A stretch of DNA of 64,000 nucleotides, taken from NCBI GenBank assembly GCA_026390165.1, contig JAPLGM010000004.1:124001-188000 (forward strand). The letters are read 5' to 3'. This DNA comes from Campylobacterales bacterium (GTDB lineage Bacteria; Campylobacterota; Campylobacteria; Campylobacterales; Sulfurimonadaceae). The position numbers and the translations under genes were made by a program. Below the pieces are notes generated by a model that was not told where the DNA came from, ran no database searches, and worked only from the letters and a program-made list of their open reading frames with translations. This document shows positions 1-64,000 of this stretch, piece after piece; position 1 is the stretch's first letter; each line of letters starts with the position of its first letter.

Positions 1-149
1 CTGAAAACATCAAAGCATTTGTTGGTGCTATTAATCGTGCGAAGCCATCAACAGCAAAAGGTCGTTATATCAAAAATGCAGCACTTTCATTAACAATGAG
101 TCCTGCAATTAAATTTGATATTCAAGAGCTTCTTGATATTCGAAACTAA
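1..149 (+). CDS. rplA: 50S ribosomal protein L1, C-terminal end (partial)
   Basis: Only the last 48 codons are in the window; the reading frame is open from base 3 and ends with TAA at 147-149. The tail ([15 protein letters not shown], then [13 protein letters not shown]) matches the conserved C-terminus of ribosomal protein L1, which binds 23S rRNA at the mobile L1 stalk. Its place just before rplJ-rplL-rpoB-rpoC is the usual bacterial order. The 5' part lies outside the window. Confidence 0.93.
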
Positions 150-177
150 TTTTTGTAAATACTTTATCTTATGGGCT

Positions 178-240
178 GAAGAGAGTAGGGGACGAAAGTC
201 TTAATCGGGTTTATCCGCCCCGCTTGAAGTTACTGTCTGG
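178..240 (+). promoter_or_regulatory. L10-type leader RNA upstream of rplJ
   Basis: The rplA-rplJ gap can fold into a multi-branched RNA. An outer stem pairs 180-187 (AGAGAGTA) with 231-238 (TACTGTCT), with one mismatch. A second stem pairs GGG at 188-190 with CCC at 218-220. Inside are a GAC-GAAA-GTC tetraloop hairpin (191-200) and a CGG-GTTTAT-CCG hairpin (206-217). The rplJ Shine-Dalgarno sequence (AAGGAGA) follows at once. Known biology: L10, or the L10-L7/L12 complex, binds such leaders to repress its own operon. The pairing is seen directly; the assignment is inferred from position and shape. Confidence 0.62.
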
Positions 241-252
241 AAAGGAGAAATA

Positions 253-741
253 ATGAATAAAACACAAAAATCTGAGATTGTTAACACATTAACAGAAGCA
301 TTCAAGTCTGCAAATGCTGTTGTTATGTGTGATTATCGTGGTCTTACTGTCGGTAACCTCGAATCTCTCCGTAAAATTGCACGTGAAAAAGATACGAAAG
401 TTCAAGTAGTTAAAAATACTCTTGCAACAATCGCTCTTAATAATGCGGGTATGTCTGGTATTGATATCGTTGATACTAACATTTTTATTTGGGGTGAAGA
501 TGCTATTGCTGCAGCGAAAACTGTTGTTGAGTTTGCGAAGGCGAATGATAAATTCTCTCTTCGTACAGCATACATCGATGGTCAAGCAGCGGACGAAGCA
601 AAAGTTCGTGCGTTTGCAACACTACCAGGACGTGAAGAGTTGCTTGGAATGCTCGCATCTGTTTGGATGGGACCAGTTCGCAACTTTACAATCGGACTCG
701 ATGCTCTTAAACGTAAGCGTGAAGAAGAAGCTGCAGCGTAA
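253..741 (+). CDS. rplJ: 50S ribosomal protein L10
   Basis: L10 is the base of the ribosomal stalk: it binds 23S rRNA through its N-terminal domain and carries L7/L12 dimers on its C-terminal helix. The 162-residue product has the family's normal length, starts [13 protein letters not shown] and contains the conserved [15 protein letters not shown] segment and [11 protein letters not shown]. The ATG is preceded by AAGGAGA at good spacing. It follows a structured leader probably used for feedback control and is 68 bp upstream of rplL, its partner protein. Confidence 0.97.
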
Positions 742-809
742 TTGCTGTAGGGAAAAATTGCAGATTTTATTATCGGCATAAAAAATTAAAAAATCATAGG
801 AGAACTATT

Positions 810-1178
810 ATGGCTGTTACAAAAGAAGACGTTCTTGAGTTTATCTCAAACCTTTCTGTCCTTGAGCTTTCTGAGCTTGTAAAAGAATTCGAAGAAAAAT
901 TCGGAGTATCTGCTCAACCTGTAGCAGTTGCTGGCGGTGCTGCAGCTGTTGTTGAAGTAGAAGAAAAAACTGAATTTGATGTTATCTTGAAAGACGCTGG
1001 TGAGAAAAAAATCAACGTTATTAAAGTAGTACGTGCACTTACAGGTCTTGGTCTTAAAGAGGCTAAAGATGCTGTTGATAATGCTCCAACAACGATCAAA
1101 GAAGGCGTTGGCAAAGATGTTGCTGAAGCTGCTAAAAAAGATCTTGAAGAAGCTGGTGCTGCGGTCGAAATCAAATAA
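810..1178 (+). CDS. rplL: 50S ribosomal protein L7/L12
   Basis: L7/L12 forms the flexible stalk dimers that recruit and activate the translational GTPases (EF-G, EF-Tu, IF2). The 122-residue acidic protein shows the N-terminal dimerisation helix (about 1-35), an Ala/Val-rich hinge (about 36-50) and the factor-binding C-terminal domain with [16 protein letters not shown]. An AGGAGAA site precedes the ATG. Two hairpins follow before rpoB, a natural place to set the high stalk-protein to polymerase ratio. Confidence 0.97.
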
Positions 1179-1186
1179 TTATTTGA

Positions 1187-1259
1187 ACTTTGGAGGCACT
1201 TGCCTCCACAAAGTACGGGCGCTTTTCCGAATTGATTTTTTCATTTCGGAAGAGTGCCC
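1187..1259 (+). promoter_or_regulatory. Two hairpins between rplL and rpoB (attenuator or RNA-processing site candidate)
   Basis: Hairpin one (1187-1214) has the stem GGAGGC-ACTT-GCCTCC extended by ACTTT/AAAGT across a two-base bulge. Hairpin two (1217-1259) pairs GGGC and TTCCGAA with TTCGGAA and GCCC around a T-rich loop. Neither is followed by a run of T, so these are not classic intrinsic terminators. In Escherichia coli this same gap holds an attenuator and an RNase III cleavage site; an equivalent role here is inferred. Confidence 0.6.
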
Positions 1260-1342
1260 ATCCGTCGTTATAGGGTTGGGAAAGCTCAACTTTTAGACTT
1301 TACATTTTTTATCCCTATTCTGGGATCACACATTTCGATTGA

Positions 1343-9998
<8,656 letters not shown>

Positions 9999-10020
9999 AA
10001 TCTCCTTCGTATACTCCTCT

Positions 10021-10045
10021 TATCTCCATGTCAAACATGGAGATA
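10021..10045. terminator. Stem-loop between convergent rpoC and the next gene
   Basis: A perfect 10-bp stem TATCTCCATG / CATGGAGATA closes a 5-nt loop (TCAAA), 22 bp after the rpoC stop. It lies between rpoC (+) and a minus-strand gene that ends at 10078, so it could stop transcription from both sides. The downstream tract is pyrimidine-rich (TCTTCTTTCTCTC) but not a pure T run, so efficiency is uncertain. Confidence 0.6.
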
Positions 10046-10077
10046 GAGTTCTAAACTAAATCTTCTTTCTCTCTTTC

Positions 10078-10767
10078 CTAAAGCGGTAGATCAATAAAAT
10101 AAGCTAATCCATAATAAATACTATAGATTCCATAAATTAAAATTGCTATAGCTGCAATGCGGTTCATACTTTGACGAAAGGCAATTTCTCGCATAAAATT
10201 CACCGACTGACCCAGCGCCAGAAGGGTGGGGACAGTTGCAAGCCCAAAAGCTGCCATAATGAGCCCCCCATCGAGTATTGAGGCGGAAGATGCCGCTTTT
10301 GCTGCGAAGAAAAAAACAAATCCGCAAGGGAAAAAACCGTTCATCATTCCAAGTGCCATAAAGCTTCGGATACTTTTACTTTTAATGAGGCGCGAAAAAA
10401 GAAGTTTAAAAAGTTTGAAGTTTGAAAATGAGTGTTCCAAGGCATGGAGTAGTTTGGAAAGACCCAGCATACTCAGTGCCGTGATAATCATTAACACCCC
10501 TGCAAAAATAAACAGTGCTCCATGGGTCTCCATTGTGACGGTAAAAAGAGAGCCTAATCCCCCAAAGGCCATCCCCAGTAGGACGTATGAGCTAACACGA
10601 CCGATATTGTACGCTCCGTGTCGAAGGAGCTGATCCATACGACTCATGGAGGGATCGATTTTGGTTGAGCTGTAGGCAACAATGAATCCTCCACACATGC
10701 CGATACAGTGACCAAAACTCCCTGCAAATGCAATGGATATAATGACCCACCAATCAATACTGCTCAT
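10078..10767 (-). CDS. Sulfite exporter TauE/SafE-type (DsbD_2-like) membrane protein
   Basis: This is a 229-residue polytopic inner-membrane protein with about six hydrophobic segments. An N-terminal motif GHCIGMCGGF (His20, Cys21, Met24, Cys25) and a mid-protein GFFPCGF (Cys148) are typical of the DsbD_2/TauE-like family, often linked to copper handling or cytochrome oxidase assembly. An AAGGGG site precedes the ATG. It diverges from a periplasmic HMA metal-binding protein across a long palindrome, which supports a metal-related role. The exact substrate cannot be read from sequence. Confidence 0.82.
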   Translation of the reverse strand: MSSIDWWVIISIAFAGSFGHCIGMCGGFIVAYSSTKIDPSMSRMDQLLRHGAYNIGRVSSYVLLGMAFGGLGSLFTVTMETHGALFIFAGVLMIITALSMLGLSKLLHALEHSFSNFKLFKLLFSRLIKSKSIRSFMALGMMNGFFPCGFVFFFAAKAASSASILDGGLIMAAFGLATVPTLLALGQSVNFMREIAFRQSMNRIAAIAILIYGIYSIYYGLAYFIDLPL

Positions 10768-10789
10768 ACTTACCCCTTTTTCAAAATAG

Positions 10790-10845
10790 TTACATTGTAA
10801 ATAAATTTTGTTACAAAAGTATTAAGACTTAATACTTTTGTAACA
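10790..10845. promoter_or_regulatory. Large palindromic operator in a divergent promoter region
   Basis: Positions 10809-10826 and 10828-10845 are an 18-bp perfect inverted repeat around one central A; the arm begins TGTTACAAAAGTATTAAG. A second small palindrome TTACA-T-TGTAA lies at 10790-10800, so four TTACA/TGTAA half-sites occur within 56 bp. Likely -10 boxes flank it: TAGAAT at 10865-10870 for the HMA gene, and TACAAT on the minus strand at 10794-10799. The large palindrome would cover both -35 regions. The regulator is unknown. Confidence 0.6.
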
Positions 10846-10886
10846 CTAATATGCAACAATAGCATAGAATAACTAAAAGGTAAAAA

Positions 10887-11150
10887 ATGAGAAAAATTCT
10901 ACTAATAGCCATTGCTATGGCATCAATCGCAAGTGCTGATCAGTTGGCTAATCTTAAGATAGAGGGGATGATGTGTCCCGCGTGTGTCAAAAATGTTAAA
11001 AGTGCTTTGAGTGAGGTTAAGGGGGTAAAAGAGTCTGCTATTTATCTCAAAGAGGGGAAAGCGGAGGTTAAAGTTGCGGATGGTACCTCTTCTGAATCAT
11101 TATGCGATGCGGTTAAAAAAGCGGGGTATGGGTGTAAAACAGCGAAATAA
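10887..11150 (+). CDS. Periplasmic heavy-metal-associated (HMA) domain protein, MerP/CopZ-like
   Basis: This is a 87-residue protein with an N-terminal signal peptide (about residues 1-17, cleavage near ASA-DQ) followed by a single HMA ferredoxin-like domain. The metal site GMMCPAC gives Cys30 and Cys33, and the family's C-terminal KKAGYGCK pattern is present. Such proteins bind Cu(I) or Hg(II) and pass it to transporters. The divergent neighbour is a DsbD_2-like membrane protein, which fits a copper delivery or protection pair. Metal specificity is inferred. Confidence 0.85.
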   Translation: MRKILLIAIAMASIASADQLANLKIEGMMCPACVKNVKSALSEVKGVKESAIYLKEGKAEVKVADGTSSESLCDAVKKAGYGCKTAK

Positions 11151-11885
11151 TCAGTGAAGAGGGCTCCAGCTAGGGTTCTCATTTTCTTCGGGTCGTCCTT
11201 GCAGCTCCAAGAGAGGTGAGTATGTTGCTTTGTACTCCAAACTTTGGCACCCTTGGACGTAATAGCCCAAATAAATCCATTTGAGCCCCAACCGTTTTGC
11301 GAGGGCGATTTGTTCAAGGAGGGTATACTTTCCCAAAGATAAGTGTGTATAGTGGGGATCATAATAGCAATAGAGCGAGGATATCCCCTCCTCTAAAATA
11401 TCGATCAAATCGACGGCGACAAGTTTATCTCTCTCGAAATAAAGCACTTCATACCCAAAATCTCCATGACCGTTGACGAATGAGGCACGATAGTGTTTCG
11501 GATCTATTTTGGGGGCATCCCAGTCTCTTGTATGGTGTTTATAGGCGTGATAACGGTAAAAAAGTTCCAGATGCTCACCGCTCATATTTGGGTGGCGTAT
11601 ATAGGTGGTGAGATGGGAATTTTTACGCACTATCCGTCGCTCTGATTTGCTGAATAGATAGTTTTCAACATCAATTTTGAGGCTTTCACATGCGGTACAG
11701 TTACTACAGACGGGACGAAAGTACATTTGACCAAAGCGTCTCCATCCTCGGAGGATTAACGCTTCACATTGCTTATTGGTAGAGTTTTGAATGACTTTAT
11801 AGTGAATGGTTTGGGAGTTTCCAGCGATATAAGAGCACGGCTCATTGAGCGTACACTCTTTTAAAACGGTGTTATTCGTCGTCAT
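11151..11885 (-). CDS. bpt: Aspartate/glutamate leucyltransferase (arginyltransferase family)
   Basis: Bpt moves leucine from Leu-tRNA to proteins with N-terminal Asp or Glu, marking them for ClpS/ClpAP degradation. The 244-residue product has the family's N-terminal [10 protein letters not shown] region, the [15 protein letters not shown] stretch with the following CxxC (CSNCTAC), and the conserved YYDPHY and YLGYYVQGC motifs. Its ATG lies 14 bp inside the upstream prfB gene, so the two are probably co-transcribed and translationally coupled. Confidence 0.92.
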
Positions 11886-12981
11886 CTTTGCGGTTTAGGG
11901 CAATAAGAACCCCCTCGATCATTTCGTCAATATCACCATCGAGAATCGTACTGATATTAGAGTAGGGGATTCCTGAACGGGTGTCTTTCACCTGCTGATA
12001 CGGTGCTAGGACATAAGAACGGATTTGATGCCCCCATCCATTCTCACTTTTTTCAACTCCATCGACGGCGGCTTTTTGTTTGGCAAGCTCCATCTCATAG
12101 ATACGGGATTTGAGCATTTTAAAGGCGGTTGCTTTGTTTTTATGCTGACTTCGGTCATTTTGACACTGCACGACAATCCCCGTCGGGATATGGGTGATAC
12201 GGATTGCCGATTCAGTTTTATTGACGTGTTGACCACCTGCACCGGATGCACGGTAGGTATCAATACGGATATCACGGTCTTCGATTTCCACTTCAATATC
12301 ATCATCAAGCTCAGGAGAGACAAGGACGGAGGTAAAACTGGTATGACGTTTGGCAGCAGAATCATACGGACTGATACGGACAAGTCGGTGGATACCGTTC
12401 TCGTTTTTCAGATAACCGTAAACATTGACCCCTTTGATAAGGATGGCGGCATCTTTGATCCCTGCCTCTTCTCCTGATTGGTAATCGAGCATTTCGACGG
12501 TGAAATCATGACGCTCTGCCCAACGGGTATACATCCGCAACAGCATAGAAGCCCAATCTTGTGACTCCGTACCGCCCGCTCCCGGATGGATGGTGACGAT
12601 AGCATTATGGGCATCGTGCTCACCTGAGAGGAGCACTTCCACTTCCATTTGCTTAATCTTGTTTTCCAGTTCCCCTGCATCGGTGAAGAGGGATTCGATG
12701 GTCTCTTCATCCCCCTCTTCTTTTGCCATCTCGTAGAGATCAACGGCATCCCCGAGGGTATTAAAGGTTTTAGAGTATTTGGCAAGCTTTCGCTCTAGCT
12801 GTGTTTTTTCTTTTTGAACGACACCTGCGTAGGTCACATCACTCCAAAATCCATCGGAGTTTTCGAGTGCGGTAATTTCATCAAGGCGTGTTTGTATCTC
12901 ATTCGGACGGACAACATCCGTAACGTTTTGCATTTTAATCGTCAATGTTTTAAGTAATTCAGTATATTCGTAGTGATCCAC
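11872..12981 (-). CDS. prfB: Peptide chain release factor 2
   Basis: RF2 recognises UGA and UAA stop codons and triggers peptide release. The 369-residue protein carries the catalytic GGQ in [17 protein letters not shown]. The start codon is GTG (12981-12979), with AGGA about 7 bases upstream. The frame is open throughout, so the programmed +1 frameshift used by many bacteria to autoregulate prfB is absent. It overlaps bpt by 14 bp and diverges from panC. Confidence 0.96.
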
Positions 12982-13001
12982 TATTTTTCCTGTGGTTATA
13001 T

Positions 13002-13017
13002 TATAATTGCAATTATA
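13002..13017. promoter_or_regulatory. Symmetric divergent promoter between prfB and panC
   Basis: A 16-bp perfect palindrome, TATAATTGCAATTATA, lies in the 66-bp gap between the divergent prfB and panC starts. Each arm reads as a TATAAT-type -10 box on its own strand, and TATAGT follows on the plus strand. A shared, back-to-back promoter is the simplest reading. Confidence 0.5.
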
Positions 13018-13047
13018 GTATAGATCACCTAGATAAAGGTTAAAACG

Positions 13048-13863
13048 ATGAGGATTGCACGTACCGTAAAAGAGTTACGGGAAATTTTGGATTGTGAATC
13101 AGTAAGAATTGGATTTGTTCCGACAATGGGAGCCTTGCATATCGGTCATCGTTCTCTTATTGAAGCGGCACGCCGTGAAAATGAGATAGTCGTCGTCTCC
13201 ATTTATGTGAATCCGACCCAATTTTTAGCAGGGGAAGATTTGAGCAAATACCCCCGCCGCGAGGAGGCTGATTTCAAAATTTGTGAACTGAGCGGTGTGG
13301 ATGTACTCTTTTATCCCGAATCGATGTATGAAACGGATGAAGTGAGTGTATGTGCTCCGACAATCCGTGGTTATATTCTTGAAGGGGCATCTCGTCCTGG
13401 ACATTTTGACGGGATGCTTACGGTGGTGCTGAAACTTCTTAATGCCGTCCGCCCTGCTAAAGTTTATTTCGGTAAGAAAGATGCTCAACAGCTCTCACTG
13501 ATTACACAAATGGTGCGCAATTTCACTATGAATATTGAGATTGTTCCGATGGAGACAGTGAGGGAAAAAGATGGGCTAGCCCTCAGCAGCCGTAATGTTT
13601 ATTTGGACAGTGCACAGCGTCAAGATGCTCTCAAACTCTCTGCTTCTCTCAAAGAGGCGACCAAAATGGTGATGCAAGGGAATTATAAAAGTAGTGATAT
13701 TCAAAAGGCTATGCTGGCAATTTTAGAGCCTTTGGAGGTTGAATACGTCGCCATCGTCAACCGCGCGTTTGAATCCATTTCGGAGGTCGTAATCGGTGAT
13801 ACCATTGTATTGGTTGCCGCACGAGTAGGGGTGACACGGCTGATTGATAATGTTTGGATGTGA
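13048..13863 (+). CDS. panC: Pantothenate synthetase (pantoate--beta-alanine ligase)
   Basis: PanC joins pantoate and beta-alanine with ATP to make pantothenate, the coenzyme A precursor. The 271-residue protein has the nucleotidyl-transferase signature [16 protein letters not shown] with HIGH at residues 31-34, the PTQF segment, the RPGHFDGM motif, FGKKDAQQ, and the KMSKS-like LALSSRN. Length is normal. It stands alone and reads away from prfB. Confidence 0.97.
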
Positions 13864-13867
13864 AACA

Positions 13868-13895
13868 AGGGAGACGTTCTCTCTGCTATTTTTTC
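13868..13895 (+). terminator. Probable intrinsic terminator after panC
   Basis: AGGGAGA (13868-13874) pairs with TCTCTCT (13878-13884), one pair being a G-U wobble, around a CGT loop. GCTATTTTTTC follows, giving a six-T tract 2 bp after the panC stop region. The stem is short, so this is a moderate call. Confidence 0.5.
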
Positions 13896-13941
13896 ATTTT
13901 AAACCTTCCTTAAAATAAGCTATATTTAATCACTAATCGGG

Positions 13942-13947
13942 TAGAAT
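13942..13947 (+). promoter_or_regulatory. Likely rpsL operon promoter -10 box
   Basis: TAGAAT followed by TTCGCG sits 70 bp before the rpsL start. This matches the TATAAT-like -10 with weak, T-rich upstream sequence usual for the housekeeping promoters of Campylobacterota. It would drive rpsL-rpsG and perhaps fusA. A GTAGAAT / ATTCTAC inverted pair (13941-13947 and 13983-13989) spans the expected start site. Confidence 0.45.
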
Positions 13948-14016
13948 TTCGCGTTTATTAGTCCCCTATGGGTGGATCTAAGATTCTACTGGAACATTTC
14001 AAAACAAGGAGATTGT

Positions 14017-14397
14017 ATGCCAACAATCAACCAGCTTATTCGTAAAGAGCGACAAGCGGTCGTGAAAAAATCAAAATCACCCGCTTTGGTGTCATGCCCA
14101 CAACGTCGTGGTGTATGTACTCGTGTATATACTACAACCCCTAAAAAACCTAACTCGGCTCTTCGTAAAGTTGCTAAAGTTCGTTTGACTTCAGGGTTTG
14201 AAGTTATTAGTTATATCGGTGGTGAGGGTCACAACTTGCAAGAGCACTCGATCGTTCTCGTTCGTGGTGGTCGTGTAAAAGATTTACCAGGGGTAAAATA
14301 TCACATCGTACGTGGTGCTCTTGATACTGCTGGTGTTAAAGACCGTAAAGTATCTCGTTCTAAATACGGAACGAAAAAAGCTAAGGTTAAGAAATAA
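14017..14397 (+). CDS. rpsL: 30S ribosomal protein S12
   Basis: S12 sits at the decoding centre and controls translational accuracy. The 126-residue frame begins at [12 protein letters not shown]; an upstream in-frame ATG at 13972 would add 15 unrelated residues and lacks support, while AAGGAGA lies just before 14017. The [16 protein letters not shown] loop keeps the lysine that is changed in streptomycin-resistant mutants, so a sensitive form is expected. It is followed by rpsG. Confidence 0.96.
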
Positions 14398-14445
14398 TCA
14401 TCTAGCCTGACAAGATTCGGTTTTTGATGACCGATTTTTGAGTAA

Positions 14446-14988
<543 letters not shown>

Positions 14989-15007
14989 TAGTCACCTGTA
15001 ATCTTTT

Positions 15008-15027
15008 GATAACCCAATCGGGTTATC
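15008..15027 (+). other. Hairpin in the rpsG-fusA gap
   Basis: GATAACCC (15008-15015) pairs with GGGTTATC (15020-15027) around AATC. Only ATTCTCC follows, not a T run, so this could be a leaky terminator, an mRNA stability element, or a translation control site between rpsG and fusA. Confidence 0.45.
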
Positions 15028-15064
15028 ATTCTCCCCATTAAAACTACTTTTTAAGGCTATTATC

Positions 15065-17149
15065 ATGGCAAGATCCCACAAACTAGAAGACGTTAGAAAT
15101 ATCGGTATCGCGGCGCACATTGACGCGGGTAAAACAACCACAACAGAACGTATTTTGTTCTACACGGGTGTTTCACACAAAATCGGTGAGGTTCACGAAG
15201 GTGCTGCCACTATGGACTGGATGGAGCAAGAGCAAGAGCGTGGTATCACGATCACTTCTGCTGCAACGACATGTGAATGGCGTGATACTCAAATCAATAT
15301 CATTGACACTCCGGGCCACGTTGACTTCACGATTGAAGTTGAGCGTTCTATGCGTGTACTTGATGGTGCAGTTGCAGTATTTTGTGCCGTTGGTGGGGTT
15401 CAACCACAATCAGAAACCGTATGGCGTCAAGCAAACCGTTATGGCGTTCCTCGTATGGTTTTCGTTAACAAAATGGACCGTACCGGTGCTGATTTTTATA
15501 ACGTTGAAGAACAAATTCGTGCGCGTCTTAAAGCAAATCCAATTGCTATTCAACTTCCAATTGGTGCTGAAGATGGTTTCAAAGGGATTGTTGATCTTAT
15601 TAAGATGAAAGCTATCCTTTGGGATGAAGATGCTGCGATGGGTTCTAGTTACCATGAGGAAGAAATTCCTGCGGATATGGTTGAACTTGCCGATAAATAC
15701 CGTGCACAAATGATGGAAGCGGCTGCTGAGGGCGACGATACTTTGATGGAGAAATTCTTCGAAGAGGGTGAACTTAGCAATGAAGAAATTATGCGCGGGA
15801 TCAAAGCTGGATGTCTTAAAATGGAAATTATTCCTATGACATGTGGTACGGCGTTTAAAAACAAAGGGGTTCAAACTCTTTTGGATGCAGTAATTGATTA
15901 TCTCCCATCTCCTCTTGAAGTTGCGGCTATCAAAGGGACAATGGAAGATGATGAAGAGGTTGAAGTAGCCGTTGAATCAACTGACGATGCCCCTTTCGCT
16001 GGTCTTGCGTTCAAAATTATGACGGATCCATTCGTTGGACAACTTACTTTCGTACGTGTGTACCGTGGTGTTCTTGAATCAGGTACCTATGCTTACAATA
16101 CCATCAAAGGTAAAAAAGAGCGTATCGGACGTATCGTAAAAATGCACGCGAACAAACGTGAGGAGATCAAATCTCTTTATGCTGGTGAAATCGGTGCAGT
16201 TGTTGGTCTTAAAGATACAACAACCGGAGATACTCTTTGTGACGAGCGTGAGCGTTTAGTTCTCGAGCGTATGCACTTCCCTGAGCCGGTTATCTCGGTT
16301 GCGGTTGAGCCAAAAACTAAACCTGACCAAGAAAAAATGGGTATCGCACTTGCTAAACTTGCAGCTGAAGATCCTTCTTTCCGTGTTCATACGGATGAAG
16401 AAACAGGTCAAACGATCATCTCAGGAATGGGTGAGCTTCACCTAGAAATTCTTGTTGACCGTATGTTCCGTGAGTTCAAAGTTGAAGCAGAAGTTGGTGC
16501 TCCACAAGTTGCTTACCGTGAGTCAATTCGTGCGGAAGTAAAACAAGAGTACAAATACGCAAAACAATCAGGTGGACGCGGACAATTCGGTCACGTTTAT
16601 TTGATCGTTAAGCCAGGTGAGCCAGGTACTGGTTATACCTTTAACAATGACATCAAAGGTGGGGTTATTCCAAAAGAGTATATTCCTGCTGTTGAAAAAG
16701 GGTGTAAAGAAGCAATGGCTAAAGGTGTCTTGGCAGGTTATCCTATCGAAGATATCGAAGTTACATTGTATGACGGTTCATACCACGAGGTTGACTCCTC
16801 TGAAATGGCGTTTAAACTCGCTGCATCTATGGGATTCAAAGAGGCTTGCCGTAAAGCAAACCCTGCAATCCTTGAGCCTATGATGAAAGTTGAAGTAGAA
16901 GTACCTGAAAACTTCATGGGTGACGTTATCGGTGACCTTAACCGTCGTCGTGGACAAGTTAACAATATGGGTGACCGTTCAGGTAACAAGATTGTTGATG
17001 CGTTCGTTCCACTTTCTGAAATGTTCGGTTACTCAACGGATCTTCGTTCAGCAACTCAAGGACGTGCAAGTTATTCTATGGAATTCGATCACTATGCTGA
17101 AGTTCCACGTAACGTTGCCGAAGAGATTATCAAAAAGCGTAACAGCTAA
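15065..17149 (+). CDS. fusA: Translation elongation factor G
   Basis: EF-G is the GTPase that drives translocation on the ribosome. The 694-residue protein has G1 [16 protein letters not shown]2 RGITI, G3 DTPGHVDFT and G4 NKMDR, then domain IV with GGRGQFGHV, in the usual order and length. A ribosomal-protein-like codon bias is visible. A terminator-like hairpin follows directly. Confidence 0.98.
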
Positions 17150-17164
17150 ATTTATCCCTCTTTT

Positions 17165-17190
17165 GATACCCTTTGGGGTATCTCCTTCTT
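17165..17190 (+). terminator. Intrinsic terminator after fusA
   Basis: GATACCC (17165-17171) pairs with GGGTATC (17176-17182) around a TTTG loop, 16 bp after the fusA stop. A pyrimidine-rich tail CTCCTTCTTTC follows. Confidence 0.6.
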
Positions 17191-17239
17191 TCGTCTATTA
17201 ACCTCCTATTTTTTACCTGCTATTTTATCAGTCGTCCAT

Positions 17240-17455
17240 TCAAGTAGTAAGTGCAACACATGAGTAAACTACAGAATAAGATTTCGTAATTGTATTAAAG
17301 AACACTTCAGCAGGCATTTTATATCACAATATTTTTCTTGGTCTATTATTGAGTTTATTTTGAACATTAACAATCTGTTTATCAGTTATATCTTGAAATT
17401 TTTCAAAAAGAAGGGTCAAATCGCCATCAAATTTTTTACTTAAATTTGATGGTGG
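17240..17455 (-). pseudogene. IS30-family transposase remnant (C-terminal end)
   Basis: Read on the minus strand, this stretch encodes LFEKFQDITDKQIVNV followed by QNKLNNRPRKIL, a stop, then YKMPAEVFF and a tail ending VALTT. The string NNRPRK-x-LGYKTPxEVFF with a VALxT end is the hallmark of the C-terminal DDE domain of IS30-type transposases. Here the glycine codon is TGA, and nothing upstream continues the domain. It is therefore a decayed fragment. No inverted terminal repeats were found around it. Confidence 0.72.
17425..17451 (-). terminator. Hairpin 3' of the SprA-type gene
   Basis: CATCAAATTT (17425-17434) pairs perfectly with AAATTTGATG (17442-17451) around a 7-nt loop. It lies 11 bp after the stop of the minus-strand gene at 17462. 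No strong T run follows on that strand, so it could be a terminator or a 3'-end stabiliser. Confidence 0.45.
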
Positions 17456-17461
17456 GAGATT

Positions 17462-17935
17462 TTATTGAGATGAAGTAGCGGTAACACTATACGCTTTTTG
17501 ACCGTTAATAGTGTCTTGTAGTTCTTTAGTTTGCTCTAAATGACCCCGCATTTCCATTACAACCGCCGTTGCTGCGACACGGTAATCTTGAGGACTTGGA
17601 TCAGCTGGTGCCATGGCTGCTGCCACGATTTGACGAGCTTTACGGATAGTCTCATCGGGATTCTTTCCTTCAGATGTATCAATAGGCACCTCTCCGGCAG
17701 TAGCGTACATTTTCCCATCCGGTCCTTTGGTATAACTAAAATTTGCCCCACCACTGACAACGCCACCTCCTGCACCAATATGTGCTGCCTCATGAGCACG
17801 TACTTTAGTATCAGTAGAGACAAGCTTCGAAATCAGCAATGGATAGGAAGGTGATTTCTCAGGAATTGAGGGCTTTTTTGATTGATTGTCAGGAGAAGAG
17901 TAGTGATACAGTGTGGGTGCTACGTGTATGTTCAT
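17462..17935 (-). CDS. SprA-related metalloprotease-like protein
   Basis: This is a 157-residue protein with the SprA-related catalytic-domain pattern: KVRAHEAAHIGAGG with the zinc-type HExxH (His48, Glu49, His52), then GPDGKMYATAGEVPID, then the AxAPADPSPQDYRVA stretch. Members are predicted metalloproteases of unknown substrate. No signal peptide is evident and the N-terminal 35 residues look unstructured. It shares orientation with the exported protein gene at 17950, 14 bp upstream, which suggests co-transcription. Confidence 0.75.
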   Translation of the reverse strand: MNIHVAPTLYHYSSPDNQSKKPSIPEKSPSYPLLISKLVSTDTKVRAHEAAHIGAGGGVVSGGANFSYTKGPDGKMYATAGEVPIDTSEGKNPDETIRKARQIVAAAMAPADPSPQDYRVAATAVVMEMRGHLEQTKELQDTINGQKAYSVTATSSQ

Positions 17936-17949
17936 TTTGATCTCTCGAC

Positions 17950-18372
17950 TTAATAAAACCTGATTTCATAAGAGAGGACAGGATATAAACCGCTATAGGC
18001 TATGCCACTTGTATAGCCAGCACCTAATTTTAAATAATGGGTGTTTTTAACATTTACTTGGTAGGCTAATGATCCATACAGTATCGACCCGATCCCGATA
18101 CCTAGCGTACCGGTGATCCCATCTCCTTGATAATTATCGTAATAATTTAGACCAACCGCCACAAGTGAGGGGAGCCCAAAAGTATAATAACGATAAAAAG
18201 AATCGTTGATCTTGGTTTGAACGGTGTATCCTACTATATCAACGCCGTTGGGGTCCATGAACCCTCCATGAAACGATGTTGTTATCTCTTCGGAGATGGC
18301 GGTATTGGCAAAGAATGAAAATATGATGCAGAGTGCAAAAATGTTTTTCAAACTTATTGTATTTTCTTTCAT
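17950..18372 (-). CDS. Unknown exported protein, possibly a small outer-membrane barrel
   Basis: I do not recognise this 140-residue protein. It has an N-terminal signal peptide (charged start, hydrophobic core to about residue 25, cleavage near AIS-EE). The rest is rich in glycine and tyrosine with alternating polar/apolar strands, and it ends in Arg-Phe-Tyr preceded by a beta-like LSYEIRFY, a pattern typical of outer-membrane barrels. AAGGATC precedes the ATG. It is probably co-transcribed with the SprA-like gene. Confidence 0.6.
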   Translation of the reverse strand: MKENTISLKNIFALCIIFSFFANTAISEEITTSFHGGFMDPNGVDIVGYTVQTKINDSFYRYYTFGLPSLVAVGLNYYDNYQGDGITGTLGIGIGSILYGSLAYQVNVKNTHYLKLGAGYTSGIAYSGLYPVLSYEIRFY

Positions 18373-18500
18373 AATTTGATCCTTTCTTGTCTCTCGTTAA
18401 CGAGGAGAATTCAAGTATCACTTTCTGCTTATAATAGTCTTATCTAATTGTACCATTTAGGAATAAAATGAACACTAATGATATTTTATTATTTCACCTG

Positions 18501-18992
18501 TCACTCTGCTATAGATTCATATCGGGCTCCCTCACTTAAGAGGGCACTTTTATAAAGTCTTACACAGGGTTCGAGTATACCAATAGGATGAGGGGAGGGC
18601 ATTTTGAGTCGATTGAAAAACAGATCATTCTTTGCAATCTTTTTAACCCTCATCAACGTGACATGGGGAGTGAGAAAAGCATTTTCAAGATCGAATAAAG
18701 GTTGAAGTCGTTGATAGAGAAGTTGTAGTGTAGGATTCACCGAAGTTGCGATGAATACGTGGCTCTTAGTGAAATAATCAAATCTGCTCAATTGGGATAG
18801 CTCAAAAGAGAAATCAAAATCGGAGAGCTTTTCGAGGAGTACCTCTGGCTCAAACCGTTCTCCTAAAAAGGCGATTGTGACGTGAAGCGTCTCCTCATCT
18901 CTCCACCTACCTTCCAAAAGAGGGTGGAAATCTTTTTGGATTTCTTTGTAGTCGTGTAGACGGATGGGAACGGCAAGAAAGAGGCGATTCAT
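18501..18992 (-). CDS. thpR: RNA 2',3'-cyclic phosphodiesterase (LigT/ThpR)
   Basis: This is a 2H phosphoesterase that opens 2',3'-cyclic phosphates at RNA ends. The 163-residue protein carries the two required H-x-T-x motifs, HVTI at residues 37-40 (His37, Thr39) and HVTL at 110-113 (His110, Thr112), and the family start MNRLFLAVPI. It stands alone on the minus strand. Confidence 0.88.
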   Translation of the reverse strand: MNRLFLAVPIRLHDYKEIQKDFHPLLEGRWRDEETLHVTIAFLGERFEPEVLLEKLSDFDFSFELSQLSRFDYFTKSHVFIATSVNPTLQLLYQRLQPLFDLENAFLTPHVTLMRVKKIAKNDLFFNRLKMPSPHPIGILEPCVRLYKSALLSEGARYESIAE

Positions 18993-19151
18993 AATAACCT
19001 CTGATATACGGTTTTGTGTTTATAAATCATAACACATATTTATTCTGGTATTTATTATCCATAGTCAATTTTGCTGTTTTTTCAGTATTATTCGAGGATT
19101 AATGCGTCGTATAGACCCTAATCAGGGCAAATATAATGAAAAGGGGAAGAG

Positions 19152-19934
19152 ATGGGAGAAAGAAGCATTGAAATCATTTCATGGAACGTTAACGGTATCC
19201 GCGCTGTTGAAGAAAAGAGGGCATTTGATTGGATACAGACGCGTCAACCTCATATCCTTTGTCTTCAAGAGATCAAAGCCCTTCCAGAACAAATACCTGA
19301 GAACCTTTTCTCAAATCGCTATCCAAATATTACCATTAACAGTGCTCTCAAAAAAGGGTATTCAGGGACTCTTATCGCAAGTGAACTTGAACCCCTATAC
19401 ATAGATATCCGAAGTGACATTGACAGCTTGAATGAAGGGCGGATTGTTGAACATCATTACGGCAATATCGTCCTCTTTAATGTCTATTTCCCCAATGGGC
19501 AAAAAGATGAAGATCGGCTTGTCTACAAACTGGAGTTTTATGACCGATTCTTAGAGTATTGTCAAAACCTCCGAAGTGAAGGGAAAAAGATTATTATCTG
19601 TGGCGATGTTAACACAGCACATCGTCCGATTGATCTGAAGAATCCTAAATCTAACGAAAAGACCTCAGGATTCTTACCCATAGAGCGTGCATGGATCGAT
19701 AAACTGCTGGATCATGGATATATCGATACCTTTCGTCATATCCATGGGGACAAAGAGAATGAGTACAGCTGGTGGTCGTACCGCTTTAGCGCACGTTCCA
19801 AAAACGTTGGCTGGAGAATTGACTATTTTTTTATCTCGGACGATTTGGCTGACTCACTAGAAGATGCATTTATTCTCCAAGAGATTACAGGATCGGATCA
19901 CTGCCCAGTTGGGATACGCTTGAAGTTTACATGA
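19152..19934 (+). CDS. xth: Exodeoxyribonuclease III
   Basis: This enzyme is the main AP endonuclease and a 3'-5' exonuclease in base-excision repair. The 260-residue protein shows the family's SWNVNGIRA start, CLQEIKA (metal-binding Glu40), GDVNTAHRPIDL and the C-terminal GSDHCPVG catalytic His. AAGGGGAAGAG lies right before ATG 19152. Its functional partner nfo lies elsewhere in the window. Confidence 0.95.
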   Translation: MGERSIEIISWNVNGIRAVEEKRAFDWIQTRQPHILCLQEIKALPEQIPENLFSNRYPNITINSALKKGYSGTLIASELEPLYIDIRSDIDSLNEGRIVEHHYGNIVLFNVYFPNGQKDEDRLVYKLEFYDRFLEYCQNLRSEGKKIIICGDVNTAHRPIDLKNPKSNEKTSGFLPIERAWIDKLLDHGYIDTFRHIHGDKENEYSWWSYRFSARSKNVGWRIDYFFISDDLADSLEDAFILQEITGSDHCPVGIRLKFT

Positions 19935-20055
19935 TTCAATATTCCTCTACAGACCGCCTAGCGAAGCTTTTCATTACAAAATATTTTGACTGTTCATTTA
20001 CGAAGCGCATGTAGAATATCTGTTATATCTTTAATAGCCGAGAGGATTTTTTACA

Positions 20056-20472
20056 ATGAATGTACCTAATATCACTCCTAAAATTTTATTAGCCTCTGCA
20101 CTACTTAGTTCCGGATTATTGGGGGCATCTCCTGTAATTGGTAATAGAATAATTCAAAGAGAAAATGTACAGGCAGTACAAGATCAGATAGTACCACGAA
20201 TTGATTCACAACTTTGTAATCAACAATTTGTGTGCAGTAAAACCGGCATTATTGTTAAATTTTTACCCAATGCCGAAGCTCTCTTTATCGCTCCAAACGA
20301 AGAGTTGACCCTTAAGGCTGATTATACTGTTCATTTTAACCAACACATTGCACTTAATGTCTATGAAAATCCTTCCAAAAATTTCGATTTGATGATGAAC
20401 AATGTTACCCTTTACTCGGATGGTTTTACAGCAAGTGTTAATCGAGAAGATAGATATTTTCAAAAGGTATAA
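20056..20472 (+). CDS. Unknown exported protein
   Basis: This is a 138-residue protein I do not recognise. An N-terminal hydrophobic segment (about residues 8-24, ending LLGASP) looks like a signal peptide. Two cysteines (CNQQFVC) seven positions apart could form a disulfide in the periplasm. The remainder has beta-rich patterning. A GAGAGG site lies upstream. It is followed, 67 bp later, by a signal-peptidase-like gene, so the pair may be related. Confidence 0.55.
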   Translation: MNVPNITPKILLASALLSSGLLGASPVIGNRIIQRENVQAVQDQIVPRIDSQLCNQQFVCSKTGIIVKFLPNAEALFIAPNEELTLKADYTVHFNQHIALNVYENPSKNFDLMMNNVTLYSDGFTASVNREDRYFQKV

Positions 20473-20539
20473 TGGAATTTACTTTATATGTGGCGAAGTC
20501 GCATAGTAAACGTATTTTTGAGAAGAAGGGTAGTCGAAG

Positions 20540-20956
20540 ATGTCCATAAAAAAGCTCATCATACGGATTGCACCAATAGTGTCGCTTCTGACAATACTCT
20601 TTTCACTGGTGCGCATTTACCAAATTGAGGACATCAGTATGTATCCTGCCTTGATGGACGGAGACTACGTGATTGTTGAGAATGTTAGCGCCGGAATTCA
20701 TGTACCCTCATTCTTTGGCTATATCAATGCACATTTGTATGATCATCCCACAGGGATCAAACGCGGGGATATACTCGTATTTAAACATCCACTCGATGAA
20801 AGGCTCTACATCAAACGCTGTGCGGCATTACCGGGAGATAGTGTCATGCAATGGAACAAAATTTTCTATCTACAGATTGGATCGGATGAAAACCTGACGC
20901 GTCGCTATGCGATGAAGTACTCTTTGAAAATAGCAACGGTTGAGGGGCAACTATAG
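20540..20956 (+). CDS. Short signal-peptidase-I-like protein (S26 family) lacking the C-terminal box
   Basis: One N-terminal membrane segment (about 8-25) is followed by SMYPAL with the catalytic Ser33 and YIKRCAALPGD with the general-base Lys92, so the Ser-Lys dyad of type I signal peptidases is complete. The protein stops at 138 residues, before the GDNRxxSxDSR region (box E) that family members normally carry. The sequence after the stop shows no continuation in another frame. It could be a truncated gene or a small conjugation-type (TraF-like) peptidase. Confidence 0.65.
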   Translation: MSIKKLIIRIAPIVSLLTILFSLVRIYQIEDISMYPALMDGDYVIVENVSAGIHVPSFFGYINAHLYDHPTGIKRGDILVFKHPLDERLYIKRCAALPGDSVMQWNKIFYLQIGSDENLTRRYAMKYSLKIATVEGQL

Positions 20957-20983
20957 TGACGCCTTGAATCACGAAGCATTGCT

Positions 20984-21005
20984 CAGTTAGTTCTTCGACT
21001 AACTG
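20984..21005 (+). other. Hairpin after the signal-peptidase-like gene
   Basis: CAGTTAGT (20984-20991) pairs with ACTAACTG (20998-21005) around TCTTCG, 28 bp after the stop. No T run follows, so terminator function is uncertain. The rest of 21006-21134 shows no convincing gene. Confidence 0.4.
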
Positions 21006-21134
21006 CTTGTAATCATTAGTAGTTTTGGTATCAATTTAATGATGAAAATTGATGCCCGCAAGATTGACAGCTATACCGTTCTTTTTTACGTCTATATTTT
21101 TACAATTTAGGCAACTTTTACTGCTTTTTTAAAA

Positions 21135-22934
21135 TCAGTGTTCTGTTGTTGTGGTTTTATTCATAGCCGCAGCTGCTACCGCTCTCGGATCAGGGGTGAG
21201 ATAATGCTGCTCAATCATCATATCCACGATCCCTTTGAAGACAGGGACGGCGGTGATGGAGGCAAAATAGACGGTGCGTGGATTAATGACGGTGATTCCG
21301 ATAGTATAAGTGTGTTTTTTGTCATTCGCAAATCCGACAAAAGAGGTATGATAACTGTTGACGTAGGCACCATTCCGGGCAATATGGGCAGTTCCTGTTT
21401 TCCCTCCTACTTCAAGTCCAGGGGTTATTGCCCCTACTCCTGTCCCCACATTGACTGTTTTAATCAAAATTTGTTTCATCCGTTGGGCAGTGGCGGGGGA
21501 AATGACTTGAATAGGTTCTTGTACTTGCATGGGCATTGAGCGGCCATTATCATCAATGAGAGAATCGACGACCATAGGATTGACAATTTTTCCCCCATTG
21601 TTAAAAACATTATAGGCTTTAAGAATTTGCATCTCATTAGCACGCATCCCGTACCCGTAGGAGGTAATTGCTTTATAAAGATAATTGTTAAGTTGACCAG
21701 CACTGGGGATGGAACCCCGTTTTTCGTAAGGTAAATCAATGCCGCTAAAATGGGTAAATCCAAAGCGGCTTAGTCCCTCGGTAAACTCGGTTCCATTGAA
21801 CTTTTGGGCAAGCTGTGCCATACCAATATTGGAAGAGTGGACAATAACGTCTTCGGCGCTAATGATACTAAATGGATGTTCATCGACAATCGTTTTACGT
21901 CCCATCGTATAGCGCCCATTATGTCCGTTAACCATATCGTAGGGGTTGATGAGGTGACGATCCAGTAGGAGGGAGAAAATAATGGGTTTGATAACAGAAC
22001 CTGGTTCATAGCTGTACTCAATTGCATTCGTATTAAGAGAAGGATAATCAGATTTAGTAATATGGCTGGGGTCAAAACGGTTTGAACTTGCCAGTGTAAG
22101 TATTTTCCCCGTTTTGGATTCCATAACAGTAGCTATAATTTCATCGGCTTGAAGTTGCTCTTTGATTCGATCGGTGATTGCTTCCGCGCGGGCTTGAAGG
22201 GCAATTGGGATGTTGAGTTTGAGGTTAAAGCCATTGATTTGAGGCTTAATCGAGCTTTGTTTATTGAGAATAAGATAACCGTTAACATCGCGCATTGCCC
22301 GTTGGCTCTTATTTTGCTGAGGATTGAGTTCTTCATCGAAGAATTTCTCAAGCCCTTTAATTCCATAAATACGGGTATATCCATCCTCTTCCATTTTGCG
22401 TGGATAACCAATAAGGGGAGCAAGGAGGTCTTTATAGGGGTATTCACGTGCTTCACCACTCTCGATGATATTAAGCCCCTGCAAGATCCGTTGGTGATTG
22501 GGAAGTTCGTATTCGATAAAAACTTTCAATTTCCGAAGCTCAAATGCGAGGGTTTTGAGATACATGGCCTCTTTGGGACCTACATGATAGCTCAGTGTCA
22601 CGGAACCGCGCCGCGTATGCAGGCGCTGTCGAATCTCTTTGGGGTCAATTCCACTGTAAATGCTAAAAAGTTGGACAAAGAGCTCCTCTTTTTCAGGATC
22701 AATATTACGGGTATTGACAACTACTTTATAGAGTTTTTGGGTGGTGGCAATGTGAAAACCATCGGCACTGATGATACTTCCTCGTTGCGCTTTGGAATTT
22801 TCTTCCGAATAGATAGAGGGGATGTCGCGCTCATGAACGGCAGTATAAAACATAACAGCGAGAAAAACAATAAAACCAAAGGTGAGGAAAAGAAATAAAA
22901 TAAGGATTCGGTGAGATTTGGGAGAATGCTGCAT
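21135..22934 (-). CDS. ftsI: Peptidoglycan D,D-transpeptidase FtsI (class B penicillin-binding protein)
   Basis: FtsI cross-links septal peptidoglycan in partnership with FtsW. The 599-residue protein has one N-terminal membrane segment (about 10-32), a dimerisation domain with the RGSIISADG motif, and the transpeptidase motifs EPGSVIKP (Ser313, Lys316), SSN and KTGTA. It is the last gene of flgB-flgC-fliE-ftsI, an arrangement conserved in this phylum, which ties a division gene to flagellar rod genes. ftsW lies divergently just beyond flgB. Confidence 0.95.
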   Translation of the reverse strand: MQHSPKSHRILILFLFLTFGFIVFLAVMFYTAVHERDIPSIYSEENSKAQRGSIISADGFHIATTQKLYKVVVNTRNIDPEKEELFVQLFSIYSGIDPKEIRQRLHTRRGSVTLSYHVGPKEAMYLKTLAFELRKLKVFIEYELPNHQRILQGLNIIESGEAREYPYKDLLAPLIGYPRKMEEDGYTRIYGIKGLEKFFDEELNPQQNKSQRAMRDVNGYLILNKQSSIKPQINGFNLKLNIPIALQARAEAITDRIKEQLQADEIIATVMESKTGKILTLASSNRFDPSHITKSDYPSLNTNAIEYSYEPGSVIKPIIFSLLLDRHLINPYDMVNGHNGRYTMGRKTIVDEHPFSIISAEDVIVHSSNIGMAQLAQKFNGTEFTEGLSRFGFTHFSGIDLPYEKRGSIPSAGQLNNYLYKAITSYGYGMRANEMQILKAYNVFNNGGKIVNPMVVDSLIDDNGRSMPMQVQEPIQVISPATAQRMKQILIKTVNVGTGVGAITPGLEVGGKTGTAHIARNGAYVNSYHTSFVGFANDKKHTYTIGITVINPRTVYFASITAVPVFKGIVDMMIEQHYLTPDPRAVAAAAMNKTTTTEH

Positions 22935-22949
22935 AAAAAAGGAGACCCG

Positions 22950-23252
22950 TTACATTTGTGTACGGGTGATTTCTTTATACGCGCTGAGAGCTTTGTTGCG
23001 TACTTCGAGCATCAGTTTCATACTGACTTCCGCTTTACCGATGGCGAGAGCGGCTTGATGGAGATCTTTGACCGACCCTGTAGCAATATCATTCATTGCT
23101 TGGTCGCTTTGGACTTGCATTGTATTAACATCTCCAAGAGCATTTTTGAGCTCCTGGGCAAAATCAACACCACTGTTTCCCGCATTGCTCGTACTTTTTG
23201 CTTTGAACAAATCAGCAGTTGAAAAAGGTTTGATTGCTTGAATATCAGCCAT
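22950..23252 (-). CDS. fliE: Flagellar hook-basal body protein FliE
   Basis: FliE joins the MS ring to the proximal rod. The 100-residue protein has the conserved VDFAQELKNALGDVNTMQ segment and the C-terminal KAEVSMKLMLEVRNKALSAYKEI pattern. It lies between flgC (15 bp upstream) and ftsI (15 bp downstream), in one operon. Confidence 0.95.
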   Translation of the reverse strand: MADIQAIKPFSTADLFKAKSTSNAGNSGVDFAQELKNALGDVNTMQVQSDQAMNDIATGSVKDLHQAALAIGKAEVSMKLMLEVRNKALSAYKEITRTQM

Positions 23253-23267
23253 AGTTTAGAATTCCTT

Positions 23268-23762
23268 TTAGGATTGCAAGATGCTGATTGCAGCATTTGC
23301 TATAGTTTTGGCACTTTCGAATGCTGCTACATTGGCTTGGTACGATCGTGTTGCTTCCACTAAATCGGCCATTTCGATAACAGGATTAATATTAGGATAG
23401 GCAACATATCCTTTGGTATCAGCATCGGGATGCGACGGATCGTATTTCATATTTGGAGCTTTATCGTCACGGGTGATTTTATCGACAACGACGCTCATAA
23501 TGGCAGGGTTAGGTTTCAACCCTGCTAACCCCTCTTTGAGCGGATCGGAGTACCCCAATTGATTGGTGCTTCGTTCCAGTGCTTGATTGTAGATACTATT
23601 AAAATCAATCGCTTTAAAAATAACCTCTTGGCGACGATAAGGTCCCCCTTCGGCGGTTCGGGTAGTTTGGGCATTGGCAATATTCGAACTGATGGTATTG
23701 ACACGAACCCGCTGTGCCGATAAACCATAACCGCTTATATCAAAACTATTAAGAAATGCCAT
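23268..23762 (-). CDS. flgC: Flagellar basal-body rod protein FlgC
   Basis: FlgC is a proximal rod subunit exported by the flagellar type III system. The 164-residue protein has the N-terminal SGYGLSAQRVRVNTISSNIANAQT rod signature (written here in two overlapping parts it reads SAQRVRVNTISSNIANAQ) and the C-terminal VEATRSYQANVAAFESAK heptad region. It is 9 bp downstream of flgB. Confidence 0.95.
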   Translation of the reverse strand: MAFLNSFDISGYGLSAQRVRVNTISSNIANAQTTRTAEGGPYRRQEVIFKAIDFNSIYNQALERSTNQLGYSDPLKEGLAGLKPNPAIMSVVVDKITRDDKAPNMKYDPSHPDADTKGYVAYPNINPVIEMADLVEATRSYQANVAAFESAKTIANAAISILQS

Positions 23763-23771
23763 AATGAATCC

Positions 23772-24203
23772 TTACGAGGTTTTAGCTGAGGCGTCAATAA
23801 CGCTTTTAAATATATCACCATTTTTCTTCATAGCAGCGACGAGAGCCGTGTACATCATAGAGTTCTTTGCCATTTCGCTGCTTTCAACATCCAAATCGAC
23901 ACTGTTGCCATCATTGCGCGCCATGTGCCCATCCCGAAAAAAGGTAGTCCCTTTTGTTTGGTTGGTGGTATCCAAACCGCTTAAATGGGCGCTGCTTGTT
24001 TGGCTCATCTGGAGCGTCGCGTCTTTGGCTCCATAAAGTTCAGCACTCTTTTGTGCCAACGCCTCTTCAAAACGGATATCACGAGGACGATAATTGGGGG
24101 TATCAACATTGGCAATATTACTGGCTATCATATCTTGACGTGCAGCACGGTAGTTCAGTGCTGCTTCGGCTATGTTATCTGAGAGAGATTTCATAATACT
24201 CAT
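23772..24203 (-). CDS. flgB: Flagellar basal-body rod protein FlgB
   Basis: FlgB is a proximal rod subunit. The start is placed at ATG 24203 (MSIMKSLSDN), giving 143 residues, because AAGGGGG lies 9 bases upstream and family members begin here; a longer frame to 24287 would add a basic unrelated stretch overlapping the promoter. ARQDMIASNIANVDTPNYRP is the family's rod motif. A sigma-54 type promoter sits 38 bp upstream. It heads the flgB-flgC-fliE-ftsI unit. Confidence 0.94.
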   Translation of the reverse strand: MSIMKSLSDNIAEAALNYRAARQDMIASNIANVDTPNYRPRDIRFEEALAQKSAELYGAKDATLQMSQTSSAHLSGLDTTNQTKGTTFFRDGHMARNDGNSVDLDVESSEMAKNSMMYTALVAAMKKNGDIFKSVIDASAKTS

Positions 24204-24240
24204 CAACCCAATCCCCCTTTTTTCGTATCTTTTATTGAGA

Positions 24241-24256
24241 AAGCAAAATCTATTCC
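24241..24256 (-). promoter_or_regulatory. Sigma-54 promoter of the flgB operon
   Basis: On the minus strand the sequence is GGAATAGATTTTGCTT. The GG and GC pairs are separated by exactly 10 bases, as RpoN requires, and the TTTGCTT -12 element matches the form used in Campylobacter and Helicobacter. It lies 38 bp before the flgB start. Flagellar rod and hook genes in this phylum are commonly RpoN/FlgR-controlled, so ftsI may also receive this input. Confidence 0.75.
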
Positions 24257-24329
24257 GCTTTTGTTTTATCGACTCTTTAATGGTCACTTGCTATACTGTT
24301 GTAAAATTATACACTATAAGTAAAATCTA

Positions 24330-25508
24330 ATGCCTGATAAAAAATTATTTCTTTTGACGACTGCCTTGATTACGATAGGGATTATTTGTTCGTATACCCT
24401 TTCGGCGTATACCGTTATCCTTTTTGAATACAACAATTTTCACTTTGTGGGGCGTGAATTGTTTATTGCTTTTGTCTCGATTATGTTGATGTGGATTATT
24501 TCACAACTCAATCCCGATATATGGCTTCATCGCTTGGGATTGACCCTCTTTTGGGGCAGTATTGTTTTAATGCTTATTATGCCTTTTTTACCATCATTTT
24601 TAGTCAGTGAAGTGGGTGGGGCAAAGCGGTGGATTAAGATTGTCGGTTTTTCCCTCGCCCCCGTAGAGTTCTTCAAAATCGGATTTGTCTATTTCCTTGC
24701 GTGGAGTTTTTCCCGAAAACTAGGACACCACGGCGGTATGGGACTATTTCAGGAGTTTAAACGATTTGCCCCGTATGCGGGGCTGTTTGTAATGGTGATG
24801 TTTTTGATTGCGATTGTTCAAAATGATTTGGGGCAGGTGGTTGTCCTCTCCCTTACGTTAGCGATTATGCTCTTTTTTGCAGGGAGTAGTTTACGCTTTT
24901 TCTTCAGTCTTATTATGGGGGCAGTAGGGTTCTTTCTCCTTTTTATTGCCATGGCACCTCACCGAATGGGTCGGATCCTCTCATGGTGGGCATCGGCACA
25001 AAGTACGATTCTTGCTTTTTTCCCCGAATCGATTGCGCAACATTTACGCATTGCCAACGGTGAGGAGGCGTATCAAATCGGTCACTCGATGAATGCCATT
25101 CACAATGGGGGCGTTTGGGGGACAGGGTTGGGAAATGGAACCTTTAAACTTGGATTCTTGAGTGAGGTGCATACCGACTTTGTCCTTGCAGGGATTGCCG
25201 AGGAATTTGGATTTATTGGGGTCTTATTTGTAACATTTTTGTTTATTGCCCTTTTGCACCGCCTCTTTAAAATTGCTAATCGTTCCGTAGAGGATATTGA
25301 TTATCTCTTTAGTTTGGGGGTGGGGCTTCTTATTACTTTTGCGTTTATGATTAATGCGTACGGGATTAGCGGACTTACCCCCATCAAAGGGATTTCAGTC
25401 CCTTTCTTGAGTTATGGGGGTTCATCGATGTTGGCATCGAGTATAGGAATAGGGATGGTGCTGATGTTATCCAAGAAAATAAAATATGAACCAGGGGATA
25501 AAAAATGA
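24330..25508 (+). CDS. ftsW: Cell-division SEDS glycosyltransferase FtsW
   Basis: FtsW polymerises lipid II at the septum with FtsI. The 392-residue protein has about ten membrane segments, GGAKRWI, the FKIGFVYFLAW loop, QNDLGQ, the conserved GVWGTGLGNG loop, and the C-terminal GISVPFLSYGGSS signature. RodA is the main alternative, but the position next to murG and opposite ftsI favours FtsW. Its stop overlaps the murG start by 4 bp. Confidence 0.9.
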   Translation: MPDKKLFLLTTALITIGIICSYTLSAYTVILFEYNNFHFVGRELFIAFVSIMLMWIISQLNPDIWLHRLGLTLFWGSIVLMLIMPFLPSFLVSEVGGAKRWIKIVGFSLAPVEFFKIGFVYFLAWSFSRKLGHHGGMGLFQEFKRFAPYAGLFVMVMFLIAIVQNDLGQVVVLSLTLAIMLFFAGSSLRFFFSLIMGAVGFFLLFIAMAPHRMGRILSWWASAQSTILAFFPESIAQHLRIANGEEAYQIGHSMNAIHNGGVWGTGLGNGTFKLGFLSEVHTDFVLAGIAEEFGFIGVLFVTFLFIALLHRLFKIANRSVEDIDYLFSLGVGLLITFAFMINAYGISGLTPIKGISVPFLSYGGSSMLASSIGIGMVLMLSKKIKYEPGDKK

Positions 25509-26533
25509 ACATAATTTTTACGGGCGGCGGCACTGGAGGGCATCTTGTTATCGCATTGTCATTAGCCGAAGCAGCCCTTTCTCGTGGACATAAGGTTATT
25601 TTTATTGGTTCCACCTCCGGGCAGGATCGACAATGGTTCGGTAACAGTACTATTTTTGAGAAGAGTCATTTTTTAGAGACGACGGGGGTTGTCAATAAAA
25701 AGGGATTAGGGAAAGCAGTCGCACTGTGGAAAATCTTTAAAGCGGTACTGGCATCACGCTCTATTCTCAAAGAGTTTCACGCGGATGTCGTTGTAAGTGT
25801 GGGTGGATTTTCTGCCGCACCTGCTGCTATTGCTTCGCTCATTACCCGTATTCCTCTCTATATTCATGAACAAAATGCAGTGACAGGGAAGCTAAATACA
25901 CTCTTACGCCCGTACAGTGCAGGATTTTACAGTTCATACGAAGAGGGGGAGAACCATTGTGACTATCCTGTCAATGAGGTCTATTTTCAGAATACTCGAC
26001 CCCGTTACAGTGTCGATACGGTGATTTTCTTGGGCGGTTCTCAGGGGGCGAGATTTATCAATGATTTGGCGTTGGACATCGCTCCATGGTTGGAGGAGAA
26101 GGGAATTAGTATCATTCATCAATGCGGAGCTGCGGAGGAAGAGCGGGTTCGCCACGCCTATCATCTGTTGGGGATTGATGCTGAGGTGGTTGGATTTACG
26201 ACAAAGATTGCTGCTTTGATTGAAAAAAGTGACTTTGCCATAAGTCGTTCAGGGGCGAGTACCTTGTGGGAACTGTGTGCAGCGCGTGTCCCTGCATTTT
26301 TTATCCCTTATCCCAGTGCAGCAGGGGATCATCAGTATCATAATGCCCGTTATATTATTGATCATAATGCGGGGTGGTGTGAGCGTCAAGGGGAAGGGTT
26401 GGTTCAAAAGCTTAAAGAGGCGATAATGAGCGATATTATGGTCAAAAGTGAAGCGTTAGAAAAGCTTATATCTTCAAATGGGGCGACGAAAATTATTCAA
26501 AAGATTGAGAGCCGTTTTAAATTACAATCTTAA
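25505..26533 (+). CDS. murG: UDP-N-acetylglucosamine transferase MurG
   Basis: MurG adds GlcNAc to lipid I to make lipid II on the inner face of the membrane. The 342-residue GT-B protein has the N-terminal GGGTGGHL loop, the SVGGFSAAP and HEQNAVTGKLN segments, FLGGSQGARFIND, and the donor-site SRSGASTLWE. Its ATG overlaps the ftsW stop (ATGA), consistent with coupled expression of lipid II synthesis and polymerisation. Confidence 0.96.
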   Translation: MNIIFTGGGTGGHLVIALSLAEAALSRGHKVIFIGSTSGQDRQWFGNSTIFEKSHFLETTGVVNKKGLGKAVALWKIFKAVLASRSILKEFHADVVVSVGGFSAAPAAIASLITRIPLYIHEQNAVTGKLNTLLRPYSAGFYSSYEEGENHCDYPVNEVYFQNTRPRYSVDTVIFLGGSQGARFINDLALDIAPWLEEKGISIIHQCGAAEEERVRHAYHLLGIDAEVVGFTTKIAALIEKSDFAISRSGASTLWELCAARVPAFFIPYPSAAGDHQYHNARYIIDHNAGWCERQGEGLVQKLKEAIMSDIMVKSEALEKLISSNGATKIIQKIESRFKLQS

Positions 26534-26581
26534 CTTCCCTTTTGGTTATAATTAGGTTACTTATTACACACAGCAAGGGTA

Positions 26582-26600
26582 ATACCCTATAGGGCACGAG
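26582..26600. repeat. Short repeat ATACCCTATAGGGCAC-R-AG upstream of leuA
   Basis: ATACCCTATAGGGCACGAG here matches 28391-28409 downstream of leuA at 18 of 19 positions. The downstream copy lies inside a larger dispersed palindromic element. A nearby AACCCCTTTGGGGT hairpin (26599-26614 region) adds structure before the leuA start. Confidence 0.55.
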
Positions 26601-26642
26601 AACCCCTTTGGGGTGAGAAGAGAAATGTCAAGGAGTCATCAC

Positions 26643-28310
26643 ATGAAAAATATGTCTACGGGCAAATACCGCCCTTATCCTCAAGTTGATTTGCCAAACC
26701 GTATTTGGCCGTCCAAAACTATCACCCATGCCCCTATCTGGTGCAGTGTCGATTTACGCGACGGAAACCAAGCGTTGATCACCCCGATGAATTTGGATCA
26801 AAAACTCTCTCTCTTCACCCTCTTGCTGAAACTCGGATTTAAAAATATCGAGGTGGGATTCCCCTCCGCATCCAAAGTGGAATTTGACTTTTTGCGCACT
26901 TTGGTCGAGCAAAAACTGATTCCTGATGATGTGACGGTACAAGTCCTCGTCCAAGCGCGCGAACATTTGATCGATAAAACATTTGAAGCGTTGGCAGGGG
27001 TTAAAAAAGCGATTGTCCATTTGTACAACTCCACCTCCGTGGCACAGCGTAAAATCGTATTTGGTAAAGAGCAGGATGAGATTATCGCCTTGGCTCTTGA
27101 AGGGGTAGATATGGTCAAAGCGCGCGCTGCTAAACACGACGGTGAGATTATGCTCGAGTACTCTCCTGAGAGTTTTACGGGGACGGAACTCGAATTTGCC
27201 GCTCGTATCTGTAACGCCGTAACGGATCGTTGGGAAATCAGCGCAACACGAAAAGTGGTGATCAACCTTCCCGCAACGGTCGAGATGGCGACACCAAACG
27301 TTTATGCCGATCAGATCGAGTGGATGAGTCGACATTTGACCAACCGTGAACATGTGTTGATCTCGACCCATACCCACAATGACCGTGGAACCTCGGTCGC
27401 GGCGACGGAATTGGCGTTGCTGGCAGGAGCGGATCGTGTCGAGGGGACGTTGCTCTCTAACGGCGAGCGTACCGGAAACGTCGATATTATCACGTTGGCA
27501 TTGAATATGTACACCCAAGGGGTTGATCCGGAACTTGATTTCAGCGATTTGGAGACGGTGGTGCGCGTTGTCGAAGAGTGTACCGATATGAAAACCCATG
27601 AGCGTCACCCGTATGTGGGTGAACTCGTTTACACGGCGTTTTCAGGTTCTCACCAAGACGCGATCAACAAAGGGTTGGCGTATCAACGTGCCAAAGATGA
27701 TGCGTTTTGGGAAGTGCCGTACCTCCCTATCGATCCGCAGGATGTGGGGCGTAACTACGAGGGGATTATCCGTATCAACTCCCAATCGGGCAAAGGGGGT
27801 GTAGCGTACGTCCTCGAAGATAAATTCGGCTATTCGTTGCCGAAGAAAATGCACCCTGAAATCGGAACCATCGTTCAGCGCGTTACGGACGAAGCGGGAC
27901 GCGAACTTTCAAGCGAAGAGATTTTGGATATTTTCGAGAAAACCTATTTCGGGGAGCCGCACGATATCGAGTTTGTTGATTACTCGGTAATCTCGGAGAG
28001 TGCCAAAGAACACTCGGCGAAATGTGTATTGGAATACACCCATAACGGCAAAGTAATCCGAAGCGAAGGGCAGGGGAACGGTCCGATCGATGCGTGTAAA
28101 AATGCGTTGATGGTGGAATATTCCCACAATTTTAAAATCCTCTCGTACTCTGAGCACTCACGCGGAGAGCTTTCCAGTGCCGAAGCGGTCGCGTATATCG
28201 AGATTCAGACGGAAAGTTTGGAGAAGTTTTTCGGGGTAGGGTGTGATAATGATATTACCGTTGCGTCGATCAAAGCGATGTTTAGTGCATTGAATAGAGC
28301 GTTTTCGTAA
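26643..28310 (+). CDS. leuA: 2-isopropylmalate synthase
   Basis: LeuA condenses acetyl-CoA with 2-ketoisovalerate in leucine synthesis. The start is placed at ATG 26643 (MKNMSTGKYRPYP), 8 bases after AAGGAG, giving 555 residues. The DRE-TIM barrel metal motifs VDLRDGNQAL and STHTHNDRG and a C-terminal regulatory domain are present; it is the long form common in actinobacteria and some proteobacteria. Sampled lines are GC-rich (35 and 38 of 60 bases at 27241-27300 and 27421-27480), above neighbouring murG (29 of 60 at 25741-25800). Repeats flank it, so transfer is possible. Confidence 0.94.
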   Translation: MKNMSTGKYRPYPQVDLPNRIWPSKTITHAPIWCSVDLRDGNQALITPMNLDQKLSLFTLLLKLGFKNIEVGFPSASKVEFDFLRTLVEQKLIPDDVTVQVLVQAREHLIDKTFEALAGVKKAIVHLYNSTSVAQRKIVFGKEQDEIIALALEGVDMVKARAAKHDGEIMLEYSPESFTGTELEFAARICNAVTDRWEISATRKVVINLPATVEMATPNVYADQIEWMSRHLTNREHVLISTHTHNDRGTSVAATELALLAGADRVEGTLLSNGERTGNVDIITLALNMYTQGVDPELDFSDLETVVRVVEECTDMKTHERHPYVGELVYTAFSGSHQDAINKGLAYQRAKDDAFWEVPYLPIDPQDVGRNYEGIIRINSQSGKGGVAYVLEDKFGYSLPKKMHPEIGTIVQRVTDEAGRELSSEEILDIFEKTYFGEPHDIEFVDYSVISESAKEHSAKCVLEYTHNGKVIRSEGQGNGPIDACKNALMVEYSHNFKILSYSEHSRGELSSAEAVAYIEIQTESLEKFFGVGCDNDITVASIKAMFSALNRAFS

Positions 28311-28321
28311 CTTCTTCCGTC

Positions 28322-28425
28322 ATTCCGTGCCACGACACGGAATCCATCCCCGTTCGTGGTGAGCTCGTTGAACCATGAATGCCTTTCGACATACCCTATA
28401 GGGCACAAGTGCTCAGTGCGAACGG
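28322..28425. repeat. Dispersed REP-like palindromes downstream of leuA
   Basis: The first palindrome (28322-28343) pairs ATTCCGTG with CACGGAAT. The second (28350-28425) is a large imperfect hairpin whose arms begin CGTTCGTGGTGAGC and end GCTCAGTGCGAACG. Its inner TTGAACCATGAA matches the element at 37754-37811, which is the same family in the opposite orientation. Such elements occur between genes in many bacteria. They occupy much of the leuA-alaS gap. Confidence 0.7.
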
Positions 28426-28452
28426 AAAATATTTTATTTCTATTTTTTGTGC

Positions 28453-28458
28453 TATAAT
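28453..28458 (+). promoter_or_regulatory. Promoter -10 box of a candidate small RNA
   Basis: TATAAT preceded by TGC (an extended -10, TTTTGTGCTATAAT) and by a T-rich region lies 49 bp before a strong terminator hairpin and far from the next gene start. Transcription would begin near 28465. Confidence 0.55.
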
Positions 28459-28464
28459 TTTTTC

Positions 28465-28544
28465 GTTGTTATCACTTTTCATACGTTCAATGGAGTGGCA
28501 TTATTAAGGTCGAGGGATTAATTACCCTTTGACCTTTTTTTTTG
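28465..28544 (+). ncRNA. Candidate small RNA of about 75-80 nt
   Basis: An extended -10 promoter (28453-28458) is followed, with no open reading frame of note between, by a GC-containing hairpin and nine T residues ending at 28544. Promoter plus intrinsic terminator about 80 nt apart is the layout of a free-standing small RNA. It could instead be a terminated leader controlling alaS, whose own -10 box lies further down at 28596. No known RNA family was recognised. Confidence 0.4.
28507..28544 (+). terminator. Strong intrinsic terminator upstream of alaS
   Basis: AAGGTC and GGG (28507-28517) pair with CCC and GACCTT (to 28537) around ATTAATTA with a small internal bulge; a run of nine T (28536-28544) follows. 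This is the cleanest intrinsic terminator in the window. Confidence 0.8.
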
Positions 28545-28595
28545 TCCTCTTTCTCAATTTTTTCTCCTAATTTCTTTCTTTAAACCCATCTTCGC

Positions 28596-28601
28596 TATAA
28601 T
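28596..28601 (+). promoter_or_regulatory. alaS promoter -10 box
   Basis: TATAAT in the context TTCGCTATAATCGC lies 40 bp before the alaS start and beyond the terminator, so alaS has its own housekeeping promoter. The upstream region is T-rich without a clear -35, as usual in this phylum. Confidence 0.6.
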
Positions 28602-28635
28602 CGCTCAATTTTATCCCTAAGTGAGAATACCCATG

Positions 28636-31185
28636 ATGGATGTCCGCGAAGCTTTTTTAGCCTTTTTTGAATCAAAAAACCACACCCGAGTTGCCAGTTC
28701 TCCTCTTGTCCCTGATGATGCAACGTTGTTGTTTACCAATGCTGGTATGGTTCCGTTCAAGTCTATTTTTACAGGTGATATTCCTATCCCAAGCAATCCA
28801 AGAGCAACCAGTTCACAAACCTGTTTACGTGCTGGGGGGAAGCATAACGATTTGGAAAACGTCGGTCATACGGCACGCCACCATACGTTTTTTGAGATGT
28901 TGGGGAACTTTAGTTTCGGTGATTATTTTAAAGAAGAGGCGATTGCCTACGCATGGGAGTTTATTACGTCAGTGATGAAACTTCCTGTTGAAAAACTGTG
29001 GGTAACGGTTCATGAAAGCGACGATGAGGCGGAAGAGATATGGAAAAAACATATTTCAGCCGATCGTATTATGCGTTTAGGGGACAAAGATAATTTTTGG
29101 CAAATGGGTGACACGGGTCCGTGTGGTCCGTGTTCGGAGATTTTCGTCGATCAGGGTGCGGAACATTTCAATGGACCCGAAGATTATATGGGGGGAGATG
29201 GGGATCGTTTCTTAGAAATTTGGAATCTCGTCTTTATGCAGTATGAGCGTAATGCTCAAGGTGAGTTAAAACCGCTCCCAAAACCCTCTATCGATACGGG
29301 GATGGGATTGGAGCGTGCGGTTGCCGTCCTTGAAGGGGTTCATAGCAACTATGACTCATCCTTATTTATGCCGATTATCCATAAAGTGGAAGCCCTTATC
29401 GGTAAACCGTATCGTTATGCAAGCGGTGCATCGTACCGTGTTATTGCCGATCATATCCGTACGGTGACATTTCTTTTAGCACAAGGGACGAACTTCTCGA
29501 ATGAAGGGCGTGGGTATGTTCTTCGTCGAATCTTGCGCCGTGCAGTGCGTCATGGGTACCTCCTTGGATTTACGAAACCATTTATGTATGAGATTGCCGA
29601 TACGGTAGCGGAGCTTATGGGGAAACAATATCCCTATATTGTTGAAAAACTCACGATTTTAAAAGAGCAAATCATGCTCGAAGAGGAGCGTTTCTTTAAA
29701 ACGATCGCATCGGGTATTGAACTCTTTAATGAAGAGCTGAAAAATACCAAAGAGATCTTTAGCGGTGAAGTGGCGTTCAAACTTTATGATACGTTTGGAT
29801 TCCCCCTCGATCTTACCGAAGATATGCTCAAAGAGAAAAATCTCGCACTTGATACCGATACGTTTGAAACATTAATGAAAGAACAGCGAGTCCGTGCAAA
29901 AGCAGCATGGAAAGGGTCGGGAGATGCAGCTGTCGATGGCGATTTTAAAACCCTTTTGGAAACCTTTGGAATCAACACCTTTATCGGCTACACGACGATG
30001 AAAGCTCCTGTCAAAATTCAAGCCCTTCTGGGTGAAAATTTCGAGCGGGTGGAGCAGCTTCACGCACTTCAAAAAGGGTGGGTACTTCTCGAAGAGACCC
30101 CTTTTTATGCCGAGAGTGGCGGACAGGCTGGTGATATTGGTGTGTTAGACAATAAAGCAACGATCACTGATACGAAAAAATTCCACGGATTAAATCTTTC
30201 CCATATTCAGACAAAAGAAACCCTTACTGTTGGCGAAACCATTGAAGCCATTGTCGATGTATCACGGCATGAGATTGCCAAACACCACTCGGCAACCCAT
30301 TTGCTCCACGCGGCATTGTATGAATTATTAGGGGAGCATATTTCCCAAGCAGGTTCATTGGTCGAGCATAATCGTCTCCGTTTTGACTTTTCACACCCAA
30401 AAGCGATGACCTCAGAGGAAGTGGCACTGACAGAAGAGCGTGTCAACTACCATATCCTCCATGCACTTAGCGGTATTACCCAAGAGCTGAGCATCGATGA
30501 AGCGAAGAAAAGCGGTGCCAAAGCGCAGTTCGGGGAAAAATATGGCGATATCGTTCGGGTTGTCAATTTCGGAACGGCATCGGTTGAGTTTTGCGGTGGT
30601 GTCCACGTTGATAATACAGCTTCCATCGGGACATTTATTATCGTAAAAGAGAGCGGTGTCAGTGCAGGGGTACGACGTATTGAAGCCGTATGTGGAAATG
30701 CCGCTTATAATCATTTTAAAGCCAATCGCCATCTTCTCGAAGAGCTAGAAGTATCGGTCAAAAACCGTGATATATTAGCAGGAGTAGAGCGTCTTAAAGA
30801 GCAAGTAAAAACCCTTAAAACCGAAATAACTACCCTCTCATCGGCTTCGAAAGAAGAGCTTACTGTTACAATGATGGGCAACACTGCCGTTGTTGTTGCT
30901 GAACTTTCCGTGGGGGATATCAAAGAGCGTATTGATGAACTTAAAAATACGCACGAGTCACTTTGTGTAATGTTGTTCCAAGTTAAAGACGATAAAGTTC
31001 TACTTGCCAGCGGGGTCAAAAACTCCTCCGTAAAAGCGGGAGATTGGGTCAAAGCAATCGCCCCTATCGTCGGTGGCGGTGGCGGAGGACGACCAGACTT
31101 CGCCCAAGCAGGTGGAAAAGATCCCTCTAAAATAAATGAAGCGTTAGGGGAAGCTCTGGCGTATATCACCAAGGAACTTAATTAA
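28636..31185 (+). CDS. alaS: Alanyl-tRNA synthetase
   Basis: AlaRS charges tRNA-Ala and edits mischarged Ser and Gly. The start is placed at ATG 28636 ([14 protein letters not shown]), the family N-terminus; GTG 28621 and ATG 28633 are in-frame alternatives. The 849-residue protein has the class II catalytic domain ([29 protein letters not shown] region), the editing domain zinc motif HHSATHLLH with the later CGGVHVDNT, and a glycine-rich C-terminal [16 protein letters not shown]. Its stop overlaps the next ATG by one base. Confidence 0.96.
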
Positions 31186-31721
31186 TGAAAGATTTTATGG
31201 TTCAACTTTTTGCTGATTATCGTACACCGATAGTTTTTTTACACGTACTGAGTGCTGTTGTTTGGGTCGGAGGGATGATTGCCATCCGTTTTGCCGTTCA
31301 TCAATCGTGCGCGATGATTGCCGATCCAAAAATGAGAATGGAGCGGGCAGTTCATACTTTGAGAAGATTGTTTACGATTGTATTGCCTTTTGTGATTGTC
31401 CTGATTGTCACGGCAGTTATTATGGCAGTAGGTCTTGGATTTCGTGCAGCGGCGTTGGATGAAATGGGAAATGTGATCGATGCGAATGCGATGAATTTGT
31501 ACAAAATCGTCCATCTCAAAGAGGCAATTTGGTTGGTGATGGCGATCAATCTTGGTGCCATGATGTTTCGACGCAATCAAGCCCAAAAAGCACTTGCTAA
31601 CAATGATCTAGGGCGTGCTAAGTCAATGCTTGAAGTGATTAGCAAATATATGGTTCCTTTGAATATTGTTCTTGGGGTTATTGCTATTTTTATCGGTGTG
31701 TTTTTACGTAACGCATATTGA
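31185..31721 (+). CDS. CopD-like four-helix membrane protein
   Basis: This is a 178-residue inner-membrane protein with four predicted helices (about 15-35, 65-90, 110-130 and 155-175). FLHVLSAVVWVGGM, with a His in helix 1, and HLKEAIWLVMAIN, with a His before helix 3, resemble the CopD/heme-linked membrane families. The function is uncertain. It is fused by one-base overlaps (TAATG, TGATG) to alaS upstream and maf downstream, so it is part of that operon. Confidence 0.6.
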   Translation: MKDFMVQLFADYRTPIVFLHVLSAVVWVGGMIAIRFAVHQSCAMIADPKMRMERAVHTLRRLFTIVLPFVIVLIVTAVIMAVGLGFRAAALDEMGNVIDANAMNLYKIVHLKEAIWLVMAINLGAMMFRRNQAQKALANNDLGRAKSMLEVISKYMVPLNIVLGVIAIFIGVFLRNAY

Positions 31722-32266
31722 TGCTCCGTCTTTGTTCCTCCTCCATCACCCGCGCTGAACTTCTTCGCACAGCGGGTATCCCCTTTTTCCAAGAGTCCAT
31801 CGATTTCGATGAAGACTCTATTGTTTCTTCTTGTCCTAAAAATTTTGTTTACCAAGCCACGCTCGGAAAATACCGTGTCAACTATGAAAAATTTGGATGC
31901 ACTGATTTTCCTTTACTTGTAGCGGATACAGTCGTTACGGCGCAAGATAAAATCTTGCGAAAAGCCAAAGATGAAGCGGATGCGCGCGCTATTTTAGCAA
32001 CACAAAGCGGCTGTGAAGTGACTATTCTCACCTGTATGATTTACAAAACACCTCGTTTAGAACTTCTCGATATTTCTTCTACCCACTATTTTTTCAATCC
32101 ATTTGATCCCGATGATATTGATCGCTACATCGCAAGCGGTGAGTGGCGCGGAAAAGCGGGGGCGTGTATGGTAGAGGGGTTTTGTAAACCGTATATTCGT
32201 GAAACGAGAGGTTTTGAGAGTACGGCGATGGGGCTTTGTGTGGAAGTGCTTAAACCTTTTCTTTAA
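31721..32266 (+). CDS. maf: Maf-family nucleoside triphosphate pyrophosphatase
   Basis: Maf proteins hydrolyse non-canonical or modified nucleotides to monophosphates and can slow septation. The 181-residue protein has the N-terminal LRLCSSSITRAELLRTAGI pattern, the VADTVV motif (family VxADTVV) with the catalytic Asp, and a C-terminal AGACMVEGF like the family GKAGAYGIQG. ATG 31721 overlaps the preceding stop by one base; a TTG one codon earlier is less likely. Confidence 0.9.
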   Translation: MLRLCSSSITRAELLRTAGIPFFQESIDFDEDSIVSSCPKNFVYQATLGKYRVNYEKFGCTDFPLLVADTVVTAQDKILRKAKDEADARAILATQSGCEVTILTCMIYKTPRLELLDISSTHYFFNPFDPDDIDRYIASGEWRGKAGACMVEGFCKPYIRETRGFESTAMGLCVEVLKPFL

Positions 32267-32279
32267 AAAATAAAATGTC

Positions 32280-32305
32280 AATTGTAGCCGTTTTGTGCTA
32301 CAATT
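32280..32305. promoter_or_regulatory. Inverted-repeat operator upstream of the DinJ-YafQ module
   Basis: AATTGTAGC (32280-32288) and GCTACAATT (32297-32305) are perfect 9-bp arms around an 8-nt centre, 23 bp before the antitoxin start. DinJ-type antitoxins bind palindromes over their own promoter, so this is the likely autoregulatory site. TACAAT in the right arm could be the -10 box. Confidence 0.6.
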
Positions 32306-32327
32306 ATAAAAATATAAAGGAGTTACT

Positions 32328-32603
32328 ATGGCGATGGAAGCAACTATTAGAGCTCGATGCGATGCAGATTTAAAGAACGCGGCAGAAGCAATATTTAAAG
32401 AGCTTGGTATTTCTACGTCCCAAGCGATTAATATGTTTTTAGCTAAAGTTAAAAGAGAAAAAGGTATCCCTTTTGAACTAAAAATTCCTAATGAACTAAC
32501 GGCGAATGCAATGGAAGAAGCTCGAAGAGGGATTAATATGGAATCCATTACGTTAGATGAGCTGAAGGGTGAATTTGAAAGTATGAGACATGCTAAGCGT
32601 TGA
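32328..32603 (+). CDS. dinJ: RelB/DinJ-family antitoxin
   Basis: This is a 91-residue protein with an N-terminal ribbon-helix-helix DNA-binding region (ATIRARCDADLKNAAEAIF then ELGISTSQAINMFL), the signature of DinJ/RelB antitoxins, and a C-terminal toxin-neutralising tail. AAAGGAG precedes the ATG. It overlaps the toxin gene by 14 bp and probably represses the pair through the inverted repeat upstream. Confidence 0.9.
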   Translation: MAMEATIRARCDADLKNAAEAIFKELGISTSQAINMFLAKVKREKGIPFELKIPNELTANAMEEARRGINMESITLDELKGEFESMRHAKR

Positions 32604-32859
32604 GCGACATAAGCAATTTATAAAAGATAGTGCGAGTATTAAATTAAGCGAAAAGCATTTTTCAAAATTTGTCGTTTATTTGGCTAAATTGATACAAAAC
32701 GAATGTTTACCCGCAGAAGCACACAATCATGAGCTCGATGGAGATTGGAAAGGTTTTTTGGAGTTTCATATTAGTGGTGATTTACTGATAATTTATAGAA
32801 TTGATGACAAGATACTTAAACTTATTAGGATGGGATCACATTCTCAATTGTTTGGGTGA
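32590..32859 (+). CDS. yafQ: YafQ-family mRNA interferase toxin
   Basis: This is an 89-residue RelE-superfamily toxin that would cut mRNA on the ribosome. The HELDGDWKGFLEFHI stretch and the following DLLIIYRID are the conserved YafQ core with the catalytic histidines; a further conserved His is in the C-terminal GSHSQLFG. It starts inside the antitoxin gene (14-bp overlap), as is usual for this pair. The REP-transposase unit lies directly downstream. Confidence 0.9.
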   Translation: MLSVERHKQFIKDSASIKLSEKHFSKFVVYLAKLIQNECLPAEAHNHELDGDWKGFLEFHISGDLLIIYRIDDKILKLIRMGSHSQLFG

Positions 32860-32927
32860 TAAAAAATGAATAATCTTTACGTACATAATGTTCCTTTGCC
32901 TCATCAATCATATGAGACGCGAGGATT

Positions 32928-32964
32928 CCTCGTTCCCAAGCTCCAGCTTGGGAATGCATACTAA
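32928..32964 (-). repeat. REP element, left copy flanking the RAYT gene
   Basis: These 37 bases are the exact reverse complement of 33531-33567. The core is itself a hairpin: TTCCCAAGCT pairs with AGCTTGGGAA around CC. This hairpin-with-flank design is the substrate form of REP-associated tyrosine transposases, and the gene lies between the two copies. Confidence 0.88.
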
Positions 32965-32987
32965 AGCTAACGAGACAATAACAAACA

Positions 32988-33521
32988 ATGGGTAGAAGCA
33001 GATATAAAATAGTCGAACCAATGCACCCACATTTTATTACGTGTACCATATTGCATTGGATACCGATATTCACACGAATGGAAACCGTTCAAATTGTATT
33101 GGATAGTCTCAAATATCTACAAAAGAGTGATAACTTAAAAATCTATGCGTATGTTATCTTGGAAAACCATCTTCATTTAATAGCAAGTAGTGACGATATT
33201 TCCAAATCAATGCAAAAGTTCAAATCATTCACAGCTAAAGAAATTTTGTATTATCTACAAAAACAAAATGCGAAAACAATACTCGATCAATTGGCATTTT
33301 ATAAAAAAGCTCACAAAATAGAAACATCTTATCAATTATGGCAAGAAGGAATACAGCCAAAATGTATTCAAAATGAAGCTATGATGATTGAGAGGGTAAA
33401 CTATATCCATCAAAATCCTCTTAAGAGGGGATATGTGGATGAGGCTAAACACTGGAGATACAGCAGCGCGAGAGATTATGAAGAGATTGAAGGATTGTTG
33501 GAGGTTGAACGGTTATGGTAA
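32988..33521 (+). CDS. REP-associated tyrosine transposase (RAYT, Y1/HUH family)
   Basis: RAYTs are single-copy HUH enzymes that cut and join REP hairpins as single strands. The 177-residue protein shows the metal-binding HUH motif in ENHLHLIA (His61, His63) and the catalytic tyrosine (Tyr139) in NYIHQNPLKRGYV, the family's YIxxNPxxxG form. Perfect inverted REP copies sit 24 bp upstream and 10 bp downstream, which makes a complete REPtron. All key residues are intact, so it may be active. Confidence 0.9.
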   Translation: MGRSRYKIVEPMHPHFITCTILHWIPIFTRMETVQIVLDSLKYLQKSDNLKIYAYVILENHLHLIASSDDISKSMQKFKSFTAKEILYYLQKQNAKTILDQLAFYKKAHKIETSYQLWQEGIQPKCIQNEAMMIERVNYIHQNPLKRGYVDEAKHWRYSSARDYEEIEGLLEVERLW

Positions 33522-33530
33522 ATAGTAGCA

Positions 33531-33567
33531 TTAGTATGCATTCCCAAGCTGGAGCTTGGGAACGAGG
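33531..33567 (+). repeat. REP element, right copy flanking the RAYT gene
   Basis: This is a perfect inverted partner of 32928-32964 (37 of 37 bases), with the same TTCCCAAGCT / AGCTTGGGAA hairpin. Its right edge abuts the truncated DUF1016-type coding remnant, so the unit probably inserted into, or recombined with, that gene. Confidence 0.88.
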
Positions 33568-33835
33568 GCAAATACTTAAGCATGAGCGAGCAGAGTATGG
33601 CAAAGAGATTGTCAACTCATTGAGTAGACAATTGGTGAATATGTATGGGAATGGATATTCTGCAAAAAATCTCAGACATATGATGAAATTTTTGGTAATA
33701 TTGAAATTGTCTCTACACTATCGAGACAATTGTCATGGTCTTATTTTAAAGAATTTATCTACCTGCAAGACAAACTAAAAATAGAGTTTTACACCCAAAT
33801 GTGTAAGCTTGATCATTGAGCGGTTTCTATTAGGA
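33568..33835 (+). pseudogene. DUF1016/YhcG-type PDDEXK nuclease remnant
   Basis: Directly after the REP copy, the frame reads ILKHERAEYGKEIVNSLSRQ then LVNMYGNGYSAKNLRHMMKF, the N-terminal DUF1016 domain without its first part. A frameshift near 33690 moves the continuing homology (FGNIEIVSTLSRQLSW, FKEFIYLQDKLKIEFYTQM) to another frame, which ends KLDH-stop at 33817-33819 where the family has Trp. The nuclease domain is missing. This gene is dead. Confidence 0.78.
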
Positions 33836-33954
33836 AAGGGGGATCAAAGGGTAAAACCCCTCGCCCTTAGTTACCGCTCCATTGATTACACAGACAGTTT
33901 TGTTCGCAATAAAATTATAGCATATAAAAGTACAAAAAAATACGAAGAGAACCT

Positions 33955-35064
33955 ATGAATAACAATCCCTACACCAACGAACTAAAAGCCCTAAAACGTT
34001 CAGGACGTTACCGTGAACGCCATCTGATCGATGAAAATCTGATCGATATGGCCTCCAACGATTATCTAGGTTTGGCACATAACGAAGAGTTACATCGTAA
34101 GGCGTGCGAGACGTTAAAAAACTACGGTTATCACGCTCCAAAATCCTCTATGCTGGTTAATGGCTATCACCCTATCCATCAAAATTTTGAACGTGCGTTA
34201 TGTGAGGCTAACGGTTTTGAAGCGGGAATTGTGATGGGGAGCGGATTTAATGCCAATATCGGTTTGATGGAAGCGTTGGTGCGTAAGGGCGATTTGTTGC
34301 TTATGGACGAAGAGTATCATGCAAGCGGTGTTTTGGGTGCGAAGATGGCTGAGGGGCGTGTTGAATTTTTTGCCCATAATGATCCTATTGCACTTGAGTA
34401 TGCACTCCAAAATGCACCTGAGAAGCGGATTGTTGTTGCTGTTGAGGGGATCTACTCTATGGGTGGCGATTTACTGTGCCGAGAGATTTTAGAGGTATGT
34501 GAACGGTATGAGGTTATCGTAATTTTGGATGAAGCCCACAGCAGTGGGGTGATCGGTGAGCGGTTGATGGGGATTCTGGATTATTATGCCATTGCCCCTA
34601 CTCCGCTCATGATAAAAATGGGGACACTCGGTAAAGCGTATGGGAGTTTCGGGGCGTATGTTCTCAGCTCTGCTCATATATCGGAGTATCTTATTAACCG
34701 TGCTAAAAATGTTATTTATGCCACCGCCCCCTCTCTTTATGATACGGCATTAGCCCATCATTCACTACTGTATATTCACAAAAACGTTATACCGCTAAAA
34801 GAACAAATCCAAAAGCGTCAACGACTCATCAAAGAGATATTAGGGCTAGATGTCGGGGGATTGATCGTCCCCATCGAGATCGGGGATAATCGTGAAGTTA
34901 TGGCGTTGCAACAATCGCTTAAAGAGGAGATAGGAGTGCATATTGGTTCCATTCGTCAACCGACCGTGAAAAGGGCGATACTGCGTCTCATAGCACGGAC
35001 GGATATACCGATAGAGACTTTAGAGAAGGTGTGTAAACGTTTTAGTCACATTAGGGTAAAATAA
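33955..35064 (+). CDS. bioF: 8-amino-7-oxononanoate synthase
   Basis: BioF is the PLP enzyme that condenses pimeloyl-ACP (or CoA) with alanine in biotin synthesis. The 369-residue protein has the substrate region NDYLGLAHN, the cofactor-site DEAHSSGVIG, and the PLP lysine in MGTLGKAYGS (Lys227). Length is close to family normal. The next gene, an ABC ATPase, follows after a few bases, so the two are probably co-transcribed. Confidence 0.92.
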   Translation: MNNNPYTNELKALKRSGRYRERHLIDENLIDMASNDYLGLAHNEELHRKACETLKNYGYHAPKSSMLVNGYHPIHQNFERALCEANGFEAGIVMGSGFNANIGLMEALVRKGDLLLMDEEYHASGVLGAKMAEGRVEFFAHNDPIALEYALQNAPEKRIVVAVEGIYSMGGDLLCREILEVCERYEVIVILDEAHSSGVIGERLMGILDYYAIAPTPLMIKMGTLGKAYGSFGAYVLSSAHISEYLINRAKNVIYATAPSLYDTALAHHSLLYIHKNVIPLKEQIQKRQRLIKEILGLDVGGLIVPIEIGDNREVMALQQSLKEEIGVHIGSIRQPTVKRAILRLIARTDIPIETLEKVCKRFSHIRVK

Positions 35065-35069
35065 GGGTG

Positions 35070-35768
35070 ATGAAACCTATCACTATTGATCGGCTGAGAA
35101 TTAATCATCTCAATAATGTATTGGTGGATGTGGCGTTTGAGATTCATACTTCTCTTGCTTTGGTGGGTCAAAGCGGAAGCGGTAAATCGCTTATTCTCAA
35201 AACATTGTTAGGGCTTACCGATAAAGCACTTGAAGTAACGTTGGAAAAACAGTGCGGTTTTGAGTGGATCCGTGGGAAAAGCGTTGCCTTGGTTCCTCAA
35301 AATCCTTTTACGGCACTTTCGCCCCTGACGAAAATCGCTGATCAAATGTTTTTGGAGCGTGCACGTTGTGAAGAGATATTTGGATGGTTGGGACTGGGTG
35401 TTGATCTTTTGAACCGCTATCCGAGTGAACTTTCAGGTGGGCAGTTGCAACGGGTCGTTGTTGCCATGGCGTTGAGTTTTGAACCATCATTGCTACTGTT
35501 GGATGAACCGACAACAGCATTGGACCCGCACGCCAAAAAGGTGATGATTGAGTTGCTTCGAACCTTACAAGCCAAGATGGGATTCTCGCTTCTTTTCGTG
35601 ACGCACGATATGGGTGTAGCAGCAGAGTTATGCGAGGATATTTGCGTTCTTAAAGAGGGGTATATCGTCGAAGAGGGTAAAATGGCACATGTTTTAGCCA
35701 ATCCAAAAAATGGGTATACACGTCAACTCATCGATGCCGATTTTAAAACAAGAGATTTTAGAGTTTAA
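35070..35768 (+). CDS. ABC transporter ATP-binding protein (peptide/nickel-type)
   Basis: This is a 232-residue nucleotide-binding domain with Walker A GQSGSGKS, Q-loop VPQNPFTALSP, signature LSGGQLQR, Walker B LLLLDEPTTALD, and switch His in FVTHDMG. The Q-loop form QNPFTALSP and the C-terminal NGYTRQLI match the DppD/OppD/NikD group, though the typical C-terminal cysteine domain is shortened. No permease is adjacent. ATG 35070 is preferred over GTG 35067. Confidence 0.85.
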   Translation: MKPITIDRLRINHLNNVLVDVAFEIHTSLALVGQSGSGKSLILKTLLGLTDKALEVTLEKQCGFEWIRGKSVALVPQNPFTALSPLTKIADQMFLERARCEEIFGWLGLGVDLLNRYPSELSGGQLQRVVVAMALSFEPSLLLLDEPTTALDPHAKKVMIELLRTLQAKMGFSLLFVTHDMGVAAELCEDICVLKEGYIVEEGKMAHVLANPKNGYTRQLIDADFKTRDFRV

Positions 35769-35782
35769 AACGAGGATAAAAA

Positions 35783-37747
35783 ATGAAGAAAAGATTATGG
35801 ATTTTATTGGGTCTTGTTATATTGATACCTGTAGGATATTTGGGGTACATTATTTACAGTTTTGAATACGAAACCCAACGGCTTATCAACTATAAACCCC
35901 GTTTGACGACTGAAGTATATGATCGTAACGGGGAGAAAATTGCCAATCTTTTTAGCGATGAGCACCGTTATTATGTCTCGTTTGAAAATATCCCCCCACG
36001 TCTTATTGAAGCGTTGCTGGCGATTGAAGATACCACCTTTTTTGAGCATCATGGGGTAAATCCTGATGCGATTATGCGTGCCATCATTAAAGACGTATCG
36101 GCAGGTAAGCTCAAAGAGGGGGCGAGTACGATTACGCAGCAGCTCGTTAAAAATGCCCTCTTAACGCGGGATAAGAACTTTACCCGTAAATTTAAAGAGG
36201 TACTTTATGCCATTCGCATCGAGCAACAACTCACTAAAGAACAAATTTTAGAGCGTTATTTGAATGAGATTTATTTGGGTCACGGTTATTATGGAGTTAA
36301 AACCGCCGCTGATGGTTATTTTCATAAACCCCTCAAAGAGTTAACCCTTAAAGAGATGGCGATGTTGGTCGGTTTGCCCAAAGGGCCTAACTTTTATGCA
36401 CCGACAAAAAATTATGAGCTCTCTCTCGGACGTGCGAATCGTATTCTCGAACGGATGATGGAATTAGGATGGATTGATCAAGAGACGTATGATAAAGCAA
36501 CACAGGAACGTCCGAAAGTCTATAACGATACGTTGACTAAAAACTCTGGTCCCTATATTATCGATGAAGTGATGCGTCAACTGGGCGATTCCTTCCCCGA
36601 CATTCGCAGCGGCGGATATAAAATTTACACGACTATCGATATGAGGCTTCAAGAATCGGGTTATAAAGCACTTCAATCGGGGCGAAACGATATTTTAAAA
36701 CGGGCAGAGGAAGTAGGGGAGTTGGATGATACGATGAAAAGTCAGCTCAATGGCGCCTTGATGAGTATGGATCCCAATACGGGGGAAGTGTTGGCGATGG
36801 TAGGGGGGTATGATTATACAGTGAGCCCCTATAATCGTGTAACCCAAGCGAAGCGTCAACCCGGTTCCGCGTTTAAGCCCTTCATCTATCAAGTGGCATT
36901 GGACAGCGGTATGTCACCGGCCTCTTTGGTTCCTGATATTCCCCGTACTTATACGTATGAAGACAAGGGAGAAATGAAAGAATGGAAGCCCAAAAATTAT
37001 AAAAACGATTACAAAGGGATGGTGACGATCCGTAATGCCCTCACCTATTCACGTAACTTGGCGACGATCAATATGGTCAGTGATATGGGGTATGATAAAA
37101 TTGTACAAGGGTTACGCAGTTATGGAATCACTGAAACGCTCCCCCCTGGACTTTCGATTGCTTTGGGGACAATGCTGATCTCTCCTTATAGTTTGGCAAA
37201 ATACTACACGATGTTTCCCACAGGGGGGGTTCTTACGAATCCTATTTTAATACGTCAAGTAATTACTCCCAAAGGGGAGACGTTCCGTTATGAAAACAAA
37301 CGTCGCCAAGTCGATACAAAAGAGCAAACCTATCTGATGACCTCCATCCTCCAAGATGTTGTCTCTCACGGGACAGGAACGGCTGCACGGGTGGCAGGTG
37401 TCGAAGTTGCGGGTAAAACAGGAACGACCAATAAAAATATCGATGCGTGGTTCGTTGGTTATACGCCAGCCGTTGAGACCGTTGTGTGGTTTGGGAATGA
37501 TAACAATACCCCAATGCGCCACAGTGAAACCGGTGGACGGGCAGCAGGACAGGTATTCCGTTATTTTACGGAGGATTTGATGCGGATTTATCCCAATACG
37601 AAGCGCTACTTTGATCGCCCTGCAGGGGTTTACAGAGAGAGAAAGAAAGCAGATGGCAATGCAACAGAAGAGTTTACCGATACATCTGCTGCACCCGATG
37701 CAATGCAAGAGCAAGTGCCTGTGACGGAAGAGAAGCTGGTATTTTAA
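35783..37747 (+). CDS. mrcA: Class A penicillin-binding protein 1A
   Basis: This is a bifunctional peptidoglycan glycosyltransferase and transpeptidase. The 654-residue protein has an N-terminal membrane anchor (about 5-27), the GT51 motifs EDTTFFEHHGVNPDAIMRA and GASTITQQLVKN, and transpeptidase motifs QPGSAFKP (Ser nucleophile), SRNL and KTGTT. The C-terminal 40 residues are charged and low in complexity. A palindromic repeat follows the gene. Confidence 0.95.
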   Translation: MKKRLWILLGLVILIPVGYLGYIIYSFEYETQRLINYKPRLTTEVYDRNGEKIANLFSDEHRYYVSFENIPPRLIEALLAIEDTTFFEHHGVNPDAIMRAIIKDVSAGKLKEGASTITQQLVKNALLTRDKNFTRKFKEVLYAIRIEQQLTKEQILERYLNEIYLGHGYYGVKTAADGYFHKPLKELTLKEMAMLVGLPKGPNFYAPTKNYELSLGRANRILERMMELGWIDQETYDKATQERPKVYNDTLTKNSGPYIIDEVMRQLGDSFPDIRSGGYKIYTTIDMRLQESGYKALQSGRNDILKRAEEVGELDDTMKSQLNGALMSMDPNTGEVLAMVGGYDYTVSPYNRVTQAKRQPGSAFKPFIYQVALDSGMSPASLVPDIPRTYTYEDKGEMKEWKPKNYKNDYKGMVTIRNALTYSRNLATINMVSDMGYDKIVQGLRSYGITETLPPGLSIALGTMLISPYSLAKYYTMFPTGGVLTNPILIRQVITPKGETFRYENKRRQVDTKEQTYLMTSILQDVVSHGTGTAARVAGVEVAGKTGTTNKNIDAWFVGYTPAVETVVWFGNDNNTPMRHSETGGRAAGQVFRYFTEDLMRIYPNTKRYFDRPAGVYRERKKADGNATEEFTDTSAAPDAMQEQVPVTEEKLVF

Positions 37748-37753
37748 AAGCTA

Positions 37754-37811
37754 CGTTCGCCCTGAGCGTGTTGAAGGGTATGTTCATGGTTCGACAGGCT
37801 CACCACGAACG
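37754..37811. repeat. Dispersed palindromic element between convergent genes
   Basis: Arms CGTTCGCCCTGAGC and GCTCACCACGAACG flank a centre containing TTCATGGTTCGACA. Its reverse complement matches the element at 28350-28425 over the CGTTCGTGGTGAGC and GAACCATGAA parts. It lies between the 3' ends of the PBP1A gene (+) and dedA (-) and could act as a two-way terminator. Confidence 0.75.
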
Positions 37812-37825
37812 GCTACGAAAAAGAG

Positions 37826-38386
37826 TTATTTTCTCTTTGTCGCTTGTGACAAATAAAACCACACACTTACGCCGATAACGACTAATGAAGCAGGGGCAAG
37901 ATACGGTTTATCTGAAATCATCTTGAACCCCTCCACAATCGCCCCCCCGAAAAGATAACTTCCCCCTCCGACAACAACCGCCCAGATAAATGCTCCGAGC
38001 GCATTGTAAAGGCTGAATTTCCAAAAATCGTATTTACTCAAGCCAACAGCGATGGGAATAAGTGTTTTGAGCCCGTAGAGGAACTTTTTGATGACAATAA
38101 TCCATACCCCGCGACGTTTGAGGATGAGATGGGAAAAAGCAAGTTTGCGCTTGTGTTTTGCGAAATACTCTAGCATCTCCCGCTTATGGTAGCGTGCCAT
38201 ATAAAAGAGCAAGCCATCCCCGATAAAATTGGCAATAAACGCAATGGTAATCGAGAGGGTTAAATCCATTTTCCCCATAAAACTAAGAACTCCAGCTCCA
38301 ATAAGGGCGACCATTCCCCCTCCAAGAGAGTAGAGAAATACGACGAGGTAGCCGTACGTTGAGAGGTTGTTTAACATATCTTGCAT
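37826..38386 (-). CDS. DedA-family membrane protein
   Basis: This is a 186-residue inner-membrane protein with several helices, a conserved basic segment (ILKRRGVWIIVIKKFLYGLKTLIP) shown here only by its key residues Arg-Gly and Lys-Phe, and the AGLSKYDFWKF-like GLSKYDFWKFSLYNALGAFI motif of the family. DedA proteins act as lipid (undecaprenyl phosphate or phospholipid) translocases. Its ATG lies directly after the uvrB stop, so it is the second gene of a uvrB-dedA unit. Confidence 0.85.
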   Translation of the reverse strand: MQDMLNNLSTYGYLVVFLYSLGGGMVALIGAGVLSFMGKMDLTLSITIAFIANFIGDGLLFYMARYHKREMLEYFAKHKRKLAFSHLILKRRGVWIIVIKKFLYGLKTLIPIAVGLSKYDFWKFSLYNALGAFIWAVVVGGGSYLFGGAIVEGFKMISDKPYLAPASLVVIGVSVWFYLSQATKRK

Positions 38387-40360
38387 TTATAATTTCCTTA
38401 TTTTTGCTATTTCATCACGTAATCGTGCTGCTTCTTCAAACTCTAGCTTTTTCGCCGCCTCTTTCATCTTCAGACTCAGCTCATCGACCAGTTTTTTCCG
38501 CTCCGCTGCTGGGAGTGTTTTCGCTTTTTTAGAGCGGTTGTAGAGATCGCCGACATCTTCAACTTTGAGATTCTCATCAAGAGAGCGTTTGGTCGTTGTC
38601 GGGGTGATACCGTGTTCGCGATTGAACGCCTCTTGTTTTTCACGCCGTACATCCGTCTTGGCAATGGCACGCTCCATAGAACCTGTAATTTTGTTTGCAT
38701 AGAGAATGACGCGCCCATGCTCATTACGAGCTGCGCGTCCAATGGTTTGGATAAGAGCGGTTTCGGAACGTAAAAACCCCTCTTTATCCGCATCTAAAAT
38801 CGCTACCAAACTCACTTCCGGTAAATCAAGCCCTTCTCGAAGGAGATTGATCCCAATAAGGACATCGAAATCCCCAACACGAAGACCACGAATGATCTGA
38901 TTGCGCTCAATGGTATCAATCTCGGAGTGCATATACTGCACTTTTATCCCCAAGTCGGCGAGATATTTCGTGAGGGCTTCCGCCATTTTTTTGGTGAGTA
39001 CCGTTACAAGAATCCGATCCCCCAATGCAACCGTTTTTTTAATCTCATCGTGTAAATCTTCGACTTGATTGGTAGAGGGTTTGATGAGGATGGGGGGATC
39101 AAGTAGCCCCGTAGGTCGGATGATTTGTTGTGCCACAGTAGAACTTAACTCCAGTTCTTGCATCGCAGGGGTTGCCGAGACGAAAAGATAATGGGGTGCT
39201 TTATGGAGGTACTCATCGATCATAAGGGGGCGATTGTCCAATGCGCTTGGGAGCCTGAAACCGTAATCAACCAATACCTCTTTACGACTCCGATCTGCTG
39301 CAAACATCCCTCGAAATTGGGGGAGACTGACGTGCGATTCATCAACGATAATGAGATACTTATCGTGATGGAGGGAAAAATAATCCAGTAGCGTATAGGG
39401 AGCTTCCCCCGCTTTTTTGTCGGTCAATAGCCGTGAATAGTTTTCGATCCCCTTGCACATCCCCGTCGCTTGCAACATCTCCAGATCAAATTCACACCGC
39501 TGTCGCAGACGTTGAGCTTCGAGTATCTTCCCTTGCGCTTCAAGCTCCTGTAGCCGTTCCCCTAACTCATCTTCGATACGTTTGATAGCACGAGAGAGTT
39601 TTTCGTGACCCACGGCAAATTGACTGGTGGCATAGATAGTAACGGTCTCCACTTTTTCGGTCACTGTGTTGCTAAGGGGTTCAAAAAAAGTCATCCGCTC
39701 CACTTCATCCCCGAAAAACTCGATCCGCACCGCCTGATCCTGCCAATAGGGGGGATAAATGTCGATCACTTCCCCGTTGACGCGAAAATGCCCCCCGTCA
39801 AAATAAGTATCATTACGGGCATACCCCATCTCGACAAGACGCAACAGCAATTTCTTTTGATTGATCTCATCCCCAACGGCGACGATTTGCACCATCTTCT
39901 CATACTCTTCAGGATCACCCAACCCGTAGTTAGCAGAGACGGAGGCAATAACGATCACATCATCGTAACTGAGAAGATTGGCAGAAGCAGAGAGGCGTAA
40001 ACGCTCCAACTCATCGTTAATAGAGCTGTCTTTTTCGATGAACAAATCTTGACGAGGGATGTAGGCTTCGGGCTGATAATAATCGTAGTAGCTCACAAAA
40101 TACTCAACATGATTATCAGGAAAAAAGGAACGAAATTCACTGTAGAGTTGTGCCGCCAAGGTTTTATTATGGGTCATGATAATGGTGGGGAGTTGAACGC
40201 TCTCGATCACCTTTGCCATGGTAAACGTTTTACCGCTACCTGTGACCCCCTCTAAGGCAACGTAACGCTCTCCATTTTTGATACCAGAGGCTAGTGCTTC
40301 GATTGCAACGGGCTGATCACCGGCAGCTTGATACGGGGTATGAACTTTAAAAATTGGCAA
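38387..40360 (-). CDS. uvrB: UvrABC excinuclease subunit B
   Basis: UvrB verifies DNA damage and loads UvrC in nucleotide-excision repair. The 657-residue helicase-like protein has Walker A GVTGSGKT (38-45), the [12 protein letters not shown] hairpin region, DESH box, [29 protein letters not shown], and the C-terminal UVR domain ([22 protein letters not shown], given by key residues). The start codon is TTG at 40360, with AGAGGG upstream. A clear TATAAT lies about 30 bp upstream. Confidence 0.96.
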
Positions 40361-40387
40361 TGGGTGAACCCTCTAAGAAATATTCGT

Positions 40388-40424
40388 AATTATAGCGGAA
40401 TTGCTGTTTTTCATAGGGGATGAC
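40388..40424 (-). promoter_or_regulatory. uvrB promoter region, shared with another promoter in the window
   Basis: On the minus strand this holds CCGCTATAATT, a good -10 box (TATAAT at 40394-40389), about 30 bp before the uvrB start. The whole 37-bp block is repeated at 42866-42902 with only four mismatches, in the same orientation and also upstream of a minus-strand gene. The shared part includes CCCCTATGAAAAACA, where the -35 region would be. Confidence 0.55.
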
Positions 40425-40502
40425 TGCCTATAGGCTGCGTGCTTAAGGTGAGGTTTTGGATGGGGTTTTTGAGAAAAAGTATTTTTATTTGAATTTTAAA
40501 GT

Positions 40503-40540
40503 AATGAAAAAACAAGAGACTGAATTATCGTTTTTTCATT
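40503..40540 (-). terminator. Terminator-like hairpin after the 31-residue protein gene
   Basis: AATGAAAAAAC (40503-40513) and GTTTTTTCATT (40530-40540) are perfect 11-bp arms around 16 nt. On the minus strand the hairpin starts 12 bp after the small gene's stop, and its 3' arm is T-rich, which suits termination of that transcript. Confidence 0.55.
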
Positions 40541-40551
40541 ATACCTAATGT

Positions 40552-40647
40552 CTAACCTTTTTTCGTATTTTTGTCATTGCGTTTTTCTTTTAAAGTTTTT
40601 GTTGGTGCTTTTTTAACTGCTTTTTTTGAATCTTGACCTTTTGCCAT
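40552..40647 (-). CDS. Small lysine-rich protein of 31 residues
   Basis: On the minus strand, ATG 40647 opens a 31-codon frame beginning MAKGQDSKKAVKKAPTKTL and ending KNTKKG, with AAGGGG seven bases upstream and a terminator-like hairpin after the stop. About 42 percent of residues are Lys or Arg. Small proteins with an MAKGQDxKK start occur in several bacteria and have no known function; nucleic-acid or ribosome binding is plausible from charge. Its size, site and terminator support a real gene. Confidence 0.65.
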   Translation of the reverse strand: MAKGQDSKKAVKKAPTKTLKEKRNDKNTKKG

Positions 40648-40840
40648 AATATCCCCTTTATTTGGATTTGTTAATCATATAATCGTTCCCACATAGTATA
40701 CGACTTATACTTAAAAACAGTGCCAATACGTTCATTATAAGTTATATTCTAGCATGAAACAACCGTGCAAATTTGGTAAGATAAGGGGATAATGACAAAA
40801 AGGAATGGCTGGAAATTCATCTATCAATTTCATTTTGGGG

Positions 40841-41728
40841 CTAAAGCACTCTCTCCATCAAATAGGCAATGATAGGCAATGTTACCAATGAAACAATAAT
40901 ACCATATCCTACCAAGGCTGCACTAAGCTCAGGGGCAAATCCCGCCGCTATTGCCAAAGCCCCCGCTGTAATCATCGAAGGCATTCCCGATTCCAAAACA
41001 GCTGTTTTCAATGCAAGGGGATCAGTTCCCATCGCAAACAAAATTCCAAATGCGATAAACGGCATAATTACGAGCTTCAAGACCAAAGAGTGGGTCAATA
41101 AAGTGTAATCAACCTCTCCTCCAAATTTCATTGAGTATCCAACCGAAACGAGTGCCAAGGGTACGAGTGTCGATGAAAGTAATTCCAAATACGGTTGTGC
41201 GATCGAAGGTGTCTCCCCAAATACAAGGGCAAATACAAGAAAAATAAACGGCGGAAAAAAGAGAAGTTTTTTCATAATCAGCCGTTTATGAAACATCCCT
41301 GTCTCATAGCGTGCGATCACCGCCGCACCGTAGAACGATAAAATCAAAAACGTTCCGAACTGATCATACATCAAAACATACGGTATCGCCTCTTCGCCCA
41401 AAAGGGTATGAACGATAGGTATCCCAACAAAGGAGGTATTCCCCAGCGGCATAACAAGCAACAGTGCGGCTCTGGTCTGGGGAGGATGATTGCGGGTCAT
41501 GAGGATAACCATCGCAATCACTATCGGAAGTAGCAGCCATGGAACCAAAATAACCCCAAGGGCTGAAACATCAAAATGGATCTTCGGGATCTGAATCAAT
41601 ACCGTAGCAGGAAGCGAAACATAGATTACAAAGAAATTGAGGCTCTTGGCAAAATCAACAGGGGCGGGAGCTTTTTGAAGTACAATACCAATCATTAATA
41701 ACGCAAGAATAAAAATAAACTGCTCCAA
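40841..41728 (-). CDS. AEC-family (auxin efflux carrier-type) permease
   Basis: This is a 295-residue protein with about ten membrane segments and two halves of similar pattern, including an N-terminal KSLNFFVIYVSLPATVL and the central PLGNTSFVGIPIV loop conserved in AEC transporters such as MleP/MdcF. These export or import organic acids. No enzyme gene sits beside it to point to a substrate. It is preceded on the minus strand by a separate transcription unit. Confidence 0.87.
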   Translation of the reverse strand: MEQFIFILALLMIGIVLQKAPAPVDFAKSLNFFVIYVSLPATVLIQIPKIHFDVSALGVILVPWLLLPIVIAMVILMTRNHPPQTRAALLLVMPLGNTSFVGIPIVHTLLGEEAIPYVLMYDQFGTFLILSFYGAAVIARYETGMFHKRLIMKKLLFFPPFIFLVFALVFGETPSIAQPYLELLSSTLVPLALVSVGYSMKFGGEVDYTLLTHSLVLKLVIMPFIAFGILFAMGTDPLALKTAVLESGMPSMITAGALAIAAGFAPELSAALVGYGIIVSLVTLPIIAYLMERVL

Positions 41729-41872
41729 AAACTATTCCTCTAAATTATTTAACACCACTGAAAAACCAATTTTTATCAAGACAATTATCTAAAGCAAAAG
41801 CAGTGAAACGGTAATTTTTTGACTATTTCATACCAAGTACTATAGCCACCATCGTATCAACATCATCCATCC

Positions 41873-42313
41873 TTACTCGTTGTCCTCTTTATGCGCAGTA
41901 ATAAATTCATCTACCAAGAGCGTGAGTGACTCAAGGGTGTTTTTATAAGGGTCACTATACCCTTCTATAAACTGGCTATCTAAATAGGTATAAGCGAAAG
42001 TCCCTATCTTGCCTTTACGCTTTGTTATGACCTCTTCTCCAATACCCACTTCCATATGAATGGCTTGCGTCCCTTCTATTTCTAAAGCATTGATTTTTAC
42101 GACAAAGATAGGGGCATCCGTTTCTCCCAAGACAAAACCTCTCTTTTTTAGCTTTTCTGTGACCATGCTCTTTAGTATGCCTTCTTGATCCTGACTCATA
42201 AAATCGGTCTGATTCGAGAAGTAAAGATTTAATGAATGGACATTATCAAGTGTGTAAAGCGAGGCAGAAAAAAGCGAACTTGAGAGTAAAAGCGCTAAAA
42301 ATAACTTTCTCAT
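41873..42313 (-). CDS. Unknown exported protein paired with a thioredoxin-like gene
   Basis: This is a 146-residue protein that I do not recognise. The first 17 residues form a signal peptide (MRKLFLALLLSSSLFSA). The mature part has no cysteine and shows mixed alpha/beta patterning. Its ATG overlaps the stop of the upstream thioredoxin-like gene by one base, so the two are translated together and act in the same periplasmic compartment. Confidence 0.6.
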   Translation of the reverse strand: MRKLFLALLLSSSLFSASLYTLDNVHSLNLYFSNQTDFMSQDQEGILKSMVTEKLKKRGFVLGETDAPIFVVKINALEIEGTQAIHMEVGIGEEVITKRKGKIGTFAYTYLDSQFIEGYSDPYKNTLESLTLLVDEFITAHKEDNE

Positions 42314-42747
42314 TATTTTTTCTCTGACGTATAGAGGCTTAGAGCATCATTCATATTTTTTGTAAACTCGTCAGGTTTCATATAGGCGACTGTTTTTGCT
42401 AGGATTTTCTGCTCTTTAGGCTCAATAAAAAATACTGCAGGAATTACGGGAGTCAGAAATTCTTTGGGATACTCTCCTTTATCCTTGTATTTGTCGATGA
42501 CAATACCCACAAAGCTTTCATTGGCTTTTGCCATAACAGCAGGCTCCTTGAGCGACTTTCTTTCAAACTTTTTACACCAAGGACAATAATCGGCTACAAC
42601 GATTAGCATGACTATCTTCTTTTGCTCTTTGGCAGTTTTAATAGCCATTTCATAGTTTCGTAAATAATTTACTTCAGTAGCAAACTCATCGATTTGAGCT
42701 GCATAGATAAAGTTAAACAGGGTGAGTAGAGCTATTAAAATTTTCAT
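42313..42747 (-). CDS. Periplasmic thioredoxin-fold protein
   Basis: This is a 144-residue protein with a signal peptide (about 1-16, cleavage near IYA-AQ) and a thioredoxin fold with active site YCPWCKKF (Cys55, Cys58). The later cis-proline region (TPVIPAVFFI) is present. It resembles the thioredoxin_7/SoxW-like group of periplasmic thiol oxidoreductases. The pair with 41873 may handle disulfides in an exported partner. A promoter block shared with uvrB lies about 120 bp upstream. Confidence 0.82.
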   Translation of the reverse strand: MKILIALLTLFNFIYAAQIDEFATEVNYLRNYEMAIKTAKEQKKIVMLIVVADYCPWCKKFERKSLKEPAVMAKANESFVGIVIDKYKDKGEYPKEFLTPVIPAVFFIEPKEQKILAKTVAYMKPDEFTKNMNDALSLYTSEKK

Positions 42748-42865
42748 TTTATTCCTTTATTTGAGAGCCACTTGCAAATTTAAGCCCCAAATCTCCCTAA
42801 TGAAGTATTTTGGACGTTAAAATCGGCAAAATAGTACTCTGCGTTAGTTTCTATAATAGTAGTCG

Positions 42866-42902
42866 AATTATAGCGAAAATGGTGTTTTTCATAGGGGAGG
42901 AC
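42866..42902 (-). promoter_or_regulatory. Probable promoter of the thioredoxin-like pair
   Basis: The block matches the uvrB promoter region at 40388-40424 at 33 of 37 bases and carries TTCGCTATAATT on the minus strand. From this -10 box to the gene start at 42747 is about 115 bp, so a leader of about 110 nt would result. The rest of 42748-43033 shows no gene; a TGAAACG / CGTTTCA inverted repeat lies at 42996-43021. Confidence 0.5.
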
Positions 42903-43033
42903 CACGGCTGATTCGTTCTGGTACAAAATATTCCTCATGTCTACTCCTGTTTAAATTGAAAAACAGTGTAGTAAAATTTGAGAAAATACCCTTCCTGAAA
43001 CGAATATAAAATCGCGTTTCATCCAACAAAACT

Positions 43034-43078
43034 GGCCGGATCAGCTCCGTTTTTAGTGGTCGGATGTCTCCGTTTTTT
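43034..43078 (+). repeat. Two imperfect direct repeats at the 5' edge of the EAL fragment
   Basis: GGCCGGATCAGCTCCGTTTT (from 43034) and GGTCGGATGTCTCCGTTTTT (from 43058) are close direct repeats 24 bp apart. Closely spaced copies of this kind occur at the ends of some IS21-type elements; that identity is from memory of the pattern and uncertain. Coding similarity of the EAL fragment begins right after them. Confidence 0.45.
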
Positions 43079-43448
43079 GCAATCTGCGATTGATATCATG
43101 AACAAACTTTACGAACAAGGTATCCGTATGTCAATTGATGACTTCGCTACCGGCTATTCTTCTCTAAGCTATCTGAAACAGTTCAAAGTATACAAACTAA
43201 AAATTGATCAATCTTTTATCCGTGATATCTCCGTTGATCCTGACGACCGCGCTATCGTAAGCGCCATTATCGATATGGCGCATAACCTAGGATTGCAAAC
43301 AATTGCTGAGGGTGTAGAGACTGCCGAGCAGTTAGCCTTTTTACGTCTTCATGGATGTAATGAAGTTCAAGGATATTATTTCAGTAAACCACTTCCCTCA
43401 GTGGAATTTAAACAGTTTGTAGAAACCATGAATGCGTTTGTCTTATAG
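43079..43448 (+). pseudogene. EAL-domain (c-di-GMP phosphodiesterase) remnant, C-terminal half
   Basis: The encoded segment has DDFATGYSSLSYLKQF, LKIDQSFI, and the loop AEGVET, then the C-terminal GYYFSKPLP, so it is the second half of an EAL domain. The EAL motif itself, the N-terminal strands and any sensor domain are missing. An ATG at 43056 would start translation in the repeat sequence, giving a 130-residue protein unlikely to be catalytic. It is best read as a 5'-truncated gene. Confidence 0.8.
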
Positions 43449-43536
43449 TAGAATGAGTTGATTTCATAGAAAATATACCTATAGATGTTTGATATAAATA
43501 AAAAGTGTTACAATACTAAAAATGAAGGAGCAGTAG

Positions 43537-44103
43537 ATGAAACAGATACTATCTATTACAGCAGTAGTGGCGTGTTTGAGCGGAGTTCTTGGTGCAGCAA
43601 ACTTTAGCATTTCGGGGTCGGATCAAGGAATTGATGGCTTTAGCCTCTCTATTGGCAATTATTATGGTGTACCGCAACAAGAAATCATGGTGATTGAACG
43701 TTCGGTTCCGCGTGATGAGATGAGTGTGGTCTATTATTTGTCTCGTCAATCCCATCATGATGCCCGTTTTATTACCAATATGCGTTCGCGGGGAATGAGT
43801 TGGTGGGATATTACTCATCGTCTTGGTCTTGATCCTCGTTCTGTGTATATGGTTGAGAGACATAGTCATCGTTTGAGAGATGCTGAGATTGTTGATCGTG
43901 TTAACGTCCGTTTCTTGTCTGAGTATCATCATATTAGCCCAGATGAGGTGAGGGGTCGACGACGCGGTGGAGAGGATTACAACCGAATCAATGAGCATTA
44001 TCAAGGGAAACAAGATCGTCACCAATATCGTGAAGAACGAAGAGACGATCAGCATGGTAACCGAGGCTCACATGAGGGTAAAGAAAATAGGGGAGATCGA
44101 TAA
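43537..44103 (+). CDS. Unknown exported protein with a charged C-terminal tail
   Basis: This is a 188-residue protein that I do not recognise. It has a signal peptide (about 1-20, cleavage near LGA-AN), a middle region rich in His, Arg and Trp (MSWWDITHRLGLDPRSVYM), and a low-complexity tail of Arg, Glu, Asp, His and Gln after residue 140. GAAGGAG precedes the ATG. The tail suggests an unstructured periplasmic or surface segment, perhaps metal-binding through histidines. Function unknown. Confidence 0.6.
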   Translation: MKQILSITAVVACLSGVLGAANFSISGSDQGIDGFSLSIGNYYGVPQQEIMVIERSVPRDEMSVVYYLSRQSHHDARFITNMRSRGMSWWDITHRLGLDPRSVYMVERHSHRLRDAEIVDRVNVRFLSEYHHISPDEVRGRRRGGEDYNRINEHYQGKQDRHQYREERRDDQHGNRGSHEGKENRGDR

Positions 44104-44170
44104 TATACCACTCACCTTCACCGAAATTATGTTAGAATTGTAGTTATTACATTCATACCTAAGGTTCATC

Positions 44171-44401
44171 ATGAATTCAGACATTACCCCTATGGAGCGT
44201 TTAGCTGCTCTTACGACTCAGTTGGTTGACAAGCACGTTGCTACGGCAAACGAGCTAAAAGAACTTAAAGAAGAACTCTCTGCTCTTCGTGAAACTCTTA
44301 AAAATAAGGATGATGAGATTGCCAAAATGGGCGATGAGTTGTTGGAAAAAGATATTGAGATTGAAGAGATTGTCTCTAAGCTTGAAAGCTTGTTAGGGTA
44401 A
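44171..44401 (+). CDS. Small coiled-coil protein
   Basis: This is a 76-residue acidic protein; residues 20-74 show a regular leucine heptad pattern (ELKELKEELSALRETLKNKD and onward), so it is nearly all coiled coil. No catalytic motif. It is 2 bp from the next gene, which starts with GTG, and the two are surely co-expressed. A cytoskeletal or division-accessory role like other short coiled-coil proteins is possible but not shown. Confidence 0.65.
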   Translation: MNSDITPMERLAALTTQLVDKHVATANELKELKEELSALRETLKNKDDEIAKMGDELLEKDIEIEEIVSKLESLLG

Positions 44402-44403
44402 TC

Positions 44404-44622
44404 GTGAACGTCAAAGTCTCTCTTACTCTCAATACCAGACGGTATGATATTGACGTTGAAGAGGACTTTTCCCGTTTTTTAAAAATGAAAATGGAGGAAG
44501 ATTTTGAGGTGGATGGAAATAACGACCTTAAATTACTCCTTGAAGCGTATGTTCGTACCAATTTTTCTCTCTATACCCAAGAGAAACAAATCAAAAAGCT
44601 CATAGAAACACTTCAAAAGTAG
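44404..44622 (+). CDS. Small unknown protein co-transcribed with the coiled-coil gene
   Basis: This is a 72-residue protein with a GTG start at 44404, two bases after the preceding stop. The N-terminus MNVKVSLTLNTRRYDIDVE looks like a short beta hairpin, and residues 30-70 are helical, ending in a basic stretch. The size, start pattern and Campylobacterota context resemble ZapA-type division proteins, but no defining motif is visible, so no function is assigned. Confidence 0.6.
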   Translation: MNVKVSLTLNTRRYDIDVEEDFSRFLKMKMEEDFEVDGNNDLKLLLEAYVRTNFSLYTQEKQIKKLIETLQK

Positions 44623-44646
44623 GAGTTTAACGGCTCCTCTCTACGT

Positions 44647-45387
44647 CTATCCCAATAACTGCATCATATTTTGTTGAAGCATGGTGTTTTGATGCGCCAT
44701 TGTGATTTGAGTCATATCAAGCTTTAGATTACTTTGTTGAAAATCTTTGACCGCATTCGCCATATCGGTATCGGCTATTTGGCTTTTGGCCGCGGAGGTT
44801 GTTGTGATTTGATTTAAAAGGGTATTGGTTGAACCAATAAGGGCATTCGTCGTTGAGCTAATAGTAGAACCTGCTTGCGCCAAAGAGTCTTGATACGATT
44901 GAAGAGAATCTTGATTCGTAATCGAAAGAGAAGAGGGTGAAAGAGTCGGAATGGATGTGGATATACTCCCATCTCCTAAGGTTAAGGTGCTTCCAAATAA
45001 TGAGTTTCCATTAAAAGTACTGCTATTGATACTTTGTTGCATTGACTGAGCTGTTTTGGTAAATTCGCCCTGTAACTCTTGCTTTTGGGAATCATTGAGA
45101 GAGGCACTGTTGTAACGGACACTTAGATCATTCAGCGTTTGAGTTTGATCACTCAGGGAGTTTAATGTCCCTCCCGCTATTTGCATCATCGAAATACCGT
45201 CATTGCTATTCATCAGCTCTTGCGACATCGTAGAGACTTGATTTTGCAGTGTGTCCGCGATGGAACGGGAAGCGCTGTCTTGCATCCCAATCTCTATAGC
45301 GGTAGCAATTTTTTCGAGCGTTTTATCACGTTTGGAGGATTCAATACCCACTTGCGGAAGCGGGTTGAACGATGTATCGAGTTTCAT
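44647..45387 (-). CDS. Short FlaC-like flagellin
   Basis: The 246-residue protein has the two flagellin terminal domains that form the filament core: an N-terminal helix set (ASRSIADTLQNQVSTMSQEL, MQIAGGTLNSLSDQTQTLND) and a C-terminal one (SQIADTDMANAVKDFQQSNL, ending TMLQQNMMQLLG). The central variable domain is very short and Ser/Thr-rich. Campylobacter jejuni FlaC has similar length and is secreted rather than built into the filament. No other flagellar gene is adjacent and no clear sigma-28 box was found. Confidence 0.8.
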   Translation of the reverse strand: MKLDTSFNPLPQVGIESSKRDKTLEKIATAIEIGMQDSASRSIADTLQNQVSTMSQELMNSNDGISMMQIAGGTLNSLSDQTQTLNDLSVRYNSASLNDSQKQELQGEFTKTAQSMQQSINSSTFNGNSLFGSTLTLGDGSISTSIPTLSPSSLSITNQDSLQSYQDSLAQAGSTISSTTNALIGSTNTLLNQITTTSAAKSQIADTDMANAVKDFQQSNLKLDMTQITMAHQNTMLQQNMMQLLG

Positions 45388-45461
45388 GGAGACCCCTTTT
45401 TGATACGATTAAATGCCAATAGGATAACACTAGATTGTTTAAAAATTAATAAGTACTCCGT

Positions 45462-45467
45462 TATAAT
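45462..45467 (+). promoter_or_regulatory. aguB promoter -10 box
   Basis: TATAAT in the context CCGTTATAATTTTG lies 29 bp before the aguB start, in the gap between the divergent FlaC-like gene and aguB. Confidence 0.5.
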
Positions 45468-45496
45468 TTTGAAAAAGTATTGGATAAGGTTGTAGT

Positions 45497-46342
45497 ATGA
45501 TAAAAGTAGCAGCAATACAAATGCAAATGGGTGAGAATAAAGGGGAAAATTGTGCAAAAGCGGAAGCCATGGTGCGTGAAGCGGCGCATAATGGGGCGAA
45601 TATCATTCTGATTCCGGAACTGTTCGAGGGAGTCTATTTTTGTAAGGATATGGATCAAAAATACTTTCAATGGGCGCAACCGCTAGAAAACAACCCCCTT
45701 ATAGAGCAATTTAGTGCCATTGCCAAAGAGTTTGGGGTTGTATTGCCCATTAGCTATTTTGAGCGGGATGGTGACCGTTATTTCAATTCTCTTGTAATGA
45801 TTGATGCGGACGGTACCGTGATGGAAAACTATCGTAAAACGCATATTCCCGATGGTCCGGGGTACGAGGAGAAGTTTTATTTTGAACCGGGAGATACGGG
45901 ATTTAAAGTATGGGAAACTGCTTATGGGAATATCGGGGTAGGAATTTGCTGGGATCAGTGGTTCCCTGAGACGGCCCGTTGTCTCACTCTGATGGGGGCA
46001 GATATGATTTTTTATCCGACCGCTATTGGCAGTGAACCTGAAATCGGGGTTGATTCGGCGTCGCATTGGCAGCGGGTACAGATGGGACACAGTGCCGCGA
46101 ATATTATCCCTGTTATCGCTGCTAACCGTATCGGCGAAGAGGTAGGGGAGAGTTGTACCCTGACGTTTTACGGCTCTTCGTTTATCACCGATCATACGGG
46201 GGAAAAAGTCGCCGAAGCATCACGTGACAAAGAGGAGATTCTCTATAGCGAGTTTGATCCTGTTGTGATTCGAGAACACCGTCACTATTGGGGATTGGTA
46301 CGTGATCGCCGTCCTGAGTGCTACGGAAAAATTACAGAATAG
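45497..46342 (+). CDS. aguB: N-carbamoylputrescine amidase
   Basis: AguB hydrolyses N-carbamoylputrescine to putrescine, CO2 and ammonia in the arginine-to-polyamine route. The 281-residue nitrilase-family protein has the catalytic triad Glu41 (PELFEG), Lys114 (YRKTHIPDG) and Cys151 (GICWDQWFPE), and the plant/bacterial AguB signature region around EKFYFEPGDTGF. Its partner agmatine deiminase is not in the window. A J-domain gene follows. Confidence 0.9.
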   Translation: MIKVAAIQMQMGENKGENCAKAEAMVREAAHNGANIILIPELFEGVYFCKDMDQKYFQWAQPLENNPLIEQFSAIAKEFGVVLPISYFERDGDRYFNSLVMIDADGTVMENYRKTHIPDGPGYEEKFYFEPGDTGFKVWETAYGNIGVGICWDQWFPETARCLTLMGADMIFYPTAIGSEPEIGVDSASHWQRVQMGHSAANIIPVIAANRIGEEVGESCTLTFYGSSFITDHTGEKVAEASRDKEEILYSEFDPVVIREHRHYWGLVRDRRPECYGKITE

Positions 46343-46428
46343 ATTTTCTAAAAAGTCCGTCAGCGTATAATAATAGTTGGTACTCTTTTTGCTTTATTCA
46401 TTTCAATATCATCGTAAGAGGGGGTTTC

Positions 46429-47217
46429 GTGAGAGTCGTTTTGCGCAATAATGCTATTTTTGTTCAAGGTGATTCCACGACCCTTCACGAGCCGTGGATG
46501 GAAGAATTTTTTGATCATCATATCCACAATACCCTTTTCTTAGATAACGGGGTTTTAGTGTTGAATAATGAGGGCTTAATGAAACAAAAAGAAGAGTTTC
46601 TCGATACGTTGAGTGATGTTTATACCCGTGAGAATGATTTGACAGGTTCTTTTTATCGTCGATCACTGCGTAAATGTAAAAGTGCTGCCGTACGGATTGA
46701 AGTACCGTATAAGAAATCAGAAAAAGTAGATATTGAACTGTTCGCATTTGGCCCGAATCGGGTTAAAGTCACTTTTTTGACCCCAAATATATGGGTAATG
46801 CGTTATTTAAAACAACAACTCTCTTCCTTGGTCACTAACAGTACCTCTACTCAGCTTTATATCGATGTGAGTACCATGGCGGGTAAGACACGCTTGGAAA
46901 AAGCCCTTAATCGACGTGAAGTGCTCCATTATCAAATCAATTACACCTACGACGATGATTTTATGCGCAAGCTTTACGGGCAGTTTCACGGGTTTGGATT
47001 TAAAAATGATGAACTGGATAAAATGATCCGTTATCACGCTATTTTCGAGATTCCGATGGGGTCAAAAGCGAATGATTTGAAAAAACGGTATCGACAGCTT
47101 GCCAAGCGGTATCATCCTGATCGTGTTCAGACCAAGAGCCCTGAAATAGTTAATAAGTACACCGAGAAATTTCAGCTTCTCCAAGAGGCCTATTGCGCAT
47201 TGCAAGCAGCGAGCTAA
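46429..47217 (+). CDS. J-domain (DnaJ-type) protein with an unknown N-terminal domain
   Basis: The C-terminal 60 residues are a J domain with LKKRYRQLAKRYHPDRV, the HPD triad at 229-231, which stimulates DnaK ATPase. The first about 190 residues are not similar to DnaJ zinc or substrate domains and have no motif that I recognise. The start is set at GTG 46429 (MRVVLRNNAIFVQ), six bases after AGAGGGGG; a longer frame to 46318 would overlap aguB. J domains at the C-terminus are less common and suggest a dedicated co-chaperone. Confidence 0.75.
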   Translation: MRVVLRNNAIFVQGDSTTLHEPWMEEFFDHHIHNTLFLDNGVLVLNNEGLMKQKEEFLDTLSDVYTRENDLTGSFYRRSLRKCKSAAVRIEVPYKKSEKVDIELFAFGPNRVKVTFLTPNIWVMRYLKQQLSSLVTNSTSTQLYIDVSTMAGKTRLEKALNRREVLHYQINYTYDDDFMRKLYGQFHGFGFKNDELDKMIRYHAIFEIPMGSKANDLKKRYRQLAKRYHPDRVQTKSPEIVNKYTEKFQLLQEAYCALQAAS

Positions 47218-47226
47218 TCTTTATTT

Positions 47227-47559
47227 TTAAAGAGAGTCACGTGCTAGGGCTATCTTTTTGAGTGTTTCGTTCACCATGATGGCATACGCCGCTAGTGTAT
47301 CACGATACTCTTGAATCAGCGGTGCACCATTTTCGAGCTCTTCCACAACCCCTATCATCCGCTGTAAAAAATCGCGATGCTGGGCACATTCCTGACATAC
47401 GGTATTATTAACACACATCCCTTCGTTCATGACAATATAGGCGGCTTGAGTTGCATCACTGAGTTGTCCAAAATCAAGAGTATCCGTTGATTCCATCTCC
47501 TCTAAGAGGGAATGGATTTTTTGAAATTTTGCATAGGTATCATTAATAATATTGATCAT
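47227..47559 (-). CDS. Unknown protein with a cysteine cluster
   Basis: The start is placed at ATG 47559 (MINIINDTYAK), with AGGAG just upstream, giving 110 residues; a longer frame to 47634 has no such site. The protein is mostly helical and holds CVNNTVCQECAQH, a Cys-x5-Cys-x2-Cys-x2-His arrangement that could bind a metal. No family recognised. It converges on the J-domain gene with only 9 bp between stops. Confidence 0.55.
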   Translation of the reverse strand: MINIINDTYAKFQKIHSLLEEMESTDTLDFGQLSDATQAAYIVMNEGMCVNNTVCQECAQHRDFLQRMIGVVEELENGAPLIQEYRDTLAAYAIMVNETLKKIALARDSL

Positions 47560-47671
47560 TGTTTTCTCCTGTTTATAAAATAAGTTTTGGTTATTATAAC
47601 AAGTTTTTAAAAAATAAAGAGAGAAATGGAGCAATTTGATACAATACTAAAAAGTGTTTTGGAGATAAATA

Positions 47672-48688
47672 ATGGAATATCGCACTATTGGGCGCAGCGG
47701 TCTACGTGTATCGCCGATTTGTCTGGGGACAATGACATTCGGTAGTCAGTGTGATGAAAAAAATGCGTTTAAAATTATGGACAAAGCATACGATTCTGGG
47801 GTCAATTTCTTCGATACGGCAGAGCTTTATCCTGTTCCGCCAAGCTTCGAACTCTCAGGACTTACCGAGGAGATGGTTGGGCGATGGCTTAAAACCAAAC
47901 CGCGTGATAGTTTAATATTGGCATCCAAAGTAGCAGGGGCAGCATCAGGGTGGTTTGTCCCCCCCATTCGTCACGGGCTTACGGCGTGTGATCGTTTTCA
48001 TATCGAACGGGCTATCGAGGGATCGCTCAAACGTCTCGGGACTGATTATATTGATCTATATCAGATGCACTGGCCCGATCCTATCGTTCCCATCGAAGAG
48101 ACGATGCGGGCATTTGATTCACTGGTGCAAAGCGGTAAAGTACGTTATATCGGAACGTCCAATGATACGGCACGCGGTACGATGAAATCGTTGATGGTGA
48201 GCAAATATGAGAAATTAGCCCGTTTTGAGTCGATACAAAACAACTTTTCATTGCTTAACCGTCGCGATTTGACTGAAATCGGTGCGTTATGTCATGAGGA
48301 GAAAATCTCACTGCTCCCTTATTCGCCTCTTGGCGGTGGAGTGTTGAGTGGAAAATACAATCAATCCACCGTTGCACAAGGACGTTTTAGCGATTATGTA
48401 AACTCTACAAACAAACGTCAACGACTCATGGCAGCACGTTTTTTAAATGACAAAACCCTTGCCTCGACCCAAGAATATCTCCGTATCGCTCACGAGGCAG
48501 GATTAAACCCTGTAACGATGGCGATTGCGTGGAGCAAGCAGTTCGATTTTGTCGCCTCCACGATTATCGGGGCAACAACTCCAGAGCAATTGGATGCAAG
48601 TTTAGCGGCAATAGATCTGACCCTTAGCGATGAAATACTCCAAAAATTGGACGCAGTTCATGCCAAAATTCTCTATCCTATGGGTTAG
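47672..48688 (+). CDS. Aldo/keto reductase
   Basis: This is a 338-residue NADPH-dependent TIM-barrel oxidoreductase. The family motifs are present: GTMTFGSQCDEKNA, the catalytic Asp and Tyr in NFFDTAELYP, Lys in LASKVAG, YIDLYQMHWPDP with the catalytic His, and the cofactor loop YSPLGGGVLSGKY. It is in the Tas/YajO-like subgroup. A lipoprotein gene starts inside its last 29 bp. Confidence 0.9.
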   Translation: MEYRTIGRSGLRVSPICLGTMTFGSQCDEKNAFKIMDKAYDSGVNFFDTAELYPVPPSFELSGLTEEMVGRWLKTKPRDSLILASKVAGAASGWFVPPIRHGLTACDRFHIERAIEGSLKRLGTDYIDLYQMHWPDPIVPIEETMRAFDSLVQSGKVRYIGTSNDTARGTMKSLMVSKYEKLARFESIQNNFSLLNRRDLTEIGALCHEEKISLLPYSPLGGGVLSGKYNQSTVAQGRFSDYVNSTNKRQRLMAARFLNDKTLASTQEYLRIAHEAGLNPVTMAIAWSKQFDFVASTIIGATTPEQLDASLAAIDLTLSDEILQKLDAVHAKILYPMG

Positions 48689-49160
48689 TCTTCTCCTCTT
48701 TTTGATGGGGGGATGTACGACAAAACAATATACAATAAGTGAACCTAAACTCATTACGATCAAAAGCCCCAAACTCAAATTTTCCGATATGGGCTACATT
48801 CGTTATGCAGATGATGCCGTAGAGGTTGAACTTTTTACGGCAGGAGTTGCCGTAGAGAAGATTTCCATCGATCGTAATGTCTGTGTGAGTGCGGGATGTA
48901 TGAGAGAAGAGGCGTTTAATCGTGATTATCTCTATGAGGGGTATCCCAGTGATACGATGCGTCGTATTTTGCAAAATGCCCCTATATTCGATGGAAACAA
49001 TACAAGTGAATCGTGTGGAGGGATGAAAACCCAATATATTCGAAATGAGACAATGGACATCGTATATCAACGCAAAACGGGTGAGATCTATTTCAAAGAT
49101 CGGATGAATGGATTGATGATAAAGATTAGGGATGTTCAGGAGAGTAATGGGACGGAGTGA
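48660..49160 (+). CDS. Putative lipoprotein
   Basis: This is a 166-residue protein with a lipoprotein signal peptide MPKFSILWVSLLLFLMGGC, where the lipobox LMGGC places the lipidated Cys at residue 19. The start at ATG 48660 is chosen so that the signal peptide has normal length; an earlier ATG at 48630 would add ten residues. Further cysteines (VCVSAGC and ESCGG) could form disulfides. It overlaps the aldo/keto reductase by 29 bp. No function known. Confidence 0.72.
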   Translation: MPKFSILWVSLLLFLMGGCTTKQYTISEPKLITIKSPKLKFSDMGYIRYADDAVEVELFTAGVAVEKISIDRNVCVSAGCMREEAFNRDYLYEGYPSDTMRRILQNAPIFDGNNTSESCGGMKTQYIRNETMDIVYQRKTGEIYFKDRMNGLMIKIRDVQESNGTE

Positions 49161-49207
49161 ATCGAATTGTGCTAAAATTGCACAATAAAGAAAAAAGAGG
49201 TGTATTT

Positions 49208-49411
49208 ATGAGCGATAAACTTAAAGCACTTATATTTGGTTTTACCAATGCTTTTACTCCGATTGATTATTCACAAATGAATAAATTAGGGGATATTTCG
49301 AATAAAATTGATCGTAAAATGACTACACATAGGAAATTTACCCGTGACAAAATTGACGAAATCACAGCGCAAAGCAATCAATCAAAAAGCTTCAGAACTG
49401 CATCTTACTGA
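49208..49411 (+). CDS. Small protein, first gene of an AT-rich membrane operon
   Basis: This is a 67-residue protein starting MSDKLKALIFGFTNAFTPID with GAGGTG upstream. It has a short hydrophobic start and a basic/polar rest. It overlaps the next gene in another frame by 68 bp, an unusually large overlap; one of the two starts may be wrong, or a frameshift may have split a longer gene. No family recognised. Confidence 0.5.
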   Translation: MSDKLKALIFGFTNAFTPIDYSQMNKLGDISNKIDRKMTTHRKFTRDKIDEITAQSNQSKSFRTASY

Positions 49412-49796
49412 GAAAAACAGCTTAACTCTTCAGCAAAATAATTATCATTTAGGGGCATCAGAGATAGATGCTCTTCATAGTATGCAAAATCATTATCCTG
49501 CACTCGTCGATAAAATTATCGGACTTAGACAACAAGAACTTGATCTACAACATGAGATTATTTCTATTGAAAAGAATGAACAAAATATGCGTGAAAAAGA
49601 GGCTCCATACATCCGTATTTATGCTTTTCTCGGTCAGTTTATGGCGTATTCAATAGGAGTATTTACCCTTGTAGGTGGAGCATATTTTGCAAGAGAAGGA
49701 AATACTACTGTCGCAGCACTATTTTTGACCTCGACAGTGGGTATTGCATTCGCCCAATTTTTCAAATTTAAAAATAAAAATGAGGTTAGTGAATAG
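49344..49796 (+). CDS. DUF2335-like two-helix membrane protein
   Basis: This is a 150-residue protein from GTG 49344. The middle (GASEIDALHSMQNHYPALVD, then helical EKNEQNMREKEAP) and two C-terminal membrane segments (about 95-118 and 122-142, AYSIGVFTLVGGAYFAREGN) match the layout of DUF2335 proteins, small inner-membrane proteins of unknown function that are often found in mobile regions. It is 15 bp upstream of the next gene. AT-rich like its neighbours. Confidence 0.7.
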   Translation: MTKLTKSQRKAINQKASELHLTEKNSLTLQQNNYHLGASEIDALHSMQNHYPALVDKIIGLRQQELDLQHEIISIEKNEQNMREKEAPYIRIYAFLGQFMAYSIGVFTLVGGAYFAREGNTTVAALFLTSTVGIAFAQFFKFKNKNEVSE

Positions 49797-49811
49797 TGAA
49801 GAAGGGTAAAA

Positions 49812-50078
49812 ATGGCTGAAATTAAAATTGAAAGAATTAGTGATAGGGAAATTAAAATCGATATACCTAAAGATTTAGAAAATAGTAAAATAGGTGAAAA
49901 ATTTGTCACTGAGTATTTTAATGCTCAGCAAAAAATCATAGTTGAACAAGCAAAAGCAATGCAATTAAGGCATCAAAATAATTGTGATTTAGAAAAGCAA
50001 AAAATAAGATATCGCTATTGGTTCTTTGGTATTTTTTTGAGTGTAATTTTTCTGATTATTAAAGTCAAAATCGGATGA
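49812..50078 (+). CDS. Small tail-anchored protein
   Basis: This is an 88-residue protein with a charged N-terminal part (MAEIKIERISDREIKIDIPK), a helical middle, and one C-terminal membrane segment (about 70-86, WFFGIFLSVIFLIIKVKIG). Its stop overlaps the next ATG by 4 bp. No known family. The position suggests it forms a membrane complex with the proteins on either side. Confidence 0.62.
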   Translation: MAEIKIERISDREIKIDIPKDLENSKIGEKFVTEYFNAQQKIIVEQAKAMQLRHQNNCDLEKQKIRYRYWFFGIFLSVIFLIIKVKIG

Positions 50079-51820
50079 ATATTAATTTGATACAATGCCC
50101 AAAGTGGATAAATGATACACAGGGTTTAAAAAGCTTTTTTACTCAATTGTCTCAATGCAGTGGACAAAAAGTATCGCTTATTTTTGAAAATAATGTTTTT
50201 GAAGAAAGAATCCAAAATTTCAAATCTTTTTTTGAAGAGTATGATTGTAAATTTGAAACTATTTCTTTTGAAAAGGTAACTTTTCAACAATATGTTCGTT
50301 TTGATAATTTTCAATGCCAAAGACTTGAATTCAATAATGTGAATTTTGAAAAAGGTGGTGGAATTAAAAGTCGAGATAAGCAGAATTGTTTAAATATTGA
50401 TACTTTTGTATTTAGACCATTTCAGTTAGACAGTGATTTTGTTATTGATTTGGGAAATTATGCCAACAGAGATGGATTTTTAGAAACTGAAGAAATTGGA
50501 CGGATACGTTCGATAAAGTTTGAAAATCATAAGGATGGTAATGGTCAAATTTATTTTGTAGGGATAAATAAACAAACGGAAGAAGCAGACTTTCGTAATA
50601 AAATCTTAGATAAAGTTTCGTTTCAAAATTGTGACCTTTCGAATTGTTTTTTTCTCAATGCCAAAGTAGATAAAGCAGAGTTTAGAAATTGTATTTTTCC
50701 AGAGATTAAGAATCATAAATATGTAAATATGTTAGATGAAAAATGGAATCGAAGAATACTTCCATTTTTAATATTTATGATTATTGGTTTAACTCTTTTT
50801 TTTAGCAATTTATTGCTTTTTGATAGTTTATTGCCTACAGAAGAATCAATTATTGCAATTCTTTTTTATATAATGTTGTTTGTTGCTATTCCATACGTTT
50901 TTATTGCCTTATTTAGTTTAAATGCTTTTTTTCATCCCTTTGAATACCTTTTTGGTGGTATTTTTAAAAATACTAATGTGATGGCTCTTAATAAAATCAA
51001 AAATTTTCATTATCATTTTGGCTGTAAAGATGAAAGTCTGATAAACGATGAGTTAATCCAGTTTTCGTATAAATCTAAAAAAGATCAAGATTATATGAGA
51101 GAAAGAGAAAAAATTCAGGGGTCTTATTTTAGTTTGATAGAACTATATAAACAGCTCAAAGAAAATTTTGCTAAGAACGATTTTCAGACAGCTGGAAATT
51201 TCTTTTATGCTCAGCGTTATATAGAAATGATTTCTAGTACGGATAAAAAAAGTTGGATTGAATCGTGGGTATTAAATACGCATTATTTTGTAAATGGTTT
51301 TGGTGAGCGATTTATACGTCCTTTGGTGCTACTAATAGCAACAGTTGTTTTATTCGCATGGATTCCAAGTTTAATTATCCCGTTATATTTTCAGCCAGAC
51401 TGGTTGAAAACGTATTTCTTGAGACCATTTGAAATAAATAAAGATTACGTTGCTACAAGTAGCACCCCTCTATTTTTATTAAAGAGCTATGATGAGAATA
51501 AATCACTTCCTATCGTGATAGATATTAATCAAAGTAAACTTGTTCAAGTTGAGAATAAGGGCAAACAAGGGTTTTATTTAGATAAAAAACTGGATAGTAA
51601 TCTCTCAACTAATTTTTATGTGCCAAGGTTGAAAAATCATTGGCATACTGAATTTTATTATTCATTAAGCCATTTCAACCTTCCTTTTCTGTCAGAAAAT
51701 AAACAATGGTTTCAGGAAGTTTCACAAAGAGCAGTTTTTTGGGGATGGGTAGAAAGAAGTTTATTATGGCTTTTTAGTGGTGCATTTGTATTGGCACTTT
51801 TACATCGAATTAAACGTTAA
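50075..51820 (+). CDS. Large membrane protein with a pentapeptide-repeat-like region
   Basis: This is a 581-residue protein that I do not recognise as a whole. Residues about 60-215 have repeated F-x-N-x-x-F and C-x-L-x-x-C steps (VSFQNCDLSNCFFLNAKVD, AEFRNCIF) like a pentapeptide-repeat helix. Four membrane segments follow: two near 230-285, one near 415-440 and one near 560-577, with a cytoplasmic helical region between them. Base use is very AT-rich (14 of 60 G+C at 50221-50280), unlike the flanking genes. It overlaps the upstream gene by 4 bp. Confidence 0.68.
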   Translation: MNINLIQCPKWINDTQGLKSFFTQLSQCSGQKVSLIFENNVFEERIQNFKSFFEEYDCKFETISFEKVTFQQYVRFDNFQCQRLEFNNVNFEKGGGIKSRDKQNCLNIDTFVFRPFQLDSDFVIDLGNYANRDGFLETEEIGRIRSIKFENHKDGNGQIYFVGINKQTEEADFRNKILDKVSFQNCDLSNCFFLNAKVDKAEFRNCIFPEIKNHKYVNMLDEKWNRRILPFLIFMIIGLTLFFSNLLLFDSLLPTEESIIAILFYIMLFVAIPYVFIALFSLNAFFHPFEYLFGGIFKNTNVMALNKIKNFHYHFGCKDESLINDELIQFSYKSKKDQDYMREREKIQGSYFSLIELYKQLKENFAKNDFQTAGNFFYAQRYIEMISSTDKKSWIESWVLNTHYFVNGFGERFIRPLVLLIATVVLFAWIPSLIIPLYFQPDWLKTYFLRPFEINKDYVATSSTPLFLLKSYDENKSLPIVIDINQSKLVQVENKGKQGFYLDKKLDSNLSTNFYVPRLKNHWHTEFYYSLSHFNLPFLSENKQWFQEVSQRAVFWGWVERSLLWLFSGAFVLALLHRIKR

Positions 51821-51879
51821 ATAAAAGTACAAGAGAAGTCAACAATTATATTCAATAAAAACTATACAAGGAAAAAATA

Positions 51880-52725
51880 ATGTCTAAATACGTCGGTGCA
51901 CACGTCTCAGCTAGCGGAGGAGTTTTTAACGCCCCTCTTAATGCTATGAAAATAGGGGCGAAAGCGTTTGCTCTCTTTACGAAAAACCAAAAACAGTGGG
52001 CGGCAAAGCCTCTCGAAGATGAGACGATAGGGCTTTTCAAGGATAATCTTGCCAAAAGCGGGATACAACCGTGTCATATTCTCCCCCACGATTCGTATTT
52101 GATCAATTTGGGACATCCCGAAGAGGAGAAGCGACAAAAATCGTTGGAGGCGTTTATTGATGAGTTGCAACGATGTTCTCAGCTGGGACTGGATCGGCTC
52201 AATTTTCACCCCGGTAGTTATCTCAAACAAATCACCGAAGAAGAGTGTATCGACCGTATCGCTATGAGTATGAATGAGGCGATCAAGATGGTTGAGGGGG
52301 TAAATCTCACCATCGAAAATACGGCGGGGCAGGGGTCTAATCTCGGATGGAAGTTTGAACAGATTGCGGCAATTATTGAGCGGATAGAGGATAAATCACG
52401 TGTTGGGGTATGTATCGATACGTGTCATATGTTTACGGCGGGGTATGATATTCGTACCCGTGAGGCGTATGAGTCAACATGGAAAGAATTCGATACAATA
52501 ATAGGGTTTAACTATCTCAAAGGGATGCACATTAACGATTCCAAACCTGATCTTGGGAGCCACGTCGATCGGCACGATTCGTTGGGTAAGGGGAAAATCG
52601 GGCTGGATGCGTTTCGTTTTCTGATGAATGATCCTCGTATGGATAATATTCCACTCGTTTTAGAGACGATTGATGAGACGATTTGGGCGCAGGAGATAGA
52701 GCTTTTATATTCAATGCAGGAGTAG
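51880..52725 (+). CDS. nfo: Endonuclease IV
   Basis: Nfo is a zinc-dependent AP endonuclease of base-excision repair. The 281-residue TIM-barrel protein has the N-terminal [18 protein letters not shown] with a metal His, the [11 protein letters not shown] segment with the metal Glu, [13 protein letters not shown] and NDSK, and [13 protein letters not shown] near the C-terminus. AAGGAAAA precedes the ATG. It is 3 bp upstream of the fadL-like gene. Confidence 0.95.
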
Positions 52726-52728
52726 AAG

Positions 52729-53934
52729 ATGAAAATGATTTTGATTTCGGCGGTTGCATCGGCAACACTTATGGCGGGGGGATACGCTATTCCTGAGAGT
52801 TCGGTCAATGCGACGGCACTTGGTGCAGCCTATATTGCTAATGCCCATGGAGCCGATGCCGCGTACTATAATCCTGCGGCGATGGTGTACAACGACGATG
52901 TCCAATTGCTGGAAGTGGATACGACTTATATTGGGTTGAGTGCGATTGATTTTTCAGGGACAACGGGCAGTTACAGTTCTAAAAAAGAGAATTTTTTGGT
53001 TCCGTCGCTTCATTATACCTCTAAAAAATTGGGGGATAATGGGGCGCGTGTTGGATTTAGTATCGTCACTCCTGCTGGATTGTCGAAGCGATGGGATAGT
53101 GCCGTTGCCAAAGCAAGTGCCCAAGAGTTTACTCTTCAAGTGATTGAATTTAATCCCTCTATTGCGATCCCTATTACTAATGCGGTCAGTATGGGGGTTG
53201 GTTTTCGGGTGATTTCGAGCAGTGGAGTGGTAAAAGCGAGTAGAACAGGGGTCTATTCACAAGATATGACTGGAGATGCTGTCAATTATGGGTATAACCT
53301 TGCCGTTAATTATCATCTTGCCTCTAATATATCCTTAGCAGCAACCTATCGATCCAAAGTGAATTTAAATGTGGAAGGGAATGCCAATTTGGCGTATACG
53401 GGAGTTTTACCTACCGTGCCATTGCCTGCTTTCAGTGGCAATTATAATGCTTCTGTGACTACTCCGATTCCCGCTACATTAAATCTAGCGTGCGCCTATA
53501 CGTTTGATACGGGGACAACGGTTGAAGCAGTGTATCAGCGAACCTATTGGTCCGCGTATAAAACACTCAATTTTGATTTTACCCACCCTTATGCGGAAGG
53601 TTTTTTTGGTGGAGTTAAACCTAAAAACTGGGAAAACACTAACACCTACCGTCTAGGGCTTACCCAAAAATATGAGCGTTGGGTAGCGATGGCGGGGGTT
53701 GCAGTCGATAAAACACCTGTTCCTACTGCAACGTTAGGGTATGAACTTCCTGATTCCGATGCCCTTATTGCTTCTCTTGGTGGACGTTACCAAATCGATA
53801 AAGTATGGAATATCGGACTTGCTGGCTTGGTGGATATGAAAGATTCCCGTTATGTGAAAAATAATACAATTGACGGCACATTCTCACATGCCCGCGCCTA
53901 TCTCGTCACAGCGGGAATCGAGTATCGCTTTTGA
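52729..53934 (+). CDS. FadL/TodX-type outer-membrane hydrocarbon transporter
   Basis: This is a 401-residue outer-membrane protein of the OmpP1/FadL/TodX family, which takes up hydrophobic compounds. It has a signal peptide (about 1-17, MKMILISAVASATLMAGG), then the N-terminal hatch motif NATALGAAYIANAHGADAAY with the conserved NPAAM that follows, and ends as a beta strand in GIEYRF with the terminal Phe. Substrate unknown; no fatty-acid genes are beside it. Confidence 0.9.
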   Translation: MKMILISAVASATLMAGGYAIPESSVNATALGAAYIANAHGADAAYYNPAAMVYNDDVQLLEVDTTYIGLSAIDFSGTTGSYSSKKENFLVPSLHYTSKKLGDNGARVGFSIVTPAGLSKRWDSAVAKASAQEFTLQVIEFNPSIAIPITNAVSMGVGFRVISSSGVVKASRTGVYSQDMTGDAVNYGYNLAVNYHLASNISLAATYRSKVNLNVEGNANLAYTGVLPTVPLPAFSGNYNASVTTPIPATLNLACAYTFDTGTTVEAVYQRTYWSAYKTLNFDFTHPYAEGFFGGVKPKNWENTNTYRLGLTQKYERWVAMAGVAVDKTPVPTATLGYELPDSDALIASLGGRYQIDKVWNIGLAGLVDMKDSRYVKNNTIDGTFSHARAYLVTAGIEYRF

Positions 53935-53991
53935 TCTTTAGAGTGCCATAGGCAACGTTTTAAAACGAATATTTAAACAACAAGGAAACCA

Positions 53992-55728
53992 TTGAAATAT
54001 TTAATCGACTTTTTAGACAATAAAACCATTGAAAAAACGCATATTTTTGGACAGCTCAAATGTACCGTTGACGAGGCAAAAATCTTGCAACTCTTAACCC
54101 GTAAGTTTTTAGAGTCCCAAGAGGATGTCCCCGTATCGGAACTGTTACAAGAGATTTATGGGGCGGAGAATTATGAGTATTTGAGCCATTTTGGGGAGAT
54201 TAAAACCCTTTTGGAACTGGGATGGATGACCCACCACTCGTTTACCCCGATCAAAATCAGTGAGCTCTCTTCTCTGGAACTTTTTAATACCCCTGTTGCT
54301 TTGACGTCACTTTTTATGAAGCTTCTCGAAGAGGGGTCGTTGGAGATGACGCTCCCTGAGATCAAACCGTATGCCGACCATTTAGAATATCTACAAGATC
54401 AGTTTTTCCGTATTGAGCTTTACCAAAAGATGTCCGTCGTCCGTCACAGTGGAAATGATCACTCGATGGGGGTAAACCGATTTCAAAGCAAACTGGACTT
54501 ATTGGAAAAGCGTATTGATGAGAGGATTGCACAAACGTCTCAGGATGTTGTATTGGATCGTTTTTTCAAACAAAAAAAGCTGGAGCCAAAAGAGCAGGTA
54601 ATTTTTTTGGCACTTCTTAAAGAGGAATACAGTGCTACCGAGGGGAATCTACGTGAGATGAATACCCTCATTGATTTGATAAGCTTTGATGATTATGAGC
54701 GGATCAAGAATCGTGCCCTTCTCGAAGATGGTGCACGTTTGATCAACGATGATGTGATCGATTATGAGGAGATGCTCAACCCTTTTGGGGGAATCAGTCG
54801 TGCCTTTTACATCGTCGATGAGGTGCTTCAGAGTATTATGCACCCCCAAAAAAAGAAAAAAGCAAGCAAGCTCAAACTCGATATGCTCATTAAAGAGCAG
54901 GAGATTTTCGAACTGATTGAACCGGTTACCTCATTAGAGAGTGTTGTTCTTAACGTTTCAACTGAGAAAACACTCCAAAATCTTATGCGTCAGTTGGATA
55001 AAGAGGTCATTTCGCGTCTTCATCAATGGGGGGTGAAGGACAAAAAAGCGGGGATTGATGCACGGATTATCTTTTACGGCCCTCCGGGGACGGGGAAAAC
55101 CCTTACGGCACATTCGCTCTCCCGTTCGCTCAAGCGTCAGGTGTTAAGTTTTGATTGTTCTAAAATCCTCTCCATGTACATCGGGGAATCCGAAAAGAAT
55201 GTACGCAAAATCTTCGATACTTACGCCGATTTGACCCGTCAGACGAAAACAGAACCGATTTTACTCCTTAATGAAGCCGATCAATTTTTGGCATCACGCT
55301 CTGCTGGGGTAGGCTCTTCCGCCGATCAAATGCACAACCAGATGCAAAATATTTTTTTAGAACAAATCGAAAAATTCCAAGGGATTTTGATCGCCACGAC
55401 GAACTTACTTGAAAATATTGATAAAGCCTTTTCACGCCGATTTAACTATAAAATTGAGTTCAAAAAACCAGATCAAAAACAGCGATTAGAGCTGTGGAAA
55501 ATGATGCTTCCCAAAAATGCCCCGTATGAGAGTGGGTTTGATGTGAGTAAACTTGGTTCCCATCCATTAACAGGGGGACAAATTAATCTTATTGTTAAAA
55601 ATACAGCGTATAATGTTGCTGCCCGTGATAATGCTGTTTTTATGTTGAGTGATTTTGAAGATGAAATAAGCAAAGAGAAACAGGGAAATTTTGACAGCGA
55701 AAAATCGGTAGGATTTTTGAATCGGTAG
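53992..55728 (+). CDS. AAA+ ATPase
   Basis: This is a 578-residue protein with one AAA+ module. Walker A FYGPPGTGKT lies at about 361-370, Walker B and sensor in PILLLNEADQF, an arginine-finger type RRFNYKIEF, and the C-terminal lid TGGQINLIVKNTAY. The 330-residue N-terminal part is helical and unfamiliar. The start codon is TTG, with AAGGAAA upstream. The Walker B has Asn-Glu rather than the usual Asp-Glu, which is seen in some family members. It ends 8 bp before the signalling operon. Confidence 0.85.
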   Translation: MKYLIDFLDNKTIEKTHIFGQLKCTVDEAKILQLLTRKFLESQEDVPVSELLQEIYGAENYEYLSHFGEIKTLLELGWMTHHSFTPIKISELSSLELFNTPVALTSLFMKLLEEGSLEMTLPEIKPYADHLEYLQDQFFRIELYQKMSVVRHSGNDHSMGVNRFQSKLDLLEKRIDERIAQTSQDVVLDRFFKQKKLEPKEQVIFLALLKEEYSATEGNLREMNTLIDLISFDDYERIKNRALLEDGARLINDDVIDYEEMLNPFGGISRAFYIVDEVLQSIMHPQKKKKASKLKLDMLIKEQEIFELIEPVTSLESVVLNVSTEKTLQNLMRQLDKEVISRLHQWGVKDKKAGIDARIIFYGPPGTGKTLTAHSLSRSLKRQVLSFDCSKILSMYIGESEKNVRKIFDTYADLTRQTKTEPILLLNEADQFLASRSAGVGSSADQMHNQMQNIFLEQIEKFQGILIATTNLLENIDKAFSRRFNYKIEFKKPDQKQRLELWKMMLPKNAPYESGFDVSKLGSHPLTGGQINLIVKNTAYNVAARDNAVFMLSDFEDEISKEKQGNFDSEKSVGFLNR

Positions 55729-55736
55729 GTAAAATT

Positions 55737-58091
55737 ATGAACTACATTGAATTTTTAGGTACCAGTGGAACACGAACTCCGACAGAGGGGACGACGTGTT
55801 TACGCGTTAGTCACCATTGTGTTATTGATGCGGGTAATCTCATCGGTGGGTTAGGGCATCAGCTCTTGGATATTGAGCATATCTTTTTGAGCCACTCTCA
55901 TCTTGACCACATTGTTGATATACCGTTTGTTGCCGATTTATTTGTGACTGAAAAACATACTCCCTTAAAAATTTATGGTTTAAAAGAGACATTAGAAGAT
56001 TTACACCACTTTATTTTTAATCATCGTATCTGGCCAAATTTTGAAGAGATTGATTTACTCGAGTATGCCGCTAAAACGATTGAACTGATCGAAATATCGC
56101 TGGATACACCGTATTGTATAGATGATATCACACTAACTCCTTTTAAAACAAATCATACGGATGGCAGTTGCGGTTATGTGATTAAACACGAGAACCATAG
56201 CCTTTTATTTACTTCTGACACCTATAAATGTCCTAAAATATGGGAACTTATTGATAGCGATGAAACGATACACACCCTCGTTATCGATGTATCATTCCCT
56301 TCCGCATACCAAACACTTGCCCATGACAGCAAACATTTAACACCGCAATTATTAGCCGAAGAGATAGCTCTCTGTCGCCGCAAAGATTTTAAGATCTTTC
56401 CGATGCACTTCAAGGCTCAGTTTAAAAGTACGATCATCCAAGAGCTCGAAATACTTGGTGTTTTAAAAAATCGTGGGCATGTTCTTGAAATTTTTTCACG
56501 ACTGGCTTTTGATCCTCTCGAAGCGTTACCCCCTTCACTCAAAGAGAAATCGATTATCTCTAAAATCATTGCAATTGGGACAGCTCTTTCGGCGGAAAAA
56601 AATATTGAAACGCTTTTAGAGATGATTATTGTCCAAACGAAACAGCTTACAGGTGCAGATGGGGGAACCCTTTATCTCTACCATCCCTTAACCCACCAGC
56701 TCGAATTCAAAGTAATCCAAAATGATTCTTTGAATATTCAAATGGGGGGGACGGGCGAAAAAATCGCATGGAAGCCGTTGGACCTTTTCGATGAGGATAA
56801 TAACCCCAATCGTCATATGGTCGCTGTCCTTTGTGCCCTTGATGGAATCACTATTAATATTCCTGATGTCTATACCTCTACACAGTATGATTTTAATGGG
56901 ACGATGAAGTTTGACCAACAAACAGGGTATCACTCCGAATCGATGCTTGTGCTTCCCTTGAAAGATCATGAAGATAATCTGATCGGTGTATTGCAGCTCA
57001 TCAATAAAAAAGACCAGTTTGGAAAGACGATCCCTTTTGAGTCGCATGATGAAGAACTTGCCCTCTCTTTAGGCTCTCAAGCAGCGGTTACTTTGACAAA
57101 ACAACGGTTAATTAATGATTTGGAACTTCTGTTGGAATCATTTTTAAATACCATCAACGTCGCCATCGAAGAAAAATCACCCTACACAGCAGGTCATATC
57201 GACCGTATGGTGCAACTCTCCCTTATGATTGCTCGGGCAATGAGTGATGATGATCTCTTCCCTGATATCCATTATGATGAGGATCAGCTCAAAGAGATTA
57301 AATTTTCGGCTTTGATGCACGACATTGGTAAAATCACGACCCCTGAACAGGTTATCGATAAATCGACTAAATTGGAGAGTATTTATGATCGGATTGAAGA
57401 GATCAAGCTCAAATATGAGATTCTCAAACGAGATGCGTATATTTCGTTTTTAAGCGCATCTCCTCAATCCGAAGAGCGCTATAAGGAGGAGATTGCATTA
57501 CTGGATACAGAGTACCTCTTTTTAATTAATGCGAACAAAGGGGGTGAGTTTTTTAGTGATGAAAATATTTATCGTATTCGAGAAATTGCTAAACGCACCT
57601 TTATCCTCAATAATGAAGAACAGCCTCTTCTTAGTGAAGATGAAGTGAACAATTTAATCGTTCAAAAAGGGACATTGACGGAGGGTCAGCGCCATATTAT
57701 TAACAATCATGCGGCTGTTAGTCTGCGGATGCTAAAAGAACTCCCATTCCCCAAAAAACTAGAACGGGTTGCTGAAATCGCAGGAGGTCATCATGAAAAG
57801 ATCAATGGAAAGGGGTATCCTCTTGGGCTCAAAGGGGATCAGTTAAGTATAGAAGCGCGGATTTTAGCGATTGCCGATATTTTCGAGGCTCTCTCCGCAT
57901 CTGATCGCCCGTATAAAAAAGCCAAAAAGCTCTCTGAATCGATGCAAATTCTCTATTTTATGGCAAAAGATGAAGATGTGGATCGCCGTATTTTTCGTTT
58001 TTTTTACGAGAGTGGTCTTTATTTACGCTATGCCTATACTTTTCTTAAACCGGAAAATATTGACGACGTTCATATCACATTCGATTTTTAA
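55737..58091 (+). CDS. Metallo-beta-lactamase-fold + GAF + HD-GYP fusion phosphodiesterase
   Basis: This is a 784-residue three-domain signalling protein. Residues 1-260 form a metallo-beta-lactamase fold with the metal motif HSHLDH (53-58) and further ligands in FTSDTYK and PMHFK, like class II cAMP phosphodiesterases and ribonuclease Z relatives. Residues about 285-455 form a GAF domain. Residues about 470-784 form an HD-GYP domain with His528-Asp529 in MHDIGK and GKGYP at 691-695, plus a 100-residue insert. HD-GYP domains break down c-di-GMP. The cyclase at 60310 could supply a substrate for the first domain. Confidence 0.85.
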   Translation: MNYIEFLGTSGTRTPTEGTTCLRVSHHCVIDAGNLIGGLGHQLLDIEHIFLSHSHLDHIVDIPFVADLFVTEKHTPLKIYGLKETLEDLHHFIFNHRIWPNFEEIDLLEYAAKTIELIEISLDTPYCIDDITLTPFKTNHTDGSCGYVIKHENHSLLFTSDTYKCPKIWELIDSDETIHTLVIDVSFPSAYQTLAHDSKHLTPQLLAEEIALCRRKDFKIFPMHFKAQFKSTIIQELEILGVLKNRGHVLEIFSRLAFDPLEALPPSLKEKSIISKIIAIGTALSAEKNIETLLEMIIVQTKQLTGADGGTLYLYHPLTHQLEFKVIQNDSLNIQMGGTGEKIAWKPLDLFDEDNNPNRHMVAVLCALDGITINIPDVYTSTQYDFNGTMKFDQQTGYHSESMLVLPLKDHEDNLIGVLQLINKKDQFGKTIPFESHDEELALSLGSQAAVTLTKQRLINDLELLLESFLNTINVAIEEKSPYTAGHIDRMVQLSLMIARAMSDDDLFPDIHYDEDQLKEIKFSALMHDIGKITTPEQVIDKSTKLESIYDRIEEIKLKYEILKRDAYISFLSASPQSEERYKEEIALLDTEYLFLINANKGGEFFSDENIYRIREIAKRTFILNNEEQPLLSEDEVNNLIVQKGTLTEGQRHIINNHAAVSLRMLKELPFPKKLERVAEIAGGHHEKINGKGYPLGLKGDQLSIEARILAIADIFEALSASDRPYKKAKKLSESMQILYFMAKDEDVDRRIFRFFYESGLYLRYAYTFLKPENIDDVHITFDF

Positions 58092-58102
58092 GGAGATTTA
58101 GT

Positions 58103-59419
58103 ATGATGTATCCTTTACGGTTTATTGCGTGCTCTTTGTTACTTGGTTCTTTTCTTTATGCACAACCTCTTTCTCTGGAGGATGCTGTTTCGTACGAAAA
58201 GGCAAAAAAACTCTACATCGAGCAATCATATGATGAAGCGTATGCTCTCCTTTCTTCCCTTTATCTTAATGCCCTTGATGATGTTGAACTTAATTTTTAT
58301 TTGGGACGAAGTGCTTACGAACTCAAAGAGTATCCTTCTGCATTGGCGGCGTTTGAACGGGTCACTTTTTTGGATCCCAATAATTTCGAAAACCAAATTG
58401 AATTGGCTCGGACACAATACAAACTTGGGTTGTACGATGAGGCGAAAACGAATTTTGAAGCGATTCGTAAAGCACCTGAACTGACAGAAAATATGAAAAA
58501 AACAATTGACTATTATCTGGGTTCCATCGCCAAGCAACAACAGCGAAACTTTCTCTTTCTTACTACACGGGGGGGATTGCTCTACGATTCCAATGTCAAT
58601 TTCGGTTCTTCTGATGAGACCTACACTCTCCCCACCTATGGAACCTTTCCCGCATCCCCAATACGTAGTGATATGGCGCACGAAGAGACTGCAGGGTTGA
58701 CTCACCTTTATGATATAGGGGAGCGGGGAGGTGTTGTACTTCGCAACCGATTGAGTTTGTACAATCGTAGCTACTTCGATGAAACCGATTACAATATGAT
58801 GCTCTTATCGTATTATCCAGCCCTCTCATTAAATACGAAACGTTCTTTGTATGAACTCATCGGTGGGATCAATCGTTTTTACTTAGGGGATAAGAATTTT
58901 TATACGGGTTACAGTCTTAACCCCAAATGGAACTATTTTTACACCCCCAATTTTCGTCAAATTCTCTCGTGTAAAGTGGCGCAGAAGAACCATTTTGAAT
59001 TTTCTGATTTGGATAGTCATGCGGTTGAACTCTCTACGGGATGGGAATTTTCTCCCAGCTCTACTCATGTACTGCGAACGGATTTTGTTGCTTCACGTCA
59101 AATCAAAGAGAGAGGGGATCGTGCCGATGTCAGTTACCATGAATATATTGCAAGTTTTCTCTACACCTATCAGCTTCATCCTCGAATGATTTTTCAGTTT
59201 AATGCCAATGCCAAACAACGGCTGTACGAGGATTACGATCCCCTTTTCTTAAAGCATCGAGAAGATGTGACAGGGTACGGCTCTTTTAATATGGTTCAAC
59301 GTCTAAACGATGTGGTCTCATTTCAAGAGACAGCCGGTTATACCCATACCGATTCGACGGTTCCCATCTACAGCTATGACAAGTATACCCTCTCGCTGAG
59401 TGTATCAGGTCGATTTTAG
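58103..59419 (+). CDS. TPR protein with a C-terminal outer-membrane barrel
   Basis: This is a 438-residue exported protein with a signal peptide (about 1-20, cleavage near LYA-QP). Residues 30-150 are TPR-like helical repeats (YEKAKKLYIEQSYDEAYALL, then similar units). Residues about 160-438 are rich in aromatic-ended strands, and the protein ends LSLSVSGRF with a terminal Phe, so an outer-membrane barrel is likely. The layout resembles DUF560/SLAM-type surface proteins. AGGAG precedes the ATG by 7 bases. It is 11 bp after the HD-GYP gene and 9 bp before the FecR gene. Confidence 0.78.
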   Translation: MMYPLRFIACSLLLGSFLYAQPLSLEDAVSYEKAKKLYIEQSYDEAYALLSSLYLNALDDVELNFYLGRSAYELKEYPSALAAFERVTFLDPNNFENQIELARTQYKLGLYDEAKTNFEAIRKAPELTENMKKTIDYYLGSIAKQQQRNFLFLTTRGGLLYDSNVNFGSSDETYTLPTYGTFPASPIRSDMAHEETAGLTHLYDIGERGGVVLRNRLSLYNRSYFDETDYNMMLLSYYPALSLNTKRSLYELIGGINRFYLGDKNFYTGYSLNPKWNYFYTPNFRQILSCKVAQKNHFEFSDLDSHAVELSTGWEFSPSSTHVLRTDFVASRQIKERGDRADVSYHEYIASFLYTYQLHPRMIFQFNANAKQRLYEDYDPLFLKHREDVTGYGSFNMVQRLNDVVSFQETAGYTHTDSTVPIYSYDKYTLSLSVSGRF

Positions 59420-59428
59420 GAGAGTGCT

Positions 59429-60310
59429 ATGGTCCATTTAATTGCCCTTGTTTTTATCCTCTTTTTAAGTTCTTCAGGGTGGGGAAGCGTTGCCAAAATT
59501 ACCGCCTTAAGCGGATCAGCTTCGATTGAGCGTTTATCGAAACTCTCTCCTGCTACCCTTGGGATTGCCCTTGAAGCCAATGATGTGGTGAGTACCGATG
59601 AAAATTCAAAAGTACAAATCACCTTCAAGGACAGTACCGTTATCACCGTTGGGAAGAAAAGCCGTTTTTCCATCGATGAGTATTTGTTTGACAGTGGTGA
59701 TGGCTCTAGCGCCAAATTTAATGTTCTTGCAGGGACGATACGGGTGATGAGTGGCAAAATCGGTCAAATTGCCCCCGAAAAATTTACCGTTAAAACCAAA
59801 ACAGCAACGATTGGGATTCGGGGAACCAATTTCACGGTCGATATGGAATCCGACGGCATCCTTTCGATTTTTTGTTTGCAAGGGGTAGTCGATGTATCTG
59901 ATCGTAATAATAATACCGCTAGTGTTCCAGCAGGATCGTATATCCCTTTTAGTGCAGAGGGGATTATGGGGTCATTACGTGAATTTGTCACCGAAGATTT
60001 GAGAGTTTTCTTAGAGAAGAGTTTCTATATTCCGGAGCTTGTGGATAGATTGAAAAAGAATCTTACCCTTCCCGCACTTGCTAATAATTTAGAAAAAACA
60101 TTTCATATTTCTACTATTTTTAGCTATACCTTTGATGAGACAGCTCCCCCCCTCATTGCCGCTGAAAAGAGTGGTGGGATACTCAATTGGGATGAGTCCT
60201 TCGATCAAGGAAATCAAGAAAATATGCAGGATATTCTGACCGATTCGGCGATGAGCATGACGACGAATATTCTCCTTGATCAAGAGTTACAACCCAATAT
60301 CCGTCCCTAA
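59429..60310 (+). CDS. FecR-domain periplasmic protein
   Basis: This is a 293-residue exported protein with a signal peptide (about 1-19, ending GWG-SV). The FecR domain spans about 25-160: VAKITALSGSASIER, then KVQITFKDSTVITVGKKSRF, and the GIRGTNFTV-type turn. FecR domains usually sense or transmit envelope signals. Proteins of this type often neighbour CHASE2 cyclases. The C-terminal part is helical and unknown. Its stop overlaps the cyclase start by one base (TAATG). Confidence 0.85.
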   Translation: MVHLIALVFILFLSSSGWGSVAKITALSGSASIERLSKLSPATLGIALEANDVVSTDENSKVQITFKDSTVITVGKKSRFSIDEYLFDSGDGSSAKFNVLAGTIRVMSGKIGQIAPEKFTVKTKTATIGIRGTNFTVDMESDGILSIFCLQGVVDVSDRNNNTASVPAGSYIPFSAEGIMGSLREFVTEDLRVFLEKSFYIPELVDRLKKNLTLPALANNLEKTFHISTIFSYTFDETAPPLIAAEKSGGILNWDESFDQGNQENMQDILTDSAMSMTTNILLDQELQPNIRP

Positions 60311-62457
60311 TGCGACTCACCTATCGACTCACCCAATTTTTTCTCTTTGTGGTGGTGAGTGCGGCGATCACCTACGCCTATCTTTTTTTACCCGCTTCCT
60401 ACCAAAGTCTCGACGACAGAATTCGGGATTTTCTTTTTATCGCACGGGGCACTGTACCCGCTTCTCAAGAAGTAGTTATTGTTGATATTGATGAAAAAAG
60501 CCTTCATGAAATTGGTCAATGGCCGTGGGAACGCTCCATCATTGCAACAATGCTTCAAAATCTCACCGCAGCAAAAGCGGGGATTATCGGACTTGACATG
60601 GTCTTTTCCGAGGAGGACAAAACGTCCCCCCACCGTTTCAGTGAGCAATTTCATCTTCATCGCTCTTTACCGAACTACGATACCATCTTGGCACAAACCG
60701 TTCACGATACTCCGACGATTTTAGGGTATATTTTCAATTTTGATCGTAGTTATAAGGTATCCTCGTCTAGTGTTCCCAATATTCCCGCTATTTTTATAGA
60801 AAAAAATATCCCCCCTACCCAGTATCTCCTTGAGCCCAAGGGGATACTCACCAATATCCCCTCACTCCAAAACAGTTCCTATTCGAGCGGATTTATCAAC
60901 AACGTCCCTGATGCGACAGGAAGCATCCGAAGTGTCCCCCTTATAATGCGGTATGGTGATGCCCTTTACCCCTCTTTGGCGTTTGAAATGTTCCGTATCG
61001 CCCTCAATGCGCATAAAGTCACGATTAATTACTCTCCTCTCGGACTTGTCTCTTTACGTACAGGTGATATGGAAATTCCCACCGATCGTAATGGACGCCT
61101 TTATCTCAACCATCGTGGTCCAGGGAAAACGTTTCGCTATATTAGTGCCTCTGATATCGTCAATAACACGTTTGATAAACGTGCAGTAGAGGGAAAATTT
61201 GTCCTCGTAGGGACATCGGCATACGGATTGATGGATTTGCGCTCCAACCCCTTTGATAACATTATTCCCGGTATCGAGATTCAAGCTACGGTTATCGACA
61301 ATCTCCTCAATCACGATATGCTACAACACCCCCAATGGAGTGAAGTTGCTGAGATTTCCCTCATTATTTTTCTCTCATTTATCGTTTTTTACCCACTCAC
61401 CCGTTTGAGTCCTCTTGTGTTGATCGTGGGATACGTGATTCTTTTCTGGGGACTTCTTTATCTCAATTATTATCTCCTTTTTACCCACCATATTATCATC
61501 AATCTTTTTTTTATCCTCGTGACCCTCTCGGTATCGATCCTCTCTGTTTTGGGGATGAACTTTGTTTTTGAACATCGCCAAAAAGAACAGGTGAAGAAAA
61601 AATTTGCCCAAAAAGTCTCCAAGCAAGTGATGGACGATTTGCTCTCTTCCGATATAGATGACGCCCTTAGTACCCGTGAAGTCGAAGTAACCATCTTTTT
61701 TTCCGATATTCGCTCCTTTACCACTATCTCCGAACAGCTTGGCTCTCCCCAAAAGCTCGTCTCCTTTCTCAACGAATATATGACGACGATGGCAACTTCC
61801 ATTATTGAGTCCCACGGGACAATTGATAAATTTATTGGGGATGCGATCATGGCATACTGGAACGCCCCCAATCATGTTGAGCACCATGCCGATAGGGCGG
61901 TAGAATCAGCATTGCATCAATTATCGTTACGGGAAAGGCTCAATGATAAATTTTACACCAAGTTTGGCGTTCGTCTTGATTTCGGGATCGGGCTTAACTC
62001 AGGGATCGTCACAGTAGGGGATATTGGTTCTACAGGGCGATCCGATTATACGGTGGTAGGTGATGCCGTCAACCTTGCCTCTCGCCTTGAAGGGTTATGT
62101 AAACATTATCACGTACGTCTTATTATCTCAGAATTTACGTATCAACGGTTGCAATCAACGTATGTGATTCGTGAACTCGATACCGTGCGAGTCAAAGGTA
62201 AATCTCTCCCAATACGGATCTATGAAGTCATTGCAATAGGAACTCCTACCCAAGAGATGCAACGTCAACTCAATGAATTCCACCGTGCATTACAGCTTTA
62301 TTATGGCGGAAAATTTACCGAAGCGATTGAAGCATTCACTCTCTTGAAATCTTCTTATGCTGAGTTGCTTTATGATATTTATATTGAGCGTTCACGGTAT
62401 TTATTATCGCTAAATTTAGAGCATTTCGATGGGGTTTATGATTTTATAGAGAAGTAA
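60310..62457 (+). CDS. CHASE2-domain class III adenylate cyclase
   Basis: This is a 715-residue membrane cyclase. A signal-anchor helix (about 8-28) is followed by a periplasmic CHASE2 domain (about 35-330, with VVIVDIDEKSLHEIGQWPW), three membrane helices (about 345-420) and a catalytic domain (about 455-635). Catalytic residues are complete: Asp466 (FFSDIR) and Asp511 (FIGDAI) for metals, Lys507 and Thr581 for the purine (a class IIIb-type ATP-selecting pair), and Asn588 and Arg592 for the transition state. About 75 helical residues follow. It probably makes cAMP in response to an envelope signal. Confidence 0.9.
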   Translation: MRLTYRLTQFFLFVVVSAAITYAYLFLPASYQSLDDRIRDFLFIARGTVPASQEVVIVDIDEKSLHEIGQWPWERSIIATMLQNLTAAKAGIIGLDMVFSEEDKTSPHRFSEQFHLHRSLPNYDTILAQTVHDTPTILGYIFNFDRSYKVSSSSVPNIPAIFIEKNIPPTQYLLEPKGILTNIPSLQNSSYSSGFINNVPDATGSIRSVPLIMRYGDALYPSLAFEMFRIALNAHKVTINYSPLGLVSLRTGDMEIPTDRNGRLYLNHRGPGKTFRYISASDIVNNTFDKRAVEGKFVLVGTSAYGLMDLRSNPFDNIIPGIEIQATVIDNLLNHDMLQHPQWSEVAEISLIIFLSFIVFYPLTRLSPLVLIVGYVILFWGLLYLNYYLLFTHHIIINLFFILVTLSVSILSVLGMNFVFEHRQKEQVKKKFAQKVSKQVMDDLLSSDIDDALSTREVEVTIFFSDIRSFTTISEQLGSPQKLVSFLNEYMTTMATSIIESHGTIDKFIGDAIMAYWNAPNHVEHHADRAVESALHQLSLRERLNDKFYTKFGVRLDFGIGLNSGIVTVGDIGSTGRSDYTVVGDAVNLASRLEGLCKHYHVRLIISEFTYQRLQSTYVIRELDTVRVKGKSLPIRIYEVIAIGTPTQEMQRQLNEFHRALQLYYGGKFTEAIEAFTLLKSSYAELLYDIYIERSRYLLSLNLEHFDGVYDFIEK

Positions 62458-62553
62458 AATCGTGTATATGTGTGCGTGATCAGAGCTTGATGGTATGATC
62501 GAAGAGGGAGATATGTCTGAAAGTGATTAGGTGTTCATTTAAGTATAATAGCA

Positions 62554-62591
62554 TACTAATAGTAGTAAAATACTACCCTTAAATTAGTATA
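62554..62591 (+). promoter_or_regulatory. Nested inverted repeats upstream of manC
   Basis: An outer pair ATACTAAT / ATTAGTAT (62554-62561, 62584-62591) encloses an inner pair GTAGT / ACTAC (62563-62567, 62573-62577) around AAAAT. Both are in the 153-bp gap between the cyclase and manC, ending 19 bp before manC. A -10-like TATAAT lies just before, at 62545-62550. It could be an operator or an RNA hairpin; which is unknown. Confidence 0.45.
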
Positions 62592-62610
62592 TAAAAGTAA
62601 AGGTTTTTTT

Positions 62611-63981
62611 ATGATAAATATAATTCTATGCGGTGGAAGCGGGACTCGTTTATGGCCTATTAGTCGAACGCTTATGCCAAAACAATTTGTAAAACTTTTT
62701 GATGATAAATCACTTTTTCAATTGACAGTTGAGAGAAATAATTCTATTTGTAATAAACAATTTATTGTTTCCAATACAGAGCAATATTTTTTAGCATTAG
62801 ACCAGCTTGGAGAACTACATAAAACTACAGATAAGTACCTTTTAGAGCCTATCGGACGCAATACAGCCCCTGCAATTGCGCTAGCTTGTATGGAGCTTGA
62901 CCCGCAAGAAATTGTTCTTATTACCCCCAGCGATCATCTTATCAAAGATCAGGATGCCTATTTACAAGTCGTTACCCGAGCTAAAGAACTTGCTTCTCAA
63001 GATTACTTAGTAACATTTGGAATTACCCCTGCATTTGCTGAAACGGGATTTGGATATATCGAATCAGATGGGGACGAGGTGATATCTTTTAAAGAAAAAC
63101 CTGATGTTATTACAGCTCAAGAGTATGTAAATGCGGGTAATTACTATTGGAACTCAGGAATGTTTTGTTTCAAAGCAGGCGTTTTTTTAGATGAACTCCA
63201 AAAGTATTCTCCGAAAATTTATGATAGTTGTAAAATCGCATTGGCAAAGGCAGATACTAACGGGTTGACGAGAATCAAACACGAAGATATGATTGCTATT
63301 CCAGAAGACAGTATTGATTATGCTGTGATGGAAAAAAGCGATCGTGTCAAAGTAGTTGCAAGCAATATTGGATGGAGTGATGTGGGGAGTTTTGATGCTC
63401 TTTATGAGGAACTACCAAAAGATGCTAACGGCAATACGTCATGTGATAATCATATTAGCATTGATAGTAAAAATAATCTTATTTTGTGTGATGGTCGCAA
63501 GATTGCTACGGTAGATGTCGAAGATCTCATTATTGTTGATACGGGTGATGCTCTGCTTGTGTCTAAAAAAGGGTCATCTCAAAAAGTAAAAAAAGTTGTA
63601 GCAGAACTTAAAAACCGTAAGAGTGAAATGCACAACATTCATCTCACAGCGCATAGACCATGGGGAACCTATACTATTTTAGAAGACACTCCAGGATATA
63701 AAATTAAACGGATTGTTGTTCAACCGGGTCAACGCCTAAGTTTGCAAAAACATTTTCACCGTAGTGAGCACTGGATCGTTGTCAGTGGTACAGCAACAGT
63801 AACAGTAGGAGAACATAGTATGCTCATTCGTCCCAATGAAAGCACCTATATCAAAATGGGAGAGATACATCGCTTAACGAATGAGGGAAAAATACCTGTA
63901 GTACTGATTGAAGCACAAGTGGGTGAGTATACAGGTGAGGACGACATAGTTCGTATTACTGATGATTATAATCGAGGGTAA
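62611..63981 (+). CDS. manC: Mannose-1-phosphate guanylyltransferase / mannose-6-phosphate isomerase
   Basis: This bifunctional enzyme makes GDP-mannose for surface polysaccharides. The 456-residue protein has the nucleotidyl-transferase loop CGGSGTRLWPISR (7-19), FKEKPD, YYWNSGMF and, after residue 330, a cupin domain with the phosphomannose isomerase pattern RPWGTYTILEDTPGYKIKR and LQKHFHRSEHW. Length matches AlgA/ManC/RfbA-type enzymes. It may open a polysaccharide cluster that lies beyond the window; the last 19 bases show no further gene. Confidence 0.94.
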   Translation: MINIILCGGSGTRLWPISRTLMPKQFVKLFDDKSLFQLTVERNNSICNKQFIVSNTEQYFLALDQLGELHKTTDKYLLEPIGRNTAPAIALACMELDPQEIVLITPSDHLIKDQDAYLQVVTRAKELASQDYLVTFGITPAFAETGFGYIESDGDEVISFKEKPDVITAQEYVNAGNYYWNSGMFCFKAGVFLDELQKYSPKIYDSCKIALAKADTNGLTRIKHEDMIAIPEDSIDYAVMEKSDRVKVVASNIGWSDVGSFDALYEELPKDANGNTSCDNHISIDSKNNLILCDGRKIATVDVEDLIIVDTGDALLVSKKGSSQKVKKVVAELKNRKSEMHNIHLTAHRPWGTYTILEDTPGYKIKRIVVQPGQRLSLQKHFHRSEHWIVVSGTATVTVGEHSMLIRPNESTYIKMGEIHRLTNEGKIPVVLIEAQVGEYTGEDDIVRITDDYNRG

Positions 63982-64000
63982 CTTTTGGCATTAACATTAA

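Follow-up and report, generated by a model that had tools for sequence, protein, structure and literature searches.

Does the transposase gene that lies between two inverted hairpins in a Campylobacterales genome belong to a REPtron, and is there reason to think that such a unit still moves? We addressed this using the window (the whole 64-kb stretch of DNA that was analysed) and a set of related genomes and loci. RAYTs are generally seen as domesticated genes, present in one copy, that move short REPINs and not themselves (PMC8049555), and recognition of the REP is known by experiment for the GTAG groups only (PMC8266576). In the main texts of the open literature searched, no account of RAYTs in Campylobacterota or of the present REP sequence was found. 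An earlier reading of the letters alone (the sequence-only reading) had proposed a complete REPtron with an intact HUH transposase, in which the perfect identity of the two flanking REPs would suggest recent or ongoing activity.

The element and its transposase

The locus contains the following features:

32929-32961, + strand: left REP, with foot CTCG at 32929-32932, stem 32933-32941 / 32946-32954, loop TCCA at 32942-32945 and tail TGCATAC at 32955-32961
32988-33521, + strand: RAYT, a TnpAREP-like HUH Y1 transposase of 177 aa with H61, H63 and Y139 (matches to Y1_Tnp, NF047646 and 4er8)
33534-33566, - strand: right REP, inverted, with foot CTCG at 33566-33563, stem 33562-33554 / 33549-33541, loop at 33553-33550 and tail TGCATAC at 33540-33534
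32929-33566, no strand assigned: predicted mobile unit CTCG...CGAG (REP-RAYT-REP), its ends taken from copies that lie in unrelated flanks in relatives
32261-33954, no strand assigned: variable island between maf and bioF with relB-yafQ, the element and an N-terminal DUF1016 remnant; context, outside the element proper

The RAYT open reading frame starts with ATG and has no internal stops. The two arms (32928-32969 and 33526-33567) are 42 nt long and 98% complementary, and they contain the 37-nt stretch of exact reverse complementarity that the sequence-only reading had described. Each REP stem consists of nine Watson-Crick pairs (TTCCCAAGC/GCTTGGGAA) closed by a TCCA loop, with a possible extra G.T at the base, so that the 10 bp given earlier was a fair count. 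As single-stranded DNA, both hairpins were far more stable than dinucleotide shuffles (z -4.3 and -5.0). In a covariance model built from 30 REPs, the window REP included, the left and right REPs scored 57.9 and 57.7 bits, respectively, the former value not being independent since the left REP is one of the model's own 30 rows, and these two flanking REPs were the only good matches within the window. A search of the 64-kb window against Rfam gave no family at gathering score.

The 177-aa protein matched Pfam Y1_Tnp just above the cut-off and NCBIfam NF047646, 'REP-associated tyrosine transposase', well above it (E 2.5e-28), and no domain beyond Y1_Tnp was found in it. A profile search returned 4er8, the E. 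coli TnpAREP with its REP hairpin, as the sole PDB sequence match, and 4er8 was also the top fold match of the AlphaFold model, which is of moderate confidence (pLDDT 66). The motifs NHLH, WQ and YIHQNP are present, and the catalytic residues had been placed correctly in the sequence-only reading: in 78 uninterrupted relatives H61, H63, Y139 and N143 are invariant and P144 is found in 76, with WQ replaced by WE in 20. Of the features of a RAYT in the broad sense, HUH, a single catalytic Tyr in Y---NP and inverted REPs that are also found elsewhere in the genome are present.

Subclass 2.6 (Bertels group 5) is characterised by NH[LIV]H, WQ and YIH[QN]NP and a length of about 179 aa (Table 1 of PMC6006769), its members come mostly from Bacteroidetes, and the 'atypical secondary structures' on either side of them lack GT[AG]G (PMC6006769). 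The element studied here shares with this subclass the motifs NHLH, WQ and YIHQNP, the length (177 compared to about 179 aa) and hairpins that lack GT[AG]G and have further copies in the genome. By motif and length, rather than by the published profiles, we place the protein as a RAYT of TnpAY1 subclass 2.6 (Bertels group 5). However, no consensus is stated for that subclass, whereas a uniform CTCG / TCC / TGCATAY pattern was found here, in Campylobacterota and several proteobacterial groups. The element is a REPtron in the ordinary sense proposed earlier, a RAYT between inverted REPs with other REPs occurring singly and paired elsewhere, but it is not of the well-studied GTAG-reading type (groups 2 and 3), as shown by its CTCG foot and by protein motifs that are those of subclass 2.6 / Bertels group 5.

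The residues that read the guide in E. coli include Q95, E100, H101 and R104 (PMC6006769). The W118-Q119 loop sits where the E. coli guide-reading loop does, and the four E. coli residues align with Q119, P124, K125 and Q128, of which P124 is conserved in 72, Q128 in 63, Q119 in 57 (E in 20) and K125 in 55 (E in 21) of the 78 relatives. With the E. coli REPtron and its group 2 TnpAREP (4er8; PMC8266576), the element has in common the HUH/Y1 nuclease, a gene between inverted REPs, the occurrence of REP pairs (there BIMEs) and a 5' tetranucleotide at the hairpin foot, whereas the foot is CTCG instead of GTAG, the bulge is absent, and guide contacts E100/H101/R104 are replaced by P124/K125/Q128. 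The change in guide-contact residues may correspond to the change in the foot.

A CTCG-footed REP family in relatives

CTCG-type REPs flank RAYT relatives in Campylobacterota, Gammaproteobacteria, Desulfobacteraceae and Hydrogenedentota, the comparison set of 80 related loci with organism names including Sulfurimonas, Sulfuricurvum, Sulfurovum and others for the first of these groups and Oceanospirillum, Methylobacter, Psychromonas, Colwellia, Sedimenticola and others for the second. The REP consensus consists of a 5' foot CTCG, a compensated stem of 8-10 bp, a TCC(N) loop and a 3' tail TGCATAY. In a test in which the best hairpin of each of 173 flanks was picked by structure only, the CTCG foot (at most one mismatch) was found on the proper strand in 108 flanks, compared to 12 on the opposite strand and 4 in shuffled sequences, and the TGCATA tail in 104, 10 and 7, respectively. 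Motif-guided extraction recovered REPs on both sides in 69/84 loci; here 132 of 154 REPs had precisely CTCG as the foot and none had GTAG or GTGG, the loops were mostly TCCN, TCC or TCT, and the tail was TGCATA in 99. Stem cells with two-sided compensatory changes numbered 62, whereas shuffles gave 17.6 and sliding of the partner 7-14. The stem cells were paired in 99.6% as compared to 71.6% in shuffles, a percentage that is inflated by the choice of hairpins for pairing, which affects the two-sided changes and the foot conservation less. Left and right 5' stem arms were identical in 45/60 loci, compared to 7% between loci, and stem distance tracked RAYT distance (Mantel r 0.23 and 0.20, p<0.001).

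Since the hairpins are G+C-rich and many of them are located downstream of genes, they might be nothing more than transcription terminators or structures of mRNA ends, located next to a transposase gene by chance. Yet neither the conserved unpaired foot and tail nor the strand bias is a feature of terminators, the foot stays CTCG as the stem varies, and REP copies are also found within the open frame of priA, and we therefore regard this explanation as hardly credible.

REPs and REPINs in the source genome

The sequence-only reading had suggested counting the REP core genome-wide and asking whether copies are single or paired, and had named a lack of further copies among its grounds for refutation; further copies were in fact found. 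The core pattern (at most three mismatches) was found at 13 distinct sites of the source genome, compared to none for the reversed control, and the structural model gave ~39 non-redundant REPs at E<0.01 (34 at E<=0.001) in the 2.64-Mb assembly. Both single and paired REPs occur, and many form inverted pairs 0-18 nt apart with the feet outward, i.e., REPINs of 74-92 nt, as at C16:72674, C18:76586, C22:142608, C8:127287, C18:67686, C18:76801 and C22:191292. These REPINs have the geometry of a RAYT element from which the gene is missing, and REPINs of one type were observed in unrelated flanks, with their ends at CTCG, in several genomes.

The source genome carries three RAYTs, each between inverted REPs, and the surrounding REPs belong to two stem classes. 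The three are 69-75% identical to the nearest paralogue and are not recent copies. Some REPIN stems (CCCAACG...) fit none of these RAYTs, but fit those of the relative G015. RAYT presence is patchy (18/150 relative genomes), and REPs were found in all 18 RAYT-bearing relatives, with a median of 7 compared to 0 in RAYT-negative genomes (p 6e-10). RAYT presence and REP number were associated within the genus (p 4e-4), and 54 of the 132 RAYT-negative genomes retained some REPs.

Two further repeats of the source genome were noted. At L237 (G000:C30:4718-4753 and 5909-5944) identical REPs lie 1.19 kb apart in the same orientation with small ORFs between them, whereas the other pairs are inverted. 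An intergenic stretch of ~58 nt (L239 872-929, G000:C8:127171-127228; TCGGAAC..GTCCCGA..CTGGGTTC..GAGCCCACGCG) has many copies across the genus at 80-94% identity and no Rfam match, a sub-threshold hit of MIR825 over its hairpin pair being discarded as chance (29.7 bits compared to a cut-off of 160).

CGTC-tagged REPs (CGTCATTCCCGCG..GCGGGAATCCA) were also seen in the same genus, at the tsf site of G024 and G007 (L325 and L326) and in the priA linker of G010 (L379). In this linker they share the region with CTCG-type REPs of the source genome (C13:230960 and 231162), and the reading frame is intact in both genomes. The CGTC-tagged REPs (PMC3733652) resemble those described here in hairpin design (ATTCCC...GGGAAT, stem of 8-9 bp), genus and sites (tsf, priA), but differ in the tag CGTC and the tail CCA, and the tag was carried by none of the RAYT-flanking REPs examined here. 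A dedicated transposase has been reported absent for them (PMC3733652).

History of the locus

The genes maf and bioF adjoin or overlap in most genomes of the genus, and in the source genome they are separated by 1.7 kb comprising relB-yafQ, the element and the N-terminal DUF1016 remnant. The RelB/DinJ-YafQ type II toxin-antitoxin pair (32328-32859) is located immediately upstream of the element, and the DUF1016 (PDDEXK-type) remnant (33567-33778; Pfam E 1.3e-11), which lacks a start and the C-terminal part, directly follows the right REP. Downstream of the remnant, the stretch 33844-33927 recurs at 78% in G024 and G012, where it lies at other loci.

At the corresponding locus, the relative G032 carries a RAYT whose protein is 94% identical, together with REPs of the same stem, and the element is therefore older than the split of the source genome (G000) and G032. 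On the maf contig of G032, a truncated relB is joined straight to the left REP, followed by the RAYT and by the right REP at the contig end, and another contig begins inside the same REP and runs into bioF. The G032 tail DDIAQYLTVLPPKELLESKLHQALENARKKFPINE, which we take to resemble the C-terminus of DUF1016/YhcG, found no support for this assignment in Pfam. The element is common to both genomes, with flanks that differ as they would after separate deletions from the foot.

Comparison of the G000 and G032 RAYTs gave a dS of 0.21 and a dN/dS of 0.125, indicating that the copy in the window is old and under purifying selection, and hence its recent activity is not supported. The claim of recent or ongoing activity from perfect left-right identity was thus not upheld: such identity is no sign of recency by itself because it is the rule in the family, as seen in 45 of 60 loci, and the element predates the split from G032.

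Copies of the whole unit and deletion derivatives

Better evidence for mobility comes from relatives outside the window, namely G015 and the MAG JALSUP. In G015, contigs C17 and C8 have the same terminal 127 nt, identical from the first C of CTCG through the left REP into the start of the RAYT, with unrelated flanks and both open reading frames cut. An assembler would be expected to break off in this way at repeated units. The N-terminal RAYT pieces of G015 were considered as internal deletions and rejected, as they are contig ends. In JALSUP, the loci L171 and L189 share 92.5% identity that is confined to the REP-to-REP unit and runs from CTCG to CGAG, the flanks being unrelated, and three loci from different bins (L159, L168 and L170) have nearly the same unit ends. 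G015 (~5% contamination) and JALSUP are both metagenome bins, as are most of the genomes in this comparison, and two strains per bin could mimic two copies. As to the single or low copy number of RAYTs, the source genome has three divergent paralogues, and repeated units were seen in these two bins, with strain mixture possible.

Related copies differ by deletions that start at the foot; G066 and G074 have the unit and the right flank in common (98.5%), and only one of them has the 195 nt that adjoin the left foot. Internally deleted RAYTs between both REPs were found in G074 (residues 1-34 + 124-177), G083 (residues 1-32 + 128-177) and G032:C60, and these are plausible precursors of REPINs. 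Nearly the same middle was lost in the G074 and G083 copies (L361 and L363), from residues about 33-35 to 123-127.

At the sites examined in relatives, no exact empty site for the whole RAYT unit was recovered. The upstream context of the glmU site in G030 was not syntenic, at glnA-pckA and tsf presence and absence were clear but intergenic divergence masked the exact joint, and the priA linker of G010 carries a CGTC-type REP and so does not count as empty.

According to the standard view, the RAYT would be a domesticated and essentially immobile host gene, kept for a host function, while the REPINs alone move, in trans. The dN/dS of 0.125, the identity of only 69-75% between the three paralogues and the description of RAYTs as single-copy, vertically inherited and not self-copying (PMC8049555) are consistent with this view. 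On the other hand, the patchy occurrence in 18/150 relatives, the existence of interrupted and internally deleted copies, the identical or 92.5% identical units in unrelated flanks of one bin, and the position in a variable island instead of a conserved locus all argue against it, and for these reasons we find it rather unlikely.

An ordinary IS200/IS605 insertion sequence would have the HUH/Y1 fold in common with the element, and could account for the repeated-unit behaviour in two relatives. However, the ends of IS200/IS605 elements are not inverted repeats, whereas those of the window element are inverted; moreover, the unit is without tnpB, and the hairpins exceed the gene by ~39 to 3. Since, in addition, YIHQNP is the class 2 form Y---NP and not Y---Q (PMC6006769), we consider this explanation very improbable.

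A Y1 transposase gene between inverted repeats able to form repeat families is also found in TIRtrons (TIRYT; PMC3733652). The typical TIRYT (mainly subclass 2.1), in contrast, has a C-terminal helix-turn-helix extension and GGGGWSAS repeats, and neither a helix-turn-helix domain in the 177-aa protein nor GGGGWSAS in the arms was found.

Proposed mechanism and significance

In our opinion the element is quite probably a REPtron of subclass 2.6 / group 5, whose RAYT would process CTCG-footed REPs as single strands; binding, strand choice, cleavage site and the activity of this copy we infer. Most likely, the RAYT would bind the single-stranded hairpin on the strand 5'-CTCG-stem-TCC(N)-stem-TGCATAY-3', with Y139 cutting beside the foot and H61/H63 holding a metal ion, and the cut strand would then be transferred, by a mode that may be either replicative or cut-and-paste. 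In E. coli, TnpAREP cuts at CT dinucleotides close to the hairpin (PMC8266576), and the CT within the CTCG foot is a candidate cleavage site. As the feet of the two inverted REPs point outward, the substrate could be any CTCG...CGAG segment, be it an empty REP pair (a REPIN of 74-92 nt), a complete RAYT gene or one with an internal deletion, and one-sided events would delete DNA adjoining the foot.

We further put forward, tentatively, that the REP-RAYT-REP unit might still be an autonomous, single-strand-processing transposon with its ends at the outward CTCG feet, from which REPINs would continually be formed by internal deletion. If so, this clade would still show the passage from transposon to domesticated RAYT plus REPINs, a step believed to have been lost in E. 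coli and Pseudomonas. In the main texts searched, neither a uniform CTCG/TGCATA REP definition nor repeated whole units were found, and priority is uncertain.

A clade with a distinct and uniform foot and tail would represent a second natural solution to REP recognition, in which the guide-contact amino acids differ together with the foot. The exact-ended units in unrelated flanks and the deletion derivatives make it testable whether REPtrons move themselves and whether REPINs are products of internal deletion.

More distant RAYT matches in Bacteroidota are 28-34% identical, and in the three plasmid relatives examined there, CTCG hairpins and paired REPs were not found. These three (L230, L231 and L232) are on Bernardetia and Persicobacter plasmids; the hairpins of L230 and L232 take the form CGTAGTC..GACTACG and the repeats of L231 are GGTCGTAGTC, with a GTAG string within the repeat. 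RAYTs are said to be absent from plasmids (PMC8049555). A 60%-identical RAYT was observed at positions 1106-1633 of NZ_CP114587.1, a 562-kb Salinivibrio kushneri replicon that is listed as a plasmid and may be a chromid.
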